DNA of 36,775 nt. Source: Lentisphaeria bacterium. GTDB lineage: Bacteria; Verrucomicrobiota; Lentisphaeria; Victivallales; Victivallaceae. The translations under genes and the position numbers were made by a program. Each line of letters opens with the position of its first letter. The stretch's first letter is position 1. A model generated the notes under the pieces. The model ran no database searches. It saw only the letters and a list, made by a program, of their open reading frames with translations, and was not told where the DNA came from. Of this stretch, positions 1-36,775 are shown in pieces. The stretch lies in NCBI GenBank assembly GCA_017450705.1, contig JAFSTC010000022.1, forward strand, positions 1 through 36,775. The letters run 5' to 3'.

Positions 1-402
1 GAAGTCCAGCCCTCTCCAGGTGACGGAGACGCCGTCATTTCCCTTTTTGACTTCGATCTTGCTCTGCGCGCAGGGTTTGCCGTAGACGGGGGACTTCTGG
101 CGCTTTCTGTTCTGCTTGATGACGGGTTCACCCCAGGGGAAATGGGTCCGGGAGAGCTCCTTGACGTTGCCGGTCATGTTGCCCAATCCCGAGACGTACA
201 TATCGACCGTGTTTTCGGGAGAGGTGAGCTTGAATTTGTTTTCTTTGTTGACGACCCCGACGACCGCGGCGTCGCGCACGGTGAGCTCGATCCTTTTGCC
301 GGAGACGGTGAAAGTCCTGCCGTTCTGCGCGAAATCGAAGGCCTGCGCTTCGGGAAGGAGAAAGAGAAACGCAAAGAAAAGGGAAAAAACGGATATCTTC
401 AT
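1..402 (-). CDS. Secreted protein of unknown function, 3' part outside the window
   Basis: The reading frame opens at ATG 402-400 and runs without a stop to base 1, giving 134 residues of an incomplete protein. Residues 1-20 (MKISVFSLFFAFLFLLPEAQ) form a clear signal peptide with an AQA-type cleavage site, so the product is exported. The mature start (FDFAQNGRTFTVSGKRIELT) looks like the first strands of a beta-rich domain; I do not recognise the family. It begins 26 bp after the stop of the upstream pseudopilin gene, with a GAGG-type ribosome site at the far end of the usual spacing. It is therefore probably the fourth gene of the GntR-led operon. Its position after a deacetylase-like gene and a pseudopilin makes a carbohydrate-related role plausible, but that is inference only. 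Confidence 0.75.
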   Translation of the reverse strand, partial: MKISVFSLFFAFLFLLPEAQAFDFAQNGRTFTVSGKRIELTVRDAAVVGVVNKENKFKLTSPENTVDMYVSGLGNMTGNVKELSRTHFPWGEPVIKQNRKRQKSPVYGKPCAQSKIEVKKGNDGVSVTWRGLDF

Positions 403-428
403 TTTTGAAAAGGTTTCCTCGGTTTGTT

Positions 429-1199
429 CTAATCTTTCCAGAATCTCGCCTTGACGGAAGAACTTGTGGACGCCCAGTAGGGGACGCCGTAAGCCGTCGA
501 ACCGCCGCCGAAGACGAGATGGGCAGCGTCGACGTTTCCGCCGTGGCCGTCTTCATAGAGGACATTGTACTTGCTGCCGTGGCGCAGTTTGGTGTTGCCC
601 GGCAGATTGTACTGGATCCACGCGTCCTGGGCGTCCATGAACTGCATCGTGGTCGAGGGAAGCCGGAGCTTCGTCCGGGAGATGGGGGTCCCCGGAAGGA
701 CGGGATGGGTGTTCATGTTGATCGCGAAATCGTAGGTGCCGTTGAGCTGGACATTGACGTGGTTCATGTTGGGCGGAGCGAGCCTCTGGCGGTTCTCGGA
801 CGGACACTCCATGGCGCGTATCTGCCACTGCTGGTAGGTCCTGTTGCCCGGATTCGCCCAGACCGGGTAGGAGGCGAAATATTTTCCGTCCCAGAGGAGC
901 CGACCCCACGCCCTGCCGTCGCCTGTGGCCCACGTCGCCTTGCGGGGCACGAAGATCTCGCGGTTGTCGGAGCAGTACATCTCGGTCGCCTTGCCCACGT
1001 GGACCATGTTGTTCTTGCACGAGATCTCCTTGCCGGCCTCCCGTGCCTGCTGGAGCGCGGGCATGAGCATCGCGGCCAAAATCGCGATGATGGCGATCAC
1101 GACCAGGAGCTCGATCAGGGTGAAAAGGCGCGCCTCCCGGGGCATGTGCCCCCGTTTCCGTCTGCCCGCGGCGTCACAAAGAAGATCCGATTGTTTCAT
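429..1199 (-). CDS. Type II secretion/type IV pilin-like protein (pseudopilin), H-X9-DG type
   Basis: This 256-residue protein has the prepilin N-terminal methylation motif at residues 25-45 ([20 protein letters not shown]), with the conserved Glu at position 5 of the mature form. A globular domain follows. Near the C-terminus it carries H-X9-DG ([13 protein letters not shown]), the signature of the large DUF1559-like pseudopilin families of Planctomycetes, Verrucomicrobia and Lentisphaerae. Residue -1 of the expected cleavage site is Leu rather than Gly. The start at 1199 is chosen because AAAGGAG lies 7-8 bases upstream; the inner Met at 1145 has no such site. The 5' end overlaps the 3' end of the deacetylase-like gene by 26 bp, which suggests translational coupling. 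It is expected at the inner membrane or cell surface. Its exact role (secretion machine part or surface fibre) cannot be told from the sequence. Confidence 0.9.
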
Positions 1200-2451
1200 A
1201 CGCTGCTCCTTTCTGTTGGTGCAATAGGAAATTGCCTGTTATTTTCGGTTCGAGTTCGACCGTTTTGCCGTTGTCGAGATCGGTCGCCTCCGCGGAAAAG
1301 ATGTCGCAGACACTCCATTTGCGGATCAGAGTGCCCCCGGGGACCTCCCTTTTCGACCAGCCCCGGTAATAAAGATCGGCCAGCTCCCCGGTGGTCAGGT
1401 AATAGACGCCCCGGGACTCCAGCATGCCGAGGAATTTATCCAGCTCCGCGAGCCGGGGAGCTGCGGAACTTGCCGGATAGGCCGAAAAGTTCACCCGGTG
1501 CATCTGGACGACGGCGGGATCGTGCCAGATGCGGTGGTTGTTCTGGACCGCTTCGAAGGCCGTTTCGGCGGAGGCGCCGGTGAGATACGACGGCCCCGCC
1601 AGGTCGAACCAGACATTGCGGGCCAGATAGACGATGTCCTTTTCGGCGTCGATGTCCCCGCATCGGGCGCCGGGGTCCTGAAAGTTCCAAAGTTTGTTGC
1701 TGTAATAGACGATTTCGCCGTCGTTGGTGCGGAAGTTGACGAGACAGGCCGCCCGGGCTCCGGCCTGCGCCCACATCTTCACGGTCTCGGGGAAGGCATC
1801 GCTGGTCACCGCCGCATGGGGGCGGTAGCCGAAGATCCGCTCGAAACGGCCGAAGCCCGTTTCGATGATTCTGCGCATTTCGTCCGGCGCGTATCCGGTG
1901 TACTCCGGCAGGTGGGTCACCTGGCAGTAGCAGTTCATGTCGAAGAGTTTCCGGGCGTTTTCCCCGGCGGGGCTCTCCTCCTTGAGCAGGCGGAACCACA
2001 GCGCGGGGCTGGTGTGGTGCAGATTGGCGTGGTACTCGGGGAACCACACGCCCCGTTTCATGCCGTCGCGGTAGGCTTCGATCAGCCCGCGGCCGTCCCA
2101 GCCCGGCGGGAAGCCCTCGTCGATGGCCATGTCTTCGTAACGGGTGAAACCGTTGGCCCTGATGCGGCCGAAGTCGGGATTGGCCACGCAGGTGAATGCG
2201 GTGAAGACGGGGGGAAGCCCGTCCTTGCCCCGGTGCTTTTCGAGGACGCTGTAAAGGGCCTGCAGTTCGGAAGGACTCTCCAGCTTGCAGAAGACGGGGC
2301 CGCCGGACGTCAGCTGCGAGACGGCTCCGCAGAGGTCTTCCCGGGGGACGACCTCGGCCGCGCCCCAGTCGTCGCTTTCGATCACGACGGCGGGGAAACG
2401 CTCCATGTCCGGTTCGAACCGGCGGAGGGTCTTCATTTTTGTCGTTGTCAT
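1174..2451 (-). CDS. Polysaccharide deacetylase-superfamily protein
   Basis: The gene encodes 425 residues without a signal peptide. The N-terminal strand VVIESDDWG (residues 22-30) resembles motif 1 of NodB-like deacetylases, where the Asp pair contributes to metal or catalytic chemistry. HANLHH at 141-146 fits the metal-binding His motif, and GYRPH at 208-212 fits the conserved Arg-Pro motif. [12 protein letters not shown] near the C-terminus may supply the late His. The family normally removes N- or O-acetyl groups from polysaccharides, but this divergent branch may act on another carbohydrate; the substrate is unknown. The start is ATG 2451, overlapping the GntR stop codon as ATGA; longer forms in the same frame would run far into the regulator gene. 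Absence of a signal peptide puts it in the cytoplasm, which is unusual for a polymer-acting enzyme and hints at an oligosaccharide substrate. Confidence 0.75.
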
Positions 2452-3809
2452 ACCGGGGAACTCTCCTGTAAATCGTCCAGAACGATCTCTTCGCGCAGCA
2501 TTTCGAGGATCCGGGGGATCACCTGTTTCTCCCGGATCTCGCCCGAAAAATACCGTTCCAGCAGCGGGTAAACACAGCTGTAAAGCCGGTAGAGCCCGTT
2601 GGAGGACAACTGGGGCTGGACGGCGTTTTCCGCCGCCTTTTCCAGCGTCGAAACCAGTTCCGCGGGCATCTCCCGCAGCAGGGCTTTTCGGGCGGGGAGG
2701 AAACTGGGACTTTCCATGAAGACGCGCTGGGCCTCGGGGCTCTGCAGGAATTTGAGCCAGAGCAGGGATTCCGGCAGCGCTTCCGTTCCGGCGCTGACGG
2801 CGAGGCACTCCGTGGCCATGATGTTCCGGCCGCCGGGATAGGGGGGCAGCGGGGCGTAGCGCCAGTTTTTCGCCTGGCCGATCACCGTGTTGATGGTGGA
2901 GTAGTAGCCGCAGAGGAAACGGCCTTTTTCGGCGTCGAAATTCCGGAGCGCCTCGGGATCGTCCCAGAAAGTGAGCTTGCCGTCGGGCGAGACGCAGAGT
3001 TTGCGGATGAATTCCAGAAGTTCATGCAGTCCCTTTTCCTTGTCCCGGAAGAAGCCGCCGGAAAAGGGTTCACCGAGAAAGAGGCAGAGGAGACTGTAGA
3101 AGCCGATGCTGAACAGGCCGGACTCGTTGACCGGTCCGGGTTCCCGCCACGAGAAGACGGATTGTCCGCCGCGCTCGCCCTTCAGGGGGACGCTCCAGGA
3201 AAACGGGACGGCGTAAAGGACCCCGTCCCACCGGCAGCTGTCCCAGAGGCCCGGGCAGAATTCGGACTCGTCGGTCCCGGCGAGGCGGGGATAATCGTCC
3301 AGATCCCGAAGTTTTCCCCGCCGGGCGAGGGAACGGACGTCGCGTCCGCTCAGAAGGACCGTGTCGCAGGGGAACTCGCCGCTTTCGATCCGCCCGAGGG
3401 TGTCGACGGGAACGATCTCGACCTCGGTCCAGGGGTACTGCCGGGTGAAACGCCGGACGCACTCCTGAAAGCAGTTCTGCATCTTGCTGTTGAGGTGGTT
3501 GTGGACAAAACGGATCCGGGTGCGCATCCGGCCGCCGAAGGCCTGATCGGCAACGAAGATCCCGTCGCCGGCGACGGCGGCGGTAAGTTTCGCGCGCGCC
3601 GCATTGATGACCGTGCCCTTCTTGCCGGTGAAACAGCTGACGATGCCGCGCTGTTCGAGGAATTTCACCGCCCGGTTGGCCGTCTGGAGATTCACGCCGT
3701 ATTCTCCGGCGATCGCCGACATGGAGGGCAGTTTGCCGCCGCGGTACGCGCCGGCGTTGATCTTGCGGAGCAGATTCTCCGCAACCTCTTCGTACTTGGT
3801 CCTTTTCAT
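2448..3809 (-). CDS. GntR-type regulator fused to a solute-binding-protein domain
   Basis: The 453-residue product has a GntR winged helix at about residues 1-72 (KLPSMSAIAGEYGVNLQTAN is the recognition region). A type 1 extracellular solute-binding domain follows from about 85 to 440, with the family hallmark WDGVLYAVPFSW. There is no signal peptide or membrane segment, so the binding domain must work in the cytoplasm as the ligand sensor of a one-component regulator. Such fusions are common in Lentisphaerae; the ligand is probably a sugar or oligosaccharide (inference). The start is set at ATG 3809, with AGGGG five bases upstream. The in-frame ATG at 3842 lies against the -10 box and would fall outside or at the very tip of the transcript. 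The gene leads the operon and overlaps the deacetylase gene by ATGA, so autoregulation of the operon is likely. Confidence 0.85.
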   Translation of the reverse strand: MKRTKYEEVAENLLRKINAGAYRGGKLPSMSAIAGEYGVNLQTANRAVKFLEQRGIVSCFTGKKGTVINAARAKLTAAVAGDGIFVADQAFGGRMRTRIRFVHNHLNSKMQNCFQECVRRFTRQYPWTEVEIVPVDTLGRIESGEFPCDTVLLSGRDVRSLARRGKLRDLDDYPRLAGTDESEFCPGLWDSCRWDGVLYAVPFSWSVPLKGERGGQSVFSWREPGPVNESGLFSIGFYSLLCLFLGEPFSGGFFRDKEKGLHELLEFIRKLCVSPDGKLTFWDDPEALRNFDAEKGRFLCGYYSTINTVIGQAKNWRYAPLPPYPGGRNIMATECLAVSAGTEALPESLLWLKFLQSPEAQRVFMESPSFLPARKALLREMPAELVSTLEKAAENAVQPQLSSNGLYRLYSCVYPLLERYFSGEIREKQVIPRILEMLREEIVLDDLQESSPV

Positions 3810-3846
3810 TGTTCCCCTGAGGTTCGTTGTATATCGTTTCATATTT

Positions 3847-3875
3847 ATTATACATCAAATAAAAGGCGATGTCAA
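3847..3875 (-). promoter_or_regulatory. Consensus sigma-70-type promoter of the GntR operon
   Basis: Read on the minus strand, TTGACA (3875-3870) and TATAAT (3852-3847) are separated by exactly 17 bases, a perfect match to the housekeeping consensus. Transcription would start near 3840, about 30 bases before the chosen ATG at 3809. GTATA and TATAC half-repeats flank the start region (about 3830-3852) and could be part of an operator for the GntR protein, but the symmetry is poor. Confidence 0.85.
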
Positions 3876-3981
3876 TAGCCCTTCCGGTCTTTTTCGGAAA
3901 TTTTCGTCCGGCGGCATATCGGATCGCGGCGGCCGGTTGTCATGCGGCGGCCCGTCCGTCCTCTCAAAACCCTCCCCCCGC

Positions 3982-5043
3982 TTACCAGAAGCGGGTGGGG
4001 AGGCCGAGGGCCCGGGAGATCCTGTCGCGCACGGGGTGGACGGGGTGGGAGGGCAGGATGCGGTTTTTGACGAAGCACAGGGCCAGGTCTTCGGACTTGC
4101 AGAAAAGGAGTTCCGCGCCGGCGGCGCCGCCGTGGCCGAAGATGTCGCCTCCGCGGGTCTCCCAGCAGGGGAGGACGTAGCCGAGGCCGAATTTCTCCCA
4201 GGCGCCGGGGAGCACGGGGTCGTCGGGGGCGCGCAAAAGGCGCGTCGCGTTCTCAAGCGTTTCGGTCTTGAGGAGCGGGGCGTGGGTGACGGCGTTGAAG
4301 ATTTTTGCCGCGGCGCTGGCGGTCCCGATGGCGTTGGCCGAGGGGATGAATCCCCGGCGCAGGGGGACCTGTGAGATGAAGTTCTTCGTCCAGCAGGGGC
4401 GGCCGCCGAAGGCGCTGTCGTCGATCTCCGCCGTGTCATGGTCGAAGGCTTCGGGGATGCCGAAAAAGAGGTGTTTTTCCACGCCGAGGGGGAGAAGGAG
4501 TTTTTCCCGGATATAGTCCTGAAAGGGGACGCCGCTGATGCGGAAGGCCAGTTCCCCCAGGAGCCAGGCGAAGGTGATGCCCTGATAGCCGCATTTTGTC
4601 CCCGGGGTCCACCGGGGGCGGGCCTGTTCCATTTTTTTGACCATGTACGGCCAGTCGGCCAGCCGGGGCGAGGTGTCGGGAACGCCCGGCAGGAGGTGCA
4701 GTCCCGTGCGGTGGCTCAGGACGTGGAGGATCTGGAGATCTTCCTTGCCGTCTCCGGTGAATTCCGGCCAGAAGCGGGAGACCTTTTCGGTGCAAGCCGT
4801 ACCGGACTCCTCCATGAGCATGTGGAAAGCGGTGGCGGCCAGGGCCTTGCCGGAGGAGAACAACGGAAAGAGCGTTTCGGACGTGACGGGGCGGGTCCTC
4901 GCGGCGTCGGCGTATCCGGCGCGGAGATCGGCCGCGGGTTCCCCCCGGTGGAAGATCGCGAGCTCAAGTCCGCACTCCTCGCCCGAGGCAACGGCATCGT
5001 CGAGGATCTGCTGCAGTTTTTCGACGGGGATACGGTCGATCAT
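3982..5043 (-). CDS. Serine hydrolase, class C beta-lactamase/esterase family
   Basis: The 353-residue protein carries the three motifs of the beta-lactamase/penicillin-binding-protein-like serine hydrolase fold. SSGK at 63-66 is the SxxK nucleophile motif, Tyr153 lies in the GYQGITFAWLLGEL segment that replaces YxN, and HGG at 304-306 stands in for the KTG/HxG strand. There is no signal peptide, so a cytoplasmic esterase, amidase or transesterase is more likely than antibiotic hydrolysis. The ATG at 5043 overlaps the stop codon of the DUF5107 gene as ATGA, and AAGGAG lies about nine bases upstream. It is the last gene of the gpsA-DUF5107 cluster. About 105 bp separate its stop from the start of the GntR promoter; no U-tailed hairpin was seen there. 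Confidence 0.85.
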   Translation of the reverse strand: MIDRIPVEKLQQILDDAVASGEECGLELAIFHRGEPAADLRAGYADAARTRPVTSETLFPLFSSGKALAATAFHMLMEESGTACTEKVSRFWPEFTGDGKEDLQILHVLSHRTGLHLLPGVPDTSPRLADWPYMVKKMEQARPRWTPGTKCGYQGITFAWLLGELAFRISGVPFQDYIREKLLLPLGVEKHLFFGIPEAFDHDTAEIDDSAFGGRPCWTKNFISQVPLRRGFIPSANAIGTASAAAKIFNAVTHAPLLKTETLENATRLLRAPDDPVLPGAWEKFGLGYVLPCWETRGGDIFGHGGAAGAELLFCKSEDLALCFVKNRILPSHPVHPVRDRISRALGLPTRFW

Positions 5044-7016
5044 TTCGTCGGCTCTCCTTTTCTTTGAAAAGTTCCTTCGGACATGCGCAAGTCCAGAAGG
5101 AAGGGAATGGCGACCGAGGCGGGATCGAGTTCCTTCCCCGCATTCCGGGCCTGTTCCGTTTTGATGAAAATATAAAGCTGCGAGGCGGAGTTTTCGCCCT
5201 CGCGGATGTCGGGGACATCCAGCCCGCCGTCCCGGGTCAGGATCACTTCGGCCTCGTCCGGGCGGCCGGTGTGAGCCAGCGCGGCGGCCTTCATCATCTG
5301 AACGAGGGGCAGGGCGGCGTCTCGGGGGGAGAGACGGTCCAGCAGGGTGAACATTTTGCCGTACTCCCCGAAAGAGAGCAGCATTTTCAGGGCCTCCTTG
5401 ACGAAGGGCGTGTCGGCGGGATCGAGGAGCGCGGCCCGCAGGATCATGTCGGCGGATTCCTGCCGCCGCCCCTGCCGGTCGAGGAGATTGGCCCACGCGT
5501 GGAGCAGATGACGCCTGTTTGCGGGATCGCCCGCGGCGGCGAGTTCCCGTTCGGTCCGTTCCCGGTCCTCGCGGCGGAAATAGTTCAGTGCCAGATGGTA
5601 GTGGACCTGGGGACCGGGGACGGCCTTTTTCAGCAGCTCGAACCACGCGTCGGAGACCTGATAGGAGGCGGGGAGCGCTTCGGTCATGCGGCCCGTCCGC
5701 AGAAGTTCCACCCAGGGGGTCTGCTCGGGGCCCGGCGCGCCGAAGTCCAGCTGGGGCGCGAGTTTTCCGCCCCGGCGCAGTTCCTCCAGCGCGCCCCATC
5801 CGGAGCCCTTCACGACGACTTTGCCCGGCTTGAGAGCGATGCTCTCCCGTGTTTCGCGGAGCATGTTTTCAAGGGCCGCCGCGGGGATTTTGCCGTCCAG
5901 CGCGGCGGTGACGGCCCCGACGGCGTCCTCCCACTTGCCGTGGACCTGTTCCGGCTTCATGACGAGGGAGCCGTAACCCTCCAGCCACTCCCAGGCGGTT
6001 TTGGGGGGCATGGGCAGACACTCCTGCTGGGAGCGGCCGAGGCCGCCCTGAAGTTCGATGTAGGAGTCCAGTCCGGGGCCCAGCAGCTTTCTGTTCCAGT
6101 GGCGTCCGCCCTGACACTGCCCCCAGACGAAGAGCTTGCGTCCCCGCAGGCGTTTGGTGGAAACGTGGCAGAAGCCGTATCCGTCCTCATAAAAGAGGCA
6201 TTCGTAGCGCCGCACGTCTTCGGGGATGTCGTAGAAGTGATCCTTCACGTATTCGAAATTGACGGGATAGGTCCCGTCGAAGCCCTCGCCGTCGGGCAGG
6301 GAAAGTTTCGCCAGCGCGTGGGAGCCGCCGCTGTACCAGTTGGCGAAGACCTCCTTCGCCGGAACGACGACGCGGCTGCCGGGGACTTCCGGCAGGGCCA
6401 TGTTGCTCCACCAGTACATGGGCTGAACGGTGTCGTCCGGGTTGAAAATGCGGCCCCGGATGTAGAGAAAACGGGAGTCCTCCGGCAGGAAGCAGTCGTA
6501 CTGGAAAGGGGTGCCCCGGTCCCGCTGGTACTCGTAGAACCGCAGGACGGGGAAGTCCGGCGTCTCGACCACGGCGCAGAAGCGGGGCGACATGGTCTGT
6601 TCGTCGTGGCCGCGGCGGCCGCAGTTGAATTCGACGCCGCCTGCGAACCAGGCGTTGCGGATCCCCAGATTGCAGGGGAGGAGCCGGGTGTTTTCCAGCA
6701 GCAGATCCCTGCCGTTTTCCTTGTCGCGGAGCGACCAGAGCCGGCCGCCCAGCTCGGGCAGGAAGACGGCTTTCAGGTACTTGTTTTCCAGCACGGCGGC
6801 TTTGAAGTCGAGTTCCTCCTCGGGGGTGTCGTAACTGTCCTGAAGCGTGTAGGGCAGGCCGTCCCGGAACATGCCGTAGCCGATGAAAAGACCGTCGTCC
6901 TCGTCCAGTTCGGCCGAGATCTCGGATTTGATGAGTTCCCGCAGGGCGGGAAACCACGACGACGGGCCGACCCTGCGGCCCCTCAGATGAAGCGTTTCGA
7001 ATCTCAAGTTGTTCAT
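5040..7016 (-). CDS. DUF5107 domain protein with C-terminal TPR-like repeats
   Basis: The 658-residue protein begins with a beta-rich segment (about 50-340) typical of DUF5107, a galactose-mutarotase-like fold. Examples are LKAVFLPELGGRLWSLRDK and the Trp/Asn-rich stretch MYWWSNMALPE. From about residue 455 to 620 the sequence becomes alpha-helical with TPR-like pairs (YHLALNYFRREDRERTEREL, LLHAWANLLDRQGRRQESAD). No signal peptide is visible. Proteins of this architecture occur widely in Lentisphaerae and Verrucomicrobia next to glycan-degrading enzymes, and an active role on sugars or oligosaccharides is suspected but not shown. The start at 7016 has AAGG eight bases upstream. The stop overlaps the ATG of the serine hydrolase gene, and gpsA ends 44 bp upstream, so the three genes probably share a transcript. 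Confidence 0.8.
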   Translation of the reverse strand: MNNLRFETLHLRGRRVGPSSWFPALRELIKSEISAELDEDDGLFIGYGMFRDGLPYTLQDSYDTPEEELDFKAAVLENKYLKAVFLPELGGRLWSLRDKENGRDLLLENTRLLPCNLGIRNAWFAGGVEFNCGRRGHDEQTMSPRFCAVVETPDFPVLRFYEYQRDRGTPFQYDCFLPEDSRFLYIRGRIFNPDDTVQPMYWWSNMALPEVPGSRVVVPAKEVFANWYSGGSHALAKLSLPDGEGFDGTYPVNFEYVKDHFYDIPEDVRRYECLFYEDGYGFCHVSTKRLRGRKLFVWGQCQGGRHWNRKLLGPGLDSYIELQGGLGRSQQECLPMPPKTAWEWLEGYGSLVMKPEQVHGKWEDAVGAVTAALDGKIPAAALENMLRETRESIALKPGKVVVKGSGWGALEELRRGGKLAPQLDFGAPGPEQTPWVELLRTGRMTEALPASYQVSDAWFELLKKAVPGPQVHYHLALNYFRREDRERTERELAAAGDPANRRHLLHAWANLLDRQGRRQESADMILRAALLDPADTPFVKEALKMLLSFGEYGKMFTLLDRLSPRDAALPLVQMMKAAALAHTGRPDEAEVILTRDGGLDVPDIREGENSASQLYIFIKTEQARNAGKELDPASVAIPFLLDLRMSEGTFQRKGEPTK

Positions 7017-7060
7017 ATCGTGACCTTCGAAAAATTTTTTCCCCGCGGCTCCCTTCCGGC

Positions 7061-8056
7061 TCAGTCCTCTTCGGGCCGGGCGGACCGGGTCATCAGGGAG
7101 AACATGGCCTCCTTCACCGGTTTCCCCTGATAAAGAATGGCGTAAATTTCGTCGATGATCGGCGTTTCCGCTCCGGCCCGCCGGGCCAGGGCGTACGCGC
7201 CCTTCGCCGTGGGAACGCCCTCGGCGACGACCATGCCCATTTCAGCGAGAATCTCCTTCAGGGCGCGGCCTTTCCCCAGCTCCTCGCCCACGTGCCGGTT
7301 GCGGCTGTGCCCGCTGCAGCAGGTGACGATCATGTCTCCGATGCCGCTCAGCCCGCTGAAGGTGGCGCGCCGGCCGCCCAGGGCTTCGCCCAGACGGCCC
7401 ATTTCGGCGATAGCCCTCGTCATCATGGCGGCCTTGGGGTTGTCCCCCAGCCTCATGCCGTCGATGATGCCCGCGGCGATGGCGAAGACGTTTTTGAGCG
7501 CGCCGCCCAGCTCCAGCCCCGCCACGTCGGCGGAGGTGTAGACCCGGAAGCGCTCGTTCATCAGCGCCCGCTGGACGAATCTTGCCGCCGCGGCATCCGC
7601 GGAGGCTGCGGTGACCGCCGTCGGGACCTTGCGCGAAACCTCCTCGGCGTGGCTGGGGCCCGAGAGGTCCGCGTAGGTGACTTTTCCCAGCTCTTCCGAA
7701 ACGATCTCGCCGATCCGCAGCCAGGTATTGAGTTCGATGCCCTTGGCCACGTTGACGATCACCGCGTCGGCGGGGAGGCGGCCCTTCATTTTTTGCAGGA
7801 CGCCCCGGAGAAACTGGGTGGGCGTCGCGCAGACGACGAGGGCGCTTCCGGTGAGGGCTTTTGTCATGTCCGGCTCGAAGACCAGATTTTCCGGCAGCCG
7901 GACGCCGGGCAGGAATTTGGAATTCTCCCCCGTCCGGCGCATCTCTTCCAGATAGTCCGGAAAAGCGCCCCAGAGGACCGTGTCGTGCCCGTTGGAAAGG
8001 GCGTTCATCGCCAGAGCCGTGCCCCACGCGCCGTCGCCTGCCACGCAGATCTTCAT
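7061..8056 (-). CDS. gpsA: Glycerol-3-phosphate dehydrogenase [NAD(P)+]
   Basis: This 331-residue cytoplasmic enzyme reduces dihydroxyacetone phosphate to sn-glycerol 3-phosphate, the backbone for phospholipid synthesis. The N-terminal dinucleotide-binding loop is GDGAWGTALA (residues 7-16). NVAKGIE contains the conserved substrate Lys, and LSGPSHAEEV and GGALKNVFAIAAGI are diagnostic family blocks, the latter with the catalytic Lys. The length is normal for the family. The start at 8056 follows an excellent AGGAGGG ribosome site at eight bases; upstream in-frame codons lie in the promoter and terminator region. It leads a probable operon with the DUF5107 protein and the serine hydrolase. GC-rich inverted repeats in its short leader (about 8071-8097) sit just before the ribosome site. 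Confidence 0.96.
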   Translation of the reverse strand: MKICVAGDGAWGTALAMNALSNGHDTVLWGAFPDYLEEMRRTGENSKFLPGVRLPENLVFEPDMTKALTGSALVVCATPTQFLRGVLQKMKGRLPADAVIVNVAKGIELNTWLRIGEIVSEELGKVTYADLSGPSHAEEVSRKVPTAVTAASADAAAARFVQRALMNERFRVYTSADVAGLELGGALKNVFAIAAGIIDGMRLGDNPKAAMMTRAIAEMGRLGEALGGRRATFSGLSGIGDMIVTCCSGHSRNRHVGEELGKGRALKEILAEMGMVVAEGVPTAKGAYALARRAGAETPIIDEIYAILYQGKPVKEAMFSLMTRSARPEED

Positions 8057-8102
8057 TTTTTTTCCCTCCTGCTGCCGGCGTGATGCCGCCGGCGTCAGGG
8101 AA

Positions 8103-8130
8103 AATATATCACGGCCGGCTTTTTTTTCAA
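8103..8130 (-). promoter_or_regulatory. Promoter of gpsA operon
   Basis: On the minus strand TTGAAA (8130-8125) and TATATT (8108-8103) are 16 bases apart. The same hexamer pair recurs at several other promoters in this window. Transcription would begin near 8096, giving a leader of about 40 bases. Confidence 0.65.
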
Positions 8131-8137
8131 CCGGAAA

Positions 8138-8175
8138 GAAAAAAAATCCCCCGCGTCCCGAAGGATACGGGGGAT
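8138..8175 (-). terminator. Rho-independent terminator of the small heat-shock operon
   Basis: On the minus strand a 13-bp stem (ATCCCCCG... pairing with ...CGGGGGAT, one internal mismatch pair) with a TTCG tetraloop occupies 8175-8146. It runs straight into eight or more T residues. It lies 20 bp after the stop codon of the second hsp20 gene and just ahead of the gpsA promoter. Confidence 0.93.
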
Positions 8176-8194
8176 CCGGCAAAAGGAGATGCCT

Positions 8195-8530
8195 TTACTC
8201 GACTTTGATCTTGTGGACGGTCGCCCGCTCGGACTTGGGCAGACACAGCGTCAGCACGCCGTCCTGGGTTTTGGCCTGGATGCCCGAGACATCCACCATG
8301 TCGGAGAGCTGGAAAGCCCTGTAGTAGCAGATCGGACCGCCGTTGCGGGTGAGGGAGCTGACGGCCCGCATGGTGAGCACGCCGTCCTCGACGGAGACGT
8401 CGATGCTTCCGGAGTTGGCTCCCGGGACTTCGAACATGATCTTGACGCCGCAGTCCTCTTCGATCACATCCACAGCCGGACGCACTTCGACGGCGTTCTC
8501 CGGCACGCTGAAACACTTTTTGTCTTCCAT
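8195..8530 (-). CDS. Small heat-shock protein (Hsp20/alpha-crystallin family), second of tandem pair
   Basis: The 111-residue product consists almost entirely of an alpha-crystallin domain: VIEEDCGVKIMFEVPGANSG, then the DGVLTMRA strand and the late DGVLTLCLPKSE strand. The N-terminal arm is very short and the C-terminal IxI motif is absent or degenerate (LCL). The family prevents aggregation of unfolded proteins without ATP. The start is placed at ATG 8530 because TAAGGAG lies about nine bases upstream; Met codons at 8557 and 8554 precede that ribosome site. It follows the first hsp20 gene by 51 bp and shares the same AAGGAGTAC leader motif, so the two are probably cotranscribed and recently related in their leaders. 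The short arm suggests it may need its partner to assemble. Confidence 0.88.
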   Translation of the reverse strand: MEDKKCFSVPENAVEVRPAVDVIEEDCGVKIMFEVPGANSGSIDVSVEDGVLTMRAVSSLTRNGGPICYYRAFQLSDMVDVSGIQAKTQDGVLTLCLPKSERATVHKIKVE

Positions 8531-8581
8531 TCTGCAGTACTCCTTATTTTTCATCATTGCACCGTTTTCGCTTCGGGATCC

Positions 8582-9049
8582 TCAGCTGACCTTGACGACG
8601 TGGGTCCCGTTCTTTCCCTCGCTCATCCTGGGGATGGCGATCTCGAGGACGCCGTGCTCGTATTTGGCCCGGGTCTCGGCGCCCTTGACCGGCACCGGCA
8701 GCTTGACGCTCTCTTCATAGCTCTCGCAGACGCGCTCCCTGATGACGTAGCGCTTGTCGTCGCAGCAGGCCTTGTGCTTGCCGCAGTCGACGACCCTGAC
8801 GGTGAGGAAATCGCCGACGACCTCGATCTCGAAATCCTCCTTGCAGCGTCCGGGGCAGGGGAATTTGACTTCCACGTATTTGTCCTTGACGGATACGTCC
8901 AGCTTCGTGTCGATCTGCCCGCCGAACACCAGGTCCGAACGGAAGCCCGGGAAACAGCTGAACATCGATTTGACCATCTCTTCCAGCGGCTGCGTGGACA
9001 GCTCGAAGTTGAGACCTCTCGGATTCCTGTTTCTTGCCAGCATGTTCAT
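8582..9049 (-). CDS. Small heat-shock protein (Hsp20), cysteine-rich, first of tandem pair
   Basis: The 155-residue protein has an N-terminal arm (1-50), an alpha-crystallin domain (about 51-145, beginning TKLDVSVKDKYVEVKFPCPG) and the late strand HGVLEIAIPRM with an IxI-like motif. It is expected to be an ATP-independent holdase. It contains seven Cys, six of them in the crystallin domain and including CPGRC and CGKHKACC; such residues are usually rare in this family. The start at 9049 has AAGGAG nine bases upstream; a second Met two codons later is possible. No CIRCE element (TTAGCACTC type) is present upstream, so the usual HrcA control is not indicated. A strong inverted repeat at 9156-9192 lies in the leader or promoter zone. 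Confidence 0.9.
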   Translation of the reverse strand: MNMLARNRNPRGLNFELSTQPLEEMVKSMFSCFPGFRSDLVFGGQIDTKLDVSVKDKYVEVKFPCPGRCKEDFEIEVVGDFLTVRVVDCGKHKACCDDKRYVIRERVCESYEESVKLPVPVKGAETRAKYEHGVLEIAIPRMSEGKNGTHVVKVS

Positions 9050-9155
9050 AGTTTCGTACTCCTTCCTCTTTTTTCCGGCCTCTTCACCGGATCTCGTCAC
9101 GGCATGAGCACGGGGCGTGCCAAACAGGCCTCCGGGCACGGAAGGCGTTCCCCGT

Positions 9156-9204
9156 GGGACAATCTGGCGCGGCGGCCGCGACAGGTTGTCCCTGTCGCGC
9201 GACA
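9156..9204. repeat. Large inverted repeat and overlapping palindromes upstream of the hsp20 pair
   Basis: Bases 9156-9192 form a nearly perfect 37-nt inverted repeat: GGGACAATCTG pairs with CAGGTTGTCCC, and the inner CGCGGC pairs with GCCGCG around a central G, with only one G-T pair and one mismatch. A second inverted repeat, CGCGACAGG-TTGTC-CCTGTCGCG, covers 9177-9199. A perfect 12-base palindrome TGTCGCGCGACA covers 9193-9204. Three TGTCGCG-type half-sites therefore sit side by side. It could be an operator or a leader hairpin. There is no T-tract, so it is not an ordinary terminator. Confidence 0.75.
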
Positions 9205-9312
9205 CTTTTTCCCGGGGGGCGGTGCCGGGCGGAAAATCCCCGGGAAACGGGGCTTCTTTATGCCGAAACCGGACCGATTTCGAAAAAAAACAAAAAATTT
9301 TTCGATATGCCG

Positions 9313-9340
9313 TTTGAAATAACGCAAAATCGGTGATAAT
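9313..9340 (+). promoter_or_regulatory. Candidate promoter of the RRM gene
   Basis: TTTGAA (9313-9318) or TTGAAA (9314-9319) is followed by GATAAT (9335-9340) with a 16- or 15-base spacer. If used, the transcript would carry a leader of about 180 bases, similar in size to the regulatory leaders of cold-shock RNA-binding proteins. Confidence 0.4.
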
Positions 9341-9526
9341 GTATTGGCCGTGCGGGGGATTTGATAATACCGGCGGTATGCCTTGATCCGTGGTTTCCTG
9401 TCGTCGGCGTTTTCAGAACGCTTCCCGGTAGCCGTAACAACAATAGGGATAAACAGGATCACAAGTCGTGCCGGTATTTTCTGGCGGTCTTCCTTTAAGG
9501 AGTTGGAGAAAGGATCAGGAACAAGG

Positions 9527-9799
9527 ATGAACATCTATGTAGGCAATCTGCCCTACGGCATCAACCGCGACCAGCTGCGTGACGTTTTCGCCGCCTTCGG
9601 CGAAGTTTCTGCCGCCCGCATCGTGACCGATCGTGAGACCGGGAGATCCAAGGGCTTCGGCTTCGTCGAAATGCCCAATGACGAGGAGGCGAAAAAGGCG
9701 ATCGAGGCCCTCAACGGCAATGACATCGGCGGCCGCAAGGCGATCGTCAACGAGGCCCGTCCCCGGGAGGAGCGTCCTCCCCGCGAAAAGAGCTGGTGA
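9527..9799 (+). CDS. RRM-domain RNA-binding protein
   Basis: The 90-residue protein is a single RNA-recognition motif. RNP2 is IYVGNL at residues 3-8 and RNP1 is KGFGFVEM at about 43-50; a basic, Pro/Arg/Glu-rich tail (RPREERPPREKSW) follows. Stand-alone RRM proteins of this size are found in cyanobacteria and many Gram-negative groups; there they bind RNA and are often cold-induced. The start at 9527 gives the motif exactly at the N-terminus, with AGGA six bases upstream; a longer open frame from 9383 adds no recognisable sequence. The gene appears monocistronic, with a strong terminator 34 bp downstream. Its long leader suggests control at the RNA level, but this is inference. Confidence 0.93.
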   Translation: MNIYVGNLPYGINRDQLRDVFAAFGEVSAARIVTDRETGRSKGFGFVEMPNDEEAKKAIEALNGNDIGGRKAIVNEARPREERPPREKSW

Positions 9800-9832
9800 T
9801 CTTCTGTTCTCACCGGAGTTTTCTGTTTCTCC

Positions 9833-9860
9833 ATGCCGCAAGAAATTGCGGCATTTTTTT
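9833..9860 (+). terminator. Rho-independent terminator after the RRM gene
   Basis: A perfect 9-bp stem (ATGCCGCAA with TTGCGGCAT) with a GAAA tetraloop is followed directly by seven T residues. It separates the RRM gene from the DksA-led operon. Confidence 0.95.
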
Positions 9861-9871
9861 GTGACCGCGCA

Positions 9872-9900
9872 TTGAAAAACACATTCTCCGGCAGTATATT
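9872..9900 (+). promoter_or_regulatory. Promoter of the dksA-like/lspA operon
   Basis: TTGAAA (9872-9877) and TATATT (9895-9900) are separated by 17 bases. The predicted start near 9907 coincides with an upstream in-frame ATG, which supports translation beginning at the later ATG at 9937. Confidence 0.8.
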
Positions 9901-9936
9901 ACCCCGATGCCGATAAAAACAACGGAAGGACTTGGT

Positions 9937-10329
9937 ATGAAGAAGAAAACTGCCGTTCCCAGATACGAGGGCAAGGAGCTTGAGTACTACAATGCCCTGA
10001 TCGCCGCGGGCGAGAAGATCCGCCAGCAGATGAGGTATCACGCTTCCGAGGCCCTCGACTGCAGCAATGCCGACAAGCGCGGCGTCACGACCCACATGGC
10101 CGACGTCTCCAGCGACAACTCCCGGCATGAAATGGAGATCCGCATGCTCTCCGAGGAGGGCGATGTGCTGCATCTCATCGACGACGCGCTCGCCCGGCTG
10201 GCCCGGGGCGAATACGGCAGGTGCCAGGAGTGCGGCGAAATGATCCCCGAAGGCCGGCTCAGGGTCCGTCCCTACGCCGTCTTCTGCATCAAGTGCAAGA
10301 CCAAACACGAAGAGATGATGCGCGGGTAA
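9937..10329 (+). CDS. DksA/TraR-family zinc-finger protein
   Basis: The 130-residue protein has an N-terminal helical region followed by a C-terminal C4 zinc finger with Cys96, Cys99, Cys117 and Cys120 (CQECG and CIKCK). This is the arrangement of DksA/TraR proteins, which reach into the RNA polymerase secondary channel and alter promoter kinetics, often with ppGpp. The loop between the helices reads ADVSSDN (residues 55-61), an acidic tip like that of DksA though not identical. The start at 9937 has AAGGA seven bases upstream; the alternative ATG at 9907 would be at the transcript tip with no ribosome site. In several phyla small DksA-like genes precede lspA, as here (5 bp gap). The specific gene name is left open because several subfamilies share this form. 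Confidence 0.88.
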   Translation: MKKKTAVPRYEGKELEYYNALIAAGEKIRQQMRYHASEALDCSNADKRGVTTHMADVSSDNSRHEMEIRMLSEEGDVLHLIDDALARLARGEYGRCQECGEMIPEGRLRVRPYAVFCIKCKTKHEEMMRG

Positions 10330-10334
10330 GTCTC

Positions 10335-10913
10335 ATGGACCGGGATCCTGCGGAAAAAACCGTCGGTGAGCCTGCGGAGAAGGTCCCTTCCGCGGCTCAC
10401 GCGGCGGAGCCAGCCGCACAGGGTGCGTTCCGGCGGCGGCGGGGGCTCCCCGTCTGCGCCGCGACAGCCGCCCTTCTGCTGCTGGCCGACCAGTTCTCCA
10501 AACTCGTGATCACGGCGTCCTATGCGCTGCACGAGAGCACGCCCGTCATCCCCGGGTTTTTCTCCATCACCTACGTGCGCAATCACGGCGCGGCGTGGGG
10601 CATGTTTTCCGGCCACGGCTGGTTCCTGCTCGTGGTCGCCGCGGCGGTGGTCGCCGCGATATTCCGCTTCTACCGCTATCTCACCGAAGGATACGCCGAG
10701 CGTGAGATCGCTCTCTTCATGATCCTCTCCGGGGTGGCGGGCAACTCCATCGACCGGCTGTGGCGGGGCGCGGTGGTCGATTTTCTCGATTTCCACTACA
10801 AGACCGTGTGGCACTACCCCGTCTTCAACATCGCCGACATCGCCATCTGCACCGGCGTCGGACTCTTCATCCTCTCGGGATTTCTCCGCGGCGACCGGGA
10901 GAAAGAAAAGTGA
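10335..10913 (+). CDS. lspA: Lipoprotein signal peptidase (signal peptidase II)
   Basis: This inner-membrane aspartic protease removes the signal peptide from diacylglyceryl-modified prolipoproteins. The 192-residue sequence has four hydrophobic segments (about 39-60, 96-112, 124-137, 165-184). Catalytic Asp140 lies in GNSIDR and Asp168 in FNIAD, and the conserved VRNHGAAWG loop is at 81-89. The start at 10335 leaves a 35-residue hydrophilic, Glu/Ala/Pro-rich cytoplasmic extension that most family members lack; no inner Met offers a better start. The ribosome site is weak, so coupling to the gene 5 bp upstream is likely. Its TGA stop overlaps the GTG start of the next gene. Confidence 0.95.
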   Translation: MDRDPAEKTVGEPAEKVPSAAHAAEPAAQGAFRRRRGLPVCAATAALLLLADQFSKLVITASYALHESTPVIPGFFSITYVRNHGAAWGMFSGHGWFLLVVAAAVVAAIFRFYRYLTEGYAEREIALFMILSGVAGNSIDRLWRGAVVDFLDFHYKTVWHYPVFNIADIAICTGVGLFILSGFLRGDREKEK

Positions 10914-12358
10914 ATATCGCCGATGCTTCCCAGGTCCGCGCCGCGGAGAAAAAAGCCCTCGCGGGCGATCCGGAGGGGTACGGTCTGATGCTTTGCGCCG
11001 GGCGCGCCGCCGCCCGGATCATAGAAGAGTTTTTTCCCCGCGTCCGGCGGACGGTCGTCCTCTGCGGGGGCGGCAACAACGGCGGAGACGCCCTCGTCGC
11101 CGCCGCTTCCCTGCCGGGCGAGGTGGTCGTGTACGCGCTCAGGCCCCTGTCGGAACTGCGGGGCGCCGCGGCCTGTGCCGCAAGGGATCTGCCCGAACGC
11201 ATCGAAGTCCATGTGTGCGAGACGCTTTCCCCCGACGTTTTCCGTTTCGGCGACCTGATCGTCGACGGGGTGCTTGGCATCGGTTTTTCCGGCGGTCCGC
11301 TCCGGGGGCCTGCGGCCTCTTTTCTCCGCGCCGCCGCTTCCTCCGGGTGTCCCGTCGCCGCGCTGGATGTCCCCAGCGGTCTTGACGCCGACACGGGGAT
11401 CGCGGCGGAGGCGGCGGTCCGCGCGGACCTCACCGTCACCTTCGGCGCGGTGAAAAAGGGACTTCTTCTCGGACAGGGGCCCGCCCTGTGCGGCGTGCTC
11501 AGGGCCGTCGACATCGGTCTGGGCGGGGTTTCCTGCGACGACCGGGCCGTCACCTTCGAAGAGGCGGTCCGGCTCCTGCCGCGTCCCGGTTCCGACGTCC
11601 ACAAGAACAGCCGGGGGGCACTGCTGGTCGTCGCCGGAAGTTCCGAGTTTTCCGGCGCCGCCGCGCTGACGGCGACCGCGGCCCTGCGGTGCGGCGCGGG
11701 GATCGTCCGGCTGGCCTGCGTCAAGGCCGCGGCTTTGCCCTGCGCCGTGATCGCGCGGGAGTTTCCTGCCGAAAACGGTCTCCTTGCCCCTGCCGTGTGG
11801 CGGAGCCTCGCTCCGTGGATCCGCGCCAGCGACGCTCTGGCCGCCGGTCCGGGCTGGGGTCCGGTTTCCCCCGGGCTTCTGCAGGGGGTCTTCGACTTTC
11901 CCGGGCCCGTCGTTCTGGATGCCGACGCCCTCAACGCGGCGGCGCGGAACCCCGAGCTTTGGCGGGGCCGCCCCGACATGGTCATCACGCCCCACCCCGG
12001 CGAGGCCGCCCGTCTGGCCCGGGCCTTCGGCGTCGCCGGCGACGGCCGCAGCGGGCTTGCCCGGGGACTTGCGGCAAAGCTGGGGACCGTCGTCCTGCTG
12101 AAGGGGAAATTCACCGTCGTCGCCTCCCCCGACGGGCGGGAGAAGATCATTCTTGCCGGGAGTCCCGCTCTGGCCACCGCGGGCAGCGGGGACGTCCTTA
12201 CGGGCGTCATCGGGGCGCTGCTCGCTTCGGGCGTTTCTCCCTTCGACGCGGCGGTCCTCGGCGCCTCCCTCCACGGCCGGGCCGGGGAGCTCGCCGGACG
12301 CGGCGCCGTTTCCGACGACCTGCCCCTTGTTCTGAGAGACATTTTGAGAGATCTGTGA
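10910..12358 (+). CDS. nnrDE: Bifunctional NAD(P)H-hydrate epimerase / ADP-dependent NAD(P)H-hydrate dehydratase
   Basis: The 482-residue enzyme repairs hydrated NADH and NADPH. The N-terminal YjeF_N epimerase domain (about 1-205) shows GGGNNGGDALVAA at 53-65, VDGVLGIGFSG at 118-128 and ALDVPSGLDADTG at 151-163. The C-terminal ribokinase-like dehydratase domain (about 215-482) shows LDADALNAAA at 336-345, ITPHPGEAARL at 359-369 and the catalytic loop AGSGDVLTG at 424-432. Both activities should therefore be present. Translation starts at GTG 10910, overlapping the lspA stop as GTGA, with GGAG about nine bases upstream. The fused form is the common arrangement in bacteria. Confidence 0.95.
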   Translation: MNIADASQVRAAEKKALAGDPEGYGLMLCAGRAAARIIEEFFPRVRRTVVLCGGGNNGGDALVAAASLPGEVVVYALRPLSELRGAAACAARDLPERIEVHVCETLSPDVFRFGDLIVDGVLGIGFSGGPLRGPAASFLRAAASSGCPVAALDVPSGLDADTGIAAEAAVRADLTVTFGAVKKGLLLGQGPALCGVLRAVDIGLGGVSCDDRAVTFEEAVRLLPRPGSDVHKNSRGALLVVAGSSEFSGAAALTATAALRCGAGIVRLACVKAAALPCAVIAREFPAENGLLAPAVWRSLAPWIRASDALAAGPGWGPVSPGLLQGVFDFPGPVVLDADALNAAARNPELWRGRPDMVITPHPGEAARLARAFGVAGDGRSGLARGLAAKLGTVVLLKGKFTVVASPDGREKIILAGSPALATAGSGDVLTGVIGALLASGVSPFDAAVLGASLHGRAGELAGRGAVSDDLPLVLRDILRDL

Positions 12359-12370
12359 AGCCTTTGTGAT

Positions 12371-13504
12371 ATGAAGAAGTGTTTGAAAATCGTCGCCGAC
12401 GACAAGATACCGTTCCTGCGGGGCGTATTCGAGGACGTCGCCCGGGTCGTTTACCTGCCCGGAGCGAAAACTGCCGCCGCGGACGTCCGGGACGCCGACG
12501 CGCTCATCACCCGCACCCGGACCCGCTGCGGCCGGGAACTGCTGGCGGGAAGTTCCGTGCGTTTCATCGCCACCGCCACGATCGGGTTCGACCACATCGA
12601 CCGGGAGGCCTTGCGGGAGCTGGGCATCGCCTGGTGCAACGCCCCGGGATGCAACGCCGCAAGCGTTGCCCAGTACATCACCAGCGCTCTGGTGAGTTTT
12701 CCCGGCAGCCGGCAGGGGCAGGTTTTGGGCGTCATCGGCGTGGGACACGTGGGCCGTCTCGTCGCCGCGGCGGGGAGGGCTCTGGGCATGGAAGTGCTGC
12801 TCAACGATCCGCCCCGGGAGGAAGCCGGCGATCCGGAGCATTTCGTCTCCCTCGACGAGATCCGGGAGAAGTCGGACTTCATCACGCTGCACGTGCCTCT
12901 CGAAAGGGAGGGGGCCCACCCCACGCTGAAGATGCTCTCCGCGGCGTTTTTTGCCGGAGTGAAGTCCGGAGCCGTTTTCTTCAACAGCTCCCGGGGGGAG
13001 GCCGTGGAGACGTCCGCTCTCAAAGCCGCCCTCCGCGGGGGACGCCTTGCCGCCGCCGTCATCGACGTGTGGGAGAACGAGCCCGGGATCGACACGGAGC
13101 TCATGGCGCTGGCCCGGTTCGCCACGCCCCACATCGCGGGGTACTCCACTGACGGGAAAGCCAACGGGACGGCCATGTCCGTCCGCCGGGTGGCCGCTGC
13201 TTTGGAGCTCCCCGGCTTCGACGGCTGGTATCCCGCGAGCATCCCCGCGCCGGAAGCGCCGGAGATCATCCGCCTCGATGCGTCCGAGTCCGTTGCCGGG
13301 CAGGTGCGTCAAGCCGTTCTGCACGCCTACGATATCTCCTGCGACGATCGGCGTCTCAGGGCCGCGCCGGAGGATTTCGAGAAACTGCGGGGCAGTTATC
13401 CCGTCCGGAGGGAGTTCCCCTTCTTCCGCGTCCGGGGCGGGTCGCCCGAAGCGCTGAAGATCCTGACTTCTCTCGGGTTTTCGGCGGACGGAGGTGAAAG
13501 ATGA
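12371..13504 (+). CDS. pdxB: 4-phosphoerythronate dehydrogenase
   Basis: The 377-residue protein is a D-2-hydroxyacid dehydrogenase-family enzyme that oxidises 4-phospho-D-erythronate in the DXP-dependent route to pyridoxal 5'-phosphate. The NAD-binding motif VIGVGHVGRLV, the catalytic-site segments NSSRGEAVETSAL (Arg) and VWENEPGID (Glu), and TPHIAGYS (His) are in the expected order. The C-terminal tail after about residue 300, with YDISCDDRRLR, fits the dimerisation region special to PdxB and absent from phosphoglycerate or lactate dehydrogenases. The ribosome site is poor and the gene begins 12 bp after the NAD(P)HX repair gene, so it probably relies on operon translation. The stop overlaps the next start as ATGA. 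Confidence 0.9.
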   Translation: MKKCLKIVADDKIPFLRGVFEDVARVVYLPGAKTAAADVRDADALITRTRTRCGRELLAGSSVRFIATATIGFDHIDREALRELGIAWCNAPGCNAASVAQYITSALVSFPGSRQGQVLGVIGVGHVGRLVAAAGRALGMEVLLNDPPREEAGDPEHFVSLDEIREKSDFITLHVPLEREGAHPTLKMLSAAFFAGVKSGAVFFNSSRGEAVETSALKAALRGGRLAAAVIDVWENEPGIDTELMALARFATPHIAGYSTDGKANGTAMSVRRVAAALELPGFDGWYPASIPAPEAPEIIRLDASESVAGQVRQAVLHAYDISCDDRRLRAAPEDFEKLRGSYPVRREFPFFRVRGGSPEALKILTSLGFSADGGER

Positions 13505-14508
13505 GTCAGGCAAAACGCAAAAAGAACAAGAGCCGGATCGTCGTCTGGCTGGAATATTTCTTCTTTTCCATCCTCTGCCGGATCTTGGAGCTTCTGCCGA
13601 TGCGCCGGGCGTCGGCTCTTGCCGCGGGGCTCACGCGGCTGCTGTTTTACGCGGACTTGCGCCACGCGCGGCGGACGGTCCGGCACATCATGTACGCCGG
13701 GGTGGAGAGCGATCCGCGAAAGGCGAAAAAAATGGCCGTCGCCAGCTTCGGCGAGTTCGGGAAACTTCTGGCCGAGATCGTCAAGATGCCCCAGATGTAC
13801 AGTCTCGACCGGGTTCGGATCTCCGCGCCGGAGAACACCCTCGATATCATCTCCCCCGAGCGGAATCCCGGCAGCCGCCAGATCATCCTCGCCGTGGCCC
13901 ACTACGGCAACTGGGAGATGGCGGGAACGGCCTTCGCCGAATATACCGGCACCCCCATGTCCTCCCTGATGCGTCCCTTCGGCAACCCCCTCATCGGGAA
14001 GAAGATCCTCTCCAACCGCGGGGGGAAAAGTCACGAATTGATCGACAAAAATCAGGGTCTGCGGCCGATCCTCCGGGCGATGAACGAGGGCCGGATCATC
14101 ACCGTGCTGGTCGATCAGCACGCCATGTCGGGGGAGGGCGTGGAGGTGGAGTTTTTCGGACACCCCGCCCGGATGCACATGACGCCGGCCCTGCTGCACC
14201 TCAAATCGGGCATCCCCATCATCCCGGAGGTGACCCGGCGGGTCAGCGACGATTTCGAATTCGAGTTCGTCTTCGGGGAGCCGATCGTCCACAAGCCCAC
14301 GGGCGACAAGAAGCGCGACATCTACGAGATCACCCAGAGGATCGCCGACGAGCTGGAGGAGCTGATCCGCCGGGATCCCGTGCAGTGGCTGTGGGCGCCC
14401 CGCCACTGGCTCTCCATCGAGAGAAGAAACTGCGCTTCCTACGCCGACTGGAAGCGCCCGGTCTTTGGAAACGAGTCCGCTGAACATGCGGAGAAGGAGG
14501 AGCGATGA
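13501..14508 (+). CDS. LpxL/HtrB-like lysophospholipid or lipid A acyltransferase
   Basis: The 335-residue protein has a hydrophobic N-terminal segment (about 13-31) for membrane attachment. The HX4E acyltransferase motif HYGNWE is at 134-139, and VLVDQHAMSGEGVEVEFFG follows in the position of the substrate-binding block of HtrB/LpxL proteins. The conserved late segment PVQWLWAPRHW is diagnostic of the family. It would transfer an acyl chain at the inner face of the cytoplasmic membrane, in a lipid A-producing cell the secondary lauroyl or myristoyl chain. The exact substrate cannot be read from the sequence. Overlaps of ATGA type on both sides couple it to pdxB and the PHP gene. Confidence 0.88.
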   Translation: MSQAKRKKNKSRIVVWLEYFFFSILCRILELLPMRRASALAAGLTRLLFYADLRHARRTVRHIMYAGVESDPRKAKKMAVASFGEFGKLLAEIVKMPQMYSLDRVRISAPENTLDIISPERNPGSRQIILAVAHYGNWEMAGTAFAEYTGTPMSSLMRPFGNPLIGKKILSNRGGKSHELIDKNQGLRPILRAMNEGRIITVLVDQHAMSGEGVEVEFFGHPARMHMTPALLHLKSGIPIIPEVTRRVSDDFEFEFVFGEPIVHKPTGDKKRDIYEITQRIADELEELIRRDPVQWLWAPRHWLSIERRNCASYADWKRPVFGNESAEHAEKEER

Positions 14509-15416
14509 GCAGCGGGAAAATCGATTTTTACGGGCAGGAACTCAACGTCTACAAATCCTGTCTCCACACCCATTCCAAGGTCTCCGACGGTCTCTTCACG
14601 CCCGAGGAGGTCATCCGCCTGTACGCGGAGAAGGGGTACGACGTGCTGGCTTTCACCGACCACCGCCGTTACAACCCGGTGGAAACCTACGATTCCCGCG
14701 GTCTGCGGCTGCTTTCGGGCGTCGAACTGCATCCCGAGGGGCCCTTCGGGCGGGCGTGGCATCTGCTGTCTCTGGGGGTCCGCGAGGGCGACGTGCCGGG
14801 CGACACGACGGGCATGACGGCCCAGGAGGTCGTCGACGCGGTGCGCCGGGCGGGCGGGATCGTTTTCGCCGCCCATCCCTACTGGTGCGGCTTCCAGCAC
14901 GAGCATGTGTCGAGTCTGCGGGGCATTTCGGGGATCGAGGTGTGGAACACCAGCTGCCGCTACATCGGCAAAGCGTACAACATGCAGATCTGGGACGACT
15001 TGCTCATGCGGGGGAACCGCCTCGGCGCCCTTGCCGTGGACGACACCCACCGCGACCTGGACTGCTTCTTCGGCTGGACCATGATCTGTTCTCCCGATGA
15101 CGGCGAAAGATCCCTGCTCTCGGCCCTCGAAGGCGGCCGTTACTACGCCACCCAGGGGCCGGAGTTTTATCGGCTGAAGTGGGAAAACGGCGTGCTGGAG
15201 GCCGAGTTCTCCCCGTGCGCCGAAGTGATCGTCATGTCGTCGGCCTCCACGGGGTACATGGTGCGCCGCCCGGAGGAGGAGGGAGAACTCGCCGCGTCCT
15301 TGCGGATCGAGATCCCCCGGGCGCTCTCGGAGCCGGAAAAGCTGAAATATCTGCGCATCCAGCTGCGGGACGGGGAAGGCCGTTACGCCTGGAGCATGCC
15401 GATCCACCTCGCGTGA
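14505..15416 (+). CDS. PHP-domain metallohydrolase (CehA/McbA-like)
   Basis: The 303-residue cytoplasmic protein shows the metal-binding set of the PHP superfamily: HTHSKVSDG at 21-29, FTDH at 50-53, GVELH with Glu74, AWHLL with His86, AHPYW with His124 and DDTH at 179-182. This pattern fits stand-alone PHP phosphoesterases of the CehA/McbA type rather than polymerase-linked PHP or histidinol phosphatase. A beta-rich C-terminal part follows from about residue 215. The substrate is unknown. It ends the DksA-led operon, and its stop codon forms one flank of a GC-rich palindrome shared with the convergent smpB gene. Confidence 0.88.
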   Translation: MSSGKIDFYGQELNVYKSCLHTHSKVSDGLFTPEEVIRLYAEKGYDVLAFTDHRRYNPVETYDSRGLRLLSGVELHPEGPFGRAWHLLSLGVREGDVPGDTTGMTAQEVVDAVRRAGGIVFAAHPYWCGFQHEHVSSLRGISGIEVWNTSCRYIGKAYNMQIWDDLLMRGNRLGALAVDDTHRDLDCFFGWTMICSPDDGERSLLSALEGGRYYATQGPEFYRLKWENGVLEAEFSPCAEVIVMSSASTGYMVRRPEEEGELAASLRIEIPRALSEPEKLKYLRIQLRDGEGRYAWSMPIHLA

Positions 15417-15436
15417 CCCCGGGCCCGGGGAGGTCA
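15414..15436. terminator. Palindrome between convergent genes, possible bidirectional hairpin
   Basis: The 17-bp space between the PHP stop and the smpB stop is filled by a perfect 14-base palindrome CCCCGGGCCCGGGG (15417-15430). With the flanking TGACC and GGTCA, which contain both stop codons, the symmetry extends to 23 bases with one extra base. It lacks a T-tract, so if it ends transcription it would be an atypical or Rho-assisted site. Confidence 0.5.
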
Positions 15437-15901
15437 GTCCCGCTTGCCCAGATTGCGCTTGATGGCCATGTCGGCTTCGCGCTTGCGGAGCGTTTCCCGC
15501 TGGTCGGCGTGGGATTTGCCGATGCAGTAGGCGATCTCCAGCTTGACGAGACCGTTCTTGAGGTACATTTTGAGGGGGATCAGAGCCCCCCCCTTCGTAT
15601 TGATGGTCTGGGCGAGCTTGAGGATCTCCCGTTTGTGGAGGAGCAGACGCCGGGGGCGCTTCACTTCGTGATTGAAGCGGTTGCCGAAGCCGTAGACGGC
15701 GATGTGGACGTTGTAAAGCAGCGCCTGATCGTTCTCGATCTTGACGTAGCCTTCGCCCAGCTGGACCGCCCGGTCCCGGCAGCTTTTGACCTCGGTCCCC
15801 GCCAGCTGGATCCCCGCCTCGAACTTCTCCACGACGGTGTAGTTGTGGAAAGCCTTTTTGTTGCCGGCGAGAACGGGATCCTGTGGTGCTGAGCGGGGCA
15901 T
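15434..15901 (-). CDS. smpB: SsrA-binding protein
   Basis: The 155-residue protein binds tmRNA and brings it to stalled ribosomes in trans-translation. Family blocks are all present: NKKAFHNYTVVEKFEAGI, LAGTEVKSCR, EGYVKIENDQALLYNVHI, HKREILKL and the Lys/Arg-rich tail (RETLRKREADMAIKRNLGKR) that folds into a helix on the ribosome. The start is ATG 15901, with GGAG nine bases upstream and a 4-bp gap after dnaJ; a GTG at 15919 would overlap dnaJ and has no ribosome site. The tmRNA gene itself is not in this window. Confidence 0.96.
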   Translation of the reverse strand: MPRSAPQDPVLAGNKKAFHNYTVVEKFEAGIQLAGTEVKSCRDRAVQLGEGYVKIENDQALLYNVHIAVYGFGNRFNHEVKRPRRLLLHKREILKLAQTINTKGGALIPLKMYLKNGLVKLEIAYCIGKSHADQRETLRKREADMAIKRNLGKRD

Positions 15902-15905
15902 TTTT

Positions 15906-17063
15906 TCACTCTCCGTCACCGCGCAGGAACTGTTTGGCCTCTTTGACGAAGCCCTCCGCGCGGGGGGTGTTGGCCGCCCTGAGGGAGGCGTTGAATTTCT
16001 CCAGCAGCTCCTGCTGCTCCTTCGTGAGTTTCACGGGCGTCTCCACGAGGAGCCGCACATGGAGATCCCCCCGGGTCCCGCGCCGCAGGTTGGGACTGCC
16101 TTTGCCCTTGATCCGCAGGACGCTGCCGCTCTGGCTGCCCGCGGGGACCCGCATTTTCGTCTTGCCCGCGATGGTCGGCACGTCCACGACGCCCCCGTTG
16201 GCCATGATGCTGAAGGGGACGGGGATCTCGCAGAGCAGATCGTCTCCGTTGCGCGAGAAGATCCTGTTGGGCCGCACGTGGAAGACCACGTACAGGTCGC
16301 CGTTCTGGCCGCCGCGCAGGCCCGCGCCGCCCCGGCCCTGCACGCGGACCTGGGAACCGGTGTCCACCCCGGGCGGGATGCGGACGGTGAAGCTGTCGCG
16401 CTTCTGCACCCGCCCCTGACCCGAGCACTTGCGGCAGGGCTTCTCGATGATCTGCCCGGTCCCGCGGCAGGCGGGACAGGTCTGCTGGACGCTGAAAAAT
16501 CCCTGGGAGATGGTCTGGGAACCGCGGCCCCCGCAGCGGGGACAGGTCTTCTTGCCGCTCCCCGGTTCGCAGCCGGAGCCGTGACAGGCGTCGCAGGACT
16601 CCAGCCGGGGGATCGAAACGGGTTTCTCCGCGCCGTACATGGCGTCTTCGAAATCGATCTCCATGTCGTAGCGCAGGTCGTCCCCGGGCACGGGGGCGTT
16701 GGGATTCCTCGGACGGCCGCCGCCGAAGAGGTCTTCGAAGGAAAAGCCGCCGCCTCCGCCGCCGAAGCCGCCGCCGAAGAACTGGCTGAAGATGTCCTGG
16801 GCCCGCCGGGTGTCGTAGGCGCTCCCGCCGTGGCCCGCATTGGTGTAGGCCTCGTGGCCGAACTGGTCGTAGCGGCTGCGCTCCTCGGGATTGCTCAGGA
16901 CCTCGTAGGCCTGAGAGATCTCCTTGAATTTCTCCTCCGCGGCCTTGTCGCCCGGATTCTTGTCCGGGTGGTACTTGATCGCGAGTTTGCGGTACGCTTT
17001 CTTGATCTCCTCCTGGCTCGCGCCGCGGCTGACGCCAAGGGTCTGATAATAGTCTGCTGCCAT
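15906..17063 (-). CDS. dnaJ: Chaperone DnaJ (Hsp40, class I)
   Basis: The 385-residue co-chaperone stimulates the ATPase of DnaK and binds unfolded proteins. It has the full class I order: J domain (1-70) with HPD at 32-34, a Gly/Phe-rich linker (about 76-115, [20 protein letters not shown]), and four CXXCXGXG zinc repeats ([32 protein letters not shown]) between about 155 and 220. The C-terminal substrate-binding domains follow. The length is normal. GGGGGG lies just ahead of the ATG. It sits 9 bp after grpE and 4 bp before smpB, so the three form one operon; dnaK is not adjacent. Confidence 0.97.
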
Positions 17064-17072
17064 GATCCCCCC

Positions 17073-17714
17073 TTACTCCCCGCTTTTTTCCTCTGCATCG
17101 CCCTGCGGGGCTTTTTCTTCACACGGTTCTTCCTTTTTGCCGGAGGAGACGACGACCCGGGCGGGGCGGAGCAGTTTTTCCCCCAGCTTGAACCCGCCGG
17201 CCCACTCGCGGATGACCTCGCCCTCCGGAACCGTGTCGGAGGGCTCGTTGGCCACGGCATCGTGGAGTGTCGGATCGAATTTCTTCCCCACGGAATCGAA
17301 CTTTTTGACGCCCAGTTCGTCGAAGGCCTTGAAAAATTCGCCCATGATCATCTTGAGTCCCTGACGGACGGCCTCGAGATTGTCCGTGTTTTCCGCCGCG
17401 GTCTCGGCCATGGTCAGGTAGTCGAAGACCGACAGAAAGGGCGAAAGGGTGTCCGCCACGGTGAAGGCCCGCGCGTCGGCGAGATCCTTGACCACCCGCT
17501 TGCGGTAGTTCTGATACTCCGCCTGCAGGTAAAGATATTTGGACTGCAGTTCGGCGAGTTCCGCCTTGAGTTTTTCTTCGGGCGTCGGCTCCGGCGCCGG
17601 GGCTTTTTCCGCCCCGGGAGCGGCTCCCTCCGCAGCGCAGGGCTGCACTTTTTCTTTTTCCTCCGGATCGGGGACTTCCGAACCGTCTTTCACTTCGATT
17701 TTGCTCATATTCAC
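17073..17714 (-). CDS. grpE: Nucleotide exchange factor GrpE
   Basis: The 213-residue protein releases ADP from DnaK. An acidic, Pro/Ala-rich N-terminal tail (1-50) precedes a long coiled coil (about 51-90, LQSKYLYLQAEYQNYRKRV) and the C-terminal beta domain with FDPTLHDAV and KLLRPARVVVS, the family signature region. The GTG at 17714 is placed six bases after GGAG; an ATG at 17708 is also possible and would shorten the protein by two residues. The tail after the signature (residues 194-213) is another charged extension. It heads the grpE-dnaJ-smpB operon and has a promoter of TTGAAT-N17-TATATT type upstream. No CIRCE repeat is visible. Confidence 0.95.
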   Translation of the reverse strand: MNMSKIEVKDGSEVPDPEEKEKVQPCAAEGAAPGAEKAPAPEPTPEEKLKAELAELQSKYLYLQAEYQNYRKRVVKDLADARAFTVADTLSPFLSVFDYLTMAETAAENTDNLEAVRQGLKMIMGEFFKAFDELGVKKFDSVGKKFDPTLHDAVANEPSDTVPEGEVIREWAGGFKLGEKLLRPARVVVSSGKKEEPCEEKAPQGDAEEKSGE

Positions 17715-17756
17715 CGATATCTCCGTAGTTTGACAGACTTATTTCTTCAAACCGGT

Positions 17757-17785
17757 AATATAGCACATCGGCACGGATAATTCAA
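17757..17785 (-). promoter_or_regulatory. Promoter of grpE-dnaJ-smpB
   Basis: On the minus strand TTGAAT (17785-17780) and TATATT (17762-17757) are separated by 17 bases. Transcription would start near 17750, leaving a leader of about 35 bases. It looks like a vegetative promoter rather than a sigma-32 site. Confidence 0.75.
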
Positions 17786-17798
17786 CCGCATTTTTCAT

Positions 17799-17827
17799 TT
17801 GAAAAGGCGCCGGCCCCGTGGTATATT
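17799..17827 (+). promoter_or_regulatory. Promoter of the RdgC-like/trmB/tyrS genes
   Basis: TTGAAA (17799-17804) and TATATT (17822-17827) are separated by 17 bases. The -35 box lies 13 bp from the -35 box of the divergent grpE promoter, so the two could influence each other. Confidence 0.8.
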
Positions 17828-17868
17828 ATCCGGCGGTGAACCACAGAAGAACAGAGGAGTTTCTCATC

Positions 17869-18960
17869 ATGCCGTTTGACCGCGGATCGATCACTTTTGC
17901 GATGTTCGAACTTCCGGAGGAGCTTCCGGAGAATGTTATGGCGCTTTTTGCCGCGAACCGGGCCGGGACGCTGGACTCCGTCACCGGCGACCCCCAGATC
18001 GGCTGGGTCACGGGCCGGGGCCTGCTGGATACCGACCTGGACGGCGCCGGGGTCCATGCCGGCGGCTGTCTCTGGCTGACCCTGCGGCAGGCCGTGCGCA
18101 AGATCCCCTCGTCCCTGCTGGCCGCGCTGTGCCGCCGCGAGGAACAGGCCGTGCTCCGCGCCGAGGGAAAAGAATACCTCTCCGCCAAGCAGAAGCGGGA
18201 GATCAAAGAGGACATGATCGAAAAGCACCTCGGCAAGATGCCGCCCACCCTCTCCGGGATCCCCGTCGTCATCGATCCCCGGACGAAGCTGCTCTACACC
18301 GGCGCCGTGAGCGCCACCCAGATCGACCTCTTCGTCGAAAACTTCTACCGGGTCGCCCAGATGGAACCCCTGCAGCTCACCCCCGCCCTGATCCTCGAAC
18401 GGGAATTCAAGGTCCTGCCCGTGGATTTCCCCCAGCTCTCCATCGACGGTCGGACGGGCGGCGAACCCGCCATCGGCAGGGATTTTCTCATGTACCTCTG
18501 GTACTTCGGCGAGACCGTGGGCAAACTCCGGCATCCGGAATACGGCGAATTCGACCTGATGATCGAGGGGCCGCTGGTCTTCGCCGGAGAGGACGACGAC
18601 CGGGGCTCCGCCGAGACCACCGTCAAAAAGGGCGGCAGTCCCCTGCGCAGCGCCGAGGCCAAGGCCGCCATCAACGTGGGCAAGAAACTCAAAAAAGCCA
18701 AGCTCACCATCACCCGTCTCAACCAGATCTGGAGCGGCACCTTCGACGCCGACAAATTCGTTTTCAGCGGCTTCAAACTCCCCGAGGGCGAGGAGATGAA
18801 CGACGACGAGATCTTCGCCGAACGCATAGAAAACCTCGGCATCTTCCGCGAAGCGCTGATCGGCTACTTCAAGGCCTTCGCCTCCGCCATGCTGGGCAGT
18901 GAATTCGAAAAAACCGAAAAGGCCGTCCGCGACTGGGCCAAAAGCCGCGACGCGATCTAG
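17869..18960 (+). CDS. RdgC-like recombination-associated protein (tentative)
   Basis: The 363-residue protein resembles RdgC in order of segments: an N-terminal strand pattern (GSITFAMFELPEEL), the IGWVTGRGLLD block comparable to GWVPP in RdgC, a Lys/Glu-rich helix (LSAKQKREIKEDMIEKHLGK) comparable to the RdgC segment before the LPRAF motif, and then IPVVIDPRTKLLYTGAVSAT. RdgC forms a ring around DNA and tempers RecA; it is best known in proteobacteria. The match is by eye and distant, so the function is not certain. The start at 17869 has GAGGAG nine bases upstream. It is followed 2 bp later by trmB and led by its own promoter. Confidence 0.5.
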   Translation: MPFDRGSITFAMFELPEELPENVMALFAANRAGTLDSVTGDPQIGWVTGRGLLDTDLDGAGVHAGGCLWLTLRQAVRKIPSSLLAALCRREEQAVLRAEGKEYLSAKQKREIKEDMIEKHLGKMPPTLSGIPVVIDPRTKLLYTGAVSATQIDLFVENFYRVAQMEPLQLTPALILEREFKVLPVDFPQLSIDGRTGGEPAIGRDFLMYLWYFGETVGKLRHPEYGEFDLMIEGPLVFAGEDDDRGSAETTVKKGGSPLRSAEAKAAINVGKKLKKAKLTITRLNQIWSGTFDADKFVFSGFKLPEGEEMNDDEIFAERIENLGIFREALIGYFKAFASAMLGSEFEKTEKAVRDWAKSRDAI

Positions 18961-18962
18961 TC

Positions 18963-19577
18963 ATGCCTCACGAAGAAGATGCGGATATCCGGTTCTTTAC
19001 CGGGTTCTGCGGCGTGTTCGAAACGCCTTCCGACCGCCGGGTCGAACTGGATCTCGGGTGCGGTTCCGGCTCCTACACTTCCGCGCTCTGCGGCCTTTTC
19101 CCCGAAAGCCGGATCCTGGCCGCCGACGTCATGCTGGGCCGCCTGCGCAAAGTGGTGAGGCGCTGCCGCCGGGGGCATTTCGACAACGTGACGGTTTTGC
19201 GCGTCGAGGCCCGGTACCTCATTTCCCGCCTGCTGCCGGACCGTTCGGTGGACCGCATCCATCTGCTCTGCCCCGATCCCTGGCCCAAGGGACGGCACCG
19301 GGGACACCGCCTGCTGACCAGCGATTTCACGAGCCAGCTCCACCGGGTGCTGCGCGACGGCGGCGTCTTCCACTTTTCCAGCGACGACGAATATTACCGG
19401 GACGCCGTGGGACGGGTCCTGGCCTCTTCGGGACTGTTTTCCCCCTGCGACGAGGCCGTTGCCGATCTGGCCGGGATCGCCAGCGATTTCGAGAAGCGCT
19501 GGCTGGAAGAGGGGAAAACCGTTCCTCACCGGGCGTGGCGGAAACTGCCGCTTCCTCCCCCCGGACCGGGGCATTAG
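18963..19577 (+). CDS. trmB: tRNA (guanine-N7-)-methyltransferase
   Basis: The 204-residue enzyme places m7G at position 46 of tRNA using S-adenosylmethionine. The SAM-binding loop is ELDLGCGSGSYTS (28-40), and Asp55 in LAADVM follows strand 2. The family signature CPDPWPKGRHRGHRLLTSDF is at 103-122, and the C-terminal SDFEKRWLEEGK block contacts substrate. It is slightly shorter than average because the N-terminal arm is brief; the ATG only 2 bp after the previous stop suggests translational coupling. Confidence 0.94.
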   Translation: MPHEEDADIRFFTGFCGVFETPSDRRVELDLGCGSGSYTSALCGLFPESRILAADVMLGRLRKVVRRCRRGHFDNVTVLRVEARYLISRLLPDRSVDRIHLLCPDPWPKGRHRGHRLLTSDFTSQLHRVLRDGGVFHFSSDDEYYRDAVGRVLASSGLFSPCDEAVADLAGIASDFEKRWLEEGKTVPHRAWRKLPLPPPGPGH

Positions 19578-19621
19578 AAACCGTTTTTCTCATCGGCATA
19601 AAAAAAGGATGACAGGATAAA

Positions 19622-20890
19622 ATGAACGTTTTTCAGGAATTGCAGGCCCGGGGCTTCTGTTTTCAGGCCACGGATCCGGCTGAGATCGAAAAGATGCTCT
19701 CCACCGAGAAGATCCGCTTCTACGTGGGATTCGACCCCACCGGCAGCAGTCTGCACGTGGGACACCTCCTGCCCGTGATGGCCATGCGCATCATGCAGCA
19801 GGCCGGTCACGTGCCGCTGGTCCTCGTGGGCGGCGCCACCGCCCGCATCGGGGATCCCTCCGGCAAGCAGACCGCCCGGCCCATGATGACCATCGAGGAG
19901 ATCGACCACAACGTGGAGTGCCTCAAGGCCCAGCTGGCCCGGTTCATCAAAGTCGAGAACGGCGAGGCCCACTTCGTCAACAACGCCGACTGGCTGTGCA
20001 AGATCGGCTACATCGACATGCTCCGCGAGGTGGGGACGATCTTCAGCGTCAACCGCATGCTCACTCAGGAATCGGTCAAGATGCGCCTCGAAACGGGGCT
20101 CTCGTTCCTCGAGTTCAACTACTCCATCCTGCAGGCCTACGACTTCATGACCCTCAACCGCGAATGGGACTGCCGTCTGCAGATGGGCGGTCAGGACCAG
20201 TGGGGCAACATGGTGGCCGGAACGGAACTCGTCCGCAGGAAGAACGGCAAAACGGTCCACTGCATGACCATTCCGCTTCTGCTCAACTCCGACGGGCAGA
20301 AGTTCGGCAAGACCGCGGGCGGCCGCAACGTCTGGCTGGATACCGACCGCACCAGTCCCTTCGACTACTACCAGTTCTGGCGCAACTGCGACGACGCCCA
20401 GACGAAAAAACTGCTGCTGTACTTCACCCGTCTGCCCATCGACGAGATCGACCGCCTGACGGGGGAGGGGAGCAACATCAACCGGGCCAAGGAGATCCTC
20501 GCCTGCGAGGCCACGGCGCTCGCCCACGGCGAAAAGACGGCCCGCGAGGTCTTCGCCGCCGCGGGGACCCGGTTCGGTTTCGCCGATCCCGAGGGCAAGA
20601 TCCCGTGCTCCAGCACCGTGGCCGCCCCCGTTCAGGCCCAGGCCGAGCTGCCCGTCACCGAGATCGACGCTGCCGAATTCGGCGAAAACGGCGTCTCCGT
20701 GCCCCGTCTGCTGGTGCTGGCGGGCATCTGCAAGAGCAACAGCGACGGCCGCCGCCTGATCCAGGGCGGCGCGGTCTCCATCGATGACGAGAAGATCACC
20801 GATCCCAATCACGCGGTGACCGCCGACCGGCTGCCCGTGACTCTGCGGGCGGGCAAAAAGAACTTCCGCCGTCTCTCCGTCAAGGCCTGA
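19622..20890 (+). CDS. tyrS: Tyrosyl-tRNA synthetase
   Basis: The 422-residue class I synthetase charges tRNA-Tyr. The HIGH motif is HVGH at 45-48 and the KMSKS equivalent is KFGKT at 227-231. The tyrosine pocket is seen in YVGFDPTG, NYSILQAYDF and GGQDQWGN. The S4-like RNA-binding domain occupies about 350-415 (SVPRLLVLAGICKSNSDGRR and GGAVSIDDEKI). The length and the KFGKT form are those of bacterial TyrRS (TyrS type rather than TyrZ). AGGAT lies about four to six bases before the ATG. The 44 bp before the gene show no terminator, so it may be read from the upstream promoter. Confidence 0.97.
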   Translation: MNVFQELQARGFCFQATDPAEIEKMLSTEKIRFYVGFDPTGSSLHVGHLLPVMAMRIMQQAGHVPLVLVGGATARIGDPSGKQTARPMMTIEEIDHNVECLKAQLARFIKVENGEAHFVNNADWLCKIGYIDMLREVGTIFSVNRMLTQESVKMRLETGLSFLEFNYSILQAYDFMTLNREWDCRLQMGGQDQWGNMVAGTELVRRKNGKTVHCMTIPLLLNSDGQKFGKTAGGRNVWLDTDRTSPFDYYQFWRNCDDAQTKKLLLYFTRLPIDEIDRLTGEGSNINRAKEILACEATALAHGEKTAREVFAAAGTRFGFADPEGKIPCSSTVAAPVQAQAELPVTEIDAAEFGENGVSVPRLLVLAGICKSNSDGRRLIQGGAVSIDDEKITDPNHAVTADRLPVTLRAGKKNFRRLSVKA

Positions 20891-20892
20891 AG

Positions 20893-23121
20893 ATGGCGGG
20901 CGAAAATCCGGAACTTCTGGCGCCCGCGGGGAGTCCCGCCTGCGCGCTGGCGGCCTTCGAGGCCGGGGCCGACGCCGTCTACGCGGGGCTGGCCAAGTTC
21001 AACGCCCGGGAGCGGGGGGAGAACTTCGACCCCGGGACCATGGCCAGGGTGGTGGATCTCGCCCACCGGACCGGCAAAAAGCTCTATCTCACGCTCAATA
21101 CCCTCGTCAAGGAACAGGAACTGCCCGAGGTCGCCGAACTGCTGGAGAGCATCCGGATCATCTCCCCGGACGCTCTGCTGGTCCAGGATCTGGGCGTCCT
21201 GCGTCTGGTGCGGGAGTATTTCCCCTCTCTGGAGCTTCACGCCTCGACCCAGATGGGATTCCACAACTCGGCGGGTTTCGCCGTCGCGGAGAAGCTGGGC
21301 GTCTCCCGCGTCGTCCTCGAACGGCAGGTCACGCTGGAGGAACTGGCTGAGATCCGAAAGAGGACTTCCCTCGAGATCGAGGTGTTCATCCACGGGGCGC
21401 TCTGCTGCTCCCTGTCGGGGATGTGCCTCTTCTCCTCCTACCTCGGCGGCCACAGCGGCAACCGGGGCAAGTGCAAACAGCCCTGCCGCCGCCGGTATTT
21501 CTCGAAAAACGGCAACGGCTTCTTCTTTTCCCCGCAGGATCTCTGCATGGCCGAGTACATCCCGCAGCTGCGGGCGCTGGGGGTCCAGTCCCTCAAAATA
21601 GAGGGGCGTCTGCGCCAGCCCGATTACGTCGACGCCGTGGTCCGGGCCTACCGTCTGCTCCTCGACGCGCCCGAAAGCGAGTATCCCTCCGCGCTGAGCG
21701 AGGCCCGGGCGATCCTTGCCGGGACCTGCGGCCGCAAGTGGAGCTCGGGCTTTGCCGAAAAGGCGTCTTTTGCGACCCTTGTCAAGTCCGACAGCGCCGG
21801 CGCGGCGGGGCTCCGCTGCGGCAGCGTGGAGGAACTGCGGGAGAACGGTTTTTACTTCACCGCCTCCCGCCGCCTCGGCGCGGGGGACCGTCTGCGCATC
21901 CAGCCCAGAAGCGGCGAGGACGGTCCGGCCCTCACCGTGACGAAAATGTTCGTCAACGACGGGCCCGCCCGGCGGGCCAAGGCCGGCGACCGGGTGTTCG
22001 TCTGCTGCGACAAACCGGTGCCTCCCGGCGGCATGATCTTCAAAATAGGCACCTCCTTCCCCGACCGCCGCCGTCAGCTGGAAGCCCTGCCGGAGCGCAG
22101 AAAAAAGCTGGATCTCGCCCTGGAACTCGATGCCGCGAAACTGCGCGTCGTCTGCACCAACGCGCCGCTGGGGGACATGGAGTTCCCCCTCGATCTCGCT
22201 CCGGCGGAGAAACATGCCGCCGATGCGCAGATGCTTCAGGCCGCCTTTGCCGAGGCCGATTCCGACGTCTTCGCTCTCGGGCGGTGCGGCTGTACGATCC
22301 GGGGCGCGTATTTTCTCCCCGCCGCCGTGCTGAAGGCGGTCCGCCGGGAATTCTGGAGCCGGGTCAAGGAGACCTTGAAGCCCGATGCCGTCTTCGATCC
22401 CGAGTCCGGCGTCGGATTGGTGCGCTTCCGTGAGGATTATCTGAAACTCAAGCCCGCGTACACGCTGCCGGAGCACCTGCGCGAGACCGTTTCGCTCAAG
22501 CCCCGGGGCGCGGAACCCGCCGACCGGCTGGCCCTGCGGGCGGACGGCGTCTTCACCGTCAACAAGGCAAGCGACGAGGCGATCCTGCCCGATTTCTGCC
22601 CCGAGGAGAAACTTCCCGCTCTGCGCAAGGCGGTGGAGCGGGCTTATCAGGCGGGGATCCGGCGCTTCCGGGTGACCTCCCTCTACGGACTGGAATTGCT
22701 GACGCCTTACAAAGACATTTTCATCATCGCCTCCACGCCGCTGCCCGTGTGCAGCAGCATGGCTGCGGCGGAGCTGGCCCGGTTCGGCGTGAACCGGGTG
22801 ATGGCCCATATCGAGCTCGAGAAGGAGGCTGTCGCCGCCCTGCGGGAGCATTCCCCGCTCGAAGTCGAGCTGTACCGCCTCGGCCGTCCGGGACTTCTGA
22901 CCACCCGGGCGGAACTGCCCGTGGAGGGGCCTTTCAGCGACAACCGGGGCAACGGGTTCGAGGTGCGTTCCGACGGCCGCACGGGCCTGTCGCGCATCTA
23001 CCCGCAGAAGGTCGTTTCCGTCCCCCGGATGGAGGGGATCTTCGACTTCTACGACCTCACCAACGCCAACTGGAAGAACGCCGAAACGACGGCTTTCAAC
23101 TTCGATCTCGGTCTGATGTGA
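20893..23121 (+). CDS. Peptidase U32 family protein (RlhA/TrhP-like hydroxylation factor)
   Basis: The 742-residue protein begins with a TIM-barrel-like U32 domain (about 6-300). The family signature EVFIHGALCCSLSGMCLFS is at 163-181, followed by Cys194 and Cys198. With Cys171 and Cys178 these could form the iron-sulfur-type cluster proposed for RlhA and TrhP. Those E. coli relatives act in hydroxylation of 23S rRNA (C2501) or tRNA uridine 34; true peptidase action is doubtful for most members. Further domains (about 300-430 and 430-742) match the long architecture with a DUF3656-like middle region and a second half-barrel that ends in FDFYDLTNANWKNAETT. The gene starts 2 bp after tyrS with AAGG seven bases upstream. 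Confidence 0.88.
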   Translation: MAGENPELLAPAGSPACALAAFEAGADAVYAGLAKFNARERGENFDPGTMARVVDLAHRTGKKLYLTLNTLVKEQELPEVAELLESIRIISPDALLVQDLGVLRLVREYFPSLELHASTQMGFHNSAGFAVAEKLGVSRVVLERQVTLEELAEIRKRTSLEIEVFIHGALCCSLSGMCLFSSYLGGHSGNRGKCKQPCRRRYFSKNGNGFFFSPQDLCMAEYIPQLRALGVQSLKIEGRLRQPDYVDAVVRAYRLLLDAPESEYPSALSEARAILAGTCGRKWSSGFAEKASFATLVKSDSAGAAGLRCGSVEELRENGFYFTASRRLGAGDRLRIQPRSGEDGPALTVTKMFVNDGPARRAKAGDRVFVCCDKPVPPGGMIFKIGTSFPDRRRQLEALPERRKKLDLALELDAAKLRVVCTNAPLGDMEFPLDLAPAEKHAADAQMLQAAFAEADSDVFALGRCGCTIRGAYFLPAAVLKAVRREFWSRVKETLKPDAVFDPESGVGLVRFREDYLKLKPAYTLPEHLRETVSLKPRGAEPADRLALRADGVFTVNKASDEAILPDFCPEEKLPALRKAVERAYQAGIRRFRVTSLYGLELLTPYKDIFIIASTPLPVCSSMAAAELARFGVNRVMAHIELEKEAVAALREHSPLEVELYRLGRPGLLTTRAELPVEGPFSDNRGNGFEVRSDGRTGLSRIYPQKVVSVPRMEGIFDFYDLTNANWKNAETTAFNFDLGLM

Positions 23122-23153
23122 AAAAAAGAGCGGCGCCCCGCGCGGGACGCCGC
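23121..23153 (-). terminator. Rho-independent terminator of the DUF4838 gene
   Basis: On the minus strand GCGGCG (23153-23148) pairs with CGCCGC (23135-23130), with an inner palindromic CCCGCGCGGG. Then comes TC and a run of T residues (23128-23121), 10 bp after the DUF4838 stop. The same stem also follows the U32 stop codon on the plus strand but without a T-tract there. Confidence 0.85.
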
Positions 23154-23162
23154 CTGACGAAC

Positions 23163-26100
23163 TCATTCGAAGATGAGTCTTCCGAAACCCTCGGGATTGT
23201 GGAAGGTCCAGTTCTTCTTCCACGACAGCCAGCAGGGGAGACTTGTCCAGTCGGCGCACTTGTAGACGTTGGCGCCCCAGACCTGTCCCGCAAGTTTCGC
23301 CGGGATGCCCGTGCGGCGGACGAACATCTCCACCGGTATTTTGAGCCCCATACGCCAGGTCACCGGACCCGGAAGTTCGCCCTTCATGTCCCGGGGCAGG
23401 GTGGAGAAGCGGCCGACTTTTTTCAGCTCTTCCAGCGGCATGGGCGACATGAGCTTCTCATCGCCCTTCACGTGGATCTCGTAGAGCAGGAGCGTTCCGA
23501 TGCAGTTGCACTCGAAGTTGTAGTAGGGGCCCGCGGGATCGGGCTGGACGAAGAACTCCATGCAGCTGTCGAGGCAGACCATGTCCTGATCGCGCTTGAA
23601 GTCCCCGCGCACGCAGCGGTCTTTCACCTGATAGAGGACATAGAGAAAGGCGTCGTCGTACTGGATCTTCGCCCGGGCGTCGGGCCGGAAGCCCGAGGAG
23701 CGGCCGAAACTTATGTTTTCCCAGGCCAGACGCATTTCGGGGATGTCCTTCCAGCAGGCCCCGTCCCAGGGCGCGGCCAGATCGACTTCACCCGAAGCGC
23801 GCCGCACGGTGTAGACGCTCTCGGGAACGCATCCCCGCAGCAGGACGGGAACGGTGTTGTTCCGCTCCATGGGCCGTCCGGAGGCGTCGGTCAATGGCAG
23901 GGTGAGCCGCCGCCACTTGCGGGGTTCGCCTGCGGCGTTTCTCGCGAGGGAGAAGGTCTCCTCGGTGCCCGAGACCGTCCGCGTGCGGGTGATGTTCAAT
24001 CCCCAGGGCGGATAAAAGCCGGGGGACTTGCCGCAGCGGACCACGTCGACGGCGATCTCCATCTCCCAGCGGTCGGCAAAGCGTTTGACGACGACGCGGC
24101 TTTTTTCCTGATCCCAGCCGGAGACGCGGCCGGACTGTCCCAGTTCGTCGGCGTCGGAACAGCCGTCCCAGAACGCGCCCGTCACGTCGGCGCAGAGGGT
24201 GTAGACGCCTTTTTCGTTGGTGTTGAAGTCGATCCTGACCCGGTCGCCCGAGAGGACTTCGGGGGAATCGTCCTTCGCTTTTTTCGTCTTGAGCTTTTTC
24301 ATCTCGGGTTCGCCGCAGCGGAGGAAAACGAACATGCGTCTGCGGTCCTCGGTGAAGGCGACGGCGGCCCGTGTCTCCGTTGCGCCGGCGGGAGAGAGAG
24401 AGACCCACTGTGCGTATTTTTCGGGCTTCCCGTCGCATTCGGCCGTCATGGGCAGGATGCTGCCCGTCAGCACCTTCCCGGCGGGGATGCGCTTTTCGAA
24501 GATCCCGTCGAGACCGGCGAGACTCTTTCTCACGGCCCGGATCCGGCGGCGGAACACGCTCCCCTCGGGAGCGGCCTTTTCCGCCTTGTCCAGCAGTTCG
24601 AACTGCATGGGGATGTCGTCCGGCGTCAGCTGGCCCGTCATCCGCGAAATGGAGCGGGTCATCGGGCGGTTCGAAATGTTTTCCCAGAGGGTCATGAAGC
24701 TCTTCATCTCACCCGCGGCGGGGCCGAACCAGAGACGGCAGTATTCGTCGGTCAGGGCGTCCACGTCCAGATCGGGATCCCACAGAAGCTTGCTGTTGAG
24801 GTAGTGCATGAAACTTGTGAGGGGCGCTTCGGCGAGCTTGCCCGTGGCGGGATCGCTGCCCGCGTCCATGAGGAACCCCGCCAGCAGGGGCTTCTGGAGC
24901 TGCCGCACTTCCTGCAGGGCGTGCATGAAGAACCAGCCCTGCCGGACGGTGTCGGGCGAGGCGTATTCATCCCACCACTCCCGCTGTTCCATATCCTTCG
25001 CCTTGAAGACGGCGGCAAGTTTTTTCAGCCGGTTGGCGTAGTTGGTGCGCAGTTTGACGGAGGTGTAGTCCGCCGCCGCGGTCGCCGCCGGAGCGGCCGA
25101 GAGGGCGGTCGTGAAGTCCGCCGGATCGGGGACGGCCCTGCGGGGCAGGCCCTGCCAGAGGATCTTTTTGCCGGGATGTTTTTTTGCGACCGCTTCGGCG
25201 ATCTTTGCCGCGAAGGCCGCGGTGAGGTTGGCGAAACCGTCCTGCGGATAAACGCCGGGACGGCGGACCGCCGCCAGCTCCGACGCGTCGGCGACGCCCC
25301 GCAGGGCGGGCAGGGCGATCACCAGCTTTTCAAGTCCGGGATCGGCGTCGAATATCTCCCCGGCCCGCGCGGCGCAGGCCCTGATGAGGTCGGGATCGGC
25401 AAATTTCGGGAAGGGACATCCGTCGTCGGTCAGAAGCACGTTTCCCGTCTCGCCCCGGGCGATCCGGTCCGGGTGCCGTTTCCCCCAGTCCCGGGCGATC
25501 TCGGCCACGGGCAGGACGCCGATGCGCCGGACAGAGGAGCCGCACTTCAGGCGGGCAAACCACAGTTTCGTCTCCGGATCGGCGACGCCCCGGTACTCCC
25601 GGCGGGAAAAGGCGGCGTGCTGGGTCTCGCGGAAGTCGCCGACACGGATGTCGGTCAGACGGGGAAGGATCGTCCCCTCCTTCCCCGGCGCGTAGAAGCG
25701 GACGCCCAGGTGTTCGAGAAAGGCGCTCACGGCGTGCATGACGCCGTTGTCGCCCGAAGGATCGTCCGCCGCCGGGAGCCTGACGGCGGTGTGGGGATGG
25801 ATCCCCTGTTCGGGAGCCGTTCCTTTCCCCGCGGGGGCAAAGACGGGGCCCGCGAGCACGATGCAGTTGCCCTTGACTTGGATGTCGTAGCCGGAGGAAT
25901 TGAATTTCGGCATCCGGTAGCCCGCCTTGCGGGTGCAGCTGCTCTCGCCCACGCAGACCAGCGTGGCGGCTTTCGCCTCGGCGGGGGGCACGATCCTGAG
26001 AACCGCGCCCGAGATGAGCCGCAGATGCTCCTGAAGGTCTTTCGCCGCCGTGAGCGTTTCGGTTCCGGCGTTTTCCGCGATGACGATGTCCGCGCAGGGT

Positions 26101-26180
26101 TTGCCGTTTTTCACGATATCCGCCCCCGCACAGGTCATCACGACCGGCAGGAGCAGTCCGACGCAGGTCTGGATCCGCAT
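23163..26180 (-). CDS. Large secreted DUF4838 protein with CBM9-like C-terminal modules
   Basis: The 1005-residue protein has a signal peptide (1-20, ending TCAGA). Next is a domain like the N-terminal region of GH67 alpha-glucuronidases (about 21-165: DIVIAENAGTETLTAAKDLQ and VMHAVSAFLEHLGVRFYAPG). The DUF4838 core (about 190-480) follows, and two beta-sandwich regions resemble carbohydrate-binding family 9 modules (about 550-720 and 755-1005; AKIQYDDAFLYVLYQVKD, CLDSCMEFFVQP). The family is abundant in Lentisphaerae and Planctomycetes and is thought to act on polysaccharides, but no activity can be assigned. The start is ATG 26180, chosen because it opens directly on the signal peptide and has AAAGG nine bases upstream. 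The gene is transcribed alone, with its own promoter and terminator. Confidence 0.88.
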   Translation of the reverse strand: MRIQTCVGLLLPVVMTCAGADIVKNGKPCADIVIAENAGTETLTAAKDLQEHLRLISGAVLRIVPPAEAKAATLVCVGESSCTRKAGYRMPKFNSSGYDIQVKGNCIVLAGPVFAPAGKGTAPEQGIHPHTAVRLPAADDPSGDNGVMHAVSAFLEHLGVRFYAPGKEGTILPRLTDIRVGDFRETQHAAFSRREYRGVADPETKLWFARLKCGSSVRRIGVLPVAEIARDWGKRHPDRIARGETGNVLLTDDGCPFPKFADPDLIRACAARAGEIFDADPGLEKLVIALPALRGVADASELAAVRRPGVYPQDGFANLTAAFAAKIAEAVAKKHPGKKILWQGLPRRAVPDPADFTTALSAAPAATAAADYTSVKLRTNYANRLKKLAAVFKAKDMEQREWWDEYASPDTVRQGWFFMHALQEVRQLQKPLLAGFLMDAGSDPATGKLAEAPLTSFMHYLNSKLLWDPDLDVDALTDEYCRLWFGPAAGEMKSFMTLWENISNRPMTRSISRMTGQLTPDDIPMQFELLDKAEKAAPEGSVFRRRIRAVRKSLAGLDGIFEKRIPAGKVLTGSILPMTAECDGKPEKYAQWVSLSPAGATETRAAVAFTEDRRRMFVFLRCGEPEMKKLKTKKAKDDSPEVLSGDRVRIDFNTNEKGVYTLCADVTGAFWDGCSDADELGQSGRVSGWDQEKSRVVVKRFADRWEMEIAVDVVRCGKSPGFYPPWGLNITRTRTVSGTEETFSLARNAAGEPRKWRRLTLPLTDASGRPMERNNTVPVLLRGCVPESVYTVRRASGEVDLAAPWDGACWKDIPEMRLAWENISFGRSSGFRPDARAKIQYDDAFLYVLYQVKDRCVRGDFKRDQDMVCLDSCMEFFVQPDPAGPYYNFECNCIGTLLLYEIHVKGDEKLMSPMPLEELKKVGRFSTLPRDMKGELPGPVTWRMGLKIPVEMFVRRTGIPAKLAGQVWGANVYKCADWTSLPCWLSWKKNWTFHNPEGFGRLIFE

Positions 26181-26219
26181 GATGAAAGCCTTTCCGCTTG
26201 AGTGTTGGAGCGTTTTCCT

Positions 26220-26248
26220 ACGATACACCCGGGACGCGGACTTTGCAA
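26220..26248 (-). promoter_or_regulatory. Promoter of the DUF4838 gene
   Basis: On the minus strand TTGCAA (26248-26243) and TATCGT (26225-26220) are separated by 17 bases, giving a leader of about 33 bases before ATG 26180. Confidence 0.55.
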
Positions 26249-26284
26249 GGAAGCCCCCCGTTTTTTTCCGGCGAAAAACCCCTC

Positions 26285-26372
26285 TTCCGGAAAAATATCA
26301 AAAAAAACCGTTGTTTTGTTAAAAAATAATGGCAAACAGCTCTTTCATTTTTCGAAAAGTCGGCTATGATAT
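26285..26372 (+). promoter_or_regulatory. Conserved upstream element, copy A (pseudopilin trio)
   Basis: The block carries TTCCGGAA (26285-26292), GTTAAAAAATA (26318-26328), TTTCATTT (26343-26350), TCG (26352-26354) and GGCTATGATAT (26362-26372). The last four islands sit at exactly the same spacing as in copy B at 30741-30826. TATGAT (26365-26370) is a plausible -10 box with CTTTCA 17 bases upstream in place of a normal -35, and the A-tract would act as an UP-like element. Confidence 0.7.
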
Positions 26373-26403
26373 CTTACGTGTGGTTTTTGTGCGTTCCGAT
26401 CCG

Positions 26404-26427
26404 GCGGTCCTCCTCCGGGCGGACCGC
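26404..26427 (+). other. Leader hairpin upstream of first tandem pseudopilin
   Basis: GCGGTCC (26404-26410) pairs perfectly with GGACCGC (26421-26427) around a 10-base loop. It lies in the predicted leader, about 70 bases before the ATG. There is no T-tract. Confidence 0.5.
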
Positions 26428-26498
26428 AAGATGGAAAATGATGTTTCGGGGCCGGGCTCGGCTTCGTATCCGGAAAAAGAAAGGTTTGCGTGGGGAAT

Positions 26499-27266
26499 AT
26501 GAGGGATCTCAAGAAATCGGGACGCCGTTTCACGTTGATCGAGCTTCTGGTGGTGATCGCGATCATCGCGATCTTGGCCGCAATGCTCATGCCGGCGCTG
26601 CAGCAGGCGAGGGAGCGCGGCAAGAGCGCCAGCTGTCAGAACAATCTCAAAACCTACGGAACGGCGCTGGCCTATTACGCCGACAGTTACGACGGCTACG
26701 CCATTCCCCAGCAGACAATGAACGTCGTCAACGGCAAGGGCTGGAATGCGTGGTACGGGCCCAATACGTGGCTGCGCCAGACCATGGCCAAGGGCGTGAG
26801 CGACGAGGCGTGGCTGGCCGGAAAATCCTTCAACGGCTGTCCCTCCCGCGAAGAGAACGGCAGATCCAGTCCGGCCGCCACCCCCGCGCGGTACATCAGC
26901 TACGCGCACAACACCCATCTGCTCGGGCATGTCCACATCGCCGGCACCATCCGGGGCATGAAGCTCTCGCTGCTCAAGAAGCCCTCCTTCTACGTCGCCT
27001 TCATCGATTCCGAGGCCTACATGACCTCCTGCAGTCTCTACTGGAAACGTCTCGGGGAAAACAGCGCGACGTGCTGGTACAGCGACTTCCGCCACAGCGG
27101 CAAAAGTTCTCTCAACGCCACCATGGCCGACGGGCACGTCCAGAGTTTCAGCAACATCACCGAGTGGCTCTTCGACAACGAGAGCGAAGCCTCGAAGCGC
27201 GAACCCTACAAGCGCATCCGTCCCAGGATGAACGGCGAACCCGCCTGGGCCATGTCCGGGATATGA
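26499..27266 (+). CDS. Pseudopilin, first of three tandem paralogues (H-X11-DG variant)
   Basis: The 255-residue protein begins with a short basic leader ([10 protein letters not shown]), then [20 protein letters not shown] (11-30) and the [17 protein letters not shown] block. Arg, not Gly, precedes the Phe at the expected cleavage site. The globular part has FNGCPSRE in mid-protein and [17 protein letters not shown] near the end, with eleven residues between His and Asp-Gly where the common family has nine. The ATG at 26499 aligns with the starts of the two following paralogues; a GTG at 26490, five bases after AAAGG, is the alternative. It is expected to be processed by a prepilin peptidase and assembled at the inner membrane. 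It probably leads a transcript from the conserved element upstream. Confidence 0.9.
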
Positions 27267-27312
27267 GTTCCCGGAAGGCCCCGTTTCACGAAAGGAAAGG
27301 TCTTTGCAGAAA

Positions 27313-28077
27313 ATGAAGCGTTCTCCCAAGCCGGTCCGCCGTTTCACCTTGATCGAACTCCTGGTCGTGATCGCCATCATCGCCATTCTGGCCGCCATGC
27401 TCATGCCCGCCCTGCAGCAGGCGCGGGAGCGCGGCAAGAGCGCCAGTTGTCAGAGCAATCTCAAAACCTTCGGACTGGGCCTTGCCTTCTACGCCGACTC
27501 CAACGACGGTTTCTGCTGGCCCCAGCAGACCGTGACCCGCAGCGGCGGCCGCTCGTCGTGGAACACCGCGGGCAACTGGTTCCACAGGACCATGAGTCCC
27601 GGCACCACCGACGAGAACTGGAAGGCGGGGAAGGCGGTCAACGGCTGTCCCTCCCGCACCGAGACCGGCCGCCCCCTGGCCTCCGTCCGCGTCTCGGGCT
27701 TTTCCGACGCGGCCTACAGTTACGGGCAGTCCCAGAAACTGGTGGGCCACTGGCACGGAACGGCCCCCAAGCCGCGGAAGCTGGTGCGCCTGAGATACCC
27801 CTCTTTTTACATCGCTTTCATGGACAGCGAAGCCTACCAGAACAACAACAGCTACTGCTGGCAGCGCTTCACGGCCGACGGGACGAAGTACACCGATTTC
27901 CGCCACAGCGGCGGCACCTCCCTCAACGCGGCCATGAGCGACGGCCGGGTCATGTCGTTCAGCAATCCCGACGAGTGGTTCGCCGACACGCAGCAGATCG
28001 CAGCCAAGCGCGACACCTACAAGCGCTTGAGACCGGCCTACAACAAGGAACCGGCGTGGATCGACGACTATAATTAA
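27313..28077 (+). CDS. Pseudopilin, second of three tandem paralogues
   Basis: The 254-residue protein has leader [10 protein letters not shown] followed by [20 protein letters not shown], the shared [16 protein letters not shown] block, [12 protein letters not shown], and [17 protein letters not shown] with H-X11-DG spacing. Arg again replaces Gly before the Phe. The middle region is the most divergent of the trio, with a Pro/Lys-rich insertion ([12 protein letters not shown]), so its surface may differ. ATG 27313 is chosen because it matches the leader length of its neighbours; the in-frame TTG at 27304 is less likely. AAAGG lies 12 bases upstream. The gap from the first paralogue is 46 bp with no terminator. 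Confidence 0.9.
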
Positions 28078-28079
28078 GT

Positions 28080-28108
28080 TTTTCCGCCGCTCCGGGCGGG
28101 ACGGAAAA
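28080..28108 (+). other. Hairpin after second pseudopilin gene
   Basis: TTTTCCG and CCGC pair with GCGG and CGGAAAA around a TCCGG loop with a two-base bulge. It starts 3 bp after the stop codon and has no T-tract downstream, so it may protect or process the mRNA rather than end it. Confidence 0.5.
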
Positions 28109-28124
28109 GGAAGAGTGATGTCCG

Positions 28125-28144
28125 GGGGACCGGTTCCGGTCTCC
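28125..28144 (+). other. Hairpin upstream of third pseudopilin start
   Basis: GGGGACCG pairs with CGGTCTCC (one G-T pair) around a GTTC loop, ending 25 bases before ATG 28169 and just ahead of the AAAGG ribosome site. Confidence 0.45.
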
Positions 28145-28168
28145 GCAAAAGAAAGGTTCGAACATAAA

Positions 28169-28936
28169 ATGAAAAGTTGCCCGAGAACGGGATGCCGTTT
28201 CACGCTGATCGAGCTCCTGGTGGTGATCGCCATCATCGCCATTCTGGCCGCCATGCTCATGCCGGCGCTGCAGCAGGCCCGTGAGCGGGCCAGGAGCGCC
28301 AGCTGTCAGAACAATCTCAAAACCTTCGGCATGGGCCTCGGGTTCTACGCCGACGGCAACGATGGGTACGCCATTCCCCAGCAGACGGTGAACCTTGCCC
28401 AGGGCCGCGGTTACGCCAGTTGGTACAGCCCCAGCGCCTGGCTGAAGCGGACCATGGCCGCCGGTTCCAGCGATGACGCATGGAATGCCGGCAACTGTTT
28501 CAACGGCTGTCCCTCGCGGGCGGACAACGGCCGCTCCTACCCGGTCGTCACCAACATGAGATACATCAGTTACTCCCACGCCTCCGGGGTCCTCGGGCAC
28601 GTCCACAATGCTGACCCCGCGAGCTGGCGGGGCGTGAAACTCTCCTGGCTCAAAAAGCCCTCTTTCTACATCGCCTTCAGCGATTCCGAAAGTTACATGA
28701 ACAACAACTCCTACTTCTGGAAGCGGTATCCCGAGGGCGGCATCACCTGCGAATACTCCGATTTCCGCCACAGCGGCCGGACATCGCTCAACGCCGCCAT
28801 GACCGACGGGCACGTCCAGGTGTTCAACAACATGTCGGACTGGTTCTTCACCAGCGAGGGCGAAGCCGCCAAGCACGACACCTACAAACGTTTCCGGCCC
28901 CGCTACAACGGCGAGATCAACTGGTCCAAGATGTGA
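28169..28936 (+). CDS. Pseudopilin, third of three tandem paralogues
   Basis: The 255-residue protein has leader [10 protein letters not shown], the same [20 protein letters not shown] segment, [28 protein letters not shown] and [17 protein letters not shown] (H-X11-DG). It resembles the first paralogue more closely than the second (for example YAIPQQT, LGHVH and [10 protein letters not shown] against [10 protein letters not shown]). Arg precedes the cleavage-site Phe. A Cys in the leader (CRF) is unusual among the four. The start at 28169 follows AAAGG by 12 bases, as in its neighbour; an upstream in-frame ATG at 28115 would add a leader far too long for a prepilin. Its stop is followed at once by another hairpin. 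Confidence 0.9.
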
Positions 28937-28939
28937 TCT

Positions 28940-28959
28940 TTTTGCCGCGCCGGGCAAAA
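28940..28959 (+). other. Hairpin after third pseudopilin gene
   Basis: TTTTGCC pairs perfectly with GGCAAAA around a six-base loop, 3 bp after the stop codon. Like the hairpin at 28080-28108, it has a T-rich 5' arm and an A-rich 3' arm without a following T-tract. Confidence 0.5.
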
Positions 28960-29075
28960 GCGGATAAAATCGTGCGGATGCGGATGGCATTTCCCCCCTG
29001 CGCGCGTACATTATGAGAGGGGAGGACCGCCGGGGGTCGGCGGATGTCCCGAACGATCGGCAGGGGGTTTGCTTT

Positions 29076-29555
29076 ATGTACGTCCGTAAATACCGCCAAA
29101 GCGATCTGGCCGAGGTCACGGCCATCGCCGACGCCGCCTGGCGTCCCATCAGGAAAATGAGCCGCGAGGCTCTCGGGGACGCCGTTTCCGACATCCTCAA
29201 CCCTCTGGGCGACGACGTCTCCAAGGGGCTTCAGGTCAAAGCGCAGATCGAAAGTGGCAAGTACGGCGTCGCCGTCTGCGAGCACGAGGGCCGGATCGTC
29301 GGCTTCGTCACTTGGACAAGTGAGGGACCCGTTGGAGAGATCTGCAACAACGCCGCGATGCCTGAGTCCGGCCTCAAGGGCGTCGGGCAGGCCATGTACC
29401 GTTTCGTCCTCGATCTGTTCCGCGAACAGGGGATCCGGGTCGTCAAAGTCACCACGGGGCTCGATCCGGCCCACGCCCCCGCCCGCCGGGCCTACGAACG
29501 GGCCGGTTTCTGCAGACATCTGGATTTTACGACCTACTACATGGAGCTCAAGTAG
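29076..29555 (+). CDS. GNAT-family N-acetyltransferase
   Basis: The 159-residue cytoplasmic protein has the GNAT fold: MYVRKYRQSDLAEVTAIADA at the N-terminus, YGVAVCEHEGRIVGFVTW (strands 2-4), a helix 3 region KGVGQAMYRFVLDLFREQG in place of the R/QxxGxG acetyl-CoA loop, and HAPARRAYERAGFCRH, the typical motif B. The acceptor is unknown; small amines, peptide N-termini or amino sugars are all possible. The start at 29076 has AGGGGG eight bases upstream, and the longer frame from 29013 adds nothing recognisable. The M28 peptidase gene follows after 3 bp, so they are likely cotranscribed. Confidence 0.88.
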   Translation: MYVRKYRQSDLAEVTAIADAAWRPIRKMSREALGDAVSDILNPLGDDVSKGLQVKAQIESGKYGVAVCEHEGRIVGFVTWTSEGPVGEICNNAAMPESGLKGVGQAMYRFVLDLFREQGIRVVKVTTGLDPAHAPARRAYERAGFCRHLDFTTYYMELK

Positions 29556-29558
29556 AAC

Positions 29559-30776
29559 ATGAAAGACCTGCGCGAAAACATCGAACGCCATCTGCACGCC
29601 CTCACGCTTTTCCCCTCGCGGCACGTCGGCTCCCCCGGCGCGGCGGCCGCGGCGGACTACATCGAAAGCACGTTCCGGAAATACGGCTATCCGCAGGCGG
29701 CGCAGGAGCCTTTCCCCGCCACGGGCTGGCGTTTCGGCAGCATGGTCTTCGTCGATCTGGACGACGGCTGCCGGGCCGTTCCGGGGGCGCTGCCCTGTTT
29801 TTTCTCCCGCGGCGCGGACGTGACGGGCGTTCCCCTGTGGCTCGCGGGAAATGACCTCGACCGCCTCGCGGAGACGGACGTGGCGGGGAAACTCTGCATC
29901 GTCGAATTCTTCTCCGGCGCGGCGGACATCCGCGGGCGCAACGGCATCGCCGAGGAACTGGACCGGCTGGGCGCGGCGGCGGCCGTCTTCATCAGCGACC
30001 CGGCCTATCACACCACCTGTGCGGCCAGCACCAAGATCCAGCGCTCCCCGAAGCTGAAGACGCTGGGGACCGCCGTGGTCGGCGAGGAGGGGGCCTATTT
30101 TCTCGCCCGGAACAGACGTCACCGCTTCCGGCTCTTCATCGACGCCGATACCTTTCCTCACACGGCGCACAATGTGGCCGCCGTCCGTCCGGGGACGGGG
30201 GAGGGGCGCGTCGTTTTCGGGGCGCATCTCGACGCCGCTCCGCTGACACAGGGGGCCAGCGACGACGCGTCCGGCGTCGCCTGCGTGCTCGAGCTGGCGC
30301 GGCTCCTCAAAGACGAACTGCCCGCGTGGACGTTCGAATTCGCCGCCTTCGACGCCGAGGAGTACTGCATAAACGGCGATCTGCCCGGCGGCAGCGGGGC
30401 CTACGTCAAGGATCATGCCGGACGGAACTGGCGTTTCTTCATGAATTTCGACAGTCTGGGAATCTTTTTCGGCGAGGATGTGCTTCATGTCGGCCGCCCG
30501 GAACTTCTGGGCGGATTCGACTGCGTCTACCCCAAACTCCCCATCAAGAACGGCGGGGACGACCGGAGTTTCGACCGGGCGGGCGTTCCCACGCTGTGGT
30601 TCAACACCCATGCCCGGTTCAAGGATTTCCATACGCCGCTGGATACCGTGGGGACCCTCGATACCGAGAGGCTCGTCCTCTGCGTCGGCGAGAGTCTCCG
30701 GGTCCTCCGGCAGCTGTGCCGTCCCGAAAACGAGGCTTTTTTCCGGAATATTTCAAAAAATCCGAAAAAATGTTAA
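29559..30776 (+). CDS. M28-family zinc aminopeptidase-like protein
   Basis: The 405-residue protein shows the zinc-site set of M28 peptidases: HLD at 223-225, DDASG at 235-239 with a metal-bridging Asp, the catalytic Glu pair DAEEY at 265-269, an Asp in NFDS near 298, and FHTPLDT with His358. A PA-like or lid insertion may occupy about 85-200. There is no signal peptide, so it is cytoplasmic; a peptide or acylated amino acid substrate is likely. The C-terminal tail is Asn/Lys/Phe-rich (FFRNISKNPKKC), and its codons overlap the start of the conserved promoter block B, whose GTTAAAAAATA contains the TAA stop. Tail composition may thus be shaped by the promoter. Confidence 0.88.
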   Translation: MKDLRENIERHLHALTLFPSRHVGSPGAAAAADYIESTFRKYGYPQAAQEPFPATGWRFGSMVFVDLDDGCRAVPGALPCFFSRGADVTGVPLWLAGNDLDRLAETDVAGKLCIVEFFSGAADIRGRNGIAEELDRLGAAAAVFISDPAYHTTCAASTKIQRSPKLKTLGTAVVGEEGAYFLARNRRHRFRLFIDADTFPHTAHNVAAVRPGTGEGRVVFGAHLDAAPLTQGASDDASGVACVLELARLLKDELPAWTFEFAAFDAEEYCINGDLPGGSGAYVKDHAGRNWRFFMNFDSLGIFFGEDVLHVGRPELLGGFDCVYPKLPIKNGGDDRSFDRAGVPTLWFNTHARFKDFHTPLDTVGTLDTERLVLCVGESLRVLRQLCRPENEAFFRNISKNPKKC

Positions 30777-30826
30777 AAAATACCGATATCGGGCTATTTC
30801 ATTTATCGTTTCGCGGGCTATAGTAT
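30741..30826 (+). promoter_or_regulatory. Conserved upstream element, copy B (esterase/lyase genes)
   Basis: TTCCGGAA (30741-30748), GTTAAAAAATA (30772-30782), TTTCATTT (30797-30804), TCG (30806-30808) and GGCTATAGTAT (30816-30826). From GTTAAAAAATA onward the offsets (25, 34 and 44 bases) equal those of copy A exactly. TATAGT (30819-30824) is the candidate -10, with ATTTCA 17 bases upstream. Predicted leader length to ATG 30915 is about 85 bases, with a CGGCG-GTTT-CGCCG hairpin at 30857-30870. Confidence 0.7.
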
Positions 30827-30914
30827 GTCAGGAAACAGGCTCCGTCCGCGTTTCTTCGGCGGTTTCGCCGGAAGGGCGCGGGGAAGGAGCCGCATAACGG
30901 GAAGGGTTGTCTCT

Positions 30915-32264
30915 ATGAAATTGAGTTTTCTGGCGGCGGTCTTCGCCGCGGTCGGCTGCGCGGCCGGCGAGCTGAGCGTGGATGCGAAAACGGATAAAAA
31001 GGATTCCATTTACAAGTGCGGCGAAACCGTGACCGTCACCGCCGCGGCGCTGGAGGACGGCAAGCCCGTCTCCGGCAAGACCGTCACCTACACCCTCGAC
31101 GCCGACGGCGGTTTCTCCAAGCGGGGCAAGTTCGTGAGCGACGCGGAAAAACCCTGGACCTTCGAATACAAATTTTCCCGTCCCGGCGCTCTGCGGGCGG
31201 AGTTCACCATTCTGGGAGACGACGGCAAGCGGATCCCTCTGAAACGGGGCTACGATCAGGTGCGTTTCGCGGGCGGCCGCATCGGCGCCGCCGCCGAACC
31301 GGACAAGATCCTGCCCGGCGGCAAGACCCCGGAGGATTTCGGCGCTTTCTGGAAGGCCCAGCTGGACCGCCTTGCCCAGGTGAAGCCGGAGGTGCTGGAG
31401 CGCAAAAAGCTGGATAAACTCCCCGGAGCTTACAACAGCGTAGACATGTGGGACGTCAAGGTTGCCAGCGTGGACGGCGTCCCCGTCTCCGGCTACCTCG
31501 CCATGCCCAAAAAGGCCGCGCCCAAATCGCTGCCCGCCATCCTGCTGGTCCAGGGCGCCGGTGTCGGCAGCGCCGCCCCTTCGAACATCTTCCGCTGGGC
31601 GAAAGAGGGGGCCATCTGTCTGGACATCAACGCCCACGGCGTCCTCAACGGCCAGCCCCGGAAATACTATGACGACCTGAAAAAAGGCAAATTCAAAAAC
31701 TACTACAGCAAGGTCTATCCGGATAGAGAGAAGCACATCTTCCTCAACATGGGTCTCCGGGTGGTCCGGGCGCTGGAGTATCTGCGGAGCCTTCCCGAGT
31801 GGAACGGCCGCGACCTCATCATCCGCGGCGCCAGTCAGGGCGGCTGGCAGGCCGTCGTCGGCGCGGCGCTGGATCCCAAAGTGACGATGTGTGTGGCGGG
31901 GGTCCCCGCCTTCAACGACTTCGACGGCGAGTTCTCGCCCGAAATGCGCCGGATGCAGCGCATGCACTTCGGCGGCGCGATCCGGGCCATGAAGGCCGGA
32001 AAAGAGAAGACCGCCGAACTGCTCAAGGCCCAGTCCTACTTCGACGGCGCGAATTTCGCCCCCATGATCAAGTGCCCGGTGTACGTCACCGTTGGGTATC
32101 TGGATCTCTCCAGCCCCACCACCTCGGTCTACGCCCTGTACAACCGGATCTCCGCGACGACCGAGAAGCACATTACGGCCTATCCGGGGAGCGCTCACGC
32201 CAAGTGCCCCTCGACCGAGGGTGACGCCGCGGCCATGAAAGTCATCAAGGACGCGAAAAAATGA
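30915..32264 (+). CDS. Secreted AXE1-family acetyl esterase, first of tandem pair
   Basis: The 449-residue protein has a short signal peptide (about 1-17), with Cys15 in an imperfect lipobox (AVGC). An Ig-like beta domain (about 19-125) precedes an alpha/beta-hydrolase domain of the acetylxylan esterase (AXE1/CE7-like) family. The nucleophile is Ser307 in GASQGG, with Asp397 in GYLDLSSPTTS and His428 in GSAHAK completing the triad. The family removes acetyl groups from xylan oligomers or antibiotics such as cephalosporin C; the extracytoplasmic location suggests polysaccharide deacetylation. The start is ATG 30915, with AAGGG eight bases upstream. The stop overlaps the start of its paralogue as ATGA, and the pair probably arose by duplication. 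Confidence 0.9.
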   Translation: MKLSFLAAVFAAVGCAAGELSVDAKTDKKDSIYKCGETVTVTAAALEDGKPVSGKTVTYTLDADGGFSKRGKFVSDAEKPWTFEYKFSRPGALRAEFTILGDDGKRIPLKRGYDQVRFAGGRIGAAAEPDKILPGGKTPEDFGAFWKAQLDRLAQVKPEVLERKKLDKLPGAYNSVDMWDVKVASVDGVPVSGYLAMPKKAAPKSLPAILLVQGAGVGSAAPSNIFRWAKEGAICLDINAHGVLNGQPRKYYDDLKKGKFKNYYSKVYPDREKHIFLNMGLRVVRALEYLRSLPEWNGRDLIIRGASQGGWQAVVGAALDPKVTMCVAGVPAFNDFDGEFSPEMRRMQRMHFGGAIRAMKAGKEKTAELLKAQSYFDGANFAPMIKCPVYVTVGYLDLSSPTTSVYALYNRISATTEKHITAYPGSAHAKCPSTEGDAAAMKVIKDAKK

Positions 32265-33619
32265 GGTCGTTCCCCGCCGTTCTTCTGCTGGCCGCATCTC
32301 TGTGCGGCGCCGCCGAGCTGTCGGTCGACGTCAGGACCGACCGGCCCGACGCCGTTTACAGAAGCGGCGAGGAGATCGCCGTCACGGCGCGCGCGCTGGA
32401 GGACGGCAGGCCCGTTTCCGGCCTTCGGGTCGATTACGAGCTCATCGCCGACGGCGGGTTTTCCAAAAAGGGGAAATTCACCAGCGATGCAGAGAAGCCC
32501 TTTGTCTGGAAGCACACGTTCAAGTATCCCGGGGCTCTGCGGGCGGAGTTCACCGTCTACGACCGGAACGGCAAAAAGGTGCGGCTGAAAAACGGGTACG
32601 ATCAGGTGCGTTTTGCCGGCGGGCGCATCGGCGCCGTGGCGGATCCGGAGAAGATCCGCCCTTCCGTCGCCGCGCCGGAGGATTTCGCCGACTTCTGGAA
32701 GAAGGAGCTGGCCGAACTTGAGAAGGAGCCCTGCCGGGAGCTGGAGCGCAGGGAGGTGGAAAATCTTTCCGCTTCCGCGAAAAAGGCGGTGCGCCTCTTC
32801 GACATCCGGGCGACGGGGGCCTGCGGACAGCCCGTTTCGGGGTATCTTGCCATGCCCCGGGAGGCGAAGGCCCGCTCCCTGCCTGCGGTCCTGCTTCTTC
32901 AGGGGGGCGGGGTCCATTCCGCCCGGATCCATACCGTCGTCCCCTGGGCGCGGCGGGGGGCCATCTGTCTTGAGATCAACGCCCACGGTCTCCCCAACGG
33001 GGAGAAGCCCGAATTCTACAGCGCCTTGCGGGCGGGACGCCTGAAGCATTATGCCGAGAAGCAGCTGTGGTACTCCCGCGAGGAACATTATTTCAGGGGC
33101 ATCGCCCTGCGGGTCGTCCGGGCGCTGGAATATCTGAGGAGTCTTCCCGAGTGGAACGGGCGCGATCTCGTCGTCCGCGGTGCCAGTCAGGGCGGCTGGC
33201 AGGCCGTCGTCGGCGCGGCGCTGGATCACAGGGTGACGCTGTGCATCGCGGGGGTCCCCGCCTACGGCGACTTCGACGCGGAGTTCTCTCCCGAACTGCG
33301 CCGCATGCCCCGCATCCACTGGGGCGGCCGGATCCGCGCGCTCAAGTGCGACATGGCGAAAAAAAGGGAACTGCTCAAGGTGCAGTCCTATTTCGACCCG
33401 GTGCATTTTTCTCCTCTCGTGGGGTGCGAGACCTTCATCACCGTGGGGTACGTGGATCTCTCCTGTCCCACGACCTCCGTTTACAGCATTTACAACAGTC
33501 TTCCCCCGACGGTGAAAAAGCACATCGACGCCTTCCCCGGCGGGGTCCACGCCAAGTGTCCGACCACGGCCGGGGACGCGGCGCTCGCCGCAGTCATCGA
33601 AAAAGCGAAAAAAAGGTGA
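32261..33619 (+). CDS. Secreted AXE1-family acetyl esterase, second of tandem pair
   Basis: The 452-residue protein has signal peptide MRSFPAVLLLAASLCGAA. It shows the same two-domain order as its upstream neighbour and matches it along the whole length (GYDQVRFAGGRIGA and EYLRSLPEWNGRD in both). The triad is Ser309 in GASQGG, Asp399 in GYVDLSCPTTS and His430 in GGVHAK. The loop between domains (about 150-180) and the segment after NAHG are the most divergent parts, which suggests a changed substrate. DNA around the nucleophile is identical to the first copy over 46 bases (31830-31875 and 33182-33227). Its start is coupled to the upstream stop by ATGA. Confidence 0.9.
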   Translation: MRSFPAVLLLAASLCGAAELSVDVRTDRPDAVYRSGEEIAVTARALEDGRPVSGLRVDYELIADGGFSKKGKFTSDAEKPFVWKHTFKYPGALRAEFTVYDRNGKKVRLKNGYDQVRFAGGRIGAVADPEKIRPSVAAPEDFADFWKKELAELEKEPCRELERREVENLSASAKKAVRLFDIRATGACGQPVSGYLAMPREAKARSLPAVLLLQGGGVHSARIHTVVPWARRGAICLEINAHGLPNGEKPEFYSALRAGRLKHYAEKQLWYSREEHYFRGIALRVVRALEYLRSLPEWNGRDLVVRGASQGGWQAVVGAALDHRVTLCIAGVPAYGDFDAEFSPELRRMPRIHWGGRIRALKCDMAKKRELLKVQSYFDPVHFSPLVGCETFITVGYVDLSCPTTSVYSIYNSLPPTVKKHIDAFPGGVHAKCPTTAGDAALAAVIEKAKKR

Positions 33620-33698
33620 GTTCCCGGGCGCGGGCCGCGTCCGGAGCCGGAAAGTTCGAGCAACACCGTTCAACTTCAAAGGAAAGGGTTGGTAAGGT

Positions 33699-34307
33699 AT
33701 GAAAAAAAGCATGTTGATCCTGATGGCGGCCGCCTTCACGGCGGTCGTGTCCGGAGCGGGGATCGCGATCGAGATCGACGGTCGTCCCGCGAAGATCAAG
33801 TTTTCGGAGGTGAAGGGGCTGAAGTTCCGCTATCCGACGACCGGGGAGAACAAGGAGTTTTACCTCGAATTCTACGATCCCGCGGAACTGCCGCTCAACT
33901 GGACCGAGTACAGCATAAGTTTCGTCCCCGCCAAGACCGGTTACGTCGTCCTCGGCCTCACCGCCACGTACCCCACGAAGAAGGGTATGGACGACTGGGT
34001 GGAGTACGACAAGTTCGAGGTCGAAAACGGCAAACTCAGAAATCCCTCCTTCGAGCTCATGAGCACCAAGGGCGACCTCTTCGCCTGGCGCTACTACACC
34101 AAGCGCTCGGAGAAACTCGACAGGAAAGACGCGCCCGACGGCAAGAACTACGTTGCCTCCTTCCGGGGAAAATCCATCCGTCAGGGGCTGTACGTCACTG
34201 CCGGCAAGCCCGTCACCGTCAAATTCCTCGCCCGCTCCGGAGGCATGACGCCTCAGATCAAGGAGGAGCCCTATTATTCTGATCAGAGTGCACCGCAGGC
34301 CAAGTGA
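33699..34307 (+). CDS. Secreted stand-alone CBM-like module
   Basis: The 202-residue protein has a signal peptide (1-19, ending VVSGA) and one beta-sandwich module. Landmarks are WTEYSISFVPAKTGYVVLGL, LRNPSFELMS, the Trp in FAWRYYTK, DAPDGKNYV and SIRQGLYVTAGKPVTVKFLA. This is the pattern of galactose-binding-like or CBM4/9-like carbohydrate-binding modules. It is closely related to the first module of the next gene over its full length (AGLSFR, WRYYTK, DAPDGKNYV, SDTSAP), so it arose by duplication. No catalytic domain is present; it may act as a free binding or adaptor protein. The AAGG one base before the ATG is too close, so the AAAGG eleven bases upstream is the likelier ribosome site. 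The next gene starts 2 bp after its stop. Confidence 0.8.
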   Translation: MKKSMLILMAAAFTAVVSGAGIAIEIDGRPAKIKFSEVKGLKFRYPTTGENKEFYLEFYDPAELPLNWTEYSISFVPAKTGYVVLGLTATYPTKKGMDDWVEYDKFEVENGKLRNPSFELMSTKGDLFAWRYYTKRSEKLDRKDAPDGKNYVASFRGKSIRQGLYVTAGKPVTVKFLARSGGMTPQIKEEPYYSDQSAPQAK

Positions 34308-34309
34308 AA

Positions 34310-36775
34310 ATGATGAGATCCGTCAAAAACATACTGCTGCTGACCGCGGTCGTCTGCGCGTCGGCGCTTTTCGGCGCGGGCGTCGCCGTCGAGATCGACG
34401 TCCGCAATCAGAAGATCCAGCTGAGCGAACCCGCGGGGCTGTCCTTCCGCCATCAGGCGAACAACGATCCCGCCCGGGTGTACTACTGGGAGTTCTACTC
34501 CAAGGAGGAGGCTTCCCCCGACTGGAAGCCCTATGAGATCTCCTTCGTCCCCGAGAAGGACGGTTACGCCGTCCTCGGCCTCACCGCCACCGAGAGCCGC
34601 CAGCGCGGCAAGTGCGAGTGGATCGATTACGACAAGCTGGAGCTGGTCAACTCCGCCGTCGCCAACCCCTCCTTCGAGCAGATGAGTGTGAAGAAGGACT
34701 TTTACCGCTGGCGCTATTACACCAAGGCCGCCGAGATGCTCGGTAAGAGCGACGCGCCCGACGGCAAAAACTACGTCCGGGTCTGCCGTGCTCTCTGCAT
34801 CCGGCAGGGGATCCGTCTGACCGCGGGGAAAAAGGTCACCATCAAATTTCTGGCCCGCAACGGCGGCGTCTCCGATCCGCCCAAGGACAAGTCCTACTCC
34901 GACACCAGTGCGCCGCTGCTCGAGAGCGGGAAAAAGCCGGTCAAGTCCGCACCGGCGGGCGTTCCCGGACTGCGTCTGGCCCTGCGTGGCGAGCCCTTCT
35001 TCAACGTCGAGCTCAAGGAGCTCTCTTCCAGCGACAACCTGACCTTCGACAACGTCATGGTCAAGGGCAAAACGAGTTATTTCCACGCCTGCGCCTACAA
35101 CAGGGAGCCCCTGGACGGCAAATGGCGCAAGTACACGGTGACCTTCACGCCCTCCATCACGGGCGAGATCAACATGTTCGCCGAAGCCCATCCCACTCTC
35201 CGCGGCGACAAGGTGCAGTGGGTCTTTTTCGACAAGTTCGAGGCCAAAGGAACGAAGATCCTCAACCCCTCCTTCGAGACCGTTCTGGCCGGCATGCCGG
35301 CCCGGTGGGAGAGCTATCCCCAGAACGTCCGCCTGAACGTCTCCGACGCTCCTGACGGCAAGAACGTGGCGGCCGTGGGCGGCGGGAGCAATATCCGGCA
35401 GGTCATCTCCGTGGTGCAGGGCCGTCCCGTGACCATCAGCTTCTACGCGCGTCTGGGCGACGTCGCGAAGAAAACGCTCCGGAACAAGGGCAACGACCCC
35501 GTTCCCAACAAGTTCCCCAAAGACTACTACCGCTTCGACAACGGCATCGTGCGCTATCTGCCGCTCAAGAACAAGGGCGTCCCGGGCAGCACCATCCACC
35601 GGGCGCAGTATTCGTGGATCGAGTTGACGCCTCCGCCGCCGCTCACCATCAAGTACCCCGTCGATCAGAAGAAGGGCAAACTCAAAAAGACCGCGATCCC
35701 CTTCGAGCTTCTGGAGGAGAGCAACATCGCCCGGACGGTTTTCGTCAAGTTCGGATTCCCGTTCCCCGAGGGCGGCATTTACGGGATCGACAAGCTGCGG
35801 ATCGTCTCCCCCGATGGGAAAGCCGTTCCGGCGCAGTTCACCGCCACCAGCTTCTGGCCCGACAAGTCCGTCAAGTTCGTTCTGGCCGAATTTCCCGCCA
35901 AACTTGCGGCGAAGGAAAAGTCCGTGTGGAAACTCGAGATCAACTCCGACCGCAAAGTGCCCGCTCTGCCTGAGCTCAAATGCGCGCTCACGGACACGGG
36001 TTTCGCCGTCGATACGGGGAAACTCGCCGCAACGGTGAGCAAGAGCCGCTTCTCTTTCCTCAACGATGTGAAAGTCGACGGCAAAAAGGCCGGGTCTTTC
36101 AGTCCCAAGGGGCTGGAGTTCGTCGACGAGGCGGGCAAGCTCTTCACGTCGTCTCAGGAACCCCTCGAAAAACTCTACATCGAGTCCAGCGGGCCTCTGG
36201 CGCTGACGCTGCGGGCCGACGGCAAGCTGGGCGGGAGCCGTTTCACGGCGCGCATGACCTTCCGCGCCGGATCCTCCGTCGTGGACATCTCCATCCGTTT
36301 CCAGAATGTCGATCTCAAGACGGAGTTCAACGACTTCCGCAGTCTCTCTCTCGACTACGTGCCCGCGGTCCCCGCGAAGAGCATCAAAATGGAGGGCGCA
36401 ACGTGCCAGCGGATCCATCAGCAGGATGACGAGACGCTCAAAATAGACGACCGCCTGTTCAACCGCAAGATGGGCGATGGCGGCGCAGCCGGGAACCTCA
36501 CCTACGCGCTGCGGGACGCGGCGTACCGCTACCCCAAGGCTTTCAGCGTCGACAAGGGCGCGGTGAAGTTCGAACTTCTGCCGCCCCTGCCGGGACCGGA
36601 ATTCGGCAAGGACATGCCCTATTATCTGCAGTTCCCCTTCTGCGGGGGCTTCTACCGCATGAAGTGGGGCATGGGCTTCACCGAAGACCTCAAAATCGAC
36701 TTCAGCGGCAAGACCTCTCCGGCGGAACTGGCCGCCAAGAGCGTGATCCCCGTCATCGACAGGGACTGGGTGTAC
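34310..36775 (+). CDS. Large secreted protein: two CBM-like modules plus PcRGLX/YetA-like (PL26-like) domain, 3' part outside window
   Basis: The frame opens at ATG 34310 (or the next codon, 34313) and stays open for 822 codons to the window edge. Residues 1-24 form a signal peptide. Module 1 (about 25-205) has VANPSFEQMS, WRYYTK and DAPDGKNYV. Module 2 (about 218-390) has LNPSFETV, DAPDGKNV, NIRQVISV and VTISFYARLG. From about residue 470 comes FVKFGFPFPEGGIYGIDKL, then RIVSPDGKAVPAQF and SFWPDKSVKFVLAEFP, matching the N-terminal RIFT-barrel domain of the PcRGLX/YetA-like exo-rhamnogalacturonan lyases. The catalytic alpha/alpha barrel would follow outside the window. A role in degrading rhamnogalacturonan or a similar acidic glycan is inferred. 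It sits in a row with two acetyl esterases. Confidence 0.78.
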   Translation, partial: MMRSVKNILLLTAVVCASALFGAGVAVEIDVRNQKIQLSEPAGLSFRHQANNDPARVYYWEFYSKEEASPDWKPYEISFVPEKDGYAVLGLTATESRQRGKCEWIDYDKLELVNSAVANPSFEQMSVKKDFYRWRYYTKAAEMLGKSDAPDGKNYVRVCRALCIRQGIRLTAGKKVTIKFLARNGGVSDPPKDKSYSDTSAPLLESGKKPVKSAPAGVPGLRLALRGEPFFNVELKELSSSDNLTFDNVMVKGKTSYFHACAYNREPLDGKWRKYTVTFTPSITGEINMFAEAHPTLRGDKVQWVFFDKFEAKGTKILNPSFETVLAGMPARWESYPQNVRLNVSDAPDGKNVAAVGGGSNIRQVISVVQGRPVTISFYARLGDVAKKTLRNKGNDPVPNKFPKDYYRFDNGIVRYLPLKNKGVPGSTIHRAQYSWIELTPPPPLTIKYPVDQKKGKLKKTAIPFELLEESNIARTVFVKFGFPFPEGGIYGIDKLRIVSPDGKAVPAQFTATSFWPDKSVKFVLAEFPAKLAAKEKSVWKLEINSDRKVPALPELKCALTDTGFAVDTGKLAATVSKSRFSFLNDVKVDGKKAGSFSPKGLEFVDEAGKLFTSSQEPLEKLYIESSGPLALTLRADGKLGGSRFTARMTFRAGSSVVDISIRFQNVDLKTEFNDFRSLSLDYVPAVPAKSIKMEGATCQRIHQQDDETLKIDDRLFNRKMGDGGAAGNLTYALRDAAYRYPKAFSVDKGAVKFELLPPLPGPEFGKDMPYYLQFPFCGGFYRMKWGMGFTEDLKIDFSGKTSPAELAAKSVIPVIDRDWVY

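Follow-up and report, generated by a model that had tools for sequence, protein, structure and literature searches.

The window analysed here, the whole 36,775 nt contig C103 of a Lentisphaeria gut bacterium, encodes a small, probably secreted protein whose single module looks like a circularly permuted CBM_4_9 jelly-roll, with the C-terminal half first and the half that starts with NPSFE second. Two further modules in the adjacent large protein appear to be permuted in the same way. We consider it reasonably probable that the free-standing protein is an exported CBM-like single domain of permuted CBM_4_9 fold, acting as partner of a PcRGLX-like enzyme with two more permuted modules on the same or a related acetylated pectic substrate. 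CBM_4_9 (Pfam PF02018) is taken here to represent CAZy families 4, 9, 16 and 22.

The free-standing gene (33699..34307; all features described are on the + strand) is an ATG open reading frame of 202 codons with a signal-peptide-like N-terminus, one permuted module and a short tail. The signal-peptide-like sequence, as read from the sequence, covers 33699..33755, with a putative cleavage site near the junction of SGA and G. The first half of the module (33768..34034; W..Y..SF.P ... W.EYDKFEV) corresponds to the C-terminal part of CBM_4_9, and the second half (34035..34235; NPSFE ... W ... DAPDGKN ... IRQ ... VTVKFLAR) corresponds to its N-terminal part. The C-terminal tail (34236..34304), which contains YYSDQSAP, matches the start of the enzyme's linker after module 1 (alignment A4); this retained linker start is also cited in a reading discussed below.

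The large enzyme gene (34310..36775) starts with an ATG 2 nt past the stop of the free-standing gene, with an alternative GTG at 34304. The contig, and with it the window, stops inside this gene, which leaves only an open reading frame for the 5' part (822 aa, with a signal-peptide-like start); related enzymes reach 1449 aa in L045 and at least 1433 aa in L046. Module 1 maps to 34388..34858 (its halves meeting at 34657/34658) and module 2 to 34970..35452 (its halves meeting at 35257/35258), separated by a linker (34859..34969) whose length varies among three relatives (alignment A5). Downstream, a match to the PcRGLX_1st RIFT-barrel domain (PF19501) was found at 35726..35878 (E 1.3e-6, 28.5 bits, cut-off 22.1), and in the L045 and L046 enzymes the 1st and 3rd PcRGLX domains score above cut-off. 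By these domain matches the adjacent enzyme is classed as a PcRGLX-like (rhamnogalacturonan-lyase-like, pectin-lyase-like) protein; PF19501, PF21345 and PF21346 are presumably the PcRGLX domains, of rhamnogalacturonan exolyase (CAZy PL26). Two AXE1 acetyl-esterase-like genes lie upstream of the free-standing gene (30825..33619; 30825-32264 and 32261-33619). The order esterase, free module and enzyme is kept in L045, with one AXE1 gene directly upstream of the free-standing gene.

The earlier note had described three copies of one CBM-like module, one of them free-standing, and the open reading frames exist as described, with homology among the three modules far beyond chance. The free module is close to module 1, as was claimed (E 3e-60, 51% identity, match at 34325-34918; 53% in alignment A1), and more distant from module 2 (E 5e-22, 37% identity, match at 35057-35467). 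Among the proposed landmarks, NPSFE, DAPDGKN and IRQ are present in all three, whereas AGKxVTxKFLAR is shared by the free module and module 1 but not by module 2, which carries QGRPVTISFYAR at this place. The end of module 2, put at 35480 in that note, is placed by the profile at about 35452. The count of three copies proved too low: when searched with the profile, the genome, which is 97.4% complete, gave 10 matches at E <= 0.01. Only one of these 10 is free-standing, so the search for other free copies that had been suggested found none further in this genome, but many in relatives. A canonical CBM_4_9 match, at C51, coexists with the permuted modules in the same genome. No tandem repeats were found at the DNA level.

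The swapped order of the halves was observed in silico by aligning profiles of 64 family modules and 18 canonical CBM_4_9 domains with hhalign. In native order two swapped alignments were obtained, pairing columns 87-156 of the family profile (about 156 positions) with canonical columns 1-73 (score 57.6), and columns 40-59 with 105-124 (score 30.2). After rotation at column 85 these were replaced by one alignment, of 3-130 to 2-124 (score 84.1, 116 columns). Taken sequence by sequence, 44 of the 64 modules match CBM_4_9 as two swapped pieces, and the best-scoring cut lies within columns 61-93 in 56 of the 64. The best cut fell in the matching stretch of the length in 84% of the 64 real modules, versus 16% of 192 shuffled controls, and no cut was preferred by 17 of the 18 canonical domains. 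The reciprocal cut-scan, in which the canonical domains were scanned with the family HMM, yielded a gain of less than 2 bits, too little to be decisive.

The label CBM-like thus held insofar as both halves are homologous to CBM_4_9, but the halves are in swapped order and the free module alone is without a Pfam match: no family was matched by it in native or rotated order. Its own pieces score 5.9 bits at canonical positions 3-45 for the second half and a weak 0.5 bits at 107-120 for the first. The curated cut-off of CBM_4_9 (25.9 bits) was passed by two of the 10 native modules listed, namely module 2 (29.4 bits by itself, 35.5 within the complete protein) and L021 (27.5), and the match of module 2 (protein 317-385) spans only positions 4-76 of the 136 in the Pfam profile. 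Just 24 of 42 native modules matched CBM_4_9 at E <= 1. Half-pieces only were found by Pfam in 8 of the 10 modules in native order, and a single long match in 7 of the same 10 after rotation; several modules gained little by it, and L018 nothing (E 0.0063 before, 0.008 after). L032 matched DUF642 and a chance-level peptidase model only, and DUF642 was also matched by 4 of 20 rotated modules. With NCBIfam, the 42 modules gave two weak matches to GTA_spike_fiber and one to tail_200_repeat, and no other model fits. In a PDB sequence search, the CBM4 chain 1gui moved from E 1.3 with the native profile to E 0.017 with the rotated one; short stretches of klotho and basigin outranked it with both profiles and were treated as chance matches. 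No Pfam model of CBM36 or CBM60 was found among the matches at E <= 1. Because Pfam recognises the module piecemeal at best, and NCBIfam hardly ever does, these Lentisphaeria proteins, probably exported and probably glycan-binding, are easily missed in annotation.

The structure prediction that had been suggested as a check gave a confident beta-sandwich for the free module in native order (AlphaFold, 8 sequences; pLDDT 83.8, pTM 0.81), with pLDDT under 50 for the last ten residues of the protein. Foldseek of this model against the PDB gave no match at E <= 0.001. The top VIA match was the engineered circularly permuted glucanase 1ajk (Z 7.5), followed by glucosylglycerol phosphorylase entries (5.2, 4.9) and then mostly legume lectins, with a second engineered permuted glucanase, 1ajo, at 4.7; the Foldseek and VIA matches listed for the native model include no chain of CBM4 or CBM22. 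VIA Z-scores of 7.5 and 7.6 are of middle rank, a level that chance can produce.

A different parse would do without permutation: the true domains would straddle the modules, joining the N-half of module 1 to the C-half of module 2, and would leave the free protein as a truncated fragment of two mismatched half-domains. The tandem does hold one such canonical-order pair. Its model, from three sequences, is poor (pLDDT 53.1), with CBM22, CBM4 and CBM16 as top VIA matches and CBM36 structures among the middling ones, while Foldseek gave no match at E 0.001; from this poor model, the canonical-order stretch in the tandem may be said to resemble CBM22/CBM4. This likeness was counted for the permuted reading as well as for the straddling one, but was not taken as proof by itself. 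The native order folds confidently alone and the straddling stretch poorly, a comparison of model quality that is confounded by alignment depth (8 versus 3 sequences). Against this parse, the linker that parts modules 1 and 2 is variable, the free-standing gene is conserved under purifying selection, and many single-module proteins in relatives show only the order C-half, N-half, with 33 of 75 matches in short frames. The parse was rejected on account of these single-module proteins, and we regard it as highly improbable. Extremely improbable, in our judgement, is a half-exchange within the tandem C1-N1-C2-N2, where N1 and C2 would pair canonically and the free C-N protein would dock on the open C1 and N2. 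If this were so, the role of the free protein would lie in assembly, as the partner through which the enzyme gains a binding surface of several modules.

The free-standing gene is intact, conserved and under purifying selection. Its orthologue in a goat-rumen Lentisphaeria genome (L045:7932-8540) has 76% identity (dN 0.162, dS 0.79), giving a dN/dS of about 0.2, similar to the value for the enzyme. The free copy adjoins the enzyme, is nearest to module 1 and has the linker start as its tail, as would be expected from a recent partial duplication of the 5' end of the enzyme gene with little function of its own. In the tree, however, the free copies of the two species form their own clade (100/99) and the module-1 copies of these species another (100/95), with 97/70 on the branch joining both clades; the split between free module and module 1 is therefore older than the divergence of the two species. 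With this placement and the enzyme-like dN/dS, a recent truncation or pseudogene was rejected, and a recent duplication is considered very unlikely.

Free-standing copies are common in relatives: in a profile search of 39 genomes of the same family, 33 of 75 matches were in frames of at most 285 aa. Well-supported branches force at least five changes between the fused and free-standing states, so the family shows repeated passage between them. Many copies have no enzyme fused to them, and several free copies adjoin genes without a carbohydrate look (gene identities read by eye). Many jelly-rolls bind no sugar, and the conserved Trp and Phe could have a structural role. On such a reading the permuted beta-sandwich would serve structure or protein-protein contacts at the cell surface or in a secretion system, and would bind no sugar. 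We hold this unlikely, since the profile alignment relates the module to a CBM family, some free copies adjoin glycosidase or esterase genes, and the module, a non-catalytic domain, is joined to carbohydrate-active enzymes, its fused copies being found on PcRGLX-like enzymes in 5 of 9 picked large frames and also in L045, L046 and L084.

Returning to the permuted CBM-like reading, the free beta-sandwich would place the canonical end strands first and the canonical start strands, from NPSFE to FxAR, second, and the two modules of the enzyme would have the same order. The free protein and the enzyme would most likely be made from one transcript and both be exported. Carbohydrate binding by the module is suggested by its relationship to CBM_4_9, and the ligand of both proteins would most likely be an acetylated pectic polysaccharide, the same for both or a related one for each. 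A free copy could supply extra binding sites, or keep substrate close to both the enzyme and the esterases encoded nearby. The earlier note had named pectins and mucins as ligands to try. Given the PcRGLX-like enzyme, the context is more likely that of a pectic substrate, and no pointer to mucin was seen in the analysis. The avidity or adaptor role proposed there is possible in the present operon, but it is not general, because several free copies in relatives adjoin genes that do not look carbohydrate-related.

No permuted CBM_4_9, and no description of the present module family, was found in the titles and abstract openings of the literature matches listed, which include few subscription papers. 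With canonical and permuted relatives side by side in one genome, the module is a natural example on which circular permutation within a large CBM family can be tested.

Permutation between CBM families has been published before as a natural event, and a permuted CBM_4_9 would be a further case of the same kind. Montanier et al. 2010 reportedly described a circular permutation linking two calcium-dependent CBM families, said to be CBM36 and CBM60; this is likewise a natural permutation between CBM families, but in a different family pair. That paper is among the references of PMC7410926, PMC4444583 and PMC8206207. According to the excerpt of PMC3511584, the permuted RoCBM21 CP90 folds, its permutation being accompanied by dimerisation and tighter binding; it is also a permuted CBM, but engineered and from another CBM family. 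The E. coli amylase in the excerpt of PMC10223318 has a permuted domain order and is not a permuted CBM. Compared with CBM_4_9 itself, both halves of the present modules align by profile and the re-ordered alignment covers canonical columns 2-124, but the halves are swapped, the profile has some 156 positions and the module is often the whole of a small protein. The adjacent enzyme and most of the scanned fused partners match PcRGLX domains and differ from known PcRGLX-like proteins in bearing permuted modules at the N-terminus.

The free gene of the window is intact and conserved. The 202-residue protein and the adjacent large protein of the earlier note are both present: a 202-aa frame (33699-34307, + strand) codes for a single module, and a large frame runs from 34310 (+ strand) to the contig end, with modules 1 and 2 at the N-terminus of its product. 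This large product is a PcRGLX-like enzyme. The free gene has a purine-rich stretch upstream of its start and ends 2 nt ahead of the enzyme ATG. The enzyme gene is cut because the window is a complete contig (C103); related enzymes span 1449 aa in locus L045 and no fewer than 1433 aa in L046, and in both of them two PcRGLX Pfam domains exceed the cut-off. The L045 contig, from the goat rumen Lentisphaeria bacterium RGIG3718, has the gene order of the window, namely AXE1 esterase, free module and enzyme. Between the two species, dN and dS were 0.162 and 0.79 for the free gene, 0.21 and 0.70 for the enzyme N-terminus, and 0.128 and 0.64 for its catalytic part.

The proposed ranking of the modules was borne out by a whole-genome search, in which module 1 was close to the free protein (E 3e-60, 51% identity) and module 2 more distant (E 5e-22, 37% identity). 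In a 64-module tree, the free copies of both species formed one clade (100/99), neighboured by a separate module-1 clade (100/95; joining support 97/70), indicating that the free copy did not arise by recent truncation. A short motif, (F/Y)SD(Q/T)xAP, is common to the free-protein tail (34236-34304) and the linker after module 1 (from 34859); despite this conserved motif, disorder is predicted for the last residues of the tail.

In this genome, three large genes of the enzyme family, each carrying two permuted modules, are interrupted at contig borders (C103, the end of C73 and the start of C105), and contigs C39 and C87 begin inside a gene of the same family. In the residue numbering of the L045 enzyme, the window reaches position 829, C39 sets in at 827 and C87 at 783, and these look like assembly breaks in near-repeats. 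The genome contains 10 PcRGLX_3rd (PF21346) matches at E <= 0.001, several of them in ~1070-1550-aa frames on C18, C5 and C24, where the profile search detected no permuted module.

By profile comparison, the module is homologous to CBM_4_9 with its halves in swapped order. The free protein had no Pfam match at E <= 1, and in the large protein the CBM_4_9 match, beginning at NPSFE, was confined to the first half of the profile (4-76 of 136). CBM_4_9 was matched by 24 of 42 modules at E <= 1 (best 1e-6). Among the modules with printed coordinates, the native order matched it in 8 of 10, always with a best stretch of a half-piece or less, and in L021, L044 and the large frame of L019 the C-terminal profile part matched near the module start. 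When the halves were exchanged in 20 of the 42 modules by a cut before xxNPSFE, 18 matched at E <= 1, and seven of the same ten modules gave a single CBM_4_9 match 116-137 residues long. Rotated L018 gave a half-piece with no gain over the native order, and the window's free module and L032 gave no CBM_4_9 match in Pfam after rotation; rotated L032 matched DUF642, as was likewise found in 4 of the 20 rotated modules.

A local cut scan, independent of Pfam's alignments, used a canonical CBM_4_9 profile built from 18 of 21 matches (three partial ones omitted; one of the 18 from this genome) and covered 64 of the 67 collected modules (>= 135 residues without X), with every second cut position scored. 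The best cut was in columns 61-93 for 56 modules, with a median gain of 4.4 bits, and it lay within the matching stretch of length in 84% of the 64 real modules versus 16% of 192 shuffled ones. In native order, 44 of the 64 showed two swapped pieces, three more did so outside the position thresholds, and 17 had one piece or none. Of the 18 canonical domains, each scored against a profile built without it, 17 preferred no cut. In the reverse test, where rotated canonical domains were scored with the family HMM, the gain was < 2 bits, too small to be informative. Profile-profile comparison gave the clearest result on the swapped order: natively, columns 87-156 aligned to canonical 1-73 (score 57.6) and columns 40-59 to 105-124 (30.2), and rotation at column 85 gave a single 116-column alignment (3-130 to 2-124, score 84.1). 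All rotations tried between 60 and 90 scored > 80, and none of the remaining positions tried exceeded 80.

The free module was modelled as a beta-sandwich (pLDDT 83.8, pTM 0.81, 8 aligned sequences), for which Foldseek found no PDB match at E <= 0.001. Its first VIA row was 1ajk, an engineered circularly permuted beta-glucanase (Z 7.5, rmsd 3.7, 125 aligned), followed by glucosylglycerol phosphorylase (Z 5.2) and, further down, mostly concanavalin-type legume lectins with Z of at most 4.9, along with another permuted glucanase, 1ajo (Z 4.7). Concanavalin A is itself a natural permutant. These Z values fit permutation, yet such values can arise by chance. The enzyme itself offers a natural comparison, since the stretch that starts at NPSFE in module 1 and closes with the first half of module 2 has the canonical order; its model was poor (pLDDT 53.1, 3 sequences) and, because the alignment depths differ, is not fairly comparable in confidence to that of the free module. 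The top VIA rows of this poor model were CBM22 (4xup, Z 7.6; 1h6x, 7.4), CBM4 (1gui, 7.2) and CBM16 (7.1). In Foldseek it gave first a phage tail fibre (probability 0.33), with a porphyran-binding CBM (1.00), CBM22 (0.97) and CBM4 (0.90) among the next rows, all with E > 0.001 and query TM-scores of 0.29-0.36.

Free copies recur among relatives. With the free protein as query, its own genome yielded itself, modules 1 and 2 and eight more matches at E <= 1, and a profile of 42 modules gave 10 matches at E <= 0.01. The search for further free copies suggested in the earlier note had a divided outcome: none besides the window's own in this genome (of the 10 matches, one is free and nine are in frames of 551-1353 aa), and many in short frames in relatives. 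The free protein as query matched 33 of 100 genomes (own included) at E <= 0.001. Among 39 same-family genomes at least 90% complete, the profile matched 21 (own included), with 75 matches in frames of up to 285 aa (33), 286-500 aa (6) or longer (36), lengths that may be cut short at contig ends. In a phylum sample, 14 of 115 genomes matched: 12 from the same order (own included), one from elsewhere in the class and one from outside it. Three free single-module genes occur in tandem in genome G069 (contig C1, 343345-345175). On the module tree, with free or fused state taken from frame length (L016 and L043 manually assigned as free), 11 changes between states were needed, at least 5 of them forced by well-supported branches.

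PcRGLX domains exceeded the cut-off in five of nine picked large frames (L014, L015, L024, L036 and L018), L027 had a weak beta-helix match under the cut-off, and the other three had no domain match; L045, L046 and L084 are also PcRGLX-like. Ten neighbouring proteins were scanned from 8 of the 20 fetched free-copy loci. Same-strand neighbours included PcRGLX-like (L084), GH2 (L096), alpha-amylase (L100), acetylesterase (L098) and DUF6259 (L103) proteins, as well as a LamG protein (L099) and an outer membrane efflux protein (L102); a GH95 neighbour (L095) is on the opposite strand. In the remaining 12 loci, judged by eye, some neighbours resemble housekeeping genes (e.g. L088 and L089), and the free module is therefore not always the partner of an enzyme. 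L088 and L089, from two related genomes, share a conserved neighbourhood around the free module (~5400-6090), with no obvious carbohydrate enzyme by eye. Upstream of the window's free module are two adjacent AXE1-like esterase paralogues with a 4-nt overlap (30825-33619), and the locus is preceded by two consecutive prepilin-like DUF1559 proteins (27304-28936). DUF1559-like genes also lie near free modules, only a few genes away, in L096, L098, L100, L103 and L045.

The free gene and the enzyme may be co-transcribed, and the free protein would be exported and bind sugar, probably a pectic ligand because the enzyme is PcRGLX-like and AXE1 esterases are nearby; it could cooperate with the enzyme by adding binding sites. 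Permutation between CBM families was reportedly described by Montanier et al. in 2010. An engineered CBM21 permutant formed dimers and showed improved binding (PMC3511584). Since permuted CBMs are already in print and this module family is unnamed among the literature matches listed, it constitutes a new form of a known phenomenon.
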